Assembly (NCBI GenBank): GCA_030645915.1
Contig: JAUSNO010000011.1
Span: 1-64,000, forward strand
Direction: 5' to 3'
Length of the DNA: 64,000 nt
Source of the DNA: Undibacterium sp.
GTDB lineage: Bacteria; Pseudomonadota; Gammaproteobacteria; Burkholderiales; Burkholderiaceae_D
The translations under genes and the position numbers were made by a program. Positions 1 to 64,000 of this stretch are shown one piece after another (within the stretch, counting starts at the first letter, position 1; every line of letters begins with the position of its first letter). The notes beneath the pieces are model-generated. The model was not told where the DNA came from. It saw nothing but the letters and a program-made list of their open reading frames with translations, and did not search any database.

Positions 1-137
1 GCTTTAGCTTCGCCGCCGAATTTTTTCGACAAGACTGTGGCAATCGCTGCTGTCAGTGTTGTTTTACCGTGATCTACGTGACCAATTGTGCCGACGTTGA
101 CGTGCGGCTTGGTGCGTTCGAACTTACCTTTTGCCAT
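1..137 (-). CDS. tuf: Elongation factor Tu, 5' end only (partial)
   Basis: The reverse strand from the ATG at 135-137 encodes 45 residues beginning [20 protein letters not shown] and continuing into VDHGKTTLT, the P-loop of the GTPase domain. This is the invariant N-terminus of EF-Tu, which delivers aminoacyl-tRNA to the ribosome. The gene runs off the left edge of the window. A purine-rich ribosome binding site (GAAGGAAG) lies just upstream. It follows fusA by about 75 bp on the same strand, as in the classic str operon, so it is probably the str-linked tuf copy; a second copy elsewhere in the genome is likely but not visible here. Confidence 0.96.
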
Positions 138-212
138 TTTATTCTTCCTTCAAAAAGAACGATTAGAGTTTATGCCCGCCTCTTATGGAGACGGGCTTTC
201 CGATTTTATTAA

Positions 213-2318
213 TTACTTAGTTTTTGCCGTAACGATAGCGTCAATGACATTCTTTGGCGCTTCAGCGTAGTGCTTAAATTCCATGGTGTAAGTTGCGCGA
301 CCTTGTGTTGCTGAACGCAATGAAGTCGAGTAACCAAACATCTCGGACAAAGGTACTTCCGCCTTGATGATCTTACCGCCACCACCAGGAATCTCATCCA
401 TACCTTGAACCATACCGCGACGTGAGGACAAATCGCCCATCACTGTACCAGCGTAGTCTTCTGGCGTCTCAACTTCAACAGCCATCATAGGCTCGAGAAT
501 AACTGGGCTAGCTTTACGACAACCATCTTTAAACGCCATCGAACCCGCCATACGGAAGGCGTTTTCGTTGGAATCGACATCATGGTAAGAACCGAAGAAC
601 AGTGTAACTTTAACGTCAACAACAGGGTATCCAGCTAAAACGCCGGAAGCCAAAGTTTCGATCACGCCTTTTTCTACTGCAGGGATATATTCACGAGGAA
701 CGGTACCGCCCTTAATAGCATCGACAAATTCGAAACCCTTGCCCGGTTCTTGTGGCTCAATTTTCAGAACAACATGACCATACTGACCGCGACCACCTGA
801 TTGCTTAACGAATTTACCTTCGATCTCTTCGCAAGTCTTGCGAATAGTTTCTCGGTATGCGACTTGTGGCTTACCAACTGTTGCTTCAACGCCGAATTCG
901 CGACGCATACGATCAACAATAATTTCCAGATGCAACTCACCCATACCACCAATGATCGTTTGACCAGACTCTTCATCTGTCTTCACGCGGAAAGATGGAT
1001 CTTCTTGCGCCAGGCGATTCAATGCCAAGCCCATTTTTTCCTGATCCACTTTAGTTTTAGGCTCAACTGCCTGAGAAATAACTGGCTCAGGGAAAACCAT
1101 ACGCTCCAAAGTAATAATAGAAGATGGATCGCACAGAGTTTCGCCTGTAGTAGCATCTTTCAAACCAACCGCGGCGGCAATATCACCAGCGTGAACTTCT
1201 TTAATTTCTTCACGTTGGTTTGCATGCATCTGCAAAATACGACCGAGACGTTCTTTCTTATTCTTGTTCGGATTAAATACAGTATCGCCTGACTTAACCA
1301 TACCCGAATACACGCGGAAGAAAATCAATTGACCTACAAATGGATCAGTCATGATTTTAAAAGCCAAAGCTGAAAATTTTTCAGTATCTTCAGGTTTACG
1401 TGACGTCGGCTCGTCATACTCATCCAAACCAGTGACTGGCGGAATATCGACTGGCGATGGCAGATATTCAATAACCGCATCCAACATGGCTTGTACGCCC
1501 TTGTTTTTGAATGCAGTTCCACACATCATAGGAACGATTTCAGCTGCAATGGTACGCGCACGGATTGCTTTTTTAATTTCTTCTTCAGACAAATCACCTT
1601 CTTCAAGGTATTTGTTCATCAGCTCTTCTGTCGATTCCGCAGCAGCATCCAACATTTTTTCGCGCCACTCTTGAGCCGAAGCAACAAGTTCAGCTGGAAT
1701 TTCACGATAGTCAAACTTCATCCCCTGAGAAGCTTCATCCCAGTAGATAGCCTTCATCTTGACCAGATCGACTACGCCCAGAAAATTTTCTTCCGCACCG
1801 ATAGGGATTTGCATCAAGATTGGATTTGCTTTCAAACGCGTACGCATTTGCTCGTAAACCTTGAAAAAATTCGCACCAGTACGATCCATTTTATTGACGA
1901 AAGCCAAACGTGGAACTTTGTACTTATTTGCTTGACGCCATACTGTTTCAGATTGCGGCTGCACACCACCGACTGCACAGTAAACCATGCAGGCACCATC
2001 CAAAACACGCATGGAACGCTCAACTTCGATCGTGAAGTCAACGTGACCCGGAGTATCAATAATATTGATGTGATGCTCAGGGAAGTTATTTGCCATACCC
2101 TTCCAGAAGCATGTCGTTGCAGCAGAGGTAATAGTAATACCGCGCTCTTGTTCTTGCTCCATCCAGTCCATGGTAGCCGCGCCATCATGCACTTCACCGA
2201 TTTTGTGATTTACACCGGTGTAGAACAATACGCGTTCAGTTGTCGTTGTTTTACCAGCATCAATATGAGCTGAAATACCGATATTGCGGTAACGCTCAAT
2301 GGGGGTCTTACGTGCCAT
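213..2318 (-). CDS. fusA: Elongation factor G
   Basis: A 701-residue protein, the normal length for EF-G, the GTPase that drives translocation of tRNA and mRNA on the ribosome. The N-terminus reads [20 protein letters not shown] followed by [15 protein letters not shown] (P-loop), DTPGHVDF (G3) and NKMDRTGA (G4). Domains II to V follow and are intact, ending in the alanine-rich C-terminus [11 protein letters not shown]. It is the third gene of the rpsL-rpsG-fusA-tuf operon, cotranscribed from the promoter upstream of rpsL. Nothing unusual was seen. Confidence 0.98.
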
Positions 2319-2447
2319 AGCTAATCCTAAATCTTTTAATGGACAAAACCGAGCGTAATTTTCAGATAAAAATTACGCCCGGCCTGATTCAAAGTACTTA
2401 CTGAAACCATTGCAGAAAACGCATGCAACGATCTCTCATTGCAACTA

Positions 2448-2918
2448 TTAGAAGCGGAAGTGAGAGAAGGCCTTGTTGGCTTCAGCCATACGATGGACTT
2501 CATCACGCTTCTTCATTGCACCGCCGCGACCTTCTGCAGCCTCCATCAATTCACCACCTAAACGCTGCGGCATGGACTTCTCACTACGCTTATTAGCTGC
2601 TTCACGCAACCAACGCATAGACAAAGCCATACGGCGAACTGGGCGAACTTCAACTGGAACCTGGTAGTTAGCGCCACCAACTCGGCGAGATTTAACCTCA
2701 ACCAACGGCTTAGCGTTACTGATCGCAGCTGCAAACACCTCCAAAGGATCCTTGCCGGATTTTTGCTGGATATGTTCAAACGCACCATAGATAATGCCTT
2801 CAGCAACAGACTTCTTGCCAGACAACATCAATACATTTACAAATTTTGATACATCTACATTACCGAATTTTGGATCCGGCAGTATGTCCCGTTTCGGGAC
2901 TTCACGACGACGTGGCAT
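2448..2918 (-). CDS. rpsG: 30S ribosomal protein S7
   Basis: A 156-residue protein starting [20 protein letters not shown] and ending [11 protein letters not shown], diagnostic of S7, the 30S protein that nucleates assembly of the 3' major domain of 16S rRNA and touches the E site. The frame extends five codons further upstream, but the start at 2916-2918 gives the conserved N-terminus and sits behind a good ribosome binding site (GAAAGGAA). It lies between rpsL and fusA in the str operon. Autoregulation of str by S7 is known in enterobacteria; no such site was identified here. Confidence 0.97.
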
Positions 2919-3065
2919 TTCAATTCCTTTCAATCTTCAGTTGAGCGACCGACAACAATTTTATCGATGCTCGCGGCGCGCCATCATAGCTTGCCACTTA
3001 CTCAGCCCATTCGGACTGACACTATTCTGAATCAATTAGATTACAGAGGTTAAATTACTAGCTGA

Positions 3066-3449
3066 TTACTTCTTAACAGCTTTAGCGCGCTTCGTACCAT
3101 ATTTGGAACGAGATTGCTTACGATCCTTAACACCTTGAGTATCCAAAGCACCGCGAACCATATGGTAACGTACGCCCGGCAAATCCTTTACACGGCCACC
3201 GCGCAACAAAACTACGCTATGTTCTTGCAAGTTATGGCCTTCACCGCCGATATACGAAATAACTTCGAAACCGTTGGTCAGACGTACTTTGGCAACTTTA
3301 CGCAAAGCCGAGTTAGGCTTTTTTGGAGTTGTAGTATAAACGCGTGTACATACACCACGTTTTTGCGGGCTGTTTTCCAGCGCCGGCGACTTGCTCTTGA
3401 CACGTGCGGAAACACGCGGCTGGCGAATCAGTTGATTGATGGTTGGCAT
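3066..3449 (-). CDS. rpsL: 30S ribosomal protein S12
   Basis: A 127-residue protein with [12 protein letters not shown] at the N-terminus, the central [15 protein letters not shown] and the [20 protein letters not shown] block that defines S12, the decoding-centre protein. The lysines in TTPKKPNSA and in [11 protein letters not shown] are the positions whose changes give streptomycin resistance in other bacteria; both are wild type here. A 12-codon upstream extension of the frame is not conserved in S12, so the start at 3447-3449 is used. First gene of the str operon. Confidence 0.97.
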
Positions 3450-3625
3450 CGTTTTTAATCCAACAAAATACAACGTTAAACACAAACCCGGAAACGGTTG
3501 CCCGGGGACTTAAATCTATAATTTTTGCTTAGCTCACACTTAGCGCACCCGACGATCAACTATCATTGCAAGCGACATTTAAATTAAATGTGCAACCATA
3601 GACTATTTAAAATCGAGAACTCGCG

Positions 3626-3655
3626 ATTGTACGCCCTTATATGCGAACAAGTCAA
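3626..3655 (-). promoter_or_regulatory. Sigma70 promoter of the str operon
   Basis: On the minus strand TTGACT (3650-3655) and TACAAT (3626-3631) are separated by 18 bases, a near-consensus housekeeping promoter. It lies about 175 bp upstream of the rpsL start and points into the str operon. The leader between it and rpsL is long and could hold control elements, but none was recognised. The remaining bases up to the next gene at 3938 show only AT-rich sequence and a weak stem at 3756-3787. Confidence 0.7.
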
Positions 3656-3937
3656 GGACAACCAACATGCAAAACCTTCATTGAGTTAAGTACGCAGTCT
3701 TTTCTAAAACTAGAAGAGCTACAGCTTAGAGAACATTTAAACAAATACAAGGTCTAAAAGCTTTGATTAAGTACATGCAGAGCTTTTTTTGACTCGGTTT
3801 ATTTTTATTCAGGTCACTACCTCTTCCAATTAAAGTAGCTGTGACATAGAGCAATCGTAGCAATCCAGATCTTGGTAAGATTGCGAGGAAATTCGACGTA
3901 AACCCACTAAAGTCACACATTAATAGTATTTTCAATA

Positions 3938-5878
3938 ATGATTTGCATTCATTATTTATCAGGACTTCACCGCCCCCCATCAATGCGATATTTCAACCAC
4001 GCTCCCTCAATCTATATTGTTTTCAGCTATGTCTTGGTTTCGTCAATTCCATTTATCTCGTTTCTTTTTGGCAAAACAGTTGAGCATTCCCATCAAATCA
4101 TTGCCTTAGAGATATTTGGATGGTTAACTTTATGGTCTCTATTTAAAAGTCCAAGATGGTTTCATTGGTTATTGTTACCTGCATTTTTGGCTATTCCAAT
4201 TGAAATATACCTACGTATTTATTTCGGACAAGGGATTTCCACTCATCATTTAGGGGTTATGGTCGAGACTAGCCCGAAAGAAACTTTGGAATTCTTGGGC
4301 AACAAAATATTGCTCTTGTTAATTGTCGCGATAGCGATCCTGACATGGTGGTACAGCATCTTATTTGCGGCAAGGCGCGCACACGCCCTGGATTGGACAC
4401 ATAAGTCTCGCTGGGCGACATTATTGCTTTTGTCGATCATCGCTAGCATTTGGGGATTTGGTGGGAATAAAGGGATTTCAAACTCTGCGTCCACTATTTT
4501 AGTTAGTAAGCTAGAAATTGGTGCTAAAGACGAGAGCAATGCATCCGGAATGACGAGTGCAGCGCTGCCAGATACAAACGCACGAACCTTTTTTGTGTCC
4601 GGCTCCGCCTCGTACAACGCATTTATTCAAGACATAGGCTCGCGACTGCCCAAATTGCCAGAGTGGGCAATAAATTCCTTAGATAATGATGCCATGGTGA
4701 GAACTTGGCCCTTTGGGCTTGCCGTACGTGCCGCTGATTTTTTGACCGAGCGCAATTATTTATCAAATCTGACTGAAAAAAGTCATGCATTTCAATTTAA
4801 GGCAAGCCAGGTAAGCGGCAGTGACATTGCGCAAACCATCGTTGTCGTGATCGGTGAATCGTCAAGGTTTGATCGGTGGAGTATCAATGGCTATAGTCGC
4901 AACACCAACCCGCTATTAAGCCAGGAAACCAATCTCGTCAGTTTTGATGATGTCGTGACAGCCGTGGCGGCTACCCGCTTATCGGTGCCGATTATCGTTT
5001 CGCGCAAACCCGCGACTCAAAGCCTGAAAGCCGGTTTTTCTGAGAAATCATTTCTAAGTGCGTTTAAGGAGGTGGGCTTCAAGACATTCTGGCTATCTAA
5101 CCAGATGAGCTTTGGCGAATTTGACACGCCGACCTCAGTATTTGCCAAGGAAGCCGATGTCACGCAGTTTTTGAATTTAGGTGGATTTACCGACAGTTCA
5201 AACTTTGATCAAATATTATTAGAGCCTATGCAAAATGCAATTCATGACCCCGCACCTAAAAAACTCATCGTATTGCACAGTCTTGGCAACCATTGGAATT
5301 ACAGCCACCGTCATCCCAAGGAATATGACAAATGGAGACCGTCACTCTTTGGCATTGTTAATCCCGCCTACACTGATTTAAAAAACAAGCAGGCATTAAA
5401 TAATAGCTACGACAATTCCATCTTATATACGGATTGGGTGCTCGCTCAAATCATTGAAAGATTAAAAAAAACAGACCAGATAACCTCCATGCTTTACGTA
5501 TCTGACCACGGACAAACTCTCTATGACAATAGTTGTAACCTAGCATTTCATGGCCACAATACGCAGTATGAATTCCACATTCCTGTCTTCATGTGGTTTT
5601 CCGACAGTTACGAAAATCAGCATCCCGACAAAATCATTCAGTTATACAAACATAAAAAATCAAAACTATCGACTGAAAATATTTTCCACTCACTACTGGA
5701 CATGGCAGACATCAGATATCCTGACGACCGCCTGGAGTGGAGCTTTCTCAGTTCCGCCCTTAAACCACACACGCGCTACGTTGACAGTTATGGCTGGTCG
5801 AATTACGACGACGCCACCTTCAAAGGCGACTGCCGTGAAGTAATAGACAAAAAAACGCCTTTGGTACAGGAAAAATAA
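3938..5878 (+). CDS. Phosphoethanolamine transferase-like membrane sulfatase-fold protein
   Basis: A 646-residue inner-membrane protein of the EptA/CptA/OpgE family, which moves phosphoethanolamine from phosphatidylethanolamine onto lipid A, core sugars or glucans. The first 190 residues hold about five hydrophobic helices. The periplasmic domain begins IVVVIGESSRFDRWSINGYS and carries TRLSVP, whose threonine (about residue 346) matches the family nucleophile. The metal-binding C-terminal half shows SDHGQTLYDNSC and AFHGHNTQYEFHIP. The start is uncertain: ATG at 3938 or 3983, neither with a convincing ribosome binding site. Base composition is more AT-rich than the flanking genes. The accepted substrate cannot be told from sequence; polymyxin resistance is possible but unproven. 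Confidence 0.85.
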   Translation: MICIHYLSGLHRPPSMRYFNHAPSIYIVFSYVLVSSIPFISFLFGKTVEHSHQIIALEIFGWLTLWSLFKSPRWFHWLLLPAFLAIPIEIYLRIYFGQGISTHHLGVMVETSPKETLEFLGNKILLLLIVAIAILTWWYSILFAARRAHALDWTHKSRWATLLLLSIIASIWGFGGNKGISNSASTILVSKLEIGAKDESNASGMTSAALPDTNARTFFVSGSASYNAFIQDIGSRLPKLPEWAINSLDNDAMVRTWPFGLAVRAADFLTERNYLSNLTEKSHAFQFKASQVSGSDIAQTIVVVIGESSRFDRWSINGYSRNTNPLLSQETNLVSFDDVVTAVAATRLSVPIIVSRKPATQSLKAGFSEKSFLSAFKEVGFKTFWLSNQMSFGEFDTPTSVFAKEADVTQFLNLGGFTDSSNFDQILLEPMQNAIHDPAPKKLIVLHSLGNHWNYSHRHPKEYDKWRPSLFGIVNPAYTDLKNKQALNNSYDNSILYTDWVLAQIIERLKKTDQITSMLYVSDHGQTLYDNSCNLAFHGHNTQYEFHIPVFMWFSDSYENQHPDKIIQLYKHKKSKLSTENIFHSLLDMADIRYPDDRLEWSFLSSALKPHTRYVDSYGWSNYDDATFKGDCREVIDKKTPLVQEK

Positions 5879-5993
5879 TCGCAAATAATCCCTGTCTTAC
5901 CATTGCCGGCGCTTATATCAATATGCGCAATGTCATCTATGCATATGCGGTAGATTCGTTGATAGATAGTCTTTTCTCCCTTACACTGATGAC

Positions 5994-7124
5994 ATGCTTC
6001 GAGAAAACATTCCCACACTGACGTTGAACGGACAAGGCAAGGATCAACGACAAGCCATTGCCGAAGGCGCCTGGTTGGTACATGTTCTATCAACGAAGCA
6101 AGTGATGAACTCACTCAACGCACAGCTGACGCAAGCCAGCACTCAAGTTGACCTTGAGTGGAATTTAACGCAAATCACTGCATTGGATCACATCGGCGCA
6201 CAAATGTTATGGCAAACATGGGGCAAGAAACGACCGCCCCAGTTGGTAACAAATCCTGCGCATGACAGTTTGTTTGAGAGGCTGGAACAAGTCAGCAAGC
6301 TCAGGATTCCTATTGCTCCCAAGCCCAGACTTACGCGAATAATGCGTCTCGGCGCGCGTATGCTGGATTTCTTTGAACATTTACTTGGTTTTGTGGCCTT
6401 GCTTGGGCAATTGATGCTTGATATTGCCCGCTTCATCAGGCACCCCCTCGATGGGCCTTGGAAGGAGCTCTCTGCCAATGTTTATCGCACAGGCTTTCAG
6501 GCGCTCGGGATCACTGCACTAGTGGGAATGCTAATAGGTGTCGTACTGTCCTATCTGTCGGCGCAACAATTAAGCACCTTTGGTGGCGACCTGTTTATTG
6601 TCAATATCTTAGGTATGAGTATCATCCGCGAACTTGGCCCGATGTTGGCGGCGATTTTAGTGGCAGGTCGTTCCGGCTCAGCCATCACAGCACAAATTGG
6701 TGTGATGCGCGTAACTGAAGAGCTAGACGCAATGCGCGTCATGGGCATACCACAAGGTTATCGACTCATTATGCCAAAGGTATTGGCTTTGGCACTGGCC
6801 ATGCCACTCATTGTCATCTGGACAGACGTGATGGCACTGATCGGCGGCATGATTGCAGCGCAAATCAGATTAGGCATGTCGCCTGGTTTTTTTCTGCATA
6901 AATTGCCTGAAGCGGTCGATTTAGCCAATTACTGGATTGGTCTGGGCAAAGGAGTGGTCTTCGGCATATTAATTGCCCTCGTTGCCTGTCATTTTGGATT
7001 GCGCATCCAGCCCAACACCGAAAGTCTAGGGCAAGGAACAACAAGCTCAGTCGTGATTTCCATTACTGTTGTGATTATCGCTGACGCCATATTCGCGATC
7101 GTTTTTAGTAATGTCGGATATTAG
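5994..7124 (+). CDS. MlaE-family lipid ABC transporter permease with N-terminal STAS-like domain
   Basis: A 376-residue permease of the MlaE/YrbE family, the membrane subunit of MCE transporters that move phospholipids or other hydrophobic molecules between inner and outer membrane. Residues 1 to about 105 form a soluble region resembling a STAS domain (LEWNLTQITALDHIGAQMLW), here fused rather than encoded separately as MlaB. The permease part follows with INGMSIIRELGPMLA-like sequence (ILGMSIIRELGPMLAAIL), GRSGSAITAQIG and TEELDAMRVMGIP, all family hallmarks, and about five membrane helices. It starts the operon; its TAG stop is two bases before the ATG of the ATPase gene. Confidence 0.9.
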   Translation: MLRENIPTLTLNGQGKDQRQAIAEGAWLVHVLSTKQVMNSLNAQLTQASTQVDLEWNLTQITALDHIGAQMLWQTWGKKRPPQLVTNPAHDSLFERLEQVSKLRIPIAPKPRLTRIMRLGARMLDFFEHLLGFVALLGQLMLDIARFIRHPLDGPWKELSANVYRTGFQALGITALVGMLIGVVLSYLSAQQLSTFGGDLFIVNILGMSIIRELGPMLAAILVAGRSGSAITAQIGVMRVTEELDAMRVMGIPQGYRLIMPKVLALALAMPLIVIWTDVMALIGGMIAAQIRLGMSPGFFLHKLPEAVDLANYWIGLGKGVVFGILIALVACHFGLRIQPNTESLGQGTTSSVVISITVVIIADAIFAIVFSNVGY

Positions 7125-7126
7125 TG

Positions 7127-7933
7127 ATGGCAGAGGCAATCATCGACATACAAAACCTGCGTACTCAATTTGGTCGCGCGGTGATTCATGATCAACTTTA
7201 TTTAAAAGTAAATAAAGGAGAAATTCTCTCCATCGTTGGTGGCTCTGGGTCAGGCAAAACGGTGTTGATGCGACAAATGCTGGGTTTAGAAATACCTACA
7301 CGCGGCAACATTAAGGTTTTTGGTGAAGATTTGCACGATCCAAGAGAACCGCATCTCGATTATTTACGCAAACGCTCAGGCATGTTGTTTCAGCACGGCG
7401 CGCTGTATTCCGCTCTCACAGTATTTGAAAACGTAGCGCAACCGATGCGAGAACTTGGCACTCTGTCGGAGAGTCTGATTTCAGATTTAGTGTATTTAAA
7501 ATTACAAATGGCAGGTATCAATTTTGAGCATGCGTGTAAAATGCCATCCGATTTATCTGGCGGCATGATCAAACGTATCGCGCTGGCACGCGCGCTCGCA
7601 CTTGATCCTGAACTCCTGTTCTTAGATGAGCCAACCGCAGGTCTGGACCCTGACCGCTCTGACAGTTTTGTTAATCTGATTCTCTCCTTGCATCAACAGC
7701 TAGGTTTAACTGTGGTGATGGTGACGCATGATCTGGATACGCTGTTTGCACTTTCAAATCGCATTGCCGTACTCGCAGAAAAAAGAGTGGTCGTCATCGG
7801 AGCACCTTCCGAAGTGGTGCAATTTCAACACGAATTTATTGAGAAATTCTTTCTGGGAGGTCGCGGCCGACGCGCAATGGAAGTGCTGCCGTCTCTCGAT
7901 CCGACATTTAAGCAAGATCAATTGGAGCAATAA
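7127..7933 (+). CDS. MlaF-like ABC transporter ATP-binding protein
   Basis: A 268-residue ATPase that powers the MlaE-type permease encoded just upstream. Walker A is GGSGSGKT, the signature is DLSGGMIKRIALARALA, and Walker B is LLFLDEPTAGLDP with the H-loop in VMVTHDLDT. The GGM version of the signature and the FQHGALYSALTVFENVA Q-loop region are typical of MlaF. A GTG three bases earlier overlaps the permease stop; the ATG at 7127 is preferred but the difference is one residue. The C-terminus ends FFLGGRGRRAMEVL, similar to the MlaF tail that contacts MlaB. Confidence 0.92.
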   Translation: MAEAIIDIQNLRTQFGRAVIHDQLYLKVNKGEILSIVGGSGSGKTVLMRQMLGLEIPTRGNIKVFGEDLHDPREPHLDYLRKRSGMLFQHGALYSALTVFENVAQPMRELGTLSESLISDLVYLKLQMAGINFEHACKMPSDLSGGMIKRIALARALALDPELLFLDEPTAGLDPDRSDSFVNLILSLHQQLGLTVVMVTHDLDTLFALSNRIAVLAEKRVVVIGAPSEVVQFQHEFIEKFFLGGRGRRAMEVLPSLDPTFKQDQLEQ

Positions 7934-7942
7934 GATACTTCT

Positions 7943-8878
7943 ATGGAAAGCAGATCACATGCCCTGATGGCAGGCTTTTTTACCATCGCCCTGGCGGTAT
8001 TAACTACACTATTTGCCCTTTGGTTAGGGAAAGATAATATCCAGCGCACGCCTTACACCATCGCCACCAAGCTGTCGGTAGCCGGTCTCAATTTGCAGGC
8101 AGCGGTACGCTATAAAGGCATTAAAGTAGGTAATGTGACTGACATTGATTTTGACGAAAAAAATCCCGGTCAAATTCTGCTCAAACTCGATATCTTGGCA
8201 GACACTCCCGTCACTGCAAATACATACGCGACACTAGGCTATCAGGGTGTGACCGGGATTGCTTACGTACAATTGGATGAAGATGCCGCCATGCCGACAC
8301 CCTTAGCGCGAAGCGATGGCAATATCAAACACATACCCTTGCGCCCAGGCATGATGCAAAATCTTGAGCAACGTGGCATGGCGATTCTGAATCAGACCGA
8401 GGAATTGAGCAAACGTTTGAATCACCTGCTGGACACAAACAATCAGAAATCCATCGTTAGCGCTATTGACAATATCAGTCGCGCTGCGGTCGCGTGGCAA
8501 GCCATTCCGGGCAAGCTCGAGCCAGTACTAGACACGCTCCCTGCCCTGATAGAACAAACGCGTAGCAGCGTCGATGCGTTCAAAGTATTTTCAAACAATG
8601 CCACAAAGACCAGCAACAATATAAGTAATCTGACGAATAATCTGCAAGCAAATGACGGCACCTTTGCCAAACTCAATATCGCGGTCGATCGCATCGGCAA
8701 CAGTCTTGTCCTTGAAACACTGCCCGGCATCAATACATTAAGTCGTGAGGCGCGCTCTTCAATGCGCTCACTGAACCGCACTGCGGAAACACTCAATGAG
8801 CGCCCGCAAAGCATTTTATTTGGCAACACAGCGATTCCGCCCGGTCCAGGCGAAACCGGATTTGTTGCTCCTAAATAA
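7943..8878 (+). CDS. MCE-domain (MlaD-like) substrate-binding protein
   Basis: A 311-residue protein anchored by one N-terminal helix (ALMAGFFTIALAVLTTLFAL, near residues 7-26) with a periplasmic MCE domain behind it. The MCE fold is seen in VAGLNLQAAVRYKGIKVGNV and in LGYQGVTGIAYVQL. The remaining 170 residues are helical and rich in polar heptads, as in MCE proteins that form an extended tube. Such proteins gather lipid substrate for the MlaEF engine. The gene starts nine bases after the ATPase stop and is followed by the auxiliary lipoprotein, so the four genes form one unit. It lacks the tandem MCE repeats of PqiB and YebT. Confidence 0.88.
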   Translation: MESRSHALMAGFFTIALAVLTTLFALWLGKDNIQRTPYTIATKLSVAGLNLQAAVRYKGIKVGNVTDIDFDEKNPGQILLKLDILADTPVTANTYATLGYQGVTGIAYVQLDEDAAMPTPLARSDGNIKHIPLRPGMMQNLEQRGMAILNQTEELSKRLNHLLDTNNQKSIVSAIDNISRAAVAWQAIPGKLEPVLDTLPALIEQTRSSVDAFKVFSNNATKTSNNISNLTNNLQANDGTFAKLNIAVDRIGNSLVLETLPGINTLSREARSSMRSLNRTAETLNERPQSILFGNTAIPPGPGETGFVAPK

Positions 8879-8890
8879 GGGAAGAACACC

Positions 8891-9529
8891 ATGTCACTAC
8901 CCCAGCCATTGCAATACCAAACGAATCACGTCTCCAGATTCAGTTTAATCCTTAGCTTTTTTATATTTGCGACCCTGCTTCAGGGCTGTGCCATTAGCCA
9001 ACAGCCGTCCAGCTTCAGTTATGATTTTGGCTCGTTACCCAAAGTACAAAAACAGCTAGCGGTCAACATGGCGATCAGTGTGGCAGACATCAGTGCCCCC
9101 AGCACCCTGGATGGAAATGCCATGCTATATAGATTGCTGTATGACAATCAGCAACGCTTGCGGCCTTACGCCCAGCATCGCTGGAGCATGCCGCCAGCGC
9201 AATTGCTGACACAACGACTTAAATCAAGAATTGCCGCTGAAGGTGGAACCGTGCTCGCTGAGGCAGATGGCGTCGCTGATTTGCCAGTCTTAAAAATTGA
9301 CCTGGATGAATTTTCGCAGGCATTCGCCAGTGTCAGCCAAAGTGAAGCGCAAATCACCTTACGCGTCTCGATAATCAAAAAAAATAGGTTGATCGCACAA
9401 CACTATTTTGCTACCCGAACGGTGTCTGATAGTGCGGACGCAAGCGGCGGCGCCAAAGCGATGCAAACCACAGCCGACGCCAGCATTACCGCCATACTGG
9501 CCTGGCTACAAAGTTTGCCGCTCAATTAA
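8891..9529 (+). CDS. ABC-type transport auxiliary lipoprotein (PqiC-like)
   Basis: A 212-residue predicted outer-membrane or periplasmic lipoprotein. A hydrophobic stretch (FSLILSFFIFATLLQGC) ends in the lipobox LQGC, giving a lipidated cysteine near residue 33. The mature part fits the ABC_trans_aux/DUF330 family that includes PqiC: it has the conserved YDNQQRLRPYAQHRWSMPP segment. These lipoproteins partner with MCE systems at the outer membrane. The position directly downstream of the MCE gene supports this. The signal peptide is preceded by about 16 polar residues, so the true start could be a later codon, though no better ATG is present. Confidence 0.8.
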   Translation: MSLPQPLQYQTNHVSRFSLILSFFIFATLLQGCAISQQPSSFSYDFGSLPKVQKQLAVNMAISVADISAPSTLDGNAMLYRLLYDNQQRLRPYAQHRWSMPPAQLLTQRLKSRIAAEGGTVLAEADGVADLPVLKIDLDEFSQAFASVSQSEAQITLRVSIIKKNRLIAQHYFATRTVSDSADASGGAKAMQTTADASITAILAWLQSLPLN

Positions 9530-9550
9530 TTACTCCTGGCAAGCCATTTC

Positions 9551-10693
9551 ATGCCCACAGAACCTGTCATAGAACGCAAAGCTTCGCCGTTTTCCCGCGC
9601 CAGCCTGGTCGCCTATCTCGTTCTGATTGTGTACGCCAGCTGGTATCCATTTTCCGGATGGAAAATCAACAATCTTGCCGCTATCCTCGATGTCGTAAAA
9701 CAATGGCCTCGCTACTGGTCCGTCTTTGATGTCGCCGTTAATGTCCTTGGTTACATGCCGCTCGGGGCGCTCCTGGTATTTGCCGTTTACCCCAGGGTTA
9801 AGCGACGCTGGGCCATTTTCTTAGCGAGCCTATGCGGTGTTCTCATATCCATGACCATGGAAGGCATGCAATACTTTTTGCCTAGTCGTGTCACCTCATT
9901 ACTCGATGTCATCACGAACGCTATCGGTACACTACTTGGCGCTATCATCGGCATGCGCCTGGTCCCGATGTTGCTGGAAAAAGGACGCCTTCGGCTTTTG
10001 CGCACGCAATGGCTATATCACGAAGCCAGCCGTGAATTACTGGTTCTTGGCCTATGGCCTTTGGCGCAGATTTTTCCTCAAGCCTCCCTGTTTGGACTGG
10101 GGCAAATACTACCGATTCTATCTGGGTGGCTGGAAGAATTTCTTGATATCGATGTTGACCTTGGTAACATCCTGCTCAATGGCTTTGAACTGGATGCCGA
10201 TGAATTTTTGTTGTCAGAAACCTTCATCACAGCTTGCGGCTGTACTGGCGCGGTTCTGATCTGCCTGTTTTTATTGAATCGACATGCCCCAAAATTCTGG
10301 CTGTCCTGTGTATTGCTTCTGGCTGCACTAAGCAGCAAGACTCTGGCAAGCGCATTAATGTTCAGCCCTGATCTGGCATTTGCATGGCTGACTCCCGGTG
10401 CAAAGGGCGGCTTACTTATCAGCGTGATCATGTTATATGGATTTTCCTTTGCGCCCACTCATGTGCAAAGGCGCCTCGCCATCATCATGCTGGGAGCGAG
10501 TCTTCTACTCACGAATATTATTCCCAGCAATCCTTACTTTCTGGCGACCATGCAAAGTGAAATACAGGGGAAGTTTTTAAATTTTTATGGTGCAGCACAA
10601 TTTTTATCCGTTGTCTGGCCATTCGTCGCCTTGTGGTACTTGTTCAACCATACAGAACGAGTGCGGAGATCCGCCAAATCTGAAAACAATTGA
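9551..10693 (+). CDS. VanZ-like family membrane protein
   Basis: A 380-residue polytopic membrane protein. The first 140 residues carry the VanZ-like domain (WYPFSGW, DVAVNVLGYMPLGALL, EGMQYFLPSRVTSLLDVITNAIGTLLGA), including the typical acidic-asparagine pattern. VanZ itself raises teicoplanin resistance, but most family members have no known role. The C-terminal half adds about five further helices without a recognised domain. It follows the MCE operon by 21 bases on the same strand and may be cotranscribed with it, which would suggest an envelope role; that link is an inference. Confidence 0.75.
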   Translation: MPTEPVIERKASPFSRASLVAYLVLIVYASWYPFSGWKINNLAAILDVVKQWPRYWSVFDVAVNVLGYMPLGALLVFAVYPRVKRRWAIFLASLCGVLISMTMEGMQYFLPSRVTSLLDVITNAIGTLLGAIIGMRLVPMLLEKGRLRLLRTQWLYHEASRELLVLGLWPLAQIFPQASLFGLGQILPILSGWLEEFLDIDVDLGNILLNGFELDADEFLLSETFITACGCTGAVLICLFLLNRHAPKFWLSCVLLLAALSSKTLASALMFSPDLAFAWLTPGAKGGLLISVIMLYGFSFAPTHVQRRLAIIMLGASLLLTNIIPSNPYFLATMQSEIQGKFLNFYGAAQFLSVVWPFVALWYLFNHTERVRRSAKSENN

Positions 10694-10818
10694 TAGTGCA
10701 TCGATGCACTCTGGCTGATTCCTGATACTGGATTCTCTCCCCTCTGACGGAGCAAGGAATCAATCAAAGTCTAAGTCGTTGTATCATACGCACTCCCTCA
10801 GTAACAAACGAAATAGCC

Positions 10819-11136
10819 ATGTCTGACACCCCCTACTTTCAAAAACATGTTTTCTTCTGCATGAACCAGCGCGACGACGGCAGGCCATGCTGTGCCGAGC
10901 GCGGTGCGCAGGCAGCGCAGGAGCACACCAAAAAACGCATCAAGCAACTCAATCTGAATGGCCAGGGCAAGATCCGCATCAATAAAGCCGGGTGCCTGGA
11001 CCGCTGCGATGAAGGACCGGTGCTGGTCGTCTATCCTCAGGGAACCTGGTACACCTATGTTGACCAATCCGATATTGATGAAATTATCGAGGTCGACCTG
11101 GTCGGTGGTGGCGTTGTAGAACGCCTTAAGATTTAA
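10819..11136 (+). CDS. Thioredoxin-like 2Fe-2S ferredoxin
   Basis: A 105-residue protein of the thioredoxin-fold ferredoxin family. It starts with the family pattern YFQKHVFFCMNQRDDGRPCC and later has INKAGCLDRCDEGPVLVVYP, giving the four cysteines that hold a 2Fe-2S cluster (the first near residue 14, then 25, then two spaced by three in GCLDRC). Similar small ferredoxins are widespread in betaproteobacteria with no fixed partner. The gene precedes a COG2945-type hydrolase by 20 bases, a pairing often kept in this group. No signal peptide, so it is cytoplasmic. Confidence 0.85.
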   Translation: MSDTPYFQKHVFFCMNQRDDGRPCCAERGAQAAQEHTKKRIKQLNLNGQGKIRINKAGCLDRCDEGPVLVVYPQGTWYTYVDQSDIDEIIEVDLVGGGVVERLKI

Positions 11137-11156
11137 GCTTATCTCCCGCCTAAATA

Positions 11157-11801
11157 ATGAACGCAAAAACTGAATATTTTTTCATCGCAGGAACAGCTGG
11201 TCAACTCGAATGCGCCCTGGATCTGCCAGATCCAGATGTATTTGCAGCGCCTTTAGGGCTGGCACTGGTAGCCCATCCACACCCGCTGTATGGCGGTACC
11301 ATGGATAACAAGGTAACCCAAACGCTGGCCCGTACTTTTGTGTCGTTAGGGTATGCCACGGCACGGATGAACTTTCGTGGTGTCGGCAAGTCTGAAGGCG
11401 TGCATGATGCCGGTTTAGGCGAAACTGACGACATGGCACACCTGCTCAACTTCATGCAGCACAAGTATCCTGGCCTGCCGCTGGTGTTAAGTGGATTTTC
11501 GTTTGGCACCTTTGTTCAATCCTGCTTGCAGCAGCGTCTAAAAGTGGAAGGCAAAACTGTAGAGCGCATGGTACTGGTCGGTGCCGCTGCCGGAAAATGG
11601 GCCATGCCAGAGATTCCTGCCAACAGCATTTTGATCCACGGGGAATTAGATGACACCATTCCTTTGCAGGCGGTATTCGACTGGCTGCGCCCACAGGATA
11701 TTGCTGTGATTGTCATCCCTGGCGCCGACCATTTTTTTCACCGCCGCTTGCATCATGTGAAGACTATCGTGGTCAACCTGTGGGACAAATCCGCACTTTA
11801 A
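11157..11801 (+). CDS. Alpha/beta hydrolase of the COG2945 type
   Basis: A 214-residue cytoplasmic alpha/beta hydrolase. The HPHPLYGGTMDNKV block near residue 40 and ARMNFRGVGKSEG are the signatures of this small hydrolase group. The nucleophile elbow is GFSFG (serine near residue 114), with an acid candidate in HGELDDTIP and the histidine in IPGADHFFHRR. The natural substrate of the group is unknown; dienelactone hydrolase or esterase labels in databases are by fold only. It lies between the ferredoxin gene and the DD-carboxypeptidase gene on the same strand. Confidence 0.85.
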   Translation: MNAKTEYFFIAGTAGQLECALDLPDPDVFAAPLGLALVAHPHPLYGGTMDNKVTQTLARTFVSLGYATARMNFRGVGKSEGVHDAGLGETDDMAHLLNFMQHKYPGLPLVLSGFSFGTFVQSCLQQRLKVEGKTVERMVLVGAAAGKWAMPEIPANSILIHGELDDTIPLQAVFDWLRPQDIAVIVIPGADHFFHRRLHHVKTIVVNLWDKSAL

Positions 11802-11857
11802 TTATTGCAGAGCGATGCTCTGCCCATCATTTTTACATCCGGACCCTAACTTTTACA

Positions 11858-13015
11858 ATGAAAAAAATTATCTCCAAAGCACTTCTCATCGCAGCATCCC
11901 TGCTGAGCCTGGCGACCGCCACGGCACAAACCTTGCCAGCCCCGACGATTGCCGCCAAGTCATGGCTATTGTTCGACGCTACCAGCAATCAGGTGATTGC
12001 TTCCCAGGACCCTAATCTGCGCATAGAACCCGCGTCGCTGACCAAGATCATGACGGCGTATCTTGTATTCTCTGCGCTTAAAGACAAAAAACTCGACATC
12101 AATTCAAAGATTACCGTCTCGACTCGTGCCTGGAAGGTCGATGCCAGCAGCTCTAAAATGTTTATCGATCCGGCAACCCCTGTCAGCATTGGTGATTTAC
12201 TGTTTGGCCTGATCGTGCAGTCTGGCAATGATGCCTCAGTCGCACTGGCCGAAGCAGTTGCGGGCAGTGAAGATGCCTTCGTCGTACAGATGAATCGCGA
12301 AGCCGAACGTATGGGCTTGAAATCTACGCGTTATGGCAATTCACATGGGTTGCCAAGTGCAGAAAATTACTCGACGGCACAAGATCTGTCGATTCTGGCG
12401 GCGCGTCTGATTGCGGATCATCCAGAGTATTACAAGACCTATTACTCCACCAAGAGCTTTACCTACAACAAGATTACGCAACCTAATCGCAATCGTCTAT
12501 TGTGGCTGGACCCAACCGTGGATGGCATGAAAACCGGCCACACTGAAGCCGCCGGCTATTGCCTGATTTCTTCAGCGATTCGCCCTAACGGAACCGGTCA
12601 ACGTCGCCTGATTTCTGTCGTCACCGGCACGGCGAGTGATCAGGTGCGTGCGCAAGAAAGCCTCAAATTATTGAACTGGGGCTTCTTGAATTTTGACACT
12701 GTCAAATTGTATGCAAAAGGCCAGGCACTAGCGACGCCAGAAATCTGGAAAGGCACGCAGGCTCAAATCAAAATTGGTTTTAGTAACGATACTTATGTCA
12801 CCTTGCCGAAAGGCTCTGCCGCCAAGCTAAAACCAGCGCTGGAACGCAAAGATCCTCTGGTCGCGCCAATTACAGCAAACAGTAAGCTAGGTACAGTGAA
12901 AATGATGCTCGATAGCAAAGTGATTGCCGAATTTCCTGTAGTTGCGCTGGAAACGGTTGAACAGGCCAGCATTTTTGGCCGCGCCTGGGACTCCTTGCGC
13001 CTGTTGTTCAAATAA
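11858..13015 (+). CDS. D-alanyl-D-alanine carboxypeptidase (PBP5/6 family)
   Basis: A 385-residue low-molecular-weight penicillin-binding protein that trims the terminal D-alanine from peptidoglycan stem peptides. A cleavable signal (LLIAASLLSLATATAQ) directs it to the periplasm. The catalytic motifs are all present: SLTK at 60-63, SGN at 122-124 and KTG near 225. The C-terminal PBP5 domain and an amphipathic tail (IFGRAWDSLRLLFK) for membrane association follow. The frame is open for 26 codons upstream, but only the ATG at 11858 gives a signal peptide. DacA and DacC are not separable by eye. It sits upstream of dat, so synthesis and removal of D-alanine genes are neighbours. Confidence 0.93.
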   Translation: MKKIISKALLIAASLLSLATATAQTLPAPTIAAKSWLLFDATSNQVIASQDPNLRIEPASLTKIMTAYLVFSALKDKKLDINSKITVSTRAWKVDASSSKMFIDPATPVSIGDLLFGLIVQSGNDASVALAEAVAGSEDAFVVQMNREAERMGLKSTRYGNSHGLPSAENYSTAQDLSILAARLIADHPEYYKTYYSTKSFTYNKITQPNRNRLLWLDPTVDGMKTGHTEAAGYCLISSAIRPNGTGQRRLISVVTGTASDQVRAQESLKLLNWGFLNFDTVKLYAKGQALATPEIWKGTQAQIKIGFSNDTYVTLPKGSAAKLKPALERKDPLVAPITANSKLGTVKMMLDSKVIAEFPVVALETVEQASIFGRAWDSLRLLFK

Positions 13016-13025
13016 ATGTAGATTA

Positions 13026-13089
13026 AAGAGCGCACTGCAAAGCTACCTGCAACGGGTATTCCTAAAGTGCGTTCTTGTATGTGTTTTTT
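13026..13089 (+). terminator. Possible terminator after the DD-carboxypeptidase gene
   Basis: AAGAGCGCACT (13026-13036) can pair with AGTGCGTTCTT (13066-13076), allowing two G-U pairs, around a 29-base loop. A run of six T follows at 13084-13089. The long loop makes it weaker than a textbook intrinsic terminator. Confidence 0.35.
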
Positions 13090-13157
13090 GCATAATCTTG
13101 CCTGGGATTCTGTGTAAGAATGATTTCTTTCTTCTCCAGCACAAAGGCACAAATCCC

Positions 13158-14009
13158 ATGATGAACGATCCTCTGGTTTACTTAAACGGCAACATCACTC
13201 CCCTCTCTGAAGCAAAAATACCGGTACTGGATCGCGGTTTTATTTTTGGCGATGGTATCTATGAAGTCATCCCGGTGTATGGCAGAAAAATGTTTCGTTC
13301 AGAGGAGCATATGGCACGCCTGTTTCGTAGCCTGGCTGCCATCGGTATTCCTAATCCGCATACTAAAGAAGAATGGTTTGCGCTGATCGCGCAAGTGATG
13401 GATGCCCATCCTGCCGATGACCAGATGGTGTATTTGCAAGTGACGCGTGGCGTGGCAAAGCGCGCGCATGCCTTCCCGGCGGTGATGGTGCCGACCGTAT
13501 TCATCATGACCAATCCGATTGTCTTGCCTACCGATGCGGTACGTGCCAAAGGCGTGCAATGTGTCTCGATGGAAGACAAGCGCTGGTTGCGTTGCGAGAT
13601 CAAATCCACCTCCCTGCTCGGCAATGTACTCGCCGCACAACATGCTGCGGAACACGGCGCCATGGAAAGCATCCAGTTTCGCGATGGCTTCCTCACTGAG
13701 GCATCGGCGTCCAACGTCTGGATCGTCAAGGACGGTGTGCTGGCGGGGCCGCCGAAAGATAATCTGATACTCGAAGGCATACGCTATGGCCTGATCGAAG
13801 AACTCTGCGCTGCGCACCAGATCCCGTTACAGGCCCGCCGCATTACGCGTGAAGAAGTGTTTGCCGCAGACGAAGTCTTGCTGTCATCGGCCACCAAAGA
13901 AGTACTTGCCGTCGTACAGTTGGACGATCAGACTATTGGAAAAGGCGTTCCCGGCCCCATTTATCAACAATTGTATGCCGCGTATCAGGAAGCCAAGGCG
14001 GCGAGCTAA
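13158..14009 (+). CDS. dat: D-amino acid aminotransferase (class IV, PLP)
   Basis: A 283-residue class IV aminotransferase that interconverts D-alanine and D-glutamate with their keto acids. It begins MMNDPLVYLNGNITPLSEAK and shows ISVLDRGFIFGDGIYEV-type sequence (PVLDRGFIFGDGIYEVIPVY), the phosphate-binding EGIRYGLIEEL region and the PLP lysine in EIKSTSLLGN (about residue 149). Branched-chain aminotransferases and 4-amino-4-deoxychorismate lyase share the fold; the RGF.FGDGIYEV pattern and the neighbours dacC-type, ybeD, lipB and lipA fit the dat annotation used across Burkholderiales. The reading frame extends 72 codons upstream over the terminator, which is not plausible. Confidence 0.88.
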   Translation: MMNDPLVYLNGNITPLSEAKIPVLDRGFIFGDGIYEVIPVYGRKMFRSEEHMARLFRSLAAIGIPNPHTKEEWFALIAQVMDAHPADDQMVYLQVTRGVAKRAHAFPAVMVPTVFIMTNPIVLPTDAVRAKGVQCVSMEDKRWLRCEIKSTSLLGNVLAAQHAAEHGAMESIQFRDGFLTEASASNVWIVKDGVLAGPPKDNLILEGIRYGLIEELCAAHQIPLQARRITREEVFAADEVLLSSATKEVLAVVQLDDQTIGKGVPGPIYQQLYAAYQEAKAAS

Positions 14010-14033
14010 TCTACCAGAATTGAGTGAATTGTC

Positions 14034-14315
14034 ATGAACATGCCAGAAATACCGCACGACCAAAGCCTGATCGAATACCCGAGCGAATTTCCCATCAAGG
14101 TGATGGGACTGATGCAAGAGTCATTCGCGCAAACCATCGTCGAAGTGGTGGTTCTGCATGATCCGACTTTTCATGCCGGAAAAATGGAAATGCGTCCATC
14201 TACCAAGGGCACCTACCTCTCATTGACGGTGACGATACTCGCCGTCAATCGTGAGCAACTCGATAATCTTTATCGCGCATTATCATCACACCCGATGGTG
14301 AAGATGGTGCTGTAA
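14034..14315 (+). CDS. ybeD: YbeD/DUF493 family protein
   Basis: A 93-residue protein with LIEYPSEFPIKVMGLMQ at the start and ALSSHPMVKMVL at the end, the conserved ends of the DUF493 family. The fold is an ACT-like ferredoxin fold and the biochemical role is unknown; the family is found next to lipB in many proteobacteria. It follows dat by 24 bases. In related genomes lipB follows directly, but here about 2.5 kb of other genes intervene. A second ATG two codons in is an equally good start. Confidence 0.9.
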   Translation: MNMPEIPHDQSLIEYPSEFPIKVMGLMQESFAQTIVEVVVLHDPTFHAGKMEMRPSTKGTYLSLTVTILAVNREQLDNLYRALSSHPMVKMVL

Positions 14316-14326
14316 ACCGGGCAAGA

Positions 14327-14941
14327 CTAACGATAGGTTTTTTCTGCGGTAACGGTATCTGACACACCGAGCAAGTCACGCTTAAGCGAATCCTGTACCG
14401 GTCGATCACCTAGCCAGATTCGAAAGAATACGCGGGCAAACTGATCGCCCGGCAAAATTTCTCCCAAACGGGTTTTATTCACATAAGCCGAAGATCCTAG
14501 ACCAGGCACGTAGTCAAAGGTGATCGTGTCACCATTTTTTACCATCGGAATGGTGCCAAAAACCTGCCCAAACGAGGCCATTTGCATGGTCACGTCAGCC
14601 AAATCCTTGGACGTATTGTTTTTTCTCATGCCCTTGAGCATGGCCGCCGCCAGCTCGCCGACTTCGATATCGCGCAGGATATGCAAGACCATCTTGCGTG
14701 GGCCGCCGGCGACAACCAGCGCTGAATTATCCGTTTTTGCCGGCAAATACAAAGCCGCAACATAGACTTTGGTAAACAGCACTGAGCGCAAACCAGCGCC
14801 GTTCAAGACCAATTCCTTATTCGCCAAAGTTGCCTGGGCATCGATTTTTACCTGATTAATTTCCAGTGCAAAAGAGTTGGCCGTCAATAGGCAGAGACAG
14901 GCAATCAGAGAACGTAACTGTAAAAGCGGATGATTTATCAT
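14327..14941 (-). CDS. Chalcone isomerase-like periplasmic protein
   Basis: A 204-residue protein with an N-terminal signal peptide (LRSLIACLCLLTANSFAL) and a chalcone-isomerase-like domain: GAGLRSVLFTKVYVAALYLP, the later FDYVPGLGSSAYVNKTRLGE and FARVFFRIWLGDRPVQDSLKRDLLG. In bacteria this fold (CHI-like, Chalcone_3) is common and not tied to flavonoids; it is thought to bind fatty acids or related ligands. No enzymatic claim can be made. It converges on ybeD with only 11 bases between stops, and its upstream region holds a long inverted repeat at 15028-15118. Confidence 0.85.
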   Translation of the reverse strand: MINHPLLQLRSLIACLCLLTANSFALEINQVKIDAQATLANKELVLNGAGLRSVLFTKVYVAALYLPAKTDNSALVVAGGPRKMVLHILRDIEVGELAAAMLKGMRKNNTSKDLADVTMQMASFGQVFGTIPMVKNGDTITFDYVPGLGSSAYVNKTRLGEILPGDQFARVFFRIWLGDRPVQDSLKRDLLGVSDTVTAEKTYR

Positions 14942-15027
14942 AGGTAGGCATTCAAATTAGAGAGGGCACTCTATTTTATCCGCAAACACCAATGACATGC
15001 CACATTACCAATATAATTTCACGATAT

Positions 15028-15118
15028 ATTTATATACTCCATCCTGTATATTTTAATGTCGTAATATCGACGTGTGAAATTGAGCATTTATGTTAAAAAT
15101 ATAGGGGAGTATATAAAT
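15028..15118. repeat. Long-spaced 13-bp inverted repeat
   Basis: ATTTATATACTCC at 15028-15040 is perfectly complementary to GGAGTATATAAAT at 15106-15118, 65 bases apart. The right arm ends exactly at the stop codon of the LysR gene. Inside the loop a small stem GTCG-TAATAT-CGAC occurs. The region is very AT-rich and lies upstream of the chalcone-isomerase-like gene, so it may carry its promoter or an operator. Confidence 0.5.
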
Positions 15119-16024
15119 TCAATTCACACCGGTGTCTTTTTTGATCTCTTGCAATAGCCATGAGCGGAACGCCCTGACCTGCGGTTTCTCAAGAACAATG
15201 GCCGGATACACCAGATAGTACGAGGATGGGCAGGGCAAGGCGATATCAAACAAGCGCACCAATTGACCACTCGCCAGATCGCTCTGCACAATCGCGTGAC
15301 GGCCAAGCGCTATGCCCTGACCATCTGCGGCCGCGCGCGCCAGCATCGAGGAATCCTGAAAGACCAATCCGCCAGTAGGCTCAAGATTATCCAGATTCGC
15401 CAGGCGAAACCAGGGCTCCCAAGGTTCCATGGCACAACGCAGAAGTGGAAATTGCACCATATCGTGCGGCGTCCCGGGCAAGTCACCGCCATTAAAACGT
15501 GGACTCACCACGGGATAATACGCATCGTCCATTAAATGCTCGCATTGCAAGCCCGGGTAGTGACCAAAACCAAAACGTATCCCTATATCCACCGATTCCT
15601 TCACAAAGTCAGTCAGATGGTTACTCGACTGCAAGCTCACTTCCAGATCGGGATACTGCTCAATAAATCGGCCCAGCCTCGGCGACAACCAGCGCGCCGC
15701 AAACGAGGGCAGCGCAGTGATCGCCAGGCGTTTTTGCTTATTGCCCCCTTTCAACGCATCCACCACGACGGCAATCTGCTGCAAAGAATCGCGTATCACT
15801 TGCGCAAAGCGCTGGCCATCTTCCGTAATGGCGATTTTTTTCCCGTTACGGACAAACAGCTGCAGACCCAACTCCTGTTCCAGCGCCCGTACCTGATGGC
15901 TGATGGCGCCATGCGTCAGGTGGATTTCTTCCGCCGCACGCGAAAAATTCTGGTGTCGCGAGGCTGCCTCAAAGGCGCGCAACGCAGCCAGGTTGGGTAA
16001 ATGTCGAAAATCTGTCATAAACAA
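15119..16024 (-). CDS. LysR-family transcriptional regulator (GcvA-like)
   Basis: A 301-residue LysR-type regulator. Residues 7-65 form the winged helix-turn-helix (LAALRAFEAASRHQNFSRAA, then EIHLTHGAISHQVRALEQEL), with the GAISHQV recognition helix typical of the GcvA subgroup. The effector domain follows (ITALPSFAARWLSPRLGRF, VDIGIRFGFGHYPGL). It is divergent from a DUF2917 gene whose start is 160 bp away, and GcvA-like regulators are often found beside DUF2917 genes in Burkholderiales. It probably controls that gene and itself; the inducer is unknown. The start could be two codons later. Confidence 0.9.
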   Translation of the reverse strand: MFMTDFRHLPNLAALRAFEAASRHQNFSRAAEEIHLTHGAISHQVRALEQELGLQLFVRNGKKIAITEDGQRFAQVIRDSLQQIAVVVDALKGGNKQKRLAITALPSFAARWLSPRLGRFIEQYPDLEVSLQSSNHLTDFVKESVDIGIRFGFGHYPGLQCEHLMDDAYYPVVSPRFNGGDLPGTPHDMVQFPLLRCAMEPWEPWFRLANLDNLEPTGGLVFQDSSMLARAAADGQGIALGRHAIVQSDLASGQLVRLFDIALPCPSSYYLVYPAIVLEKPQVRAFRSWLLQEIKKDTGVN

Positions 16025-16184
16025 CTCTTATTGTGAAATTAATTAGCAATAGATTTGAATATTACTCGTTTTGAAACGCCTTTTTTAAAGCCTAGAATAA
16101 CTTCAATCGCAGAGAAATTGAGAATTTTCATTCTACATGTGTCTGATTCTACTGATAGGCAGCAACAATGACAGGGGAAATAAA

Positions 16185-16493
16185 ATGCTAGTAAAATTCA
16201 CAGAAGAATCATACACAATCAGCGCCAACACCGCCGTCTCCGGGAAGCTGAGCCAGCCGAAAGAGATACAGATCGAATGCGGCCGCATCTGGCTGACGAT
16301 AGAGGGTCAGACGACGGATCATTGGCTGCGTGCTGGCGAGGTATTTTCGCTTCCGCCGCACCGGCTCATTGTCGTCGAGGCAGATCAGCAAGCAAGCCGA
16401 ATCCAATTCAAAGCAAGCAATTCTGCTGCTGCCCCGATGAGCAATCTCTTCAAATGGATCAATAAAGGCGCAGTAAATACCTGCCAGGCGTAA
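16185..16493 (+). CDS. DUF2917 domain-containing protein
   Basis: A 102-residue protein matching the DUF2917 pattern: a beta-rich core with IQIECGRIWLTIEGQTTDHW, then LRAGEVFSLPPHRLIVVEAD. No function is known for the family; the shape suggests a small cupin-like barrel. The start at 16185 is chosen because AGGGGAA lies seven bases upstream, whereas an ATG 16 codons earlier has none. The divergent LysR gene is the likely regulator. Confidence 0.8.
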   Translation: MLVKFTEESYTISANTAVSGKLSQPKEIQIECGRIWLTIEGQTTDHWLRAGEVFSLPPHRLIVVEADQQASRIQFKASNSAAAPMSNLFKWINKGAVNTCQA

Positions 16494-16554
16494 TCATCCG
16501 GGCGCGAAAGCGGTATCATGGCGACCTTGCCGTCACTTAGCATGGGGAATCGTC

Positions 16555-16770
16555 ATGGCGCTTTTGGAAGACATCGTTAGTAAGCAAAAAATGGGCGCAA
16601 AATTCGTCCTCTCCGCGCCAATGTTAGGGCTGGACTTGGCGGCATTCGATATGCAAGCCGCCATCTGGGCGACGCACGGAGGCCCGGGATTTGAGGCGGC
16701 AGGTGTGCCGTTTCGCAAAGTCATCGACGGCAAATTTTTAATTCAGAGGCTGACGGTAGTGCGGGTCTGA
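16555..16770 (+). CDS. Small hypothetical protein
   Basis: A 71-residue open frame with an ATG behind GGGGAA, located between the DUF2917 gene and lipB. The product is moderately hydrophobic in the middle (FVLSAPMLGLDLAAFDMQAA) and ends in a basic-hydrophobic tail. I do not recognise the family. The spacing to lipB (45 bp, same strand) would allow cotranscription. It could also be a remnant of a larger gene, so the call is tentative. Confidence 0.45.
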   Translation: MALLEDIVSKQKMGAKFVLSAPMLGLDLAAFDMQAAIWATHGGPGFEAAGVPFRKVIDGKFLIQRLTVVRV

Positions 16771-16815
16771 CATGCTGAGCCGACTTACCACTTTCCGCCA
16801 GGCAAACTGAACGCC

Positions 16816-17481
16816 ATGTCAGACCAGCCACTCAGCCCTGCAGCGCCGCTCATCATTCAACGTGGCGCCGAAGACTATCAGATCACGTTTGACGCCATGC
16901 GCTCCTTCACCGATGCGCGCGACGCCACGACGCCAGATGAACTCTGGATAGTCGAGCACCCGCCGGTGTTTACGCTAGGTTTGGGGGCGGACCGCTCGCA
17001 TGTGCTGGCGCCGCATGACATCCCGCTGATACAAACCGACCGTGGCGGCGAGGTCACCTATCACGGCCCCGGGCAGGTCGTCATCTACCTGCTGATTGAC
17101 TTGCGCCGCAGCCATAGCAAAGGGCGCCTGTTTGCGCGCGAATTCGTCCACAAGATCGAACAGGCGGTCATCGAGACGCTGGCAGCGTATAATCTCGCCG
17201 GTGAGCGAAAACCCGGCGCACCCGGAATTTATATCGAGAGTGGCGAATGGCAAGGAGCCAAAATCGCCGCACTGGGATTAAAGGTGCGTGGCAATGGCTG
17301 TACTTATCACGGCGTTTCACTCAACGTCGCGATGGATCTGCAACCGTTTTCCTGGATTAATCCTTGTGGCTATGCCGGTCTTGCCACGATAGACATGAAA
17401 ACTCTGGGCGTCACAGTCACACTCCCGGAGATGCAATCAGCACTTGCTCACCGACTACAACATTTATTGACAGCAGCATAA
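16816..17481 (+). CDS. lipB: Octanoyl-[acyl carrier protein]:protein transferase
   Basis: A 221-residue LipB, which moves octanoate from acyl carrier protein onto lipoyl domains. The family signature [20 protein letters not shown] covers residues 76-96. The active-site lysine is in [12 protein letters not shown] (K149) and the catalytic cysteine in [10 protein letters not shown] (C184). It sits 15 bases before lipA on the same strand, so the two form the usual pair for lipoate assembly on pyruvate and 2-oxoglutarate dehydrogenases and the glycine cleavage H protein. Confidence 0.96.
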
Positions 17482-17496
17482 TTTGTTCGACTAGCC

Positions 17497-18489
17497 ATGA
17501 CCACCGAAAATACCCCGCTCGACCCTGCCGCCCCATCAGCAACCTCAGTCACTTACGACGCCACCGAAAAACAAAAAGGCGCCAGCAAGACCTCACGCAT
17601 TCCGATCAAGATCATCCCGGCAGAGCGCCTGCCCAAGCCAGACTGGATACGTGTCAAGGCGGGTTCACCGACCACCCGCTTTTACGAAATCAAAGACATC
17701 CTGCGCGCCAACAAGCTGGTCACGGTGTGTGAAGAAGCCAGCTGCCCGAACATCGGCGAATGCTTCGGCAAAGGCACTGCCACCTTCATGATCATGGGTG
17801 ACAAATGCACGCGCCGCTGCCCGATTTGCGACGTCGGCCATGGCCGCCCTGATCCGCTTGACGTTAACGAGCCGCTCAATCTGGCCAAAACCATCGCCGA
17901 CCTCAAACTCAGCTATGTCGTGATTACCTCGGTAGATCGCGACGATCTGCGTGATGGTGGCGCCGCACATTTTGCCGAATGCATCAGCAAGATCCGCGAG
18001 TTATCGCCAATGACACGCATAGAAATCCTGACACCAGATTTCCGCGGCCGCATGGACAGAGCGCTCGATATCCTGAACCTGGCACCGCCCGATGTGATGA
18101 ACCACAATCTGGAAACCGCACCGCGCCTGTACAAGGAAGCGCGCCCTGGTTCTGATTACGAATACTCGCTAAGCCTGCTCAAGCGCTTCAAGGAAATGCA
18201 TCCGAACACGCCAACCAAATCCGGCATCATGGTCGGCTTGGGCGAGACCGATGAAGAAATCCTGCAAGTCATGCGCGACCTGCGCGCCAACAACGTTGAC
18301 ATGCTCACCATCGGCCAATACCTGGCACCAAGCGGCCACCATTTGCCGGTACGCCGCTATGTGCATCCGGACGTTTTCAAGATGTTTGAAGCAGAAGCCT
18401 ACAAGATGGGCTTCGCCCACGCGGCGGTCGGCGCGATGGTTAGGTCTTCATACCACGCGGATCAACAGGCGCATGGCATAGGCGAATAA
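17497..18489 (+). CDS. lipA: Lipoyl synthase (radical SAM)
   Basis: A 330-residue radical SAM enzyme that inserts two sulfurs into protein-bound octanoate. The auxiliary cluster cysteines are C78, C83 and C89 ([13 protein letters not shown]) and the radical SAM cluster is C104, C108 and C111 (CTRRCPIC). The C-terminal RSSYHAD supplies the conserved serine ligand. The first 45 residues are a variable, positively charged extension. A strong terminator follows at 18502, closing the lip operon. Confidence 0.97.
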
Positions 18490-18501
18490 ACTTTAGAACG
18501 A

Positions 18502-18546
18502 ATCAAAAAGGCCATCTGATGTTGCAATCAGATGGCCTTTTTGATT
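18502..18546 (+). terminator. Strong intrinsic terminator after lipA
   Basis: A long perfect stem built on AAAAAGGCCATCTGAT and its complement ATCAGATGGCCTTTTT around a loop of about six bases, followed by more T. It begins 13 bases after the lipA stop and is nearly symmetric, so it could stop transcription from both sides. Confidence 0.9.
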
Positions 18547-18714
18547 TTTGGGTCGTGTGCGTTAGATGGAGACTTTAAGAATTGCGCGCTACGATTGGTC
18601 ATTCTCGTTCTGATCCGGCTAATGCAAGGGTGCGAATTATTTCGGAGCAACCGGCGACCAAACAGGAACAACATTTTTATGCGGATGAATCGCGTTAACA
18701 CTGAAGGTGAAACC

Positions 18715-18952
18715 ATGAATGCAATCACTAGCAATACACCGGACGAGGATGAGTTGCCCGCAGAGATAGATTTTTTGGAACCGTGCAGGGTAAGTTTTAT
18801 CGGGCCAATGCAAGTTGAATCTTCCCATCTATCTCGATGCAGAGGTGCAGGCTTTCTTGTCGGCACTGACTTTTAAAAAAGGCATGGAGATGTCGGCCAT
18901 CGCCAATGATTTGCTCAAGAAAGATATTGCCCTGCTAGAGGTGTTGCGCTAA
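18715..18952 (+). pseudogene. Frameshifted antitoxin-like gene remnant
   Basis: The ATG at 18715 starts MNAITSNTPDEDELPAEIDF in one frame; homologous-looking sequence continues as GKFYRANA in a second frame (codons from about 18789) and as LNLPIYLDAEVQAFLSAL followed by KKGMEMSAIANDLLKKDIALLEVLR in a third frame (from 18815 to the TAA at 18950-18952). Joined, this resembles the short CopG/BrnA-like antitoxin proteins that end in a ribbon-helix-helix with NDLLKKDI. Two frameshifts interrupt it, so it is probably broken unless they are sequencing errors. No toxin gene was found next to it. Confidence 0.5.
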
Positions 18953-18979
18953 CCGCGTGCCATCAGTGCGGTTTTTTTA
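18952..18979 (+). terminator. Intrinsic terminator after the antitoxin remnant
   Basis: ACCGC and GCGGT pair around an 11-base loop and are followed by seven T. It overlaps the end of the remnant gene, supporting the view that a complete gene once ended here. The stretch from here to 19301 holds no credible gene. Confidence 0.6.
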
Positions 18980-19053
18980 TCTTAAAAGAAAAGAACAGTG
19001 CGGCACTCGGTTTCATGACGAGAGACTGACCCATTCCGCAAAAAAATCAAACA

Positions 19054-19140
19054 TGGCATGCCCTGTCATGCATGTCCCATGCGCCTTTGCCGGCACATGC
19101 CACCAACAGGCCCGTGGAGTAGGCGCGCTGGCGCAGGTGT
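19054..19140. repeat. Possible decayed copy of the interspersed palindromic repeat
   Basis: GGCATGCCC, then ATGTCCCATGCGCCT and GCGCGCTGGC occur in the same order and rough spacing as in the minus-oriented repeat copies at 50533 and 57605, but the right half is poorly matched. It lies in the gene-free stretch between the antitoxin remnant and the HNH gene. This may be chance. Confidence 0.25.
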
Positions 19141-19301
19141 TTTAGATCTCAATCGTCAATCTGCCTTGTGTGGCGGCCAGGCAGCTTGGCTGCATTCCAT
19201 ACAGCGCAATCGATGTGCCCATTGCGCCTTACGCGTGCTGCAATACCCAATTTATTGTGCCTTTTTGCTAGGTTAATACACGCGCAAGATTCCAGTTCCA
19301 T

Positions 19302-20450
19302 TTACTTTTTAAGAGTGGGCATTTTAGGATGTTCCTTGATCAACTCTGAAAAAGGGCCAACTTTCTCGTCCATCAAACGGTTAAAACGTTCGCGGTCTTT
19401 CGGTTCTGGGATACCGCCTGGTTGGATTCCAAGTTGAGATAGCACTGAGGAAAGCTCCTCGCGATATACATACTGCCTTTCTCTCTTCAATCGTGAGTGA
19501 GAGGCAATAGCAGTGGCGTTTTTACAAGCAAAATCAAAATTTTTCTTGACCACTCCAAAACCATTAAAGGCGGCATCCATTTCATTCGTGGGTATATCCC
19601 AGTTCACAAACAGATTCAGATTCTCACTCGACTGAGGGTTAATCGCATACACAGATGTAAAACTCTCACCTTCATATTTACTGCTCAGTTTAACCATAAC
19701 TCTCATTACCCCGAAATACTCTACATAAGCTAGCAAGAAGCCTTTTTCTGAATCGCCCAAAATTGCCACAAGGTGAAATAACATATCCTTAGGGCGATTG
19801 ACTACAATATCTCTGATATAAAAAAGTGCGAATCCACTATTATCGGAAGGTGTCTTTAATGTGCGAATCCCAATTTCGCATCGGTACGGAAGAATTCCCA
19901 CAGCAGCACATTCCGCAATAGCTGTCTTGACTAGCGACCGCCCGGCTACCGGGCCACCTAATTCAAGTCGGTATTGCTGCGGGCTATCCACCCTGAACGG
20001 CATCACTTGTATGTTTTTTAACTCTCCGTCCAAATCAAAATTTGGATATTTCTTTTTAATTCCTCGTAACATTTCCCGATATTCACGCTCGTTACGAGCA
20101 AACAAACGTATGCGGGCTTTGCCCTCGGATTCCGTTATTTCAAAAAACGGATCTTTACGAGTCATCGTTCCATTGGCACGCAATAAAAGTTCCGTTCCAT
20201 CCACCGTCCGAACAATTTGATCTGGATTATTACTTCTGTCGCGCTCAATTCCAACTGCTAACGAAAACCAGTTAAGCTGAGTAGCCAATGTAGCGTCCCA
20301 AGACTGACCGAACGAGTTGTTGCACGTCAAGCAAAGAAATCCACGAATTTTTTTACGTCCACCTATTGAGTTTGGAATTACATGTTCTTTTGAGTCGTTA
20401 ATACTTGTAATCTCAGAATCACAAAACGCACACACTTTTTTATCAGTCAT
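19302..20450 (-). CDS. Orphan HNH-type (HNH_5-like) zinc-finger nuclease family protein
   Basis: A 382-residue protein whose first 50 residues form a treble-clef HNH module: CxxC at C7 and C10, KEHVIPNSIGGR with the candidate catalytic histidine H23, and CLTCNN (C40, C43, N44). The remaining 330 residues match no domain I recognise; they contain several beta-rich segments and a basic region near the C-terminus. Composition is clearly more AT-rich than the flanking PBP and lip genes, suggesting transfer. No partner gene, homing intron or methylase is adjacent. A defence or mobile-element role is possible but not shown. Confidence 0.7.
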   Translation of the reverse strand: MTDKKVCAFCDSEITSINDSKEHVIPNSIGGRKKIRGFLCLTCNNSFGQSWDATLATQLNWFSLAVGIERDRSNNPDQIVRTVDGTELLLRANGTMTRKDPFFEITESEGKARIRLFARNEREYREMLRGIKKKYPNFDLDGELKNIQVMPFRVDSPQQYRLELGGPVAGRSLVKTAIAECAAVGILPYRCEIGIRTLKTPSDNSGFALFYIRDIVVNRPKDMLFHLVAILGDSEKGFLLAYVEYFGVMRVMVKLSSKYEGESFTSVYAINPQSSENLNLFVNWDIPTNEMDAAFNGFGVVKKNFDFACKNATAIASHSRLKRERQYVYREELSSVLSQLGIQPGGIPEPKDRERFNRLMDEKVGPFSELIKEHPKMPTLKK

Positions 20451-21028
20451 TTTGAAATACTCTTCTATTACGAAAATATATTTTTCGTGTCGTGTCTCGA
20501 AATTTCTGCTTTCTCAATATCAATTTTTGATTGGTTGATAAAAAAAAAGCTACGCATGACATGCAACTTAAATTAATTTTCAGATATATTTTTCAGATTG
20601 AACGGTGACATTTTTCATAAAAGTACAAGAAGGCGAAAGAAGAGTGCCGGAGATAAAAATAGTCGCGTTGATTTAATATTCAAAAAATAAAAATTGAAAA
20701 TGTCGGCTTGCGCCTTGCACTGCATTTCGATTAAAGGTTTTTTAGTATTTCCCAAGCCCGACACTCAATCTCTACGCGTCTTACAGGCCAATATCGTGCC
20801 ATGAAGCGCATGAATATTGCGTATTCAATGTCATCAACAAAAAAGACGGTCAGTTCACGTGCGATTATCCAGCTAATTCACAGTAGACTAAGACCGCCCC
20901 CCCAAGAAAAAAATCTATCGGATCAGAACGGTGTTCATCACATATTATCCATTTACGATTTTTGTATCTGTGATCAAGGCTTTTATAAAAAAACTATTTT
21001 AGTTCCATTTCGAATAACACCACCCTCA

Positions 21029-21072
21029 CACGCAATGTTCATGCTACCTACAGACAGTATGAACATTGCGTG
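21029..21072. repeat. 14-bp perfect hairpin in the intergenic region
   Basis: CACGCAATGTTCAT (21029-21042) and ATGAACATTGCGTG (21059-21072) are perfect complements around a 16-base loop. The arm resembles the right end of the interspersed repeat, where GCATGAATGTTGCGTG occurs. A related piece, GCGCATGAATATTGCGT, lies near 20807. The whole 20451-21100 stretch between the HNH and PBP genes is AT-rich and otherwise without a gene I can support. Confidence 0.5.
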
Positions 21073-21100
21073 CAGACCTATACTTTTTGGTATGCCCGCC

Positions 21101-24100
21101 TCACTTACCACACGGCAGCATCGCAGTATCAGGTGCCGGCTCAATCAAGGGCATCAGGCTTGGTGCCAGTACGGTCAGCAATTGCACCGGCAAGGCGCTG
21201 GTGAAGTCGTAGTCTTTGGCTTGTGGTCCGTGCACGTAGGCGGTCATGCTGCCGAAGAAGCGTTCACCTATATTGAAGACAAAGGTGGCGGAGCGGTTGA
21301 CATAGCGTGATTCGATTAGCTTGCCGCCGGCGCCGTAGACTTCAAAGCGCTGGTCGCCGGTGCCGGTCTTGCCGCCCACCGGTATGTTGCTGCCGTCCCT
21401 GGCGACGAAGGCGGTGCGCGCGCGTCTGGCGGTGCCTTGCGCGACCACGTCTTGCACCGCATCTGCCACCACCCGCGCCACTTCTGGCGCCAGCACTTGC
21501 TCGGCGATTTGCTTGCCGGGCTTACGTGGCATCAGCAGGGTTTCGTAAGGTGTCGCGCTGGCAAAATGCAGGGAGGTGATGCGCTGGCCAGGCTTGCGCA
21601 CGCCGCCATTGACGATGATGCCCATCAGCTCGGCCAGCGCCGAGGGGCGGTCTGCCGACGCGCCGAGTGCCGTGGCGTAAGACGGTGTCAGTGATGAAAA
21701 CGGATAGCCCATGCGGTTCCATTGGCGCTGGATTTCCAGGAAAGCTTCCAGCTCCAGCAGGCCGGCAATGCGCTTATCCTGTGCATGCTTGCGGCTGGTC
21801 CTGAATAGCCATTCGTAGACTTGCTGGCGCTCCCTGGCGCTGGCGGCCACCACGTCGCTCAAGCTCGCGCCCTGATGCTTGCGCATGAAACCGACCATCC
21901 ATAGTTCCAGCGGGTGGATGGTGGCGAGGTAACCGCGGTCTGCCAGTGACATATTTTCTACAGAATATTGCTGATACATGACCGCTGCACGCTCACTGCT
22001 GATTTCATTTTGCGATGCCAGATTATCATTGATGAAAGCCTCGAACTCGGCGAGTGTGGCCTCCGGCATGATCGTTCTGTGCACATTGGCTAGCCGTACC
22101 GGTGTCGGACGAAAACTTGAGAGCAGCGTTTGCTCAACATCCTTTGGATTTTTGGCTTTGTACTTGGCATAAAAGCGATGCAGAAATTCTCGCCCCTCGC
22201 GATCGGCAAAGCGGCTGAGATAATCGGCGCGACGCGGATCATCGGCATCAGCCAACAGATTAGCGGATGAACCCGGGGTCTGGAACATATAGAAGCGCAC
22301 CACATCGCGCATCAGGCGCACAAACGGCAGGTTGACCGAGTGGCGCAGCGATTCACGCACGGTGAGTATGCGGCCGTTATCTTCCTTCTTGAAGTTGCCA
22401 AAATAATGCATGCCGCCGCCGGTAAAAAATCCCTCGCTGACATCGGCAGAATAGCTGCGCTCCATGGCGGCGTTGAGCATGGCCGGCAGATCACGCGCAC
22501 TATCGCCCTGCACGCCCTGCAAATAGTCGATGGCCCAATGCGATAATTTATCTTTCGGGTCTAGCACCACTTTAGCCAGGGCCGCAGCATCTTCGCCGCT
22601 GTAGCGTTGATGCAATTGCGCAATGATGTCGAGATAAGTGACCAGCGTACGCAGCTTGGCGGTGGAGCCCAGATCGAGCTTGGCGCCGTCGTTGATATCG
22701 AGCGGCTGATCGTAATTATCCGTTTGCAGGCGCAGATAATTGGCGCCCTCGCCCTTCTCCAGCAAGGTAAAACTATAGACCACATTGGCCGGATCGCCAT
22801 TGCCCAGCATGCCCTTGCCGGTCAGGCCGGCGGCCTTGGCGGTCTCTGGATTGCGCAGATTGCGCAGCACTTCAGTCACCGCCGTTTGCGCCTGCGCATC
22901 AAGCGTGCTCGCCGCATTAAGATCGAGCCTGTCAAGGCTATACAGGCTCATGTCACCGAGCAAACCGGAAACGTACGTGCGCATTGCGTTGGCGGCCTTG
23001 CGGCTGACAAAGGAATTGTTGGCAGTGTGTTGATTGCCGTTTTTCCCGGTCGGCATCAGGCTCACTTTCAGCGCCGCATCGCGCTGCGCCACAGAGATCA
23101 CACCTGCGTTCGCCAGGATGCGCAAATGGCTATTGGTCAGCTGCTCCAGATCGGCGCCGCCCTGATCAAGGTAGTACGACGGCCGGCGCTGCGCAATCAG
23201 CAGGCTGAGCACCTGCTTGTAAATTTGCGCCGTCGCCGCCTGATCCAGCTTGCCGTTTAAAGCCTGGCTGATCTCGGCAAAATCGCGGCCATACCAGACC
23301 CACATGCCGTCGCCGATGCCATTGACTTCGCCATAGCCGGGCTTGGCCGACAGCGGCACCGTATTAAGGTAATCGACCACAATCTGGCGCCGCACCTTGG
23401 TGGTGTCTTCGCCGCCCTGATAAGCGCGCAAGGACGCCGACACCATCTGGGTAAACTTGTCGCTCAATGAGGTAGTGCGGCCTTCTGATGAATGGCGATA
23501 TTTTTCGATCTGCGTGGCGAGCGTGCTGCCGCCGGCAGAGCGATTGCCGCCATTGACGGAATTCATCGCCTTATCAAACACCGCCTTGCTCAACCTGTCC
23601 CACTCCACGGCGGGATTACGTTTGGGATAGGTCGGATCGAGCAATTCGCGGTTTTCGATGAACAGCAGGCTCTCGATCAGCAGGCGCGGGGTGGCATCAA
23701 AACCGGCATAAACGCGCTCGGGATAACGTGCCGCAAACAGGGGCTGATTGCGGCAATCAAGAATGCGCAAGCCGACGCCGGTCTTCTCTTTGTAGGTGGC
23801 AAAAAATCCCTTGTCAGCCATCTCCGCCATCTTCGGCGAGATGCGCGCCTGCTTGACGATGGCAAAATCTTTGGCTTGCAGCCGGGTCAGGAAATCCGGC
23901 AGATTGGCATAGCCCACGCGCTCATCGTAAGGGCTGTCGTGCGGAAAACGTATCGATGCGGCAGGACTGGGGCCGGCTTCCACCTTGTAGGTGAGTTGCC
24001 TGGACAGCTTGGCAAAAAACGCTGCCTGCCGTTCATAATTGCGCGTCTCCTGCCACACCAGCCAGGCCGCAATGCCGATCAAACATAAGAATATCAATAA

Positions 24101-24256
24101 GAAAATCGGCCAGATGCGGCGGCGTCTGGCCGCCACCGGTTTGCTCGCTTTAATTGGCTTGGCCGGCTCGGCAGGTTCGCTGGCCTCGATCAGCTCGACT
24201 GGCTCGACTTCCTCTATGGGTGCATTTGCATCGGAAGTAGTGTTCAGCATGGGCAA
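21101..24256 (-). CDS. Class A penicillin-binding protein (transglycosylase/transpeptidase), large variant
   Basis: A 1051-residue bifunctional peptidoglycan synthase. A proline- and glutamate-rich cytoplasmic tail (residues 1-47) leads to one membrane helix (48-68). The glycosyltransferase domain has FIENRELLD (199-207) and the GGSTLATQ motif (242-249). The transpeptidase domain has STAK (531-534), SVN (640-642) and KTGTGDQRF near 965. All three serine-enzyme motifs are intact. At over 1000 residues it is longer than PBP1a or PBP1b and lacks a recognisable UB2H region, so it belongs to a less studied group. It is monocistronic here. Confidence 0.88.
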   Translation of the reverse strand: MPMLNTTSDANAPIEEVEPVELIEASEPAEPAKPIKASKPVAARRRRIWPIFLLIFLCLIGIAAWLVWQETRNYERQAAFFAKLSRQLTYKVEAGPSPAASIRFPHDSPYDERVGYANLPDFLTRLQAKDFAIVKQARISPKMAEMADKGFFATYKEKTGVGLRILDCRNQPLFAARYPERVYAGFDATPRLLIESLLFIENRELLDPTYPKRNPAVEWDRLSKAVFDKAMNSVNGGNRSAGGSTLATQIEKYRHSSEGRTTSLSDKFTQMVSASLRAYQGGEDTTKVRRQIVVDYLNTVPLSAKPGYGEVNGIGDGMWVWYGRDFAEISQALNGKLDQAATAQIYKQVLSLLIAQRRPSYYLDQGGADLEQLTNSHLRILANAGVISVAQRDAALKVSLMPTGKNGNQHTANNSFVSRKAANAMRTYVSGLLGDMSLYSLDRLDLNAASTLDAQAQTAVTEVLRNLRNPETAKAAGLTGKGMLGNGDPANVVYSFTLLEKGEGANYLRLQTDNYDQPLDINDGAKLDLGSTAKLRTLVTYLDIIAQLHQRYSGEDAAALAKVVLDPKDKLSHWAIDYLQGVQGDSARDLPAMLNAAMERSYSADVSEGFFTGGGMHYFGNFKKEDNGRILTVRESLRHSVNLPFVRLMRDVVRFYMFQTPGSSANLLADADDPRRADYLSRFADREGREFLHRFYAKYKAKNPKDVEQTLLSSFRPTPVRLANVHRTIMPEATLAEFEAFINDNLASQNEISSERAAVMYQQYSVENMSLADRGYLATIHPLELWMVGFMRKHQGASLSDVVAASARERQQVYEWLFRTSRKHAQDKRIAGLLELEAFLEIQRQWNRMGYPFSSLTPSYATALGASADRPSALAELMGIIVNGGVRKPGQRITSLHFASATPYETLLMPRKPGKQIAEQVLAPEVARVVADAVQDVVAQGTARRARTAFVARDGSNIPVGGKTGTGDQRFEVYGAGGKLIESRYVNRSATFVFNIGERFFGSMTAYVHGPQAKDYDFTSALPVQLLTVLAPSLMPLIEPAPDTAMLPCGK

Positions 24257-24771
24257 GCCTGATGTTCAGGTGCGCGCAACTTGCCGATAAGAACTAACGG
24301 AACGCGCACTGTTTGCAAGGCGCGGATAACAACAAAGGGGTAACACAAATTACTCAACATATTATTTCAGACACTCAGGCAAATATTTATTATTACAACG
24401 CCACCTTAATGACCATTGCCGACTAACGTCGACAAGGGTCAATAACAACAGCAAAGCGACATTTTAACTTAAGGCAATGGTTTTTTTGCCAAGAGAGCAC
24501 GAATCCGGCCATCTCTTTCTGCATGCAAACGTCACCTGCAACCATTGCATCACATCGATACTACCGTCGTGTGATGATCACAAAAAAAAGCATGGATTAA
24601 CGCGATTTTTCGCAATAAAACAACACGATGTTTTTTACACACGGCCAAAGTAAAAACCGTGCCGCATCCCTGAACCACCCTAGCAGGGCCGACGCCATCC
24701 CGATCACAAAATAGCTGTTGAGATTGAGAAAAAATCCGTGGCAGATCCGTACCGGTACAAATTTAAAAACA

Positions 24772-24855
24772 GGCATGCCCGGCACGCAATACCCGCGCGG
24801 CTTTCCAGCCAGGCAGGCCTGCAAGGCGCATGTAGATTGCGTGACGGGCATGGCA
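24772..24855 (+). repeat. Interspersed palindromic repeat, copy 1
   Basis: An 84-bp element bounded by GGCATGCCC and GGGCATGGCAC, with CACGCAATACCCGCGCGG and CCTGCAAGGCGCATG inside. The ends are complementary, and the inner GGCTTTCCAGCC and GGCCTGCAAGG halves pair imperfectly, so the whole can fold as one long hairpin. It sits in the 770-bp gap between the PBP gene and the DUF3597 gene; the rest of that gap contains no supportable gene. Confidence 0.85.
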
Positions 24856-25026
24856 CAAATGCGTTCCTGATTTGAGAATTATCAAACCTCGATGGGTCGA
24901 TGCGTTCATGCTAAAAAAGCCATATTGATGGTGCATGAAGAAGCTTGAATCAAGCGCAGTCTTCAATGGTAGAAACCCGCATCGCAAGGTGATGAATATA
25001 GCTAATTACCCGCTAAAGGAGAACAA

Positions 25027-25422
25027 ATGGGCATCTTTAACAGCATTCTGTCGAAACTCGGTTTTGGTGAAGATAAGAAAGAAGCCGCCGCCGTGGCTGC
25101 TGCCACACAGCAAGCTGCGCCCGCAGCAGAGCCGGCCGCAGCTGCTCCTGCGGCAATCAGCGCAGTCGATGTCGTTGCCAGGCTGGAAAAGCTGGCCAGC
25201 GCGCATGCTGAAAAACTCAACTGGAAAACCTCCATCGTCGATCTGATGAAACTGCTTGGCCTCGACAGCAGTCTCGCCGCACGCAAGGAACTGGCGACCG
25301 AGCTCGCTTGCCCGGCGGCCAAGATGGCCGATTCGGCGCAGATGAACATGTGGCTGCACAAGACCGTGCTGCAAAAGCTGGCTGACAACGGCGGCAATAT
25401 CCCCGCTGATCTGCTGCAATGA
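25027..25422 (+). CDS. DUF3597 domain-containing protein
   Basis: A 131-residue protein starting MGIFNSILSKLGFG, followed by an alanine-rich linker (residues 18-47) and the DUF3597 domain: VDVVARLEKLASAHAEKLNW, then SIVDLMKLLGLDSSLAARKE. The family is small and uncharacterised, with a SAM-like helical fold. AAAGGAG precedes the start by seven bases. It heads a three-gene set with a YegP-like and a YidB-like gene, all short, soluble and of unknown role. Confidence 0.85.
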   Translation: MGIFNSILSKLGFGEDKKEAAAVAAATQQAAPAAEPAAAAPAAISAVDVVARLEKLASAHAEKLNWKTSIVDLMKLLGLDSSLAARKELATELACPAAKMADSAQMNMWLHKTVLQKLADNGGNIPADLLQ

Positions 25423-25457
25423 AACAGCTCCATTCACCTTGATGATGAGGAGAAAAA

Positions 25458-25805
25458 ATGGAACGTTCATACGGATTGCACAAGAACGCAGACGGCCAGT
25501 TTTATTTCACCCTGACGGATGGCAACGCGGAAACCATCCTCACCAGCGAGCTGTATCATGCGATAGATTCTGCCAGGCATGGCATCGAGTCAGTCCAGAA
25601 CAACTGCGGCGCCGACGATCGCTATGAAAAGAAGGAGGCCGCTAACGGCAAATACTTCTTCAACCTCAAGGCAGCCAATCACCAGGTCATCGGTACGAGC
25701 CGCATGTTTGCCTCCACGGCGATGCGTGACAACGGCATCGCATCGGTAAAAATGAACGGCATCACCAAGCTCATCAATGACCACACTGGCAGCAGCCATC
25801 ACTAG
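25458..25805 (+). CDS. YegP-like DUF1508 protein
   Basis: A 115-residue protein with two DUF1508 repeats: one around FYFTLTDGNAETILTSELYH and one around YFFNLKAANHQVIGTSRMFA, each followed by a helix and then a VQNN- or VKMN-type strand. The repeat is a small beta-alpha unit found in YegP, whose role is unknown. The gene starts 35 bases after the DUF3597 stop with GAGGAG as ribosome binding site. Confidence 0.9.
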   Translation: MERSYGLHKNADGQFYFTLTDGNAETILTSELYHAIDSARHGIESVQNNCGADDRYEKKEAANGKYFFNLKAANHQVIGTSRMFASTAMRDNGIASVKMNGITKLINDHTGSSHH

Positions 25806-25871
25806 CCTGCGGGTCATGTTCAAGCATGCGCAAACATCGTCAATCTCAACTGACACTGAAGGGAAAGCATC

Positions 25872-26306
25872 ATGGGATTTTTACATCAAGCGGGTGAACA
25901 GGCAAAGGCCGCGACCGGCGCGCAGCCGGCAGATACCGCATCGCAAAGCGCACTGCTGAACAGTGTCATCAGAATGATAGGTGGCAGTGCCGGACTGACG
26001 CCGTTGCTACAGAAACTCAACAAGGGCGGGCTGGAAGAGCAAGTCTCGTCGTGGATAGCCAGCGATCAGAAAAATAAGCCAGTAAGCGCCGATCAGATCA
26101 GGCACGCGCTAGGCGACGACACCATTGCGGATGTCGTGCAGCAAACCGGGCTGACGCCGGAAAACGCCGCATCCGGCCTTGCGCGACTCCTGCCGGAAGT
26201 CATCCACCAGCTCACTTCGTATGGTCTGGTGCCGCAAGGCCCCATGCTACAACAGGGTCTGGATCTGCTGAAAGGCAGGCTGTCTGGCTCTGCTGAACAA
26301 AGGTGA
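25872..26306 (+). CDS. YidB family (DUF937) protein
   Basis: A 144-residue protein with the YidB/DUF937 core: LLNSVIRMIGGSAGLTPLLQ, then GLEEQVSSWIASDQKNKPVS and a helical C-terminus with LARLLPEVIHQLTSYGLVPQ. The family's function is not known. AGGGAAAGC lies before the start. Together with the two genes upstream it forms a likely operon; all three families are often linked to stress or stationary-phase expression in other bacteria, which is only a hint. Confidence 0.88.
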   Translation: MGFLHQAGEQAKAATGAQPADTASQSALLNSVIRMIGGSAGLTPLLQKLNKGGLEEQVSSWIASDQKNKPVSADQIRHALGDDTIADVVQQTGLTPENAASGLARLLPEVIHQLTSYGLVPQGPMLQQGLDLLKGRLSGSAEQR

Positions 26307-26450
26307 ACGCGGCTTGATTGGCGCAGGCGCATGCCGAACGTTCGCTCTTTGCGTGCAGCGTATAGCGTACAAGCGACATGCATGCCAAATGCACTACCTG
26401 AGCTGGCGCACGGGTGACGGGCGAGGTACATGCCTGCTCGCCTGGATTTG

Positions 26451-26550
26451 TCGATAATTTTTTCGAGCTTTCCTTGATGGAACCCATGGTTTCCACCACC
26501 TGATTCACTCCATCGTTACCTTTGCTGGCGATATCCGATGCTGAGATCAC
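26451..26550 (-). pseudogene. Methyl-accepting chemotaxis protein fragment
   Basis: About 33 codons on the minus strand read ISASDIASKGNDGVNQVVET followed by MGSIKESSKKL, the segment just before the signalling hairpin in methyl-accepting chemotaxis proteins (compare ASKGGSVVAQVVTTMEEI in the intact receptor at 47603). A stop codon precedes it and the similarity breaks off after the fragment, so only a remnant survives. The palindromic repeat starts 17 bases further along. Confidence 0.65.
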
Positions 26551-26567
26551 CAGCCATCAAAATGACC

Positions 26568-26650
26568 TCCTCCACCACGCAATACCAGCGCGGCTCTTCA
26601 GGCACACTGGCCTGCAAGGCGCATGGATGCTGCGTGATGGGCCTGCCCCT
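26568..26650 (+). repeat. Interspersed palindromic repeat, copy 2
   Basis: CACCACGCAATACC, GCGGCTCTTCAGGC, ACTGGCCTGCAAGGCGCATG and TGCGTGATGGGCCTGCCC follow the family pattern. The left terminal GGCATGCCC is lost and the right end is altered to GGGCCTGCCCC, so this copy is partly decayed. It lies between a chemoreceptor remnant and the sigma54 promoter of the ABC operon. Confidence 0.75.
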
Positions 26651-26792
26651 GTTGAAATCCGCTGCGCCGATGTGCGGAAGTTCAGACTATTGCTGTGCCA
26701 TTTTCCGGATTTCAGCACCTTGCGATGCAGCATAGGAATAACAAACTGTTTCAAATCAATGACTTAATAATCCACATGACGAGCAGCAAGGC

Positions 26793-26808
26793 AGGCACAC
26801 CGATTGCT
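26793..26808 (+). promoter_or_regulatory. Sigma54 (-24/-12) promoter of the ABC importer operon
   Basis: AGGCACACCGATTGCT has the GG-N10-GC spacing of a sigma54 promoter (GG at 26794-26795, GC at 26806-26807) and matches the consensus TGGCAC-N5-TTGCA at most positions. The start of transcription would be near 26819, with AAAGGAGA at 26831 and the ATG at 26843. The regulator encoded in the same cluster at 31960 carries GAFTGA, the sigma54 contact motif. A short palindrome AAACTGTTT at 26743 is the only candidate activator site seen. Confidence 0.65.
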
Positions 26809-26842
26809 ATTACCTGAGCACAAACAAACCAAAGGAGACATC

Positions 26843-27841
26843 ATGTTAACAAAACCTGTTTTTAAAACCTCACTCATCGCCGCATCCATCCTCATGGCCG
26901 CCGCGTCTGGCCTGTCTGGCCAGGCACAAGCCGCTGACGATGTGATCCGTCTGGGCAATCTGAAGCTGGCGCATTTTGGCGCGGTATCTTATATCAAGGA
27001 GCTGGGCCCCAAGTGCGGCATCAAGGTGGAAGAAAGCACTTTCGCCAAGGGTCTGGACGTGATGCAGGCGATGATCGCCGGCGAACTCGATGTCGGCGCA
27101 ACCGCGTCTGAAGCGGCGATCTCGGGGCGCGCCAAAGGTGTGCCGATTTATGTGGTGGCAGGCTTTGCTACCGGTGGTGCGCGACTGGTGGCACGGCCTG
27201 ATGCCGGCATCAAGACCATCAAGGATCTGAAGGGCAAAAAGGTCGGCGTGACGCGCGGCAGCATTCAGGAATTGCTGCTGGCGGCGGAACTGGCACAACA
27301 CGGCCTGACATCTGCCGATGCCCCGGGCAAGGACGTGCATATCATTTACCTGTCGTACCCGGATTTGAATCAGGCGCTGCTGGGCAAGAATCTCGACGCC
27401 ATCATGCAGACCGAGCCGCAATCGTCGCAGGCGCTCAACAAGGGTTTTGGCGTCGAGGTGATGAAACCTTACGACACGCCTATCGGCTCGCCGGTGCGCA
27501 CTCTGGTGATGACAGAAAAGTTCTATAAAGAGCGCCGCCCGTTGGCTGAAAAGTTCATGCGCTGCTTTGTCGAGGCCAGCAAGACCTTCATCGACAATAA
27601 GGCACTGGCGCAAAAATATGTCACGCAAACCATCTTCAAAGGCCAGATCACCGCCGATGATTTTGATGACGCGATCGGCAATTCTGCCTATACCTATGAC
27701 ATCACGCCAGCGCATATCCAGATCACGACTGACATCATGGCCAAGCAAGGCATAGGCAAGATGACGACGCCGCCGGTCGCCACAGAGTGGGTCAAGACCG
27801 ATCTGCTTGAGCAGGCCAAAAAATCCATGAACATCAAATAA
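26843..27841 (+). CDS. ABC transporter substrate-binding protein (nitrate/sulfonate/taurine type)
   Basis: A 332-residue periplasmic binding protein. A signal peptide (SLIAASILMAAASGLSGQAQA) ends near residue 30. The mature part follows the NMT1/SsuA-like fold: IRLGNLKLAHFGAVSYIKE, FAKGLDVMQAMIAGELDVGA, and DLKGKKVGVTRGSIQELLLA. Ligand type cannot be read off; the family includes binders of taurine, alkanesulfonates, nitrate, thiamine precursors and aromatic acids. The start was set at 26843 because AAAGGAGA precedes it and the signal begins there. First gene of an operon with permease, ATPase and a decarboxylase-like protein. Confidence 0.88.
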   Translation: MLTKPVFKTSLIAASILMAAASGLSGQAQAADDVIRLGNLKLAHFGAVSYIKELGPKCGIKVEESTFAKGLDVMQAMIAGELDVGATASEAAISGRAKGVPIYVVAGFATGGARLVARPDAGIKTIKDLKGKKVGVTRGSIQELLLAAELAQHGLTSADAPGKDVHIIYLSYPDLNQALLGKNLDAIMQTEPQSSQALNKGFGVEVMKPYDTPIGSPVRTLVMTEKFYKERRPLAEKFMRCFVEASKTFIDNKALAQKYVTQTIFKGQITADDFDDAIGNSAYTYDITPAHIQITTDIMAKQGIGKMTTPPVATEWVKTDLLEQAKKSMNIK

Positions 27842-27852
27842 GAGGCGAGATC

Positions 27853-28674
27853 ATGGCGAAAACAAACTGGCGCGACATCTCCGCCGGCCTGATCGTGCCG
27901 GTGGTACTGATCGCGATCTGGCAAACCTCGGCCAGCATGGGCTGGGTCAATCCGCATGTGCTGCCATCGCCGCTGGCGGTGGTGCAACGCTGGATAGCGT
28001 ATCTGCTACCGCAAGTGCCGTATGCCGAGGCAACTGGCAGCTGGCTGGCCTGGGCCGTATCGGGCGAGCTGATCATCGACTCCATCGGTAGCATGTACCG
28101 CGTCATCACCGGGTTTCTGATCGGTGCCGGCCTGGCCTTGCCTTTGGGTCTGATGATGGGCGCCAGCCCGCGCGTCTATGCCTGGCTCAATCCGCTGGCG
28201 CAAGTGCTGCGCCCTATCCCGCCGATCGCGTATATTCCGCTGTCGATATTGTGGTTCGGCCTGGGCAATCCGCCGGCGATTTTTCTGATCGCGATCGGTG
28301 CATTCTTCCCTGTGCTGATCAACACGATCGCCGGTGTGCGCCATGTCGATGGCATCTATATCCGTGCGGCACGCAACCTCGGCGCCAACCAGCGCACCAT
28401 GTTCTTGCGCGTGATGTTGCCGGCGGCCGTGCCTTACATTTTGTCAGGGGTGCGCATCGGTATCGGTACCGCCTTCATCGTGGTGATCGTCTCTGAAATG
28501 ATCGCGGTGAATAACGGCCTGGGCTTCAGGATTCTGGAAGCGCGCGAATATTTTTGGTCGGACAAAATCATTGCCGGCATGATCAGCATCGGCATGCTGG
28601 GCCTGGCGATCGACGTCGGCGTGACTAAACTCAATAACCACCTGCTGCGCTGGCACCGTGGATTGGAGCACTAA
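27853..28674 (+). CDS. ABC transporter permease (SsuC/TauC type)
   Basis: A 273-residue inner-membrane permease with about six helices. The coupling region EAA loop is seen in IYIRAARNLGANQRTMFLRVMLPAAVPYI, followed by GVRIGIGTAFIVVIVSEMIA, both typical of the SsuC/TauC/NrtB family. An early conserved ITGFLIGAGLALPLGLMMG marks helix two. It pairs with the ATPase and binding protein on either side; its stop overlaps the spacer before the next ATG by one base. Confidence 0.92.
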   Translation: MAKTNWRDISAGLIVPVVLIAIWQTSASMGWVNPHVLPSPLAVVQRWIAYLLPQVPYAEATGSWLAWAVSGELIIDSIGSMYRVITGFLIGAGLALPLGLMMGASPRVYAWLNPLAQVLRPIPPIAYIPLSILWFGLGNPPAIFLIAIGAFFPVLINTIAGVRHVDGIYIRAARNLGANQRTMFLRVMLPAAVPYILSGVRIGIGTAFIVVIVSEMIAVNNGLGFRILEAREYFWSDKIIAGMISIGMLGLAIDVGVTKLNNHLLRWHRGLEH

Positions 28675-28675
28675 C

Positions 28676-29497
28676 ATGACCACAACAATGACAACAACTA
28701 AAAATCCGGCGCACATCGTCGTCAAAGGCGTCAACAAGATATTCCAGACCGCCGACCGCGAAGTGGTTGCCTTGAAGGACATCAACCTGACGATACCGCA
28801 AGGCCAGTTCGTCTGTCTGCTGGGGCCATCGGGCTGCGGCAAATCGACTTTGCTGAACGCCGCGGCGGGCTTCTCGATGCCGACCAGCGGCAGCATCACC
28901 GCCGACGGCAAACTCGTCACCGGGCCGGGGCCGGACCGCGGTATGGTGTTTCAGGAATACGCCTTATTCCCGTGGATGACGGTGGAACAGAACATCCGTT
29001 TCGGCCTGGAGATCAAGGGCTTGTCCGAGTCAGCGATGGCACCCATCGTCACTGATTTATTGCAGAAACTGGGTCTGTCAGAATTCCGCACGCGCTTCCC
29101 GAAGGACCTGTCCGGCGGCATGCGCCAACGGGTGGCGATTGCCCGCGTGCTGGCGCTCGATTCGCCTATTCTGTTGATGGACGAACCCTTCGGCGCGCTC
29201 GATGCACTCACGCGGCGCAACCTGCAAGACGAGTTGTTGCGTATCTGGTCTGAGCTGGGCAAGACCGTCATCTTCGTCACGCACAGCATCGAAGAGGCGA
29301 TTTATCTGGCGGACCGCATCGTCGTCATGACTTACCGCCCGGGCACCGTCAAGCGTGACATGCTGGTCGATCTGCCGCGCTTGCGCGATCCGGCTTCGGC
29401 CGAATTCAATGCACTCAAGCGTGAGCTGGGCCAGCTGGTGATGGAAGAGCAGCAACGCCATCACGATTCTGAAATCCTGGCAGCGGCGGTGGATTGA
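28676..29497 (+). CDS. ABC transporter ATP-binding protein (SsuB/TauB type)
   Basis: A 273-residue ATPase with Walker A GPSGCGKST, signature LSGGMRQRVAIARVLA, Walker B ILLMDEPFGALD and H-loop IFVTHSIEEA. These are the standard SsuB/TauB/NrtD features. The ATG at 28676 follows the permease stop immediately; an in-frame ATG at 28658 would overlap the permease gene and adds six residues of no recognised value. Its stop overlaps the start of the next gene (TGATG). Confidence 0.93.
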   Translation: MTTTMTTTKNPAHIVVKGVNKIFQTADREVVALKDINLTIPQGQFVCLLGPSGCGKSTLLNAAAGFSMPTSGSITADGKLVTGPGPDRGMVFQEYALFPWMTVEQNIRFGLEIKGLSESAMAPIVTDLLQKLGLSEFRTRFPKDLSGGMRQRVAIARVLALDSPILLMDEPFGALDALTRRNLQDELLRIWSELGKTVIFVTHSIEEAIYLADRIVVMTYRPGTVKRDMLVDLPRLRDPASAEFNALKRELGQLVMEEQQRHHDSEILAAAVD

Positions 29498-30057
29498 TGC
29501 AGGCCGCCGACACTCCACGCATCCCTGTCGTCGCCGATGCCGATCTGGGGCCAGCCGAAGTGGTGGCCGCGATCCAGCAAAGGCGCGGCGGCAGCTTGCT
29601 GAACCTGGACAGAATGCTGCTCAACAGCCCGGCCTATGCGGTCGGCTGGAACGGCTTTCTGGGCGCGGTGCGCAACAAGTTGTCGCTCGATGCCAGGCTG
29701 CGCGAGCTGGCCATTTGCACGGTGGCGGTGCTGACGCGGGCCGACTATGAATACGGCCAGCATGCGCCGGAATTTCTCGACGCGGGCGGTAGTCAGGCGC
29801 AGCTCGATGCCTTGCAGCATATCGATAGCGCCATCGCCAACCAGATCTTGTTTACCGATGCAGAACGCGCCACCCTCGCGCTGACAACAGAAATGACGCT
29901 GCAGGTGCAAGTGAGCGAGCGCTGTTTTGCCGCGTTGCGCAAGGTGTTGCCAGATCCGCAGCAACAGGTGGAACTGGTGGGCGTGATTGCGGCCTACAAC
30001 ATGGTGGCGCGCTTTTTGGAAGCCTTGCAGGTGCAGCCTGAACAGATCGTCGAATAA
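29497..30057 (+). CDS. Carboxymuconolactone decarboxylase-like protein
   Basis: A 186-residue protein of the CMD superfamily: LNLDRMLLNSPAYAVGWNGF, LRELAICTVAVLTRADYEYG and QHAPEF form the helical core. The CxxC of AhpD-type disulfide reductases is absent; only one cysteine sits in the AICTVAV helix, so peroxidase activity is unlikely. CMD proteins include gamma-carboxymuconolactone decarboxylase and many uncharacterised members. Translational coupling to the ABC ATPase suggests it acts on the imported compound or a product of it; this is an inference. Confidence 0.8.
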   Translation: MQAADTPRIPVVADADLGPAEVVAAIQQRRGGSLLNLDRMLLNSPAYAVGWNGFLGAVRNKLSLDARLRELAICTVAVLTRADYEYGQHAPEFLDAGGSQAQLDALQHIDSAIANQILFTDAERATLALTTEMTLQVQVSERCFAALRKVLPDPQQQVELVGVIAAYNMVARFLEALQVQPEQIVE

Positions 30058-30136
30058 GCGAATGGACTGAGCCAATCGGGTAGAATCTAAACGACCATTT
30101 TCCATCCCGATTGATTCATTCGGCAGCTTCAACACT

Positions 30137-31963
30137 ATGGCACTCACTCGACAATTCAAGCGCATCAGTTTTGCCCTCATCGCCAGCGCCATCATTGGCG
30201 GCGCGTATCTGGTTGGCGCGCAACTGGCGACGCTGGCAGCACAGGAAGCCAGCGCTCGCCAGCTGCAGATCATCGGCCTCGATGTCGAGTCGATTTTAGA
30301 GCGTTACGAAACGCTGCCGTTTGCGCTGTCCTTCCAGAACGACGCTGCGCTGGCGCTGCAACAGCCGGAATCAACAGCGACGATAGACAAGCTCAATCAC
30401 ATCTTAAAGAGCATACAGTTGCAGGCCAAGGTAGCCGCCATTTACCTGATGGATACCAAAGGCAAGACCATCGCCGCCAGCAACTGGGACAACAAGCAAA
30501 GTTACGTCGCCAAGAATTTTGGCTTTCGTCCGTATTTTCTCGATGCCCTGCATGGCAAGGCCGGGCGCTTTTATGGTATTGGCAGCACCACCGCCGAGCC
30601 TGGGTATTTTATCGCCCAGCCTGTGTATGCTGCGCTAGACGATCACGGCAACACGGATAAAACGCCGATCGGCGTGATGGCGGTCAAAATCAGCCTCAAT
30701 GATTTCGCCAGCGCCTGGCGCAGCATCGTTGAGCCGGTGACCCTGACAGACCGCTGGGGCGTGATTTTCCTGAGCAATCGGCCAGCCTGGCAGTATCACA
30801 GCCTGGATGGCCTGACGCCGGACGCGCAGCACGAAATCGCCAACACCCTGCAGTATGTCGGACACCAGATACAGCCGGTACGCTCCTTGCCGGGCAAGGT
30901 ACAGGCCGGCTTTGGCACGCCAGTCAGCCATCCGGTGGGGCGACTGGGCTGGCAGTTGATGACCTTCCCGAATCAGCACACGATTAACCGCCATGCCATG
31001 CTTTGGGCGATGGCGGCGGCGCTGCTGATGGGCATTGCCGGTATCTCGATCCTGGCGTCGCACCAGCGCAAACGCCGGCTGGAAGAACGCGGGCAGGCGC
31101 GGGCCGCGTTGCAAAGCGCTGCCGAAGATCTCGATCGCAAGATCGTTCTGCGCACGGCCGAACTGACCACGGCCAATCAATCGATAGAATCAAAATACGC
31201 CAAGCTCAAAGAAGCCGAACACCTGCTACGCAATACCCAGAATGAATTGGTGCAGGCCGGCAAGCTGACCATGCTGGGCCAGATGGCGGCAGGTGTCACG
31301 CATGAATTGAGCCAGCCGCTGACCGCGATCCGCGCGTTTTCGGATAACGCCAGGACGTTTCTGGAACGCGGCCAGGCCGATAAGGCGGCAGAAAATCTAA
31401 GCCTGATCAGTGCCGCCAGCGAGCGCATGGGCGCCATCATCGGCCAGCTCAAGGGATTTGCGCGCAAGAGCGATGCCTCGGCAAGCAATCTGGCACCGGT
31501 CAATCTGGCGCAATCGATACGCACCTCGGCACGTTTGCTGGAAAGCGATTTTCAGCGTTGTGCCTGCGATTTACAGATCAGCATTGCAGATGAAGTGCAG
31601 GTCATCGGCGACGCGCTGCGTATCGAACAGGTGCTGATCAATCTCTTGCGCAATGCGCTGGAAGCGGCCGAAACCTCAGTGCAAAAATCCGTCGTTGTCG
31701 ATCTGGCGGTCGAGCAAAATCACGCCCTGATCCGCATCCACGATTCCGGCGGCGGCATCGCCAGCGATGTGGCGACGCGCCTGTTTGAACCTTTCTATAC
31801 CACCAAGGCATCAGGCAAGGGTTTGGGCTTGGGGCTGGCGATTTCATCCTCGATAGTGCAAGCCATGAACGGCCAGCTCAGCGCCAAAAATCATCCTGAC
31901 GGCGGCGCAGAATTTACCCTGAGCTTACCCTTGCCACTGCTGTCAACAGCGCAACATACATGA
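30137..31963 (+). CDS. DctB-like sensor histidine kinase
   Basis: A 608-residue membrane kinase. One helix near residue 15-33 and one near 285-305 flank a periplasmic double-PAS sensor of the DctB type (KSIQLQAKVAAIYLMDTKGK, FGFRPYFLDALHGKAGRFYG). Then come a coiled coil, the phosphoacceptor in THELSQPLTAIRAF (H389), the N box NLLRNALEAAE and the G boxes ending GLGLGLAISSSIVQ. The HELSQPL pattern is that of DctB and relatives. The YG-type ligand pocket is not identical to dicarboxylate sensors, so the signal may differ. It overlaps the regulator gene by four bases. Confidence 0.9.
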   Translation: MALTRQFKRISFALIASAIIGGAYLVGAQLATLAAQEASARQLQIIGLDVESILERYETLPFALSFQNDAALALQQPESTATIDKLNHILKSIQLQAKVAAIYLMDTKGKTIAASNWDNKQSYVAKNFGFRPYFLDALHGKAGRFYGIGSTTAEPGYFIAQPVYAALDDHGNTDKTPIGVMAVKISLNDFASAWRSIVEPVTLTDRWGVIFLSNRPAWQYHSLDGLTPDAQHEIANTLQYVGHQIQPVRSLPGKVQAGFGTPVSHPVGRLGWQLMTFPNQHTINRHAMLWAMAAALLMGIAGISILASHQRKRRLEERGQARAALQSAAEDLDRKIVLRTAELTTANQSIESKYAKLKEAEHLLRNTQNELVQAGKLTMLGQMAAGVTHELSQPLTAIRAFSDNARTFLERGQADKAAENLSLISAASERMGAIIGQLKGFARKSDASASNLAPVNLAQSIRTSARLLESDFQRCACDLQISIADEVQVIGDALRIEQVLINLLRNALEAAETSVQKSVVVDLAVEQNHALIRIHDSGGGIASDVATRLFEPFYTTKASGKGLGLGLAISSSIVQAMNGQLSAKNHPDGGAEFTLSLPLPLLSTAQHT

Positions 31964-33324
31964 AGGAAAATATCGTGTCCAACCTGCAAGCGATCGTCAT
32001 CGAAGATGAACAGGCGGTGCGTCAGGCCATCGCGCAGACGCTGGAGCTGGGCGGCTTTACGGTGCAGGCCTGCGCCAGCGCCGAACAGGCGCAGACCCTG
32101 CTCACGGCCGACTACGCCGGTGTGATCGTGACCGATGTCAGGCTACCGGGCAGCTCGGGGCTGGAGCTGCTGGCGCAGGTAGTCGCGCTTGATGCTGACT
32201 TGCCGGTCATCGTGATGACGGGTCACGGCCACGTCGCCATGGCGGTAGAGGCGATGCGCAGCGGCGCCTATGACTTCATCGAAAAGCCCTTCGCCGCCGA
32301 ACGCCTGATGGAAGCGGTACGCCGCGCCCAGGAAAAACGCCGCCTGGTGATGGAGAACCGCCGCCTCAAGGCAGCCTGGGCGCTGGACCCTGACCTGCCT
32401 GCGCTGATCGGCCAATCACCGGCGATAGAGCGTCTCAAAAGCATGATCGCCACGCTGGGGCCGACGCCGGTCGACATCCTGATCAACGGCCAGACCGGCA
32501 CCGGCAAAGAAGTGGTGGCGCGCCAGCTGCACGCGGCCAGTGGACGCAAGGGGCCGTTTGTCGCCATCAACTGCGGCGCCCTGCCTGAATCGGTATTCGA
32601 GAGCGAAATTTTCGGTCACGAGGCAGGCGCCTTCACCGGCGCGCAAAAACGCCGCATCGGCAAACTCGAATACGCGCAGCACGGCACGGTGTTTCTCGAC
32701 GAGATAGAAAGCATGCCGCTGGCGCTGCAGGTCAAGCTGCTGCGGGTATTGCAGGAGCGCCGCCTGGAACGTCTGGGCGGCAACGACAGCATCACGCTCG
32801 ATTGCCGCATCATCGCCGCCAGCAAGGCCGATTTGTTAGAGCTCAGCAGAAAGGGGCAATTTCGCGAAGACCTGTATTACCGCATCAGCGTCGTCAGCCT
32901 CGCCCTGCCGCCGTTAAGCCAAAGGCGCGACGATATCCCGCTCTTGCTGGCCTGCTTCCTGCAGACCGCCGCCATCCGGTTTAACCGCCCCATGCCAGGC
33001 TGGAGTACACAAGACATGCAGCAATGGCAAAACCAGCTCTGGCCGGGCAACGTGCGCGAGTTGCGCAACTTCGCCGACCGGCTGGTGCTGGGCGTATGGC
33101 AACCGGAAGACCATGCCGCAGCGGTGACAGAGGCAGAACAAAGTACCTCGCTGACCGAACAGATAGACAACTACGAACGCAGCCTCATCGCAGCCGCGCT
33201 GCGCCTGTGCGACGCCAACGTTGCAGACGCCGCAGAGCATCTGGGCATCCCCAGGAAAACCCTGTACGACAAAATCAAGAAATACCAGCTCGGTTCCGGG
33301 CGGATTAATTCAGGGATTTTTTAA
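31960..33324 (+). CDS. DctD-like sigma54-dependent response regulator
   Basis: A 454-residue NtrC-family activator. The receiver domain carries the phosphoacceptor D59 in VTDVRLPG and ends around 120. The AAA+ domain has NGQTGTGKE (176-184), ESEIFGHEAGAFTGA with GAFTGA at 223-228, and the Walker B VFLDEIE. The C-terminal Fis-type helix-turn-helix is AAEHLGIPRKTLYDKIKKYQ. It pairs with the kinase gene, and a GG-N10-GC promoter stands in front of the ABC operon upstream. It should therefore be the activator of that operon. Its stop TAA falls inside the outer edge of the long inverted repeat at 33321. Confidence 0.94.
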   Translation: MKENIVSNLQAIVIEDEQAVRQAIAQTLELGGFTVQACASAEQAQTLLTADYAGVIVTDVRLPGSSGLELLAQVVALDADLPVIVMTGHGHVAMAVEAMRSGAYDFIEKPFAAERLMEAVRRAQEKRRLVMENRRLKAAWALDPDLPALIGQSPAIERLKSMIATLGPTPVDILINGQTGTGKEVVARQLHAASGRKGPFVAINCGALPESVFESEIFGHEAGAFTGAQKRRIGKLEYAQHGTVFLDEIESMPLALQVKLLRVLQERRLERLGGNDSITLDCRIIAASKADLLELSRKGQFREDLYYRISVVSLALPPLSQRRDDIPLLLACFLQTAAIRFNRPMPGWSTQDMQQWQNQLWPGNVRELRNFADRLVLGVWQPEDHAAAVTEAEQSTSLTEQIDNYERSLIAAALRLCDANVADAAEHLGIPRKTLYDKIKKYQLGSGRINSGIF

Positions 33325-33500
33325 CCGAGAATTTCCATTAGGATTTGAGATGATGACGGATGCACTTTTCGAGGCAGTTTTGGCGTGAATGAGGCGCTCA
33401 TGGCTAGCCATGAGCAACGAAGAACGTCAAAAATGACTGAAAATGCGCCGTCAGCGCTCAAATAGCACCTCTGGTGCGACTAATGGAAAATCTCGGTTTA
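33321..33500. repeat. Long imperfect inverted repeat, about 180 bp
   Basis: Two arms of about 85-95 bp mirror each other around a perfect 20-base palindrome, GCTCATGGCTAGCCATGAGC at 33396-33415. The outer ends are TTAACCGAGA-ATTTCCATTAG (33321-33341) and TAATGGAAAATCTCGGTTTA (33481-33500). Between them GATTTGAG, TGACGG, GCATTTT-like and TTTTGGCG blocks recur in inverted order with mismatches and small gaps. It could be a MITE-like insertion or a very large hairpin. It contains no open frame of note and differs from the 85-bp repeat family. Confidence 0.8.
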
Positions 33501-33544
33501 AGTATCAATTGCAAGCTATTGCCTGAATATGCATTTTCAAAAAC

Positions 33545-33630
33545 AGGCACGCCCAGCACGCAATACCCGCGCGGTTCTTCAGGCACACTGGCCTGCAGGG
33601 CGCATGAATGTTGCGTGATGGGCATGGTGC
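33545..33630 (+). repeat. Interspersed palindromic repeat, copy 3
   Basis: GGCACGCCCAGCACGCAATA at the left, GCGCGGTTCTTCAGGC in the middle, then GGCCTGCAGGGCGCATGAAT and GTTGCGTGATGGGCATGG. It has the same order and spacing as copy 1. It lies 45 bp right of the long inverted repeat and about 335 bp upstream of the start used for the GGDEF gene; the rest of 33631-33965 shows no gene. Confidence 0.85.
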
Positions 33631-33965
33631 ATATTGAAAATTTTTCTGTGACGATGTAAACGGAACGTATGGCGCGACAGATTACGTAAAAACACTTGGG
33701 CAAAAAACCATATTGTTGTGTCGTTTCGGGATAAATACCACTTACTATTTACAATCCCACCTCGCATGGCGCAAACTTTGCTCATCTTCGACTGACAGCG
33801 CGCTCTCCTGAGACAGAGCGCCATTGCAAACAGACTGAGATACAAGTCAATTCTTATTGATTCACCTGCAAGATCGGGGCATTGCGCTTCTCCAATTATG
33901 CTATTTCATCCATCAAAAAGATGACGACCTCCATGACAACAATACACCGGCTCAGGATAAGGAAT

Positions 33966-36659
33966 ATGAGTTTAAAAACTCGCCTGGCATTAGCATTCAC
34001 CCTGTTTTTTATATTGTCATCCTTGATGATGACATGGCTCTCGATATCGACGTTCGAAAAAACCTTGAAAAAAGTTGTGGTTGATCGTCAGATAAGTCTG
34101 GTAGCGAATACCTCGAACGAAATCGATCAAAAAATTGAATTAAGGAGGCACACCTTGATTCGCGTCGCAAGTGACCTGGGATCAGTGAAGAACAATGGGC
34201 CCGAGCTACAAGCTTTTCTTGAACAGCATCGTAGCCTTGAAGGGCTATTCGACAATATTGCTGTCTTCAATACGCAAGGTCTGATGATCGCCAACCTGAA
34301 TCAACCCCACGCCGTCGGCAAGCTGGACATTTCAAAGCGCGATTATTTTCAGTCTGTCATCGCAACCCATCGCATAGCGATCTCTTCTCCTTTGAAAGGT
34401 GGGGTTACCGGACGTCCTGTAGTTGTCATATGCCTGCCTGTTTTTGACAATCGAGGGCAGATGATTTCGGTTCTGCTTGGAGTAATCGAATTGACACAAG
34501 ACAGTTTTTTAGCCGACCTGTCTAGTGCCAGCATTGGTCATACTGGTTACTTTTATGTCGTGACCGGCAAAGGTGTTTTTATCACTCACCCTGATCAAAG
34601 TCGCATTTTAAAAAACACGCAAGACTATGCGCATGACGGTCTATCGCTCGACACTATCGTCAACGGATTAAAAGGCAGCGCCGATCCAATCACCAGCAGC
34701 AGCGCTGGAGCAATATTTTCGTATCAACGCTTAAAGTCGGTCGACTGGATTATCACTGCGGTATCGCCAACAGCCGAGGCGTTTAGCCAGATAGGCGACA
34801 TCAAAAACAAGGCGATATTCATCAATGTCAGTCTGATCTTCATTTTATTGCCAATGGCCTGGTGGTTCATGTACCGGCAGTTAGCGCCGCTACAAAGATT
34901 GCATGACAAGGTAGTCAATATTGACGCCCTGCCGGCATCCACATTTGTCGCACAAAATTATTCCAGCGACGAAGTCGGAGAACTGAACAAGGCATTCGAT
35001 CACACGATGCTCAAACGTCTGGCGGCCGAATCCTCTCTGATCGACAGTGAGAACAGGCTGCGCGTCATTGCGGACAATATGTCTGCGTTTATCGGTTATG
35101 TCGACTATAACGAAAAATATATTTTTGCAAATAAACATATCGAAAATTTATATGGCATACCCGCTGACGATGCGATCGGCAAAACCATAAATGTGATTAT
35201 GGATGCCGATTTTTACAAGCGAAACAAACCCTATGTCACGCAGGTATTGAATGGCGAATGGACGCAATTTGAAAGACGCGCGGAAAGAAAAGGAAAGCTT
35301 GAGTGGGATAGGGTCACGTATGTTCCTGATATCAACAAAAAAGGTCAGGTGGATGGCTTTTTTGTATTGGCCGAGAATATTACGGATTTTAAACGCATCC
35401 AGTCAGAGCTGATGGCAAGTGAGAAACGCATCAGGACAATTACCGACAATGTCCCGGCACTGATTGCCTATATCGATGCCGACGAACGCTACCAGTTTTG
35501 CAATCGTGTGTATAAGAAAATTCCGGGCGTTGACACGAAAGAGATGATAGGAAAATCGATTCGGGAAGTGTTTGGCGATCAACCGTACCGTGAACTGAAG
35601 GAACAAATTCACCTGGCGCTGAAAGGTGAAGCGACTTCTTTTGAACGCATGCTAAGCGTGCGCGGCATCAATAAATATATGCAATATGAGTTTGTCCCGG
35701 ACACGAATCTCGATGGCGCTACCGTGGGTTTCTATTCAATGGCAGTGGATGTATCGGATCGCAAGGAAGCGGAACTCAGGCTGCAATCAAGCGAGGGCCT
35801 GTTGCGCACCATCGCTGACAATATTCCCGCTTTTGTCAGCTTTATTGACCCCGAAAATCGCTTCCAGTTTGTCAACAGACCATACGAAGCGTGGTTCAAT
35901 ATTGCGCTATCAGACATTAAAGGCAGCCCCGTCCCCTCGCTGCTGAGCGGGCCAATGCGAGACCAGCATCAGGTGCATTTCAACCTGGCAATCGCTGGCG
36001 AAAAAACTGAATTTGAATGTGAAATGTGCATCGCAGGAACCCTGGGCCACTATAAAGCCATTTATGTTCCGCAGTTCGATGAACACGGACATGTCGTCGG
36101 CATTAATTCGCTGATCAACGATATTAGCGACGCCAAGGCGGTCGAAAATCAATTGCATGCCTTGGCGCGATTTGATTCACTGACAGGCCTGCCAAACCGC
36201 AATCAGCTCAACGAAAGACTGGAGCAAGCCAACGCCCGGTCTATGCGTAGCCGCCATTTGATGGCCGTGATGTTTCTCGACATCGACCGGTTTAAAGCGA
36301 TCAATGATTCCTTGGGACATCATGCAGGGGATGTAGTCCTCAAGGAATTCTCAGAGCGCTTGAAAGGGTGTATCCGTCAGACCGATATGGTGGGCAGATT
36401 GGGCGGTGATGAATTTGTCATTGTGCTCGAAGGGCTCAACAGCAAGGATGAAACTGAAATCGTCGCGAAGAAAATTATTCTGGCGATGACGATGCCTTTT
36501 AACATCGACGGGCACTCCCGCATCATCACGACGAGTATTGGTATCGCCATATCGAACGGCCAAATTTTCAGTAGCGAACAACTGCTGCAAAAAGCGGACG
36601 AGGCTTTATACCTTGCCAAAAAAGATGGCCGAAATAATTTCAAACGCCTTGAGTTGTAG
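33966..36659 (+). CDS. Membrane diguanylate cyclase with sensor domain and three PAS domains
   Basis: An 897-residue protein starting MSLKTRLALAFTLFFILSSL. Two membrane helices flank an extracytoplasmic dCACHE-type sensor, followed by a HAMP-like stretch and three PAS domains (each beginning with I-ADN-I/V or ITDN, near residues 345, 465 and 595). The C-terminal GGDEF domain has GGDEF at 813-817 and an RQTD inhibitory I-site five residues before it, so it should make cyclic di-GMP and be product-inhibited. There is no EAL domain. The start at 33966 follows AAGGAA; an upstream in-frame ATG at 33882 would add 28 residues without a clear ribosome binding site. Confidence 0.88.
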   Translation: MSLKTRLALAFTLFFILSSLMMTWLSISTFEKTLKKVVVDRQISLVANTSNEIDQKIELRRHTLIRVASDLGSVKNNGPELQAFLEQHRSLEGLFDNIAVFNTQGLMIANLNQPHAVGKLDISKRDYFQSVIATHRIAISSPLKGGVTGRPVVVICLPVFDNRGQMISVLLGVIELTQDSFLADLSSASIGHTGYFYVVTGKGVFITHPDQSRILKNTQDYAHDGLSLDTIVNGLKGSADPITSSSAGAIFSYQRLKSVDWIITAVSPTAEAFSQIGDIKNKAIFINVSLIFILLPMAWWFMYRQLAPLQRLHDKVVNIDALPASTFVAQNYSSDEVGELNKAFDHTMLKRLAAESSLIDSENRLRVIADNMSAFIGYVDYNEKYIFANKHIENLYGIPADDAIGKTINVIMDADFYKRNKPYVTQVLNGEWTQFERRAERKGKLEWDRVTYVPDINKKGQVDGFFVLAENITDFKRIQSELMASEKRIRTITDNVPALIAYIDADERYQFCNRVYKKIPGVDTKEMIGKSIREVFGDQPYRELKEQIHLALKGEATSFERMLSVRGINKYMQYEFVPDTNLDGATVGFYSMAVDVSDRKEAELRLQSSEGLLRTIADNIPAFVSFIDPENRFQFVNRPYEAWFNIALSDIKGSPVPSLLSGPMRDQHQVHFNLAIAGEKTEFECEMCIAGTLGHYKAIYVPQFDEHGHVVGINSLINDISDAKAVENQLHALARFDSLTGLPNRNQLNERLEQANARSMRSRHLMAVMFLDIDRFKAINDSLGHHAGDVVLKEFSERLKGCIRQTDMVGRLGGDEFVIVLEGLNSKDETEIVAKKIILAMTMPFNIDGHSRIITTSIGIAISNGQIFSSEQLLQKADEALYLAKKDGRNNFKRLEL

Positions 36660-36725
36660 CGATACGCTATGGGGCGAGAGCACCGGCATCCATCAGGGCA
36701 ATGATTGCCCTAATAAAATTAAAAC

Positions 36726-36812
36726 AAGGCACGCCCACCGCGCAATACCCATGCGGCTTTCCAGCCTATCCGGCCTGCAAGGCGCATGTAGCATGCGTGA
36801 TGGGCATGGCAC
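36726..36812 (+). repeat. Interspersed palindromic repeat, copy 4
   Basis: An 87-bp copy with AGGCACGCCCACCGCGCAAT, GCGGCTTTCCAGCC, CGGCCTGCAAGGCGCATG and TGCGTGATGGGCATGGCAC. It lies between the convergent ends of the GGDEF gene and the secreted-protein gene, which fits a role or tolerance at transcription ends. Confidence 0.85.
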
Positions 36813-36826
36813 TTTTCAATTGCGTT

Positions 36827-37261
36827 TTAGCGTAATACGAACCGTGTCAACTGATCCTCTGGCCTATCCAGACTCGATTGTTTCTGAGACGGAACGACCA
36901 TAAGTAGTTCGCCGCTCACATCGCCGTTGTCGTGCAGATCGATACGCACTTGTAGTTGCCGGTCAAGGGCGACAAAAGCGTTTTCTGCAGTGGCGACAAT
37001 CTCATGGCTATCCTGCCCGCTGATTTTTGCATACATCCTGCGACCGCGGTCAAACAGCGCAAGAACTTGCCCGTTGGAGAGATCATAGGCACCTACAAAT
37101 TTATAAAATTCCTCTGGCCACATTTTATATAGCTTGCTGGGAATCGTGATCTGCCGCGCAGGCTCGGTGATCGTCACTGTATCGATTTCTGCTGCAGTCT
37201 GCGCTGCAGACGGCAATGAAAATGCGCTTAGAAGAAACAAAAACATCAAAAACTTTTTCAT
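36827..37261 (-). CDS. Small secreted hypothetical protein
   Basis: A 144-residue protein with a clear signal peptide (FLMFLFLLSAFSLPSAAQ, residues 4-21). The mature 123 residues have no cysteines and alternate short strands and polar turns, including VGAYDLSNGQVLALFDRGRR and MYAKISGQDSHEIV. The pattern looks like a small beta-sandwich periplasmic protein; similar short secreted proteins are common in this family of bacteria but I cannot name a domain. Confidence 0.65.
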   Translation of the reverse strand: MKKFLMFLFLLSAFSLPSAAQTAAEIDTVTITEPARQITIPSKLYKMWPEEFYKFVGAYDLSNGQVLALFDRGRRMYAKISGQDSHEIVATAENAFVALDRQLQVRIDLHDNGDVSGELLMVVPSQKQSSLDRPEDQLTRFVLR

Positions 37262-37633
37262 GATTTACCTCTCGATCTGAAATCCATATTCACTTAGCGG
37301 ATGAAGAACACTCCCCTTTCCATAATCGCACTAAGTTAAACAACAATTGAATGAAGGAAAAACCTGTCGTAAGGTGATTGACCCCACCGATCCAATATAG
37401 TCAATGATCCCCGTCACAGACAATTATAAATTCCTATAAATCCTGTGCCGTGAGAGATAAAACCTAAGGATAAAATGAACGCCGACAATACTGTTTTTTA
37501 GTTGCGGCATGCGAACAAAGCTTGGATTACACGCCATGTTTTTTCATCACTAGGCGCACTTGCGAAGCGCTGTCCTAACCCTGGAGGTATGAGAGAATGC
37601 AAAAAATAAACGCACGCTTCAATCGGGAAAATA
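37262..37633. other. Intergenic region between divergent genes
   Basis: This 372-bp stretch separates the secreted-protein gene (minus) from the ECF sigma factor gene (plus) and must carry both promoters. I see AT-rich sequence at 37320-37345 and 37425-37445 but no confident promoter, operator, repeat copy or gene. Confidence 0.5.
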
Positions 37634-38173
37634 ATGACTGATCCCAATATGACTTGCCTGACCGCCGCATGGTCATCCCACGAACGTGAATTACGTTCAT
37701 GGCTGCGCCATCGTTTGGGCAATACTGCAGAAGCCGAAGATCTGCTGCAAGATTTATTTCTCAAAGCCTTGCGTCAAGGCGAAAGATTCTGTTCAGTACA
37801 AAATGCCCGCGCATGGCTGTTTGAGGTGGCGCGCAATGCTCTGGCCGACCGCCTGCGCGTAGCACGCGAGACCGTAGAGCTACCGGATGATTTGTCTGCG
37901 ACTATGGTCGATATTGATGCAGTTGACACCCTCACGACCTGCTTGCCGCGCGTACTGTCTGAATTAAGCGCCGAAGACCGGGAAGCGATCACGCTGTGTG
38001 ATCTGCAAGGTATGCCGCAAGCCACTTTCGCGCTCAGCAAAGGCTTAAGCCTAAGTGCCGCCAAATCCCGCGTGCAACGCGCACGCCAGCGCCTGCGTGA
38101 GCGCATGCTGGAGGGCTGTCAGGTGCAATTGGACCATGCCGGTCGGGTATCTGATTTTGTCCCGCGCGACTAA
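37634..38173 (+). CDS. ECF sigma factor (SigZ-like)
   Basis: A 179-residue extracytoplasmic-function sigma factor. Region 2 reads ELRSWLRHRLGNTAEAEDLL, then QDLFLKALR and ARAWLFEVARNALADRLR; region 4 is LSAEDREAITLCDLQGMPQA with a helix-turn-helix ending in SAAKSRVQRARQRLRERM. The overall pattern is that of SigZ-type factors. No anti-sigma gene is adjacent; the next genes encode a DUF318 permease, a DUF2892 protein and a small thioredoxin. A CxxC-free C-terminal tail follows region 4. It likely drives the downstream cassette. Confidence 0.85.
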   Translation: MTDPNMTCLTAAWSSHERELRSWLRHRLGNTAEAEDLLQDLFLKALRQGERFCSVQNARAWLFEVARNALADRLRVARETVELPDDLSATMVDIDAVDTLTTCLPRVLSELSAEDREAITLCDLQGMPQATFALSKGLSLSAAKSRVQRARQRLRERMLEGCQVQLDHAGRVSDFVPRD

Positions 38174-38251
38174 ACGACTGCCGGGCAAAATATTTTTCTT
38201 CCTGGTGATTTATTTTTGCGTCTTTTCAGCACCTGGTTCGTCTTCCTAGGT

Positions 38252-39298
38252 ATGAATACCTTAACTCTCCCGCAAAAATCCTGGCCCATGCGCCAGCCAT
38301 TGGCATTTTTAATCGCTGCGACCATCGTCTGGTTTGCACTTTACCAAGCGCTGATTCCTGCCTCTGAGGCATTGGTTGCGGCGCTGCCAGTTGATAGAGC
38401 CAGCCATTTGGGTGGTGCGCTGCAATTCTTTCTGTATGACACGCCCAAGGTGCTGTTGCTGCTGACTGGCGTGGTGTTTGTGATGGGGATGATCAACAGT
38501 TACTTCACACCCGAGCGCACGCGTGCCTTGCTTGCTGGCAAATCTGAAGGTGTCGCTAATGTCATGGCGGCTTCGCTCGGTATCGTCACGCCATTTTGCT
38601 CCTGCTCGGCGGTGCCTTTATTCATCGGTTTTGTGCAGGCGGGCGTGCCGCTGGGCGTCACTTTTTCTTTCCTCATCTCTGCACCTATGGTCAATGAGGT
38701 AGCGCTGACCTTACTGTTTGGCATGTTTGGCTGGAAAGTGGCGATGCTGTATTTAGGCCTGGGGCTGTCGGTCGCGATTGTGTCGGGCTGGATCATTGGC
38801 AGACTAAAAATGGAAGCCTATCTGGAAGACTGGGTGCGTGACATGCCTAAGATGTCGGCCCAATTTGAAGAGACTGGCATGAGCCTGGCAGATCGCGTTC
38901 AGGGTGGCTTACATTCCGTGCGTGAAATCGTCGGCAAAGTCTGGCCTTACATTTTGGGCGGCATAGCGCTCGGCGCTGCGATTCATGGTTATGTACCGGA
39001 AGATTTTATGGCATCCATCATGGGCAAAGACGCCTGGTGGTCAGTGCCGTTAGCGGTATTGATTGGGGTGCCGATGTATACCAATGCGGCGGGGGTGATC
39101 CCTATCGTACAAGCCTTGCTGGCTAAAGGAGCGGCCTTGGGCACGGTACTGGCTTTTATGATGAGTGTGATTGCCTTGTCGTTGCCAGAAATGATCATCT
39201 TGCGCAAGGTGTTGAAGTTGCGCCTGATCGCCACCTTTACCGGTGTGGTAGCCAGCGGAATTTTGGTCGTCGGCTATGTGTTTAATGCTGTTCTTTAA
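38252..39298 (+). CDS. DUF318/ArsP-type permease
   Basis: A 348-residue polytopic permease with about eight helices. The motif TPFCSCSAVPLFIGFVQAGV is diagnostic of the DUF318 family, which includes ArsP exporters of organoarsenicals and other predicted permeases. The second half has IGVPMYTNAAGVIPIVQALL, the paired motif. An upstream in-frame ATG at 38216 exists, but 38252 gives the usual N-terminus. Its neighbours are a sigma factor upstream and thiol-redox genes downstream; the substrate is not known and may be a metalloid or a thiol-reactive compound. Confidence 0.85.
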   Translation: MNTLTLPQKSWPMRQPLAFLIAATIVWFALYQALIPASEALVAALPVDRASHLGGALQFFLYDTPKVLLLLTGVVFVMGMINSYFTPERTRALLAGKSEGVANVMAASLGIVTPFCSCSAVPLFIGFVQAGVPLGVTFSFLISAPMVNEVALTLLFGMFGWKVAMLYLGLGLSVAIVSGWIIGRLKMEAYLEDWVRDMPKMSAQFEETGMSLADRVQGGLHSVREIVGKVWPYILGGIALGAAIHGYVPEDFMASIMGKDAWWSVPLAVLIGVPMYTNAAGVIPIVQALLAKGAALGTVLAFMMSVIALSLPEMIILRKVLKLRLIATFTGVVASGILVVGYVFNAVL

Positions 39299-39326
39299 AT
39301 GTTTTAATTAACCCTAGGAGATTGTG

Positions 39327-39551
39327 ATGAATGTAAATCGCGCTGTCAGTATTTTTGCAGGTTTGATGATGTTGGCCAGTCTGGCTGCGGCCCACTTTAG
39401 TGGCCAGATCGATCTCTCGCATCTCAGCTGGCTATGGCTCACCGCCTTCGTCGGTGCCAATTTGTTTCAGATGGGCTTTACCGGTTTTTGTCCTGCTGCG
39501 AGCCTCTTCAAGGCTATCGGCATCAAGGAGGCGAACGGCAAATGCTGTTAA
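39327..39551 (+). CDS. DUF2892 small membrane protein
   Basis: A 74-residue protein with two membrane helices (VSIFAGLMMLASLAAAHF and LWLTAFVGANLFQMGFTGFC). DUF2892 matches the membrane tail of rhodanese YgaP. Three cysteines, one in FTGFCP and a CC pair at the C-terminus, could take part in thiol chemistry. TAGGAG lies before the ATG. A homologue at 52435 shares the FTAFVG.NL.Q.GFT..C core. Confidence 0.85.
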   Translation: MNVNRAVSIFAGLMMLASLAAAHFSGQIDLSHLSWLWLTAFVGANLFQMGFTGFCPAASLFKAIGIKEANGKCC

Positions 39552-39630
39552 TCGAGCTTCATCTATTTTGAAGAGTGACGTTTAAACGAATACACTATTT
39601 TCAACCACAAAAAAACCACAAGGAACACAC

Positions 39631-39867
39631 ATGGATATCAAAGTACTCGGCACCGGATGTGCCAACTGCAAAAGCACGATTGCACTCATCGATCAGGTGG
39701 CAAAGGAAAAAGGCATTGCTGTGAAACTAGAAAAAGTAGAGGAGCTGCGTGACATCATGGGCTATGGTGTCATGTCAACGCCGGGTGTCGTCATTAATGG
39801 CAAGGTAGTGCACGCCGGCGGCATTCCTGGCAGGGACAAAATAGAGCAATGGTTGCTTGGTGCCTGA
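39631..39867 (+). CDS. Small thioredoxin-like redox-active disulfide protein
   Basis: A 78-residue thioredoxin-fold protein with the CxxC motif at GTGCANCK (C10, C13) and the cis-proline segment VMSTPGVVINGKVV. This matches the TM0077/redox-active disulfide protein 2 family, often encoded beside DUF318 permeases. It may reduce substrate or cysteines of the permease. AAGGAAC is a likely ribosome binding site. The next 325 bases up to the transporter gene at 40193 show no gene or site I can support. Confidence 0.88.
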   Translation: MDIKVLGTGCANCKSTIALIDQVAKEKGIAVKLEKVEELRDIMGYGVMSTPGVVINGKVVHAGGIPGRDKIEQWLLGA

Positions 39868-40192
39868 CTGACTGTCAGACCAACAGAACGATCGAATCGG
39901 AACACGCTGGCAGCCGGTTCCCGCTGCCAGTGCGATCCACAAGCGAAGTGATGCGTGGCGGCATTTTAAGAAAAAACAGGAGATCAGGATATGTGCATGG
40001 GGTATGCTCGCGATATATGTGCGTGGATGAAAAATGACGATCCAGATCAACGTGAAATTGCGCTTAAGGCCTGGAGCCTGGCATTTGAAGATCGCAGCCA
40101 ACGGCCACATGCAACAAGTTTCACGCCGCTGTCGACAAGTTCAACTACCGACATCAAGCCACCCGCCAAATGAAACAAACAAAGATAGACCG

Positions 40193-41101
40193 ATGACCGA
40201 AGAACACCATCACGCACAGGCACCGGCCAACTTTAATCTCGCCTTCGGTGCAGGCATTGCCCTCAACCTGCTCTTTGTTGCCATAGAGGCGTTTTATGGC
40301 TGGAAGAGTGACTCGCTGGCCTTACTCGCCGATGCCGGCCACAACCTGAGTGATGTCGCTGGTCTGGTGCTGGCGTGGGGTGGCGCGTTAGCCGTTAAAT
40401 TGCGTCCGAATGCACGACATACTTATGGCTGGAAGCGGGCGACCATTCTGGCCGCGTTTGCCAATGCACTACTGTTATTACTCGCCATGGGTGGCCTCGC
40501 ATGGGAGGCCATCGGGCGACTATTCTCGCCGCTGGAAGCGGTACAGGCGCAAGGCGTCACGATCATGCTGGTGGCTGGCGCAGGTATTGCCGTCAATACG
40601 GCAACCGCCCTGCTCTTCATGCATGGCCGCAACAAAGATCTCAATATCCGGGGGGCGTTTATGCACATGGCGGCGGATGCCGTGGTGTCTGCCGGTGTCG
40701 TCATTGCAGGTGCGCTCACGCTCTGGATGCGATGGGCCTGGCTTGATCCTGTGGTCAGTCTGGCGATTGCCTTTGTCATATTAGTCAGTACCTGGAGCCT
40801 GTTTCGCCAATCTTTGCATATGCTGTTCGATGGCGTGCCTGACAGTGTAGATCCGCAGGCAGTGCGCGCATATCTCGCTTCCCTGCCTGGGGTAACACGC
40901 GTCCATGATCTGCATATCTGGGCCATGGGTACTTCGCACATTGCCATGACGGCGCATCTGATCATGCCGCAAAACCAGGCAGACGATGCGTTTTTACAAG
41001 AAGCTACCGAGCAGATGCATGATCGCTTTGAGATTGCCCATGTGACTTTGCAGATCATGAAGAAGGGATTCGCCGTGACTTGTAGCGGGCAGGTAGACTA
41101 A
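40193..41101 (+). CDS. Cation diffusion facilitator transporter
   Basis: A 302-residue CDF exporter (CzcD/ZitB type) for zinc or related divalent ions. A histidine-rich start (MTEEHHHAQ) is followed by LLADAGHNLSDVAGLVLAWG and MHMAADAVVSAGVVIAGAL, the two HxxxD metal sites in helices two and five. The cytoplasmic C-terminal domain has VHDLHIWAMGTSHIAMTAHL. An open frame reaches about 160 bases further upstream, but the ATG at 40193 gives the family N-terminus. Preferred metal cannot be set from sequence; zinc, cadmium and cobalt are the usual range. Confidence 0.93.
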   Translation: MTEEHHHAQAPANFNLAFGAGIALNLLFVAIEAFYGWKSDSLALLADAGHNLSDVAGLVLAWGGALAVKLRPNARHTYGWKRATILAAFANALLLLLAMGGLAWEAIGRLFSPLEAVQAQGVTIMLVAGAGIAVNTATALLFMHGRNKDLNIRGAFMHMAADAVVSAGVVIAGALTLWMRWAWLDPVVSLAIAFVILVSTWSLFRQSLHMLFDGVPDSVDPQAVRAYLASLPGVTRVHDLHIWAMGTSHIAMTAHLIMPQNQADDAFLQEATEQMHDRFEIAHVTLQIMKKGFAVTCSGQVD

Positions 41102-41148
41102 AATCAGGTCAGCGGCTGGCTTATTTATTTTTATCTCTGGAGTGCAAT

Positions 41149-41967
41149 TTGTGTGAGCTATTAGCGATGTCAAGTTCGCAGCCAGAACGGCTGAATTTTT
41201 CTCTGCATGCCTTAGCCGCACATGCTGGCGAGAGTGGCAATGTGCACGACGGTTGGGGTGTCGCTTTCTATCAGGGAAATGACGTTGCCTTGTTCCGTGA
41301 ACCGAATGCCGCAGAGAATAGTCCGCTGGTGCATTTTCTTGAAACCCAGGGGCCGATCACTACCCTCGCCCTGTCGCATATTCGGCATGCAACACGAGGT
41401 GCATTGCAGCTATCCAATACCCAGCCATTTACACGTGAGCTTGGCGGTCGTATGCATGTGTTCGCCCACAATGGCGACTTGCCCGGCATCTTAAGCCACA
41501 CAACGCTGACGCCTGGTGCGGCCAAGCCGGTTGGTCAAACCGATTCTGAAGTTGCTTTTTGCGTTTTGCTGGCGCGTCTGGCGCCATTGTGGATGTCGGA
41601 TAATCCACCTTCGATAGAGGCGCGCCTGGCGCTGGTGGCTGAATTTGCTGCTGAACTGCGAGAGCTCGGACCCGCCAATTTCTTGTATGCCGATGGCGAT
41701 GCCTTGTTTGCCCACGGCCATAGACGGATCAATCATGCCAGCGGCCAGATTGAGCCACCGGGACTTTGGATGTTGCAGCGCCATTGCCCGCATGGCGAGG
41801 TGTTTCCTGACGAGCAAAGCGGCCTGTCTATCAAGCCTATCGAGCAGACATTATTGTTGATCGCCAGCGTGCCACTCAGTAGCGATAACTGGATACCCTT
41901 GTCTGAAGGCGACATCATCGCGGTACGGGATGGTGAAGTCCTTCGACATGTAGCTTGCCCTAGTTGA
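41149..41967 (+). CDS. Class II glutamine amidotransferase (YafJ-like), TTG start
   Basis: A 272-residue amidotransferase of the GATase_4 type. The catalytic cysteine must be the second codon; the only start that places it so is TTG at 41149, giving M-C-E-L-L, preceded by TGGAG. Further hallmarks are GWGVAFYQGNDVALFREP, SHIRHATRGALQLSNTQPF and VFAHNGDL. It matches YafJ-type proteins, whose substrate is unknown. It is transcribed with the CDF gene direction but separated by 47 bp. Confidence 0.9.
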   Translation: MCELLAMSSSQPERLNFSLHALAAHAGESGNVHDGWGVAFYQGNDVALFREPNAAENSPLVHFLETQGPITTLALSHIRHATRGALQLSNTQPFTRELGGRMHVFAHNGDLPGILSHTTLTPGAAKPVGQTDSEVAFCVLLARLAPLWMSDNPPSIEARLALVAEFAAELRELGPANFLYADGDALFAHGHRRINHASGQIEPPGLWMLQRHCPHGEVFPDEQSGLSIKPIEQTLLLIASVPLSSDNWIPLSEGDIIAVRDGEVLRHVACPS

Positions 41968-42084
41968 ATTTTGCCTTCCTTCATTGAAACCTTGCGTCAC
42001 CCAGCACTAAGCATCTGCATTTTTTTTGACCTGGCGCAAACCTGCATTGCCTCATTTGGATAAGGTGAATCAAAGGAACACCTC

Positions 42085-42618
42085 ATGAAAAAAATCACGC
42101 TGTTGTTCACTCTATTGTTACTCGCCATGTGGATCAGTCCGCTGTCTTTCGCAACGGCAGTGGCTAAAGTAATGGCTGCGCCCGCGACGGTCGATCTGCA
42201 CGATTACTGGGATCAGCGTTGCGCGAGTTGCCATGGACATGCTGCGAACTTTGCCCGGCACTTTTTACGTATTGAAAATGATGTGTTGATGGGCGCGCAT
42301 CATCAGGGCAACCTGGCTGTGTTTCTGCGCAATCATTACCTGAGCGATGCCCTTGTTGCACCCGTCAGTGCCATGCTAAAGGCCCAGGTACTGAGCCAAC
42401 CGCTGTTTAACGACAAGTGCGCCAGCTGCCATGGCAAGGCTTCGGCGTTTGCACGCCAGTCCCTGCGCATGCAAGACGGTGTGCTGGTAACTGCCGCAGA
42501 CGGGCGCAGGGTCGCCGATTATCTGGCAACACATGGCCGGCTTCAAGCCCATGAGATTCCTATCCTTGTCGAGAGTCTGAAGCGGGTGCGCACGGAAGTC
42601 GCCAGTCCCGCTCAATAG
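42085..42618 (+). CDS. Diheme c-type cytochrome-like secreted protein
   Basis: A 177-residue protein with a signal peptide (LLFTLLLLAMWISPLSFA). It has two CxxCH heme sites, CASCH at 46-50 and again at 112-116, each followed by a similar segment (GHAANFARHFLRI and GKASAFARQSLRM). This points to an internal duplication of one cytochrome module of about 66 residues. Axial methionines are not obvious except in LRM and DVLM. It could act as a periplasmic electron carrier. AAAGGAAC lies before the ATG. Confidence 0.85.
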   Translation: MKKITLLFTLLLLAMWISPLSFATAVAKVMAAPATVDLHDYWDQRCASCHGHAANFARHFLRIENDVLMGAHHQGNLAVFLRNHYLSDALVAPVSAMLKAQVLSQPLFNDKCASCHGKASAFARQSLRMQDGVLVTAADGRRVADYLATHGRLQAHEIPILVESLKRVRTEVASPAQ

Positions 42619-42633
42619 GCGCAATCAGGTCAG

Positions 42634-43029
42634 CTAAAGCCGCGCTTTTCTGTGTTGCCGGCTCATCCGCACCAGTACCAGAAATAACATACACCAGACA
42701 AATGTGCGAAGCAGCATGGCGCGCAGACTATCAACAGCGATAGCCGAGCCTGTCGCAGCCAAATAAGCGATGCCGCCTAACACAAGAAGGTTGATTCCAA
42801 AAATGATGGCAGCCACTTGTTTGCCATGATCGATGCTACGCCAAATGACAAGCGCCGCCACCACATAGATCACGCCCATCACGGTATTAAAAATTAATAG
42901 CGGCAAAAAAACGATGTATCCCGGATCTGCTCCGGCGAGGACACGCCCGCCGGCAAAAATAGTCACCAGTCCGAATGATGCGGCGACAAACACAAGCAGT
43001 ATCTGGAAGAATTTTTTCGATCGCAACAT
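42634..43029 (-). CDS. Small four-helix membrane protein
   Basis: A 131-residue protein with four predicted helices (ILLVFVAASFGLVTIFAGGR, FLPLLIFNTVMGVIYVVAAL, VAAIIFGINLLVLGGIAYL and LRTFVWCMLFLVLVRM). I do not recognise a family. It follows the DevABC-type exporter operon on the same strand with a 49-bp gap and so may be cotranscribed. Confidence 0.65.
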   Translation of the reverse strand: MLRSKKFFQILLVFVAASFGLVTIFAGGRVLAGADPGYIVFLPLLIFNTVMGVIYVVAALVIWRSIDHGKQVAAIIFGINLLVLGGIAYLAATGSAIAVDSLRAMLLRTFVWCMLFLVLVRMSRQHRKARL

Positions 43030-43078
43030 GATTAATTTTTACTCCCGTAAAGATAAAAACAGGTAAATAGTTTAGGCG

Positions 43079-43810
43079 TCAATCAAAGCCGCGCCCCTCG
43101 CCCGCCTCTTCATACGTGACGCCATCACGGATGTGATAAATCCGCTTGAAGGTGGGAATAATCTTCTCATCGTGAGTGACGACGATGATGGCGGTGTCGT
43201 ATTTTTTTGCCATGTCATTGAGAATTTTTATCACTGCCAGCGCGCGTTCGCTATCGAGCGGTGCAGTCGGCTCATCTGCCAGAATCACCGGTGGTCGATT
43301 GACCAGGCCGCGCGCGATGGCCACGCGCTGTTGCTCGCCGCCAGAAAGCTGCGAGGGCATTGCCCGGGCGCGGTGCGCCACATCCAGCGCGCCTAGCAAA
43401 TCCATTGCCATCCTGCGCGACTCCGCGTTGGTTTTGCCTGTCAACATCGGCAACAGCGCGACGTTATCGAGCACATCGAGAAACGGACTCAGGTACGGCG
43501 CCTGGAACACGAAGCCGATTTTATCCCTGCGCAAGGCGCGCAGATCGGGGATCTGCCAGCCATGATCGTAGATCACATCCTGCCCCAGGATCATGCGCCC
43601 CGCTGTCGGCTCTATCACCGCGCCCAGGCATTTGAGCAAGGTGCTTTTGCCCGAGCCGGATGGCCCGATCAGGCCGACCACTTCGCCCGGTGCCACCACC
43701 ATGTTAACGTCTTTCAGCGCATCGACCGCGGTATCGCCCTTGCCGTAGCGTTTGGCGACGCCTTCGATGCGTATGCCGCGTCCGCCTGTTTGTCGTTGAC
43801 TGTTATCCAC
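43079..43810 (-). CDS. ABC exporter ATP-binding protein (DevA/LolD-like)
   Basis: A 243-residue ATPase. Walker A is GPSGSGKST, signature is [15 protein letters not shown], Walker B is [12 protein letters not shown] and the H-loop is IVVTHDE. This pattern fits the MacB/LolD/DevA branch, which drives tripartite export. It overlaps the permease gene by eight bases. The operon order is regulator, adaptor, permease, ATPase. Confidence 0.92.
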
Positions 43811-45017
43811 CGATCGCCTCCGCCGGGTCTACCTTCAATGCAACACGGATCGCCAGCACGCTGGCGAAGACGCAGATCACCACTACCGCGATCAGGCCGC
43901 GCAAGGCATCGCCCGGTTCCAGCAAAACATATTTGGGGAAGAAAGGTGCCCATAACGTGGCGACAATTTTGCCGACCACAAAACCGATCAGGCCCAGCCC
44001 GACCGCTTGCTGCAATATCATCAAAGAAATGACGCGATCTTTAGTACCGATCAGTTTGAGCACCGCGATCTCGCGGATTTTACCCATGGTGAGGGTGTAA
44101 ATGATGAAGGCCACGATGGCGGCGCTGACGATCGCCAGTATCACCAGAAACATCGCGATCTGGCGCGCCGAAGTGGCGATCAGCTTGACGATCAAAATGT
44201 CCTGCATCTGCGCGCGGGTATACACGGAAAGGTGCTTCCAGCGCCGTATCGGCTCGGCCACGGCTTCGGGGTCGGCATTCGCTTCTATCTGCACCAGCAC
44301 CGCGTTGACAAAGGGGTTGGTACTTTGCGAGGCGATCACCGCATCAAGCAAACCCGGTACGCCGGGGCGATTGAGCGCGGGGTTTTGCGCCGTGCGGGCG
44401 CGTTGCTGCACGATGGCGTCGTTGTCCTTGAGGAACTGCGCTTCCTGCGCGTCCTTGATCGGGATGAACACCATCGCATCGCCGCCCGATGAGACCATGC
44501 GCCGCGTCAGACCCACGACCGTGTATTCATTGCGACGGATGCGCAGACGGTCACCGATGGCGAAGCCGCTGGCGATATCGGCCACCGCTTCATTATGGCC
44601 GCGGGTGATATGGCGGCCGTCGACCAGAAAGCCAGGCTGGCCCGGATGCCCGACCCCGTCAGGCGTGATGCCGACCACCATCGCCCGCACATCGCGCGGC
44701 CGCGCACCACCCATCTGGCGCACCTGCATGGTGAGATAAGTGACATTGGCAGCGCGCGCCACGCCCGGCATGCCGCGGATGCCGAGGTAGGCATCCTGGT
44801 AAATACTGGAGGATTCGGCATACGGCCCCTGGGTGTCTTTTTGCACTACCCATAAATCAGCACCGCTGTTATCCAGCAGCACATTGGCGTCGTCCACCAT
44901 GCCGCGATACACACCCGCCATAGTCAGCGTGACGCCAATCAGCAAACCCAGGCCGATGCCGGTAAACACAAATTTACCCCAGCTATGCAGGATGTCGCGT
45001 CCGGCCAGGCTGATCAT
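43803..45017 (-). CDS. ABC exporter permease (DevC/MacB-like)
   Basis: A 404-residue permease of the FtsX/MacB_PCD family. One helix near residue 20, a large periplasmic domain (including the HxxxD-free VQKDTQGPYAESSSIYQDAY), and three C-terminal helices (IAMFLVILAIVSAAIVAFII, RVISLMILQQAVGLGLIGFV, GLIAVVVICVFASVLAIRV). It follows the DevC pattern of cyanobacterial DevBCA exporters. The adaptor gene overlaps its start by four bases. Confidence 0.88.
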   Translation of the reverse strand: MISLAGRDILHSWGKFVFTGIGLGLLIGVTLTMAGVYRGMVDDANVLLDNSGADLWVVQKDTQGPYAESSSIYQDAYLGIRGMPGVARAANVTYLTMQVRQMGGARPRDVRAMVVGITPDGVGHPGQPGFLVDGRHITRGHNEAVADIASGFAIGDRLRIRRNEYTVVGLTRRMVSSGGDAMVFIPIKDAQEAQFLKDNDAIVQQRARTAQNPALNRPGVPGLLDAVIASQSTNPFVNAVLVQIEANADPEAVAEPIRRWKHLSVYTRAQMQDILIVKLIATSARQIAMFLVILAIVSAAIVAFIIYTLTMGKIREIAVLKLIGTKDRVISLMILQQAVGLGLIGFVVGKIVATLWAPFFPKYVLLEPGDALRGLIAVVVICVFASVLAIRVALKVDPAEAIGG

Positions 45018-46210
45018 GATGATTTGCCGACGATGCGATCAACGATGCTGATGCGGCTATTGGCATTGAGCGCCTTCTGGCTATACACGACGACCTGGTC
45101 GCCAGCGCTGAGGCCGCTGAGTATCTGGACATTGCCATCAAGATCGGTCGCGCCCGGCTTGACCGCCACAAAGCGCAGCCGCTTAGCGTCTATCAGCCAG
45201 ACCCCGATGTGGCCGTCAACCCTTTGGATGCTGGCGGTCGGTACCACCGGCATGGCTTTTTGTGCGGCCAGCGCCACCGTCACTTCGGCCAGCTCGCCTA
45301 TCGATGGCAGCATGGCTGGCCGCTGCTTGAATTCAATTTTGGCCAGCACTTCTTCAGTGACAGCATCGGCATGCGGCTCGATACGTGCGACCCGCCCCGC
45401 CAGCGCACCACCAGGCTGCGAACGCAAGACGATTTGAGCCGGTAACGCCGGTTGCAAACCAGCAGCGCGCTGCTGATCGAAGCGCACGCTGATCCAGATG
45501 CTGCCCGGCTCCACCACTTCCACCACCGTCTGGCCGGCGATCACCGTGCTGCCGGGGTCTGCATCGCGCCGCGTCACCAGTCCATCTACCGGCGAGACCA
45601 GACGCAAGTTGGCGCGCTGACGAACTAATGCTTCACGCTCGGCACGCAGGCGCGCGATCTCTTGACGCGATGCCTCCAGATTGGCACGCGCCGCGACCAG
45701 GGCAGATTGCGCTACCTGCAATTCCTGCCGCTTCAGTCCAACCCCTTCTTCACTGACTGAACGTGAGGTGAACAATTGCTCGTAGCGCTTGGCCTGCGTT
45801 TCGGCAAAACTCTTGCGCACTGTTAAATCCTGTATCTGCGCCTCTACCGCCAGCATGCTCGCCTCACCGCGCTTGAAGGCGGCATCCTGCGCGCCGATCT
45901 TGTCGTCCAGATCGACCTGGTCCATCTCGCCCAACAATTGGCCAGCCTTGACCAACTCACCAGGCTGAACCTCAACACGCTTAAGCCGCCCTGCCGCTGT
46001 TGGCCCTATCTTGTGCGCGTAGCGCGCCTCTACCGTGCCGATGCCAAACAGCGCGGGCGTGATTGAGCGACTCTCTACCGAGACAACTGTCACCGGCACC
46101 GATGCCAATGGCCCGGAGCGCAAGACTACATACAGAAATAATCCCAATAAAGGAATCAGTACGCCGACCAGCGTCAGCGTCTTGCCATGAAGTGAAAGGA
46201 ATTTTTTCAT
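45014..46210 (-). CDS. HlyD/DevB-like membrane-fusion adaptor
   Basis: A 398-residue periplasmic adaptor. An N-terminal helix (LTLVGVLIPLLGLFLYVVL) anchors it; a lipoyl-like half is in VEVQPGELVKAGQLLGEMDQ, followed by a long alpha-hairpin (residues about 100-195) and the second lipoyl half in RLVSPVDGLVTRRDADPGS. This is the partner of the MacB/DevC permease and would dock on a TolC-type outer-membrane channel, which is not encoded here. Its start overlaps the TetR gene by four bases. Confidence 0.92.
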   Translation of the reverse strand: MKKFLSLHGKTLTLVGVLIPLLGLFLYVVLRSGPLASVPVTVVSVESRSITPALFGIGTVEARYAHKIGPTAAGRLKRVEVQPGELVKAGQLLGEMDQVDLDDKIGAQDAAFKRGEASMLAVEAQIQDLTVRKSFAETQAKRYEQLFTSRSVSEEGVGLKRQELQVAQSALVAARANLEASRQEIARLRAEREALVRQRANLRLVSPVDGLVTRRDADPGSTVIAGQTVVEVVEPGSIWISVRFDQQRAAGLQPALPAQIVLRSQPGGALAGRVARIEPHADAVTEEVLAKIEFKQRPAMLPSIGELAEVTVALAAQKAMPVVPTASIQRVDGHIGVWLIDAKRLRFVAVKPGATDLDGNVQILSGLSAGDQVVVYSQKALNANSRISIVDRIVGKSS

Positions 46211-46815
46211 TTTTGATTTGCCACGCCACGTAGATAGATCGCAAAAACACCGGGTGCTGCCTGACGGATTTTGGCTATGTCGCCCGATAGCATTGATTGC
46301 ATCACCAGACCCTGGATGGTGCCGATAAATAGGGTAGCGGCGGCCTGAATATTGATTTCTGCGGCGATTTCGCCCTCGGCCTGCCCTTGTTGAATGCGCT
46401 CGCGCAGGCGCTCGGCATAGCGCTGCAACAGGGTTTGTGCCATGCGCTTGGCGGCAGTCGTTTCTGCACGCTGCAACTCGCCGAACATCATGCGCGGCAC
46501 GCCGGGATGCTCGATGACAAATTCAACATGGCTCATGAACATCGCCTCCAGCGCGGCCAGATGCGTTTTGCTGCCCGCCGCGGCGGCATCCAGCTTAGCA
46601 ATCAGGCGCTCGGCCACCCAGACCATGACGGCTTCCCAGATCGCGTCCTTGGTCGGAAAATGCCGGAACAAGGCACCCTGCGTCAGATTCATGTGCTTGG
46701 CGATGGCGGCGGTAGTAATCTCGCTCGGGTTTTGCGACCCAGCCAGAGCAACCACCGCTTCTACCGTCACCGCCTTGCGCTCTTCGGCGGGCAGGTGTTT
46801 TGCTGGAATATCCAC
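46207..46815 (-). CDS. TetR-family regulator
   Basis: A 202-residue TetR-type repressor. The helix-turn-helix is near residues 28-55 (EITTAAIAKHMNLTQGALFR, then HFPTKDAIWEAV). The remaining helices form a ligand and dimer domain. It is the first gene of the exporter operon, overlapping the adaptor gene, and probably represses it. A palindrome at 46835-46848 upstream of its start is the likely operator. Confidence 0.92.
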   Translation of the reverse strand: MDIPAKHLPAEERKAVTVEAVVALAGSQNPSEITTAAIAKHMNLTQGALFRHFPTKDAIWEAVMVWVAERLIAKLDAAAAGSKTHLAALEAMFMSHVEFVIEHPGVPRMMFGELQRAETTAAKRMAQTLLQRYAERLRERIQQGQAEGEIAAEINIQAAATLFIGTIQGLVMQSMLSGDIAKIRQAAPGVFAIYLRGVANQK

Positions 46816-46834
46816 AGGTTTTTTCTTTAAAGTA

Positions 46835-46848
46835 AGTAACTGATTACT
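46835..46848. promoter_or_regulatory. Candidate TetR operator
   Basis: AGTAACTGATTACT is a perfect 5-bp inverted repeat with a four-base centre, about 20 bp upstream of the TetR start codon. Small perfect palindromes at this place are typical TetR-family operators. The rest of the 340-bp gap to 47155 is AT-rich and holds the inverted repeat at 47061-47092. Confidence 0.45.
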
Positions 46849-47060
46849 ATCTTATCAGGTAAAACAGAGACTTCAAGTTTTATTTCGGGCAAATGGAACA
46901 GCCAACCAAACAGCGCGGGAAAGCGTCAATTGCAAGAACAGCGCCGTCACTATGGGCGGTAGTTTGTCGTGCTCGCCATAGGAGAAAGCCATACTTTTGA
47001 AAAAAAGCCGCAGATCACAAAGGTATCTCGGCTACAAAAAATAGAGTTGATTTTACTCAA

Positions 47061-47092
47061 GTAATATTAAACAAAATACCGATTAATATTAC
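47061..47092. promoter_or_regulatory. Perfect 10-bp AT-rich inverted repeat upstream of the AhpD-like gene
   Basis: GTAATATTAA (47061-47070) and TTAATATTAC (47083-47092) are perfect complements, 12 bases apart. The element is about 60 bp upstream of the AhpD-like gene start, a typical operator distance. No regulator gene is adjacent, so the binding protein is unknown. Confidence 0.45.
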
Positions 47093-47154
47093 ATATTATT
47101 GCATAATGATATTGTGCACTTACCTTTACCTACCATCTCCAGCGGAGCCAACTC

Positions 47155-47505
47155 ATGAACAAGAACTATACCGACATTACCAAATCGATCTCCGCCTCTC
47201 TGGCCAAATTGCGCACCGACTCGCCTGATGTCATGAAGGCATTTTCCATGCTGGCGCAAGCGGCAACCAAGGATGGTGCGCTGGATAAAAAGACCAAGGA
47301 ATTGATCGCCCTCGCGCTAGGCATAGCGGCGCACTGCGATGGCTGCATCGGCTTTCATGTTCAGGCATTAATCAAACTGGGAACCACGCGCGCCGAACTC
47401 GAAGAGATGCTGGGAATGACGGTGTATATGGGCGGCGGTCCGTCATTAATGTATGCCGCCGATGCGCTGACGGCATTTGAAGAAATGTCTGCCGCGGCAT
47501 CTTGA
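47155..47505 (+). CDS. AhpD-like carboxymuconolactone decarboxylase family protein
   Basis: A 116-residue CMD-fold protein. CDGCIGFH places two cysteines at 61 and 64 and a histidine at 68, the AhpD-type active site for alkylhydroperoxide or disulfide reduction. TKELIALALGIAAH and LEEMLGMTVYMGGGPSLMYA follow the family. It is a single gene with an operator-like palindrome upstream and a hairpin downstream at 47539. Confidence 0.92.
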   Translation: MNKNYTDITKSISASLAKLRTDSPDVMKAFSMLAQAATKDGALDKKTKELIALALGIAAHCDGCIGFHVQALIKLGTTRAELEEMLGMTVYMGGGPSLMYAADALTAFEEMSAAAS

Positions 47506-47538
47506 TCGCACATCAAAAAGTTGTACCTCAAAAAGGAG

Positions 47539-47568
47539 ATATCTGCGCCATACAGATGGCGCAGATAT
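47539..47568. terminator. Hairpin between convergent genes
   Basis: ATATCTGCGCCAT and ATGGCGCAGATAT form a perfect 13-bp stem around ACAG. It lies between the ends of the AhpD-like gene and the chemoreceptor gene. It lacks a clean T run in either direction, so termination efficiency is uncertain, but the position fits a bidirectional terminator. Confidence 0.6.
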
Positions 47569-47572
47569 TGCC

Positions 47573-47599
47573 ATTGATTGCATTGATTGCATTGATTGC
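47573..47599. repeat. Short tandem repeat, ATTGATTGC x 3
   Basis: Three exact copies of ATTGATTGC occupy 47573-47599, four bases before the chemoreceptor stop codon. The length may vary among strains through slippage. It is outside both coding regions. Confidence 0.8.
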
Positions 47600-47602
47600 C
47601 GT

Positions 47603-49210
47603 TTAACGCGTCGATATCCTGATCGGTGTTTTACCTTCTTGAGGCATGAGCTTGAAGGAAGCCGCAAGTCGCGCCAACTGCTGCGCATGTTCCTGCAATG
47701 TTGCGGAAATTGCCGAGGTTTGCTCCACCAGCGCCGCATTTTGCTGCGTGACGCTGTCGAGCTGCCCCACGGACTCATTGATCTGCCCGATGCCCGCCGA
47801 TTGTTCGCGGCTGGCGTGAGCGATTTCTCCCACAATATTGGCTACACGCTCAATGCCGCTGACGATTTCCTGCATCGTGGTCCCGGCTTGCGCCACCTGG
47901 CTGGTACCGACCCCCACTTTTTCGACTGAATCGGTGATCAGCGTTTTGATTTCTCTGGCCGCTTCTGCGCTACGGCCAGCCAGTGAGCGCACCTCGCTGG
48001 CGACAACGGCAAAGCCGCGTCCTTGCTCACCCGCACGGGCGGCTTCGACCGCTGCATTGAGTGCCAGAATATTGGTTTGAAAAGCGATGCCGTCAATCAC
48101 CGCAATGATGTCGACAATCTTGCGTGAAGATGTGTTGATTTCTTCCATCGTCGTGACCACTTGCGCCACCACGCTGCCGCCTTTGCTGGCGGTGGCAGAG
48201 GCGGCTGCCGCCAGGGAATTGGCTTCGGCAGCATTGTCGGCATTATGCTTGACGGTACTGGTCAGTTGCTCGGAAGCGGTGGCTGTTTTTTCCAGCTCAT
48301 CTGCCTGTTGCTCAGTGCGGCCAGACAGGTCTAGCGTGCCGCTTGCCACTTCACTGGCCGAGGTGGCAATCATGTCGGCACCGCTGCGCACGCCCGTCAG
48401 CAACTCATGCAATTTGCTGCGCATATTTTCCATGTCGCTGAGTAGCCCGGCAATCTCGTCCTGACCGGCATATTGAATCGGCTGGGATAAGTCACCATGC
48501 GCAATGGCGGAAGCGGCGTCGTCAGCCGACTTGAAGCCGTCTTTTAAGCGCTTAAATAAAGCAAAGGTCATCCAGGAAGCGGGTATTCCCAGCAGAACAA
48601 TGATGGCAGCCACCATCATCATCGCCAGATTAAAACGATCCTGCGCATCGTGGTAGGCGATCTGTCCCTGTTTTTCATAGAAATCACGCAATTCTATCGA
48701 GGTCTTCAGCGCAACCTCGCCCTCTTCCCTGCCAGCCTTCAAAAACGCCGCCATCACTGGCGGACTGAAGTCATTCGCCTTCACCGCATCAAGAGTGAAA
48801 TTTAACTTAACGCGCCACTCTGCACGCTTCGATTTCATGTTGAGAAATAGTTCGCGGGCGCCTGCCTTGATCGACGTAGCCTCAAGTTCCTGCAGCAATT
48901 TATCGGCACCACCCCGGCCCGCTTCGATGGCATCGATATGTGACTTGGTGGGGTGGTCATGAATACCGGCCAAAGGGCCATCCGGCGCGTGCTGGAATGC
49001 CAGCAAAATCTGCAAACGGTTTTTGACCAGAATGTCATTGAGTGTATCGATTTTGAGCGCCATCGCCATCGATTCTTCGTGTACCGTTTTAAGGCTATTG
49101 TGTGCGGTAACCATACCCCAGGCGCCAATCGCCACAACGGTGGTGAACGAGATCCAAAATGAAATGAGTACCAAGCTGAAGCGTTGCGTGATACGAAGGT
49201 TGTTCAGCAT
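47603..49210 (-). CDS. Methyl-accepting chemotaxis protein
   Basis: A 535-residue chemoreceptor. The first helix (FSLVLISFWISFTTVVAIGA) starts near residue 11, the periplasmic four-helix bundle (Tar-like) spans about 35-190 and the second helix (MMMVAAIIVLLGIPASWMTF) follows. HAMP and the signalling domain come next with the hairpin tip IDGIAFQTNILALNAAVEAA, then RAGEQGRGFAVVA. The tip is the standard one that couples to CheW and CheA. The ATG at 49208-49210 with AAGAGA upstream is preferred to a frame extension of 40 codons. Chemotaxis kinase genes are not in this window. Confidence 0.93.
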   Translation of the reverse strand: MLNNLRITQRFSLVLISFWISFTTVVAIGAWGMVTAHNSLKTVHEESMAMALKIDTLNDILVKNRLQILLAFQHAPDGPLAGIHDHPTKSHIDAIEAGRGGADKLLQELEATSIKAGARELFLNMKSKRAEWRVKLNFTLDAVKANDFSPPVMAAFLKAGREEGEVALKTSIELRDFYEKQGQIAYHDAQDRFNLAMMMVAAIIVLLGIPASWMTFALFKRLKDGFKSADDAASAIAHGDLSQPIQYAGQDEIAGLLSDMENMRSKLHELLTGVRSGADMIATSASEVASGTLDLSGRTEQQADELEKTATASEQLTSTVKHNADNAAEANSLAAAASATASKGGSVVAQVVTTMEEINTSSRKIVDIIAVIDGIAFQTNILALNAAVEAARAGEQGRGFAVVASEVRSLAGRSAEAAREIKTLITDSVEKVGVGTSQVAQAGTTMQEIVSGIERVANIVGEIAHASREQSAGIGQINESVGQLDSVTQQNAALVEQTSAISATLQEHAQQLARLAASFKLMPQEGKTPIRISTR

Positions 49211-49471
49211 AATTATCTCTTTTGTAATTTTTAAATGAAGTTGACATGTCGCCCATGCATCGGCAGCTGATGCAAACGAGGCATGATGGAAAATTCGAGC
49301 CTCAAAACAAAGTATTCGCCACTTTTCCACTATTTACAAGAAGCAAGCCGCTAGTTTTTTACAGAATCAGGCCGCGCCGTCCCCTTTTCGTTGATTCCTG
49401 AAACATGCGCCCCCGCCCTTTCACCTCAGCGCCAGAGGAAACTTAAGCTAGGCACAATGCACCAAAAAGAT

Positions 49472-49495
49472 GAAATTTACTGCATAATAAATTTC
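49472..49495. promoter_or_regulatory. 8-bp inverted repeat upstream of a hypothetical gene
   Basis: GAAATTTA (49472-49479) and TAAATTTC (49488-49495) are perfect complements with an eight-base spacer. It is about 70 bp upstream of the start at 49568, where an operator or promoter would be expected. Otherwise the 49211-49567 region shows no gene. Confidence 0.4.
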
Positions 49496-49567
49496 TCAAT
49501 TCCACGCGTGCCGAGAAGTCACTTCATGCTCCGGAACTATAGCAACATCACCCATCAGAGAAAAACC

Positions 49568-49999
49568 ATGTCCGATCCAACACTACCCGTCACCGTCCTA
49601 CTGTCGTCCGTACCGCAAGAAGGTGCCGGCTGGCAGGCATTGAAGCAGCATGTGTGCGGCGGGTTTTCGCGCCAAACCTTCGACGCTGCCATTTATGTAT
49701 TGAAGGTTCTACCCGCCATGCAGGAAATGATCGATGACATCCTGTTTGAGCAATTCCTGGGCGACATTACCAAGGGATTGGATGACGGCGTCAGCGACAG
49801 GCAACGTAGCGAATACCGCGCCTTTTTACTGCGCCATGGCGTCACCGTCAGCGATACCAACCTCAGCGCATTGAGGCAGGCGGTTTATCCGATGGATGCC
49901 AGCGAAAAGAATCTGCAGACATTGGTGGGCAAGGCCAGCATCAAGGGCATCAGCCTGGATGGATTGCAGATCGCTGTACTCGGTGATAACTGCAATTAA
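49568..49999 (+). CDS. Hypothetical protein, 143 residues
   Basis: The ATG at 49568, after GAGAAAAACC, begins MSDPTLPVTVLLSSVPQEGA. The protein is soluble and mostly helical, with FSRQTFDAAIYVLKVLPAMQ, then EMIDDILFEQFLGDI, and a C-terminal strand segment. I recognise no family. A strong terminator follows the stop by 17 bases, supporting a real single-gene unit. An open frame continues 59 codons upstream without a plausible start. Confidence 0.65.
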   Translation: MSDPTLPVTVLLSSVPQEGAGWQALKQHVCGGFSRQTFDAAIYVLKVLPAMQEMIDDILFEQFLGDITKGLDDGVSDRQRSEYRAFLLRHGVTVSDTNLSALRQAVYPMDASEKNLQTLVGKASIKGISLDGLQIAVLGDNCN

Positions 50000-50016
50000 G
50001 GGTTCGTTAAGAAATG

Positions 50017-50052
50017 AAAAGAGCTGGCCGATGTCTTGGCCAGCTCTTTTTT
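50017..50052 (+). terminator. Strong intrinsic terminator
   Basis: AAAAGAGCTGGCC and GGCCAGCTCTTTT form a perfect 13-bp stem around eight bases, followed by two more T. It ends the hypothetical gene at 49568, and the A-rich left side could serve the opposite strand for the rhodanese gene. Confidence 0.9.
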
Positions 50053-50113
50053 ACGATCGCTTGACGATCGTTTTACGACGGTTTGGCGAGCTTTTGACGA
50101 GCTTTCAATTCAC

Positions 50114-50446
50114 TCAGGCGCGACGCACCGGTTTTTGTAACTTCAACGCCAGGCCGCCTACGCTACCACCGTTGATCACGTGCTGATAACCCAAGCCAGT
50201 GAGTATGCTTTTGGCCGATCCGGAGCGTGCGCCCGAACGGCAATACACGATGATCGCGGCGGATTTGTCCGGCACCGCTGCGCTGATCGTTTGCGCGATG
50301 TTGCCAAGCGGCAGAGAGATGGCGCCGTCGATATAACCTGAGGCAAACTCGCCGGGCGAACGCACATCGATCAGGATCGCATCTGCCGGCAATTCCTGCG
50401 ACGAAGCGCCTGTGATGCCTTGTATTAATTTGCTAAAAAAATTCAT
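50114..50446 (-). CDS. Rhodanese-like sulfurtransferase
   Basis: A 110-residue single-domain rhodanese. The ILIDVRSPGEFASGYIDGAI motif leads to the active-site loop VYCRSGARSG with the catalytic cysteine C69. Such proteins transfer sulfane sulfur, for example from persulfide to sulfite or cyanide. The start MNFFSKL at 50446 is preferred because AAGGACG precedes it. It lies downstream of the sulfide:quinone oxidoreductase gene on the same strand, beyond a repeat copy, and completes a sulfide-oxidation set. Confidence 0.92.
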   Translation of the reverse strand: MNFFSKLIQGITGASSQELPADAILIDVRSPGEFASGYIDGAISLPLGNIAQTISAAVPDKSAAIIVYCRSGARSGSAKSILTGLGYQHVINGGSVGGLALKLQKPVRRA

Positions 50447-50532
50447 GTCGTCCTTCTTCAATTATCGATTGCGGCTGCAAGCTCAGTCACTCTGCTCAGT
50501 CACTCTATTTGATCAAAAATAAAAATGAAATA

Positions 50533-50619
50533 GTGCCATGCCCACCACGCATGCTGCATGCGCCTTGCAGGCCAGATCGGCTGGAAAGCCGCACCGGTAT
50601 TGCGTGGCGGGCATGGCAC
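50533..50619 (-). repeat. Interspersed palindromic repeat, copy 5 (reverse orientation)
   Basis: GTGCCATGCCCACCACGCAT at the left, CATGCGCCTTGCAGGCC, then GGCTGGAAAGCCGC and TGCGTGGCGGGCATGGCAC. It is the reverse complement of the pattern in copies 1, 3 and 4. It lies between the rhodanese and the sulfide:quinone oxidoreductase gene, both on the minus strand, so it may sit within an operon. Confidence 0.85.
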
Positions 50620-50634
50620 CATGTCAATTTATTG

Positions 50635-51951
<1,317 letters not shown>

Positions 51952-51971
51952 TTACCGGTAACTGCTTATCT

Positions 51972-52400
51972 TTATTTTTGTGGAAGCAAACTACGCGCCC
52001 ACGCCAGCAATTGCGCTGCGGGCATGGTGCCGCTTTGCCTGCCGATTTCACGCCCGCCGTGAAACAGCAGCAGGCTGGGAATACTGCGTATGCCATACCG
52101 TTGGCTCGCCGCCGGCGCAGCATCACTATCTACCTTGACGAAACGAATATCGGGCGCCTGACCGGCCGCCGCTTCAAACTGTGGCGCCATGGCTCTGCAC
52201 GGCCCGCACCATGCGGCCCAAAAATCAACCAGTACCGGCGCTTCGGTATTGGCTAAGAATTTCGGCAACGCCTGATCGCTGAGTTCGACAGGCTTGGCCG
52301 CCATCAGGGCCTGCCCGCATTTGCCGCACACGGGCGAATCGGCCAGGCGTTCATTCGGTATGCGGTTGGTCGCGGCACAGGCGGGACAGACGAGATGCAT
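51972..52400 (-). CDS. trxC: Thioredoxin 2 (TrxC) with zinc-binding N-terminus
   Basis: A 142-residue protein with a zinc ribbon (CPAC at 5-8, CGKC at 25-28) and a thioredoxin domain whose active site is WCGPC (C65, C68) with cis-proline in IRSIPSLLLF. That combination defines TrxC. It reduces protein disulfides and can handle persulfides in sulfide-rich conditions. It lies between the SQR gene and the DUF2892 gene on the same strand. Confidence 0.95.
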   Translation of the reverse strand: MHLVCPACAATNRIPNERLADSPVCGKCGQALMAAKPVELSDQALPKFLANTEAPVLVDFWAAWCGPCRAMAPQFEAAAGQAPDIRFVKVDSDAAPAASQRYGIRSIPSLLLFHGGREIGRQSGTMPAAQLLAWARSLLPQK

Positions 52401-52434
52401 GGCGTTCTCCTAAAAACAGAATAAGCGGGCTACT

Positions 52435-52644
52435 TTAAGTGCCGGACTGGAAGCCCAGCTTGCGCATGATGTTTTCCATCAGGCACCATTTGGTGAAGCC
52501 ACTCTGCAGCAGATTAACGCCGACAAAAGCGGTGAATCCCAGCCACCACTGACTGACGAATATCGGGCTGCCAGGAATCCCCAGTGCCAGACTTAACAGA
52601 ATAAAAAAACCTGCGACGATACGTACCATTTGCCAGCTAGTCAT
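52435..52644 (-). CDS. DUF2892 small membrane protein (YgaP-tail type)
   Basis: A 69-residue protein with two helices (IVAGFFILLSLALGI, WWLGFTAFVGVNLLQSGF) and the core FTAFVGVNLLQSGFTKWC, shared with the DUF2892 protein at 39327. The same module forms the membrane part of rhodanese YgaP, which exports thiocyanate or senses sulfur species. Its stop-start overlaps the RND gene by four bases, so it is cotranslated with the pump. Confidence 0.88.
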   Translation of the reverse strand: MTSWQMVRIVAGFFILLSLALGIPGSPIFVSQWWLGFTAFVGVNLLQSGFTKWCLMENIMRKLGFQSGT

Positions 52645-55600
52645 GATGATGCTCCTTCGTTTTGAGTTGAGAGGGGTAATGCGTTTTGTTCTAGTTTCGG
52701 TGCTACATCCGGTGCTACATTTGCTTCTTGAAGTGCGGCATATTTCTTTTGATATGCCATGTAATACAACACTGGAATAATCACCAGCGTGAGTACAGTG
52801 GAGACAAAGATCCCGAAAATCAGCGAGATCGCCAGGCCGTTAAAAATCGGGTCGTCGAGGATGAAGAACGCGCCCATCATCGCCGCCAGACCGGTCAATG
52901 CAATCGGCTGGGCGCGGGTGATGGCGGAGCTGACGACCGCCTCCTTGAATGCCATCCCGCTAGCCACCTGCACATGGATAAAGTCCACCAGCAAGATCGA
53001 GTTGCGCACGATGATGCCGGCCAGCGCGATCATGCCTATCATGCTCGTTGCGGTGTATTGCGAGCCCAGCAAAGCGTGACCCGGCATGACGCCGATGATG
53101 GTCAGCGGGATCGGCGCCATGATGATGAGCGGTGTCAGGTAAGAGCCGAACTGCGCCACCACCAGCAGGTAAATCAGCACCAGGCCGACCGCATACGCGG
53201 CACCCATGTCGCGGAAAGTCTCATAGGTTACCTGCCACTCGCCATCCCACTTGATGCTGAAGCCACGGTAAGGGTCTTGCGGTGCGCTGATGAAGAACTC
53301 TTCCAGCTTGCCGCCTTCCGGCGTGACGATCTTGGCGATATCGCCGCGCATGGCAAACATGCCGTACAGCGGGCTATCAATCGCGCCCGCCATATCGCCG
53401 ACGACGTAGTTAACGCCCAGGCCATCCTTGTGATACAGCGGCTGCTCGCGCAAGGTGTCGCTGATTGTCACCAGCTCGCGGATAGGCACCACACGGCCTT
53501 GCGCATTCTTCACGCCCAGCGCCAGCAAGGTATCGATATTGCCCTGATCGGCTACCGCCAGATGCAGGTTGGCCGATGCCGGAAACTTGCTTTCGTCATG
53601 TAAATACGCCACGGCATCGCCGGCCAGACCGGCGCGCAGTGTGCTGACAATGCTCGCCTGCGATACACCCAGGACAGATGCCTTGCGTCTGTCCACCACC
53701 AACAATTTACGCGGCGCATCGACGATGCTGCTGTCATCCACATCGACTACACCTTTGGATTTTTCAAACACGGCGCGCACCGATTTTGCCACCTGTCTGC
53801 GACCTTCAGCGGTCGGGCCATAGACCTCGGCAACGATAGGCGCAAGTACTGGCGGGCCAGGCGGCACTTCGACTACCTTGACGTTGGCACCGAAGCGCTT
53901 GCCGATCTCTTGCAGCGCCGGTCTTACGCGACTGGCGATGGCATGGCTTTTTTCCTCGCGATGGCTCTTGTCGACCAGGTTGACCTGGATATCACCGACC
54001 TCGCCCCCCGAGCGCAAATAGTACTGACGCACCAGGCCGTTGAAGTTGATCGGCGCAGCGGTGCCGGCATAAGCCTGATAATCGATCACCTCCGGCACGG
54101 TCGCCAGATGCGCGCCAAGTTCGTGCAGGACAGCCGCAGTTTTTTCTAATGGCGAGCCTGCCGGCATGTCGACAATGACTTGAAACTCGGATTTATTATC
54201 GAATGGCAGCATCTTCAATTGCACCAGACCGAGCACCGGCAAGGCTACCGACAAGGCGATCAACGCCGCCACACCGAGCCCGAGTTTCTTGCGATTTCTG
54301 CTGCCGGATTGGTCATCGAGAAAAGGACGGAATACACGGGTAAACAACGGTGCAATCTTGTGGGCCATACCGCCACCGGCGTGATGGCCTTCTTTCATCC
54401 AGATGCGCGCCAGCCAGGGCGTAACGATGAAGGCGATCGCCAGCGACAGCAACATCCCCATGCTGGCATTGATCGGGATCGGACTCATGTACGGGCCCAT
54501 CAAGCCGCTGACGAAGGCCATCGGCAACAGCGCCGCAATCACGGTCAAGGTCGCGAGGATGGTCGGGCCGCCGACTTCATCAACTGCGCCGGGAATAATT
54601 TCCTTGAGTGTTTTTTCAGGAAACAAGGCCTGATGCCGGTGAATGTTTTCCACCACGACAATCGCATCGTCGACCAGGATACCGATGGAAAATATCAGTG
54701 CAAACAGCGATACGCGGTTCAGCGTAAAGCCCCAGGCCCATGAGGCAAACAGCGTGACGGTGAGCGTCAGGATGACAGCAGTACCGACAATCGCCGCTTC
54801 ACGTCTGCCCAGTGCCAGAAACACCAGCGCTACCACAGAGGCCGTGGCAAACAGTAGCTTCGTGATGAGTTTTTTGGCCTTGTCGTCGGCGGTCTGGCCA
54901 TAGTTGCGCGTGGTCGTTACCTCCACGTCGGCAGGGATGACAGTGTTCTTCAATGACTCGGCGCGTGCGACCACGGCATTGGCGACATCGACCGCATTCT
55001 GTCCTGGTTTTTTGGTGATGGCGATCGTCACGGCCGGGTACTCAGCCGCCTCTTTACCGGCGACACCGTGCCAGACATAGCGCGCGGCGGGCAAGGCGCC
55101 GTCGTCGATTTTTGCCACATCTTGCAGGAACACCGGCTTGCCTGATTTAACGCCAACCACCAGCTCGCCGACCGCTTGCGCATCACGCAAGAATGGCCCG
55201 GCGTCGATCGCGACCGAGCGATTGCCGGCGGTTAATTCACCCGAAGGCAAACCCAGATTGGCTGACTGCAAACTGCCTTGCAGATCCATGACAGTCAGGC
55301 CGCTGGCGGCCAGTCTGGCAGGATCAAGCTCGATATTCACCGCGCGGCCGGGGCCGCCAATCGTGACCACTTCGCGCGTGCCTTTGACCCGCTTCAGATC
55401 GGCCTCTACGCTATGCGCGACGCGCTCCAGATCATACGATCCGGTAGCACCATTCTTGCTCCACAAGGTCAGCGAGACGATGGGCACATCATCAATGCCC
55501 TTGGGCTTGATCAGTGGCTCCAGCGTACCCAGATTGGTCGGCAGCCAGTCGCGATTGCTGTGCACGGTATTATATAAACGCACCAGCGCTTCGCTCTGCG

Positions 55601-55928
55601 GCACACCGACTTCAAACTGCACCGTGATGATGGCAAGGCCAGGGCGCGAGACCGACATCACGTGTTCTATATTGGCGATCTGGCTCAACACCTGTTCGGC
55701 CGGCACCGCCACCATCTGCTCGACATCTTTCACCGAGGCACCGGGAAAAGGGATCAGCACATTGGCCATCGTGACATTGATCTGCGGCTCTTCTTCGCGC
55801 GGCGTGACCATCACGGCAAACAGGCCAAGCAGGAAAGCCACCAGCGCCAGCAACGGCGTGATCTGCGCTGTCTGGAAGAAGGCCGCGATGCGGCCTGAAA
55901 CGCCCATGATCGGATTATTATTTTTCAT
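52641..55928 (-). CDS. RND efflux transporter inner-membrane pump
   Basis: A 1095-residue RND permease with the typical two-fold repeat: helix one, a large periplasmic loop, six helices, a second loop and five more helices. Motifs include FALIFSIGILVDDAIVVVEN (helix four, with the proton-relay DD), GPYMSPIPINASMGML and GIIVRNSILLVDFIHVQVAS. It is of the general AcrB/MexB-like group; metal or drug specificity cannot be settled. It pairs with the adaptor gene upstream and is transcribed with sulfur-redox genes downstream, which is unusual and suggests export of a sulfur-related or electrophilic compound. That link is inferred. Confidence 0.9.
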   Translation of the reverse strand: MKNNNPIMGVSGRIAAFFQTAQITPLLALVAFLLGLFAVMVTPREEEPQINVTMANVLIPFPGASVKDVEQMVAVPAEQVLSQIANIEHVMSVSRPGLAIITVQFEVGVPQSEALVRLYNTVHSNRDWLPTNLGTLEPLIKPKGIDDVPIVSLTLWSKNGATGSYDLERVAHSVEADLKRVKGTREVVTIGGPGRAVNIELDPARLAASGLTVMDLQGSLQSANLGLPSGELTAGNRSVAIDAGPFLRDAQAVGELVVGVKSGKPVFLQDVAKIDDGALPAARYVWHGVAGKEAAEYPAVTIAITKKPGQNAVDVANAVVARAESLKNTVIPADVEVTTTRNYGQTADDKAKKLITKLLFATASVVALVFLALGRREAAIVGTAVILTLTVTLFASWAWGFTLNRVSLFALIFSIGILVDDAIVVVENIHRHQALFPEKTLKEIIPGAVDEVGGPTILATLTVIAALLPMAFVSGLMGPYMSPIPINASMGMLLSLAIAFIVTPWLARIWMKEGHHAGGGMAHKIAPLFTRVFRPFLDDQSGSRNRKKLGLGVAALIALSVALPVLGLVQLKMLPFDNKSEFQVIVDMPAGSPLEKTAAVLHELGAHLATVPEVIDYQAYAGTAAPINFNGLVRQYYLRSGGEVGDIQVNLVDKSHREEKSHAIASRVRPALQEIGKRFGANVKVVEVPPGPPVLAPIVAEVYGPTAEGRRQVAKSVRAVFEKSKGVVDVDDSSIVDAPRKLLVVDRRKASVLGVSQASIVSTLRAGLAGDAVAYLHDESKFPASANLHLAVADQGNIDTLLALGVKNAQGRVVPIRELVTISDTLREQPLYHKDGLGVNYVVGDMAGAIDSPLYGMFAMRGDIAKIVTPEGGKLEEFFISAPQDPYRGFSIKWDGEWQVTYETFRDMGAAYAVGLVLIYLLVVAQFGSYLTPLIIMAPIPLTIIGVMPGHALLGSQYTATSMIGMIALAGIIVRNSILLVDFIHVQVASGMAFKEAVVSSAITRAQPIALTGLAAMMGAFFILDDPIFNGLAISLIFGIFVSTVLTLVIIPVLYYMAYQKKYAALQEANVAPDVAPKLEQNALPLSTQNEGASS

Positions 55929-55939
55929 CTGCGTCTCGC

Positions 55940-57082
55940 TTATTTGGCTAGGTTGAGTACGCTAAATTTGGCAGCGGCCATCGGGTCGAGCGCGACTTGC
56001 TCACCGGCAGCAACGCCGCTCAGGATTTCCTGTTCCGCACCACTGACCGCGCCTGCCTTCACCTGGCGCAACAGGGGCTTGCCCTGTGCATTCAAGACAT
56101 ACACGGCGGTCAGCTCGGCACGGCGAAAAACGGCTTTGGCGGGCACATACAAACGCGCACTGTCGGATACGCCAGCAATGCCGCTGATGGCGAAATTGAC
56201 CCTGGCGAACATGCCCGGTGTCAGGCCCTTGGCGTTCGCCGGCAAATCAAGGCGCACCTGTACCGTATGGGTAGCGGCATCGGCGACCGGCAAGACGGTT
56301 AGCTTGCTGGCGACAATCCAGCGTTGCGCTTCGGGCAAACCGGGGAATTCTATCTTGACTGACTGGCCGGCCACCATTCCGGCTACCCGGTCTTGCGGCA
56401 CCGTTGCCGTCACGCGCAAGGCTGACGGGTCATACACCGTCATCAAGGCACGACCGGGCATTGCCATGTCGCCCAAGGTGACGGGCACATCTGCCACCAC
56501 GCCCGCATACGGCGCGTTCAGGACATAAAAACCGGATTGTGTCTGCACTGCGCCGGCCTGGGCGATCTGCGCATTGGCCTGGGCGCTGGCGGATTTGAAT
56601 TGCGATTCGGCACGCTCAAGTTGCGCTGCACTGATGTAAGCCTTGCTAAACAATTGTTTCTGGCGCTCGTAGTCTTTCGCCGCAACGGCCAGAGCAGCGC
56701 GCGCCGCATCGACTTGCGCACGGCTGGCATTGGCTTCCTGATTGGCTGCGCGTGCATCCATGCGAACCAGCAAGGCGCCGACCTTAACGCTATCGCCCAC
56801 CTTGACCGGCAATTCAACGATCGCACCTGACACTTGTGTGGCAATCACGGTCTGGCGCAATGCCTCAACCACGCCGTCAGCGCTATACAAGTGTGCGCCG
56901 CTGCTGGATCGCACACTCGCCACGGCCAGCGGCTTGCCCGACTGCAACACAGCTGTTTCTGCTGTTTCTGCATTTGCTGCCATCGCACCAGGGACAGCAC
57001 TCGCTAGCAAGGCAGTCAACAAGAAAAGTACCGGAGCGATAGTGGCGATTGTGCCGTTATGGCGAGGGGAGCGTTGCGGCAT
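55940..57082 (-). CDS. RND membrane-fusion adaptor
   Basis: A 380-residue periplasmic adaptor. The signal or anchor is APVLFLLTALLASAVPGAMA. The barrel-sandwich half is IVELPVKVGDSVKVGALLVR, the hairpin spans about residues 115-185, and VLNAPYAGVVADVPVTLGDM completes the lipoyl fold. The frame extends 47 codons upstream, but CTGGAG before the ATG at 57082 and the signal position support this start. It ends 11 bases before the pump gene. No outer-membrane factor gene is in the operon. Confidence 0.9.
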   Translation of the reverse strand: MPQRSPRHNGTIATIAPVLFLLTALLASAVPGAMAANAETAETAVLQSGKPLAVASVRSSSGAHLYSADGVVEALRQTVIATQVSGAIVELPVKVGDSVKVGALLVRMDARAANQEANASRAQVDAARAALAVAAKDYERQKQLFSKAYISAAQLERAESQFKSASAQANAQIAQAGAVQTQSGFYVLNAPYAGVVADVPVTLGDMAMPGRALMTVYDPSALRVTATVPQDRVAGMVAGQSVKIEFPGLPEAQRWIVASKLTVLPVADAATHTVQVRLDLPANAKGLTPGMFARVNFAISGIAGVSDSARLYVPAKAVFRRAELTAVYVLNAQGKPLLRQVKAGAVSGAEQEILSGVAAGEQVALDPMAAAKFSVLNLAK

Positions 57083-57128
57083 GATCAAGTTCTCCAGAAA
57101 AATAAGGCATTGCATTGAAGTTGGATTC

Positions 57129-57160
57129 ATCATATACTTATTTGCGCACACATGCAAATA
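57129..57160 (-). promoter_or_regulatory. Sigma70 promoter and operator-like palindrome of the RND/sulfur operon
   Basis: On the minus strand TTGCAT (57152-57157) and TATGAT (57129-57134) are 17 bases apart. The perfect inverted repeat TATTTGC-N8-GCAAATA at 57139-57160 covers the -35 box and most of the spacer, an ideal place for repression. A second short repeat, TTAGC-N6-GCTAA, lies at 57166-57181. The ArsR-family gene starts at 57210 in the opposite direction, so its product is the natural candidate for binding. The site is read from sequence; binding is inferred. Confidence 0.7.
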
Positions 57161-57209
57161 GTAAATTAGCTGAATGGCTAAATAAGCAAATCTAACCAAA
57201 CGAGGTATC

Positions 57210-57593
57210 ATGATGACTTTCACTCAGGAGCAATGCCCCCTCATGGAAGGATTATCTGATCAAGCCCTGGTTCAGGTAGCGCAATATTTTTCTGCGCTGG
57301 CCGAACCAACCCGTTTGCGTATTCTGAATTGTCTACGAGATCGAGAGCAAAATGTAGGGGAATTGGCCGAACATTGCGAATGCTCACAGGCGAACGTCTC
57401 GCGGCACTTGTCAACGCTGGCAAAACATGGGCTGGTGGCAAGAGAAGGCCGCGGCACTTCGGTGTATTACCGCATCGCCGATCCCTCGATTTACGCCTTA
57501 TGCGATTTGGTCTGCGGCAATGTCGCGCGCCAACTGGAGACGCAAGCTGCGGCGCTGGGCGGAATGAAGGGTAACAGCAAGAGCACGGATTAA
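57210..57593 (+). CDS. ArsR-family regulator, divergent from the RND/sulfur operon
   Basis: A 127-residue winged-helix repressor. The recognition region is CECSQANVSRHLSTLAKHGL and the wing is REGRGTSVYYRIAD. Cysteines lie at 9, 41, 56, 58, 98 and 102; C41 (ILNCLRD) and one in LCDLVC (98 or 102) stand where sulfide- or persulfide-sensing members such as BigR and SqrR keep their pair, although metal binding by ECECS-type cysteines is also possible. Two ATG codons in tandem (57210, 57213) can start it. With SQR, rhodanese and TrxC downstream of its target promoter, a reactive-sulfur sensor is the best reading. Confidence 0.85.
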   Translation: MMTFTQEQCPLMEGLSDQALVQVAQYFSALAEPTRLRILNCLRDREQNVGELAEHCECSQANVSRHLSTLAKHGLVAREGRGTSVYYRIADPSIYALCDLVCGNVARQLETQAAALGGMKGNSKSTD

Positions 57594-57604
57594 ATTTGAA
57601 AAGC

Positions 57605-57689
57605 GGCACCGCCAGCACGCATATCCCATGCGCCTTGCAGGCCAGGCAAGCCGGAAAGGCGCATGAACAGTGCGTGCTGGCGTGGCATC
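57605..57689 (-). repeat. Interspersed palindromic repeat, copy 6 (reverse orientation)
   Basis: GGCACCGCCAGCACGCATAT, CCATGCGCCTTGCAGGCC, AAGCCGGAAAGGCGCATG and TGCGTGCTGGCGTGGCAT follow the reverse family pattern. It lies between the stop of the ArsR gene and the stop of piuC, which converge on it, as copy 4 lies between convergent ends. Confidence 0.85.
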
Positions 57690-57709
57690 ATTTGTTCAAC
57701 GTAACACGC

Positions 57710-58390
57710 TTACAGCTCCGCCCATTGCCGCAGCAGATTATGATAGTGCGAGGTCAGGCCGACCACTTCTTGCGCATCGCCGATACGCGCCCTGAGCTTT
57801 TGAATGTTCTGATCCAGCTCAAACAATAGCGTGCGCTGCCAGTCGTCCCGCACCATGCTTTGGGTCCAGAAGAATGCGCAGACCCGGGTGCCGCGCGTGA
57901 CCGGCTCAACCTTATGCAGGCTGGTTGACGGGTATAAGATCAGGTCGCCTGCCGGTAATTTGACCTCATGCGTGCCATAGGTATCGACCACGACCAGTTC
58001 ACCGCCCTCATATTCTTCGGGGTCACAGAGAAATAGCGTAGACGATACGTCGGTGCGCAGGCTGAGCGTGCTGCCTGGCATCTGGCGCACCGAGCCATCG
58101 ACATGCAAGCCGTAATGTTCACCGCCGGCGTAGCTGTTAAACAGCGGAGGAATCGTGCGCAAGGGCAAGGCTGCAGAAAAAAACTGCGGGCTCCTGGCCA
58201 GTGCAGCGAGCACGATTTTTCCCAATTCCAATCCGACTGGCGAGTGCTCCGGCAACTGGCGATTCTGCTTTACTTGCGCGCCTTGCGGGCCAACTGTGGC
58301 GCGGCCATCAGTCCAGTCGGCCTGATCGAGGCGCTGCCGTATCGAGATGACTTGTTCACGGCTTAATACTTCAGGTATATGCAATAACAT
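57710..58390 (-). CDS. piuC: Fe(II)/2-oxoglutarate dioxygenase, PiuC/YbiX type
   Basis: A 226-residue PKHD-type hydroxylase. The iron ligands are H96 and D98 (YGLHVDGSV) and H159 ([11 protein letters not shown]), and the 2-oxoglutarate arginine lies in VTRGTRV just after. The N-terminal segment [20 protein letters not shown] is typical. PiuC genes occur next to siderophore receptor genes of the PiuA/Fiu type, as here. The substrate is not known. A strong palindrome separates it from the receptor gene, so its expression may be partly uncoupled. Confidence 0.92.
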
Positions 58391-58409
58391 GGTAAAAAAT
58401 CCCTGCCAT

Positions 58410-58436
58410 AAAAATTCCTCCCGCTGCAGCGGGAGG
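58410..58436 (-). terminator. Intrinsic terminator between the receptor gene and piuC
   Basis: CCTCCCGCTGCAGCGGGAGG at 58417-58436 is a perfect 20-base palindrome. On the minus strand it is followed by AATTTTTA. It stands just after the receptor stop codon and just before piuC. Confidence 0.8.
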
Positions 58437-58451
58437 GTAGATAAACAATCT

Positions 58452-60773
58452 TCAGAACTTGATATTCGCGGTCAGGCTTGCCGACCGTGGCGTACCTGGC
58501 GTGTAGCGATAGCCGCTCTTGTTGATGGCGGCGACGTACACTGTGTCGGCCAGGTTATACAGATTCAATTGCAAATCGATATTTTTGCTCAGAGGATAAG
58601 ACGCCATGGCATCGACTACCCAGTAGGCATCGGTCTTTGCCGGCGTGCCGATCGCACCATCGGTACCGCGTAACAAGGCATCGACAAAACGCGCACCGCC
58701 ACCCAGTTTCAAGCCAAACGGCAACTGGTATGAAGTCCACAAAGTAAATGCCTGTTTTGGCGCATACGCCAGATTATTGATGCCGCTGGCAGTCACCTTT
58801 GGTCCGCTTTCTACCTTGGTGTTCATCCTGCTGTAACCGGCACTGACCAGCCAGTTGCGGCTAATCGCACCGGTGACGCCCAGCTCCAGGCCCTGCACGC
58901 TCTTTTCACCGGTTTGGTAGTACAGCAGATCGGCCAGATTCTGCACCACTTCGTTGGAAATATTGGTGTCATAGATAGCGGCGGTAAAGGACAATTTCTC
59001 TTTCAGTAAATCCCATTTGGTGCCGATCTCGATGTTGGTCGTTTCTTGCGGATCAAACTTGGGATTGGCTGCGCTGCTGGCGGACGCACTCAGGGCAAAA
59101 TTCGATCCGCCTGGCGGCTGCTTGGAAGTAGAGTAAGACGCATATACGCTGCTCTCTGCAGTGGGTTTATACAAGCCGCCTATTTTCCAGTTGAGCAGAT
59201 TACCGTCCACGTTCAGATTGGTCGGCACCAATGTACCTACCGGCAAAGTCGGATTAGCTGCCGCCGTAGACAGGCTCGCCGCAGAATAGTCGGTCGCATA
59301 ATGATCAACCCGCACGCCGGCATTGAGCTGCCACTGCGGCGTTAATTTGATGGTGTCAAATACGTAGGCACTGACGGTGCTGGTGGCGCCACGGGTAAAC
59401 ACGCCGTTGCGTACCAGGTTCAGGCCTGTGACAGGGTCATTGGGATTGGGATGATATAAGTTCGCCGCCGCCAGCGTCCCGGTGCCACTGTTGCCCCAAG
59501 TATTTTGTTTCTCGCTGGTCAGCTCTAGCCCACCCAATAGCGTGTTTTTGACGCCGCCCAGATCCAGCTCTGCGGTCACATTGGTCTGATTGGTGAGGAT
59601 TTCATTTTCCTGATCTTTCAGGGTACGGGTACTGCGCGCCAAGGTCCATGTGGAAAGATCCGTTGCGGACGGCGTCAGCAGGTTGGCAGCCGAACCCATG
59701 AACGCGGTCAGCAGGTAATGCTGCGCTGTTTTCCCATAGCGTGTGGTATTGACCAGTTTTACTGCGGCGCTGACATCGTGTTCGACGCGGGCGGTCAACA
59801 TGTCGGCGGTAACCTGATCAAAGTCACTGGCGGAACCGTAGAAATTATGCGGATCGACCATCGGCGCCGTCGTGATGTAAGGCCGCTTGATATCGGAACT
59901 GCTATAGCCAGGCAAGCCCAGCGTGGGCACGCCACCGTCCGGCACATTGTCTTGCTGCACATGCAGATAGTTCAGATAAAGGCGCGTCGGTGTTTTCAGG
60001 CCAAAGGCAAACGAAGGCGCGACTGCCCAGCGCTTGTTTTTTACCTCATCGCGCCCCACGCTGCCGCTATCCTGCGCCAGCACATTCAGGCGAAAAGCGG
60101 AACCATGCTCGGCACTGATGGCGCGATTGACGTCGGCAGTGACGCGTTTCTGGCTACCGCTGCCCACAGTCAATGATCCATAAGTCGCGTCATCCATATT
60201 CGCTTGCTTGCTGCTCAGATTGACCGATCCCGTCGGTGAACTGCGGCCACTGTCGGTACCCGCAGAACCTTTAAGGACATCGATTTGCTCGATATTAAAC
60301 AGATCGCGCGAGATCGAACCCAGATCGCGTGCACCATCGACATAGATGCTGCTGGAGGTATCAAAGCCGCGCATGTAAATCGCATCCCCGGTATTGGTAC
60401 TGCCGTTTTCACCGAGGAAGAAAGCGCCGACACCCGGCGCGTTTCTGAGTGCCTCGGTCAGCGTGACTGCGCCTTGCTGATCAATCAGCTCGCGCTTGAT
60501 GACGGTAATGGTTTGCGGCGTATCGACCAGCGGCTGGGTGTATTTTGCCGACGCCGCCTTATCGGCCTTGAATTCATTCTCTTTTGAGCCGGTCACTTTT
60601 ACTTCCTGCAAGGTGTGCTGGCCGGCCTTGGTCACGTTGGCTGACGTATCGGTTTCTGCCGGGGTCGCACTGGCGGCTTGGGCGGCGAGCGGCAATAGCA
60701 TGGCGGATAGCACCGTGCTCACGTGCTGGTTAAAACGGGTTTGTGCGTGCTTACGACTGGTAATGATAGCCAT
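58452..60773 (-). CDS. TonB-dependent siderophore receptor (Fiu/PiuA-like)
   Basis: A 773-residue outer-membrane receptor. A signal peptide ([16 protein letters not shown]) leads to a TonB box region, the plug ([20 protein letters not shown], then [20 protein letters not shown]) and the barrel, closing with the aromatic C-terminus [17 protein letters not shown]. It resembles Fiu/CirA/PiuA receptors for catecholate siderophores and monomeric catechols. A Fur box lies upstream at 60931. It pairs with piuC downstream. Confidence 0.92.
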
Positions 60774-60930
60774 CTAGGTCTCTCTTTTAAGTGAAAACGA
60801 GTAGCTGGCTAAGTGCAGAATCAGTCTGATCGAGTTGATCAGACTGATTTGATGTGGCTGGCGGGTGGGTGGGTATTGCAATAGGTATTGCGTTTAGGCT
60901 GACAGGATAACCAAACTGTTACAGTTTGTA

Positions 60931-60949
60931 AATGAGAATAATTCTTATT
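60931..60949. promoter_or_regulatory. Fur box upstream of the TonB receptor
   Basis: AATGAGAATAATTCTTATT fits the 19-base iron box; the inner 7-1-7 core TGAGAAT-A-ATTCTTA matches the palindrome well. It lies about 160 bp upstream of the receptor start, oriented toward the minus strand gene, and implies repression by Fur under iron-replete conditions. Confidence 0.75.
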
Positions 60950-61107
60950 AAGATCAATATTAGCTTACGTCCTCTTGCCGCTCACTCTTGGCAGGCAAAG
61001 ATCCGGCTGCAAAATTTCTACTTTATTCGGTTTATCTGCCCTGAACTACCCTGAAGCTTTGCTACAAAAAAATACAATTCTCTGTTTTTACAAAAACATT
61101 CGTCATG

Positions 61108-61128
61108 TATAATTGAGAATCATTATCA
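61108..61128 (+). promoter_or_regulatory. Fur box and -10 element upstream of the PepSY gene
   Basis: TATAAT at 61108-61113 is followed directly by TGAGAATCATTATCA at 61114-61128, a near-perfect 7-1-7 Fur site. Fur bound here would cover the start of transcription. A weak -35 (TTTTTA) sits 17 bases upstream. The ATG of the PepSY gene follows at 61165. The 60774-61164 gap thus carries separate iron boxes for the two divergent units. Confidence 0.85.
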
Positions 61129-61164
61129 TTTACAACGACAACCATCGGGCTCCATTTTCATTTT

Positions 61165-61803
61165 ATGACCTCCAGTACCCCCCTTCAGCCTAACGTCCAA
61201 CAACGCCGCGCTTTCTGGCTGCGCCACCTGCATCAGTGGCACTGGATCAGCGCCGCCGTGAGCCTGATGGCCATGCTGTTATTCGCGGCAACGGGCATTA
61301 CCCTTAATCATTCTGCCGATATTGAAGCCCACCCCGTCGTCAGCAAAAAATCGGCGCAAATCCCCGCCTCCCTGTTAGCCACGCTGACAAAAAAACCCGC
61401 CGCCGAGCTAGCCCTGCCGCTGGCCCTGCGCGACTGGCTGGCACAGAATACCGCCATCAGCGTTGGCCAGCAAAGCGCCGAATGGTCGCCCAAAGAAGTG
61501 TATGTCGCCCTGCCCCGACCGGGTGGCGATGCATGGCTGCGCATAGAACTCGACAGCGGCATGCTGGAATACGAAAAAACCGAGCGTGGCTGGATCGCGT
61601 ATTTCAATGACTTGCACAAGGGTCGCAACACTGGCGGCGCGTGGGCTTGGTTCCTCGATTTCTTCGCCGTCGCTTGTCTGATATTTTGCCTGACCGGCTT
61701 GTTTCTGCTGCAGATGCATGCCGGCAATCGTCCGGCGACCTGGCCGGTTGTCGCCCTGGGCCTGGTGCTGCCCTTGCTGCTGGCGATTGTTTTCATTCAT
61801 TAG
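61165..61803 (+). CDS. PepSY-associated transmembrane protein
   Basis: A 212-residue membrane protein. The first helix is VSLMAMLLFAATGITLNHSA, followed by a periplasmic PepSY-like part (EVYVALPRPGGDAWLRIELD, then NDLHKGRNTGGAWAWFLDFF), and two more helices (FFAVACLIFCLTGLFLLQMH and LGLVLPLLLAIVFIH). Such proteins often act with iron-uptake systems as inner-membrane ferric reductases or heme-binding partners; NHSADIE, HKGRNTG and the paired histidines fit heme binding but are not proof. It leads the Fur-controlled operon. Confidence 0.85.
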   Translation: MTSSTPLQPNVQQRRAFWLRHLHQWHWISAAVSLMAMLLFAATGITLNHSADIEAHPVVSKKSAQIPASLLATLTKKPAAELALPLALRDWLAQNTAISVGQQSAEWSPKEVYVALPRPGGDAWLRIELDSGMLEYEKTERGWIAYFNDLHKGRNTGGAWAWFLDFFAVACLIFCLTGLFLLQMHAGNRPATWPVVALGLVLPLLLAIVFIH

Positions 61804-61869
61804 CATTGGCACTTATTTTTCGCACGTATTTTCACCACTCGTTTTCACCACTCAACCAGGATTCTCTCT

Positions 61870-62382
61870 ATGCATAAGCTGTTACCTTTTGCCATTTCCA
61901 GTCTCTTGTCGGTGCCTGTCATGGCGGCCGACCTGAGCATCAAGCTTGAAGTGCCGCGCCTGAACGTGGCCGAATATCACCGCCCGTATGTAGCGGTCTG
62001 GATCGAGCGGCCCGACCAGACGCTGGCCGGCAATCTGGCGGTCTGGTACGACCTCAAGAAGCGCGACAACGAAGGTGCAAAATGGCTCAAGGACCTGCGC
62101 CAGTGGTGGCGCCGCAGTGGCCGCGATTTACAGATGCCGGTCGATGGCATCAGCGGGGCCACCCGTGTGGTGGGCGAGCACAGTCTGGTGTTTTCCGGCG
62201 ACAAGGGCGCGCTGGCCAAACTGCCTGCCGGCGAGTATCAGTTGGTGGTTGAAGCGGCACGTGAAGGCGGCGGCCGTGAAGTGCTGAAAGTCCCTTTCCA
62301 GTGGGCGGCCAAGACGGAACAAAATGCCAAAGCCCAGGGCAGTCACGAACTCGGCCTGGTATCGCTGCAGATCAAACCTTAA
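61870..62382 (+). CDS. DUF2271 domain-containing periplasmic protein
   Basis: A 170-residue secreted protein. A signal peptide (LLPFAISSLLSVPVMAA) is followed by the DUF2271 domain: RPYVAVWIERPDQTLAGNLA, then WLKDLRQWWRRSGRDL and DGISGATRVVGEHSL. The family has no assigned function but is repeatedly found beside PepSY, DUF4198 and ApbE genes. Its place in a Fur-controlled operon suggests a role in iron or flavin-linked electron transfer at the periplasm. Confidence 0.88.
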   Translation: MHKLLPFAISSLLSVPVMAADLSIKLEVPRLNVAEYHRPYVAVWIERPDQTLAGNLAVWYDLKKRDNEGAKWLKDLRQWWRRSGRDLQMPVDGISGATRVVGEHSLVFSGDKGALAKLPAGEYQLVVEAAREGGGREVLKVPFQWAAKTEQNAKAQGSHELGLVSLQIKP

Positions 62383-62431
62383 TTTACTCCCTTAATTTAT
62401 CCAACGTAATTCCCCCCTTTGCGAACCGGAC

Positions 62432-63253
62432 ATGACGATGACACTCCTTAAGACAATTAGCTTGCTGGCGGTAAGCGCCTCCCTCCTTCACCCTTTGGCG
62501 GCACAGGCGCATCGCGCCTTTTTAGTACCTTCATCGACTGTACTGGCAGGCAACTCGCCCTGGGTCAGCTTCGATGCTGCCGCTGCCACCGATGTATTTT
62601 ATTTTGATCATGTCGCTTTAAAATTAGACACGCTGCTGATCACCGCACCCGACGGCACCAGCGTCAAGGCAGAAAACGCCAGCACCGGCAAGTTTCGCAG
62701 CAGCTTTGATCTGCGGACGGCACAAACGGGAACCTATAAAATCAGCCTAATCAATGACGCCCTGATGGCCAGCTATAAAGACAATGGCGTCGCCAAGCGC
62801 TGGCGCGGTACCGCCGACACGCTGGCCAAAGACATCCCCGCCAGCGCGCAAGAGTTGCAAGTGACGCAGATACAAGGACGCGTGGAAACCTTTGTCACCA
62901 ACGGCAAACCTAGCAACAAGACCCTGGAAGTCACCGGCAAGGGACTGGAGATGGCGGCCATCAGCCACCCGAACGATCTGAGCGTTGGCGAAACCGCGAG
63001 CTTTCGGATGTTATTGGACGGCAAACCGGCGGCGGGCGTCAAGATTACGGTGATTGCCGGCGGCATACGCTACCGGCAAAGACTCGATGAGCAAATCCTG
63101 ACCGCCGATGCCGATGGCAAGTTCAGCATCCAATGGCAAGGCGCCGGCATGTACTGGCTGGAAGCGGCAGCCAAGGATGCCAGGACCAGCATCCCGGCTG
63201 CCACGGAAAGACGCGCCAGCTATGTGGCGACGCTGGAAGTCTTACCGCAATAA
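62432..63253 (+). CDS. DUF4198 domain-containing periplasmic protein
   Basis: A 273-residue secreted protein with signal peptide LLAVSASLLHPLAAQAH. The mature start HRAFLVPSSTVLAGNSPWVS is characteristic of DUF4198, with two beta-sandwich domains (the second near DLSVGETASFRMLLDGKPAA). DUF4198 proteins are related to NikM-type nickel/cobalt uptake subunits and to periplasmic metal-binding proteins; the N-terminal histidine after the cleavage site may bind metal. It follows DUF2271 by 50 bases. Confidence 0.88.
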   Translation: MTMTLLKTISLLAVSASLLHPLAAQAHRAFLVPSSTVLAGNSPWVSFDAAAATDVFYFDHVALKLDTLLITAPDGTSVKAENASTGKFRSSFDLRTAQTGTYKISLINDALMASYKDNGVAKRWRGTADTLAKDIPASAQELQVTQIQGRVETFVTNGKPSNKTLEVTGKGLEMAAISHPNDLSVGETASFRMLLDGKPAAGVKITVIAGGIRYRQRLDEQILTADADGKFSIQWQGAGMYWLEAAAKDARTSIPAATERRASYVATLEVLPQ

Positions 63254-63291
63254 AGTACAGATCTTCCGCAAAAAAAAAGATGAAATGACAA

Positions 63292-64000
63292 GTGAATAAA
63301 AACACCCCCCATCGCGTGCTCATCCCCGTCACCATGCTCGCCCCAAAGGCGTTGCCTGGTGATGCACAGCTGGCACAATTAAGCGGTGCGACCATGGGCA
63401 CGCGCTGGCACGTCAAGCTGATGCATCCATCGCATTTATCGCAAGACGAACTACAGGCCGGCATACAGCAAGCGCTTGATCTGGTCGTCACGCAGATGAG
63501 TCACTGGGAGGCCGATTCTGCGCTCAGCCGCTTCAACGCTGCGCCTGCAGGCAGCTGGCATACGCTGCCGGCAGAACTGTTCAAGGTTCTTGACTACGCG
63601 CTGTTCATCGCGCAACAAAGCGCCGGTGCGTTTGATCCCGGGATCGGCCGGCTGGTTAACCTGTGGGGCTTTGGGCCGGAGCAAAAGCAATTAGCCCAGC
63701 CAGCAGCGGAAACCATACGGCAGGCATTGCAGGCAGGCGGCTGGCAACAGCTGCAAGTGGACCGCTCGCAACAGCGGGCGTATCAGGCAGGCGGCGTACA
63801 TCTCGATTTTTCCGGCATCGCCAAAGGCTTTGGGGTGGATCAGGTGGCGCGCTATCTGGAGGCGCAAGGCATTCACTCTTATCTGGTCGAAGTCGGTGGA
63901 GAATTACGCGGCCTGGGTTGCAAGCCGGATGGCAGTCCCTGGTGGACCACGCTGGAGCACCCGGATACAGCATATACCGACCACACCATCGTCGCCTTGC
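63292..64000 (+). CDS. apbE: FAD:protein FMN transferase, 5' part (partial)
   Basis: From a GTG at 63292 the frame stays open to the window edge, encoding 236 residues of an ApbE/NqrM-type flavin transferase. Motifs are LSGATMGTRWHVKL, QMSHWEADSALSRFN, FDPGIGRLVNLWGFGPE and HLDFSGIAKGFGVDQVARYL, followed by YLVEVGGELRGLG. The enzyme attaches FMN to a threonine of target proteins in the periplasm. No lipobox or signal is visible with this start; an in-frame ATG at 63334 is an alternative. The natural target, perhaps a flavoprotein reductase encoded next, is beyond the edge. Confidence 0.9.
   Translation, partial: MNKNTPHRVLIPVTMLAPKALPGDAQLAQLSGATMGTRWHVKLMHPSHLSQDELQAGIQQALDLVVTQMSHWEADSALSRFNAAPAGSWHTLPAELFKVLDYALFIAQQSAGAFDPGIGRLVNLWGFGPEQKQLAQPAAETIRQALQAGGWQQLQVDRSQQRAYQAGGVHLDFSGIAKGFGVDQVARYLEAQGIHSYLVEVGGELRGLGCKPDGSPWWTTLEHPDTAYTDHTIVAL

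Follow-up and report, generated by a model that had tools for sequence, protein, structure and literature searches.

A probable ferric-reductase operon of the PepSY-like flavinylation type, preceded by a conserved Fur box, lies beside a Fiu/PiuC-type receptor-dioxygenase pair in Undibacterium sp.

The PepSY-like flavinylation system was defined by Meheust et al. (eLife 2021, PMC8238504). The available portion of that paper describes a three-helix PepSY protein fused to an NAD-binding donor, a DUF2271 protein with an S-G-A-T motif, a secreted DUF4198 protein, the FMN transferase ApbE, a link to iron and control by Fur; a DUF2271 protein was shown experimentally to be an ApbE substrate, flavinylated at an S-G-A-T-type motif. 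In Caulobacter crescentus, CC_3059-3063 (CCNA_03155-03159; annotated as transporter, DUF2271, DUF4198, ApbE and sulfite reductase flavoprotein) are up-regulated 12- to 51-fold when iron is limiting or fur is mutated, according to the accessible text of PMC3751524. The corresponding text of PMC12004947 reports a PepSY-family protein at this locus and reduced fitness of insertion mutants in EDTA, and ties the receptor-dioxygenase pair CciT-CciO, encoded at a separate locus (CCNA_00027-00028), to catechol siderophore uptake and cefiderocol.

We analysed a 64,000-nucleotide stretch of DNA from Undibacterium sp. (the window), together with its continuation on the contig; five genes of the same types lie on one strand there, the ApbE gene running past the window end and the fifth gene lying beyond it (Table 1). 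Profile matches bore out the order PepSY-DUF2271-DUF4198-ApbE given in the earlier note, and a CysJ-like flavoprotein with hydrophobic segments at its N terminus follows as the last operon gene. The ApbE gene starts with GTG at 63292, one codon after an in-frame stop (63286-63288). The five-gene order is that of the published PepSY-like flavinylation system, as far as its available description goes, and the operon is of an already known, ordinary kind: a PepSY-like membrane protein, ApbE, a predicted DUF2271 substrate with signal and S-G-A-T motif, and a predicted secreted DUF4198 protein are all present. The NAD-binding donor, fused to PepSY in the published system, is encoded by a separate gene here. 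Gene order is also that of the Caulobacter operon, with which Fur regulation, predicted here, would be shared. Divergent from and adjacent to the operon is a TonB receptor gene, with a PiuC-type dioxygenase gene adjoining it downstream on the same strand, both above the curated family cut-offs. Families, adjacency and strand are those of Fiu-YbiX, PiuA-PiuC and CciT-CciO, which suggests a catecholate siderophore as substrate, and the pair adjoins the PepSY operon directly, whereas CciT-CciO lies apart from it in Caulobacter.

Table 1. Features of the locus, with positions numbered from the first letter of the window.
Feature	Position	Strand	Evidence and remarks
PiuC/YbiX/CciO-type Fe(II)-dependent dioxygenase	57710-58390	-	NF003975, 351.8 bits (cut-off 180); PKHD_C, 2OG-FeII_Oxy_3
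TonB receptor, Fiu/PiuA/CciT type (catecholate siderophore)	58452-60773	-	NF007349 (Fiu), 1059.8 bits (cut-off 686)
Weak Fur box	60933-60947		11/14; before the divergent receptor gene
TATAAT	61108-61113	+	abuts the strong Fur box
Strong Fur box	61114-61128		TGAGAATCATTATCA; 13/14; before the PepSY gene
PepSY_TM_like_2 three-helix membrane protein	61165-61803	+	PF16357, 280.4 bits; PF03929, 31.3 bits; both above cut-off
DUF2271, predicted exported	61870-62382	+	PF10029, 175.7 bits, above cut-off
S-G-A-T flavinylation motif	62152-62163	+	within DUF2271; proposed acceptor Thr98
DUF4198, predicted exported, metal-binding fold	62432-63253	+	PF10670, 172.7 bits
His27 codon of DUF4198	62510-62512	+	predicted first mature residue, after A-Q-A
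ApbE FMN transferase	63292-64317	+	PF02424, 300.2 bits, above cut-off; passes the window end at 64000
CysJ-like flavoprotein	64338-65972		beyond the window; Flavodoxin_1, FAD_binding_1, NAD_binding_1

Of 80 related loci, 76 carry these five genes on a single strand and in this order. Two of the four exceptions (L099, L103) are short contigs and the other two (L068, L090) lack only ApbE. In a phylum-wide sample (60 loci fetched out of 78 rows), 44 loci had a PepSY match; 20 of these had all five genes, 18 of them in this order, while in L191 and L198 the order was unconfirmed by the script. A Fiu/PiuA-type receptor with PiuC recurs beside operons of this kind.

Fur boxes were scored as matches out of 14 to the consensus of 7-1-7 form, TGATAATNATTATCA. 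The earlier note had placed two boxes before the divergent units, and both were recovered. The strong box was the sole site scoring 13 in the whole 64 kb. No site scored that high when the window was shuffled 20 times with dinucleotides preserved, or when the 391-base intergenic region was shuffled 2000 times. The other box is weak on its own, because 4.1% of the shuffled intergenic regions held a site of at least 11 and other sites in the window scored as high or higher (four at 11, one at 12). Matches with at most one mismatch occurred at four places in the 4.17-Mb genome, the strong box included, versus one for the reversed control pattern. Upstream of orthologous PepSY genes, a site of at least 10 was present in 75 of 80 regions and one of at least 12 in 53 (the window's own region included, L090 left out for its short flank); sites of at least 11 occurred in 2 of 240 mononucleotide shuffles and 1 of 78 coding controls. 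The TATAAT adjoining the strong box was absent from the output of a promoter consensus scan with spacers of 16-18. The strong Fur box is conserved before PepSY operons and predicted to be occupied by Fur, in keeping with the iron control claimed earlier.

The earlier note suggested looking beyond 64 kb for a flavinylated partner. That candidate is rejected: the contig continues with the flavodoxin/FNR-type protein, likely a cytosolic donor on the NADPH side, and then with a TauE-type gene on the opposite strand. The suggested look for a flavinylation motif in neighbouring proteins succeeded within the operon itself, where DUF2271 carries S-G-A-T; as DUF2271 is a flavinylation substrate, the objection that the locus has no flavinylation target is answered within it. 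Thr98 was present in 81 of 81 sequences and [ST]GA[ST] in 77 of 81, and we propose that DUF2271 is the FMN carrier. Its N-terminal hydrophobic signal was recognised from hydropathy and reading of the sequence. Twin-arginine export was rejected for the window protein, which has no RR in its first 14 residues; 13 of 136 DUF2271 proteins have one there. Across three sets, ApbE and intact [ST]GA[ST] were loosely linked (113 loci with both, 17 with ApbE only, 11 with the motif only, 12 with neither; Fisher p = 8e-5, with rows related and some stretches cut), and in at least three ApbE-less loci (L005, L026, L103) the stretch is short and may stop before reaching the gene. The two Azoarcus clusters without ApbE (L068, L090) have T-S-A-T in DUF2271, and each genome encodes a single further ApbE outside the cluster, whose signal looks lipoprotein-like by eye. 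A clean co-loss of ApbE and motif, as this pair suggested, was rejected as a natural experiment, since in the wider sample loci with ApbE show S-G-P-T, T-G-P-T, S-S-A-T and others, and [ST]GA[ST] persists at loci lacking ApbE.

In the PepSY protein, His23, His26, His49, His151 and His185 were present in 81 of 81 sequences and His212 in 80 of 81. The AlphaFold2 model has helices at 9-48, 157-186 and 192-211, and the invariant histidines sit at both helix ends, at the membrane faces. The best structural matches to this model (Foldseek E 0.02; Z 7.4) were unrelated chains, and PDB sequence searches with PepSY and DUF2271 gave no convincing relative. FoxB was absent from the structure matches listed for the model, which excludes nothing. 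Heme placement is therefore based on the sequence and the published FoxB comparison. The protein is likely a heme-bearing electron conduit.

We favour, with a probability of roughly 0.8, a ferric-reductase chain in the inner membrane, repressed by Fur and belonging to the published PepSY-like flavinylation type, which would loosen iron from imported siderophores; a flavin-linked ferric reductase at the membrane, as the earlier note had supposed, is a sound idea. Electrons would pass from NADPH to the FAD/FMN of the CysJ-like protein on the cytosolic side, then to hemes that the conserved histidines would bind at either end of the PepSY helices, to FMN attached by ApbE to Thr98 of DUF2271, and finally to Fe(III) of catechol-type chelates that the Fiu-like receptor would bring in, perhaps while bound to DUF4198. 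The Fe(II) product would be taken up by FeoB encoded elsewhere (the genome has one FeoB_C match, C39:115681), and PiuC would work with the receptor, in the cytosol. The position of an iron-reduction operon beside the receptor-dioxygenase pair suggests that both act on one imported chelate.

The same genes could serve another metal or metal stress, with DUF4198 binding Ni, Zn, Co or Cu and the chain reducing, for example, Cu(II). DUF2271 and DUF4198 had been taken as periplasmic parts of unknown function; the location agrees with prediction, but the available part of PMC8238504 makes DUF2271 a flavinylation substrate, and DUF4198 has a metal-binding fold. The model of DUF4198 aligned with Zcp (9mhm) over 214 residues at Z 20.9 and rmsd 3.1, and with IsDUF4198-Ni (9gcb) over 207 at Z 16.4 and rmsd 4.2. 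These solved relatives bind Zn, Cu and Co, and Ni, respectively; the window protein may also carry a metal. With IsDUF4198 it also has the mature N-terminal histidine in common: His27 and Ala26 were present in 81 of 81 sequences and Ala24 in 79 of 81. The second nickel ligand, His18, has no counterpart: none of the 36 window-clade sequences had a histidine at mature positions 3-29, and those between 2 and 33 were one at 2, one at 30 and three at 33. By contrast, nickel-type DUF4198 proteins had a histidine at mature 16-20 in 14 of 14, a set that is no independent control because it was picked by a motif including this histidine (L138 and L145, two of the 18 loci, did not match it). Asp48 was present in 81 of 81, and as a substitute ligand it is only a lead because the profile alignments are uncertain there. 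We did not find this pattern, first histidine kept and second missing, described in the accessible literature. An ArsR/SmtB regulator and an RND periplasmic adaptor just past the dioxygenase gene would also fit another metal. The missing His18, the Fur box kept before the operon, the adjoining Fiu/PiuC pair and the response of the Caulobacter counterpart to Fur and iron (PMC3751524, available text) argue against it, and we consider it improbable. Movement or processing of the ferri-siderophore by PepSY and partners, with reduction secondary, is about equally improbable: longer PepSY proteins are described as siderophore permeases, and in Alteromonas they neighbour receptors that respond to iron (PMC7190382, in the part available), but this one has only three helices with conserved histidines at both membrane faces, its operon includes a flavinylation gene and an NADPH flavoprotein, and VciB, of the same kind, is cited as an iron reductase in the available text of PMC8238504.

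One point against the ferric-reductase reading is the lack of a clear export signal on ApbE, which is at odds with flavinylation in the periplasm. By rough tests on sequence, the ApbEs of PepSY operons mostly lack such a signal and DUF2271 has one, the window ApbE being borderline; this mismatch was not found described in the accessible literature, and the available part of PMC8238504 does not take up the topic. In the first test (an uncharged 10-mer of mean hydropathy at least 2.0; no recognised core in 27 loci), 13 of 120 ApbEs passed (close set 10/67, family 0/20, phylum 3/31, others 0/2), the window ApbE just so (2.03), compared with 74 of 137 DUF2271 and 146 of 150 DUF4198 proteins. In the second (14-residue maximum hydropathy; L207, without a core, and L099, for its score, left out), 2 of 136 ApbEs (L065, L198) reached 1.8, a cut of our own choice and no clean divider because only 49 of 136 DUF2271 proteins pass it. 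Medians for the close, family and phylum sets were 0.97, 0.54 and 0.29 for ApbE, 1.71, 1.62 and 1.82 for DUF2271, and 2.14, 2.00 and 2.15 for DUF4198. At 1.46, the window ApbE ranks among the highest of its own set and falls within the 5-95% range of DUF2271 (1.31-2.08).

It is conceivable, though we rate it as unlikely, that ApbE acts in the cytosol and that DUF2271 is loaded with FMN at Thr98 either before its export or in the course of it, passing through Sec with the flavin already covalently bound, so that no FAD need be exported; an N-terminal V-L-I-P-like segment of ApbE would possibly guide this step. The borderline hydropathy of the window ApbE speaks against cytosolic flavinylation, as do the lipoprotein-like ApbEs of L065 and L198 (the lipobox pattern matched L198 only, L065 being judged by eye) and the exported-looking ApbE-DUF2271 fusions (L228, L229, L231, L232; both domains confirmed, export signals by eye).

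These results place a known iron-reduction system beside a catechol-siderophore receptor-dioxygenase pair. The ApbE result questions the tacit assumption that exported proteins are flavinylated outside the cytosol, and cytosolic flavinylation, if true, would put the steps by which extracytosolic flavoproteins are made in a new order.

The contig is 145.6 kb long, with the window as its first 64 kb, and belongs to a genome of 4.17 Mb. It carries a five-gene operon that runs past the window end and is followed by a TauE-type gene on the opposite strand. In the flavoprotein, a hydrophobic N terminus precedes the three domains.

Genes of the PepSY operon on contig JAUSNO010000011.1
Gene	Positions	Strand	Remarks
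PepSY	61165-61803	+	operon gene 1
DUF2271	61870-62382	+	operon gene 2
DUF4198	62432-63253	+	operon gene 3
ApbE	63292-64317	+	operon gene 4; runs past window end
flavoprotein, 544 residues	64338-65972		operon gene 5, beyond window; flavodoxin, FAD-binding and NAD-binding domains

Related loci were retrieved through the PepSY protein (the best 80 of 108 relatives); the closest were from Undibacterium and Herbaspirillum, with a top identity of 78%, which makes an Undibacterium-like member of the Oxalobacteraceae the probable host. Of the 80 loci, 76 had the five genes co-oriented and in the same order; the exceptions were two short contigs and two Azoarcus loci that lack ApbE. For a phylum sample taken via DUF2271, 60 of 78 rows were fetched, and PepSY was present in 44 of the 60 loci; of these, 29 had ApbE, 20 had all five genes, and 18 had all five in order. 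The two Azoarcus loci (L068, L090) consisted of PepSY-DUF2271-DUF4198-flavoprotein, with T-S-A-T as the DUF2271 motif, and then a receptor and PiuC; each genome had one other ApbE, located elsewhere. One relative carried tandem DUF2271-DUF4198 units (L005 and L034, contig G080:C4), with the DUF2271 matches 2.2 kb apart.

Both Fur boxes proposed in the earlier note were recovered; its observation stands, and its interpretation is borne out in part. The box at 61114-61128 matched 13 of the 14 positions of the consensus and directly adjoined TATAAT, and that at 60933-60947 matched 11 of 14, a score equalled or exceeded in 4.1% of shuffled intergenic regions. Upstream of the orthologous PepSY genes, a site scoring at least 10 was found in 75 of 80 loci and at least 12 in 53 of 80; a score of 11 was reached by 2 of 240 shuffles and 1 of 78 coding controls.

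The same note had proposed looking beyond the window for a flavinylated partner. A probable flavinylation target lies inside the operon: residues 95-98 of DUF2271 are S-G-A-T. T98 was invariant in 81 DUF2271 sequences (80 loci and the window), and [ST]GA[ST] was kept in 77, the remaining four having S-G-P-T, T-G-P-T, and, twice, T-S-A-T. According to the available text of an eLife study, the DUF2271 protein of A. ursilacus is flavinylated by its own ApbE, and changing the threonine abolishes flavinylation (PMC8238504). This precedent, together with the motif, answers the target question within the operon. In its counts of PepSY-like clusters, that text gives 3220 in all, of which 2833 contain DUF2271 and 1500 DUF4198; Fur repression and nearby receptors are also noted (PMC8238504). 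In Caulobacter, CC_3059-3063 are reported to encode a transporter, DUF2271, DUF4198, ApbE, and a sulfite reductase flavoprotein, and to be expressed 12- to 51-fold more strongly when iron is limiting or fur is mutated (PMC3751524); insertions in this operon reportedly lower fitness in EDTA (PMC12004947). The match to both indicates that the window operon belongs to a known system.

The start of the window's ApbE can be extended by no more than one codon upstream of the GTG, and the N terminus (N-K-N-T-P-H-R-V-L-I-P-V-T-M-L-A-P) is short and interrupted by prolines. Two rough hydropathy tests disagreed, one being just passed (2.03 vs a cut of 2.0) and the other falling short (1.46 vs 1.8), the latter value being within the DUF2271 range. 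Among 136 ApbEs (77 of close orthologues, 23 of the family sample, and 36 of the phylum sample, the last including loci without PepSY), only 2 reached 1.8, and the medians were well under those of DUF2271 and DUF4198 from the same loci. Unlike the five-gene operons, four ApbE-DUF2271 fusions (L228, L229, L231, L232), with both domains above the Pfam cut-offs, had export signals by eye. The eLife authors called the A. ursilacus ApbE 'signal peptide-truncated' (PMC8238504), which argues against a universal signal-less rule. A 2025 review notes, in its available text, that most ApbEs seem to be exported and some are cytosolic; the bacterial example it gives of the latter acts on a soluble target in the cytosol (PMC12052999). 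Among the titles found in the ApbE literature, none concerned an exported protein being flavinylated in the cytosol. One other way out would be an atypical export or membrane signal in the form of the V-L-I-P segment: a loose V-L-I-P-like pattern, counted without a chance control, occurred in 76 of 77 close, 22 of 23 family, and 18 of 36 phylum ApbEs, possibly 5' of the true start in some. Another is that DUF2271 is flavinylated by a different ApbE of the genome, on contig C5 or C9. No signal peptide is visible at the start of the C9 protein (L002), whose C5 counterpart (L003) has an R-R-R-L-A-F stretch and then a hydrophobic run, which is twin-arginine-like. The C5 gene lies about 3.4 kb from the genome's only FMN_bind match (a 909-residue frame), perhaps NosR-like.

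Mature DUF4198 should, as predicted from its sequence, start at His27, after A-Q-A; H27 and A26 were both present in 81 of 81 sequences. The AlphaFold2 model (mean pLDDT 89.7) aligned with Zcp (Z 20.9, rmsd 3.1, 214 aligned) and with the nickel protein IsDUF4198 (9gcb; Z 16.4, rmsd 4.2, 207 aligned). In the latter, model residues 27-271 align on chain residues 1-213, so that His27 superposes on the metal-binding His1. The other nickel ligand is His18 (PMC12537917). A histidine at 16-20 was found in 14 of 14 nickel-type relatives, but the motif used for picking them contains it; none of 36 sequences of the window's clade had a histidine at mature positions 3-29. His60 was present in 72 of 81 and His179 in 73 of 81. 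If metal is bound, the site in this clade must, judging from these residues, differ from that of the nickel protein; the DUF4198 literature, as far as its text was available, did not treat it. The PDB entries of Zcp, a DUF4198-fold metal protein (9mhi-9mho), carry the molecule name phosphoribosylglycinamide formyltransferase, probably a naming slip.

Invariant histidines of PepSY lie near the start of helix 1 (H23, H26), near its end (H49), before helix 2 (H151), and at its end (H185); H212, the last residue, was present in 80 of 81. If the N terminus is cytosolic, H23, H26, and H185 would face the cytosol and H49, H151, and H212 the periplasm. Such sets could accommodate two stacked hemes like those reported in FoxB (PMC11334425); a structure comparison with the PepSY protein did not find FoxB. 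The genome has one FeoB_C match.

Divergent to the operon are a receptor passing the Fiu model (1059.8 vs a cut-off of 686 bits) and, alongside it, a PiuC/YbiX-type dioxygenase. Just past the latter, at 55940-57593, an RND-type periplasmic adaptor (-) diverges from an ArsR/SmtB-type metalloregulator (+), likely a metal-efflux unit. The divergent receptor arrangement was seen in none of the nearest relatives (e.g. L035). A PiuC relative was within 10 kb in 9 of the 80 loci (L054, L064, L065, L068, L069, L070, L077, L078, L090); with one or two PiuC genes per genome, a rough chance expectation is well under one. Of the 44 PepSY loci in the phylum sample, 14 had a PiuC relative no more than 6 kb away: 14 of 29 with ApbE and 0 of 15 without. 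The rows of both sets are related, and the counts are uncorrected for kinship. The CciT-CciO pair of Caulobacter is reported at a locus separate from the PepSY operon (PMC12004947), whereas in the window the Fiu-PiuC pair adjoins the operon. A statement of PiuC-operon adjacency was not found in the available text on PiuC with PepSY and TonB (PMC12004947), nor was a dioxygenase mentioned beside the receptors in that of the eLife study (PMC8238504). We conclude that the system as such is already known, and that what is added is the recurrent Fiu-PiuC neighbourhood and two side points, ApbE export and the DUF4198 metal site.
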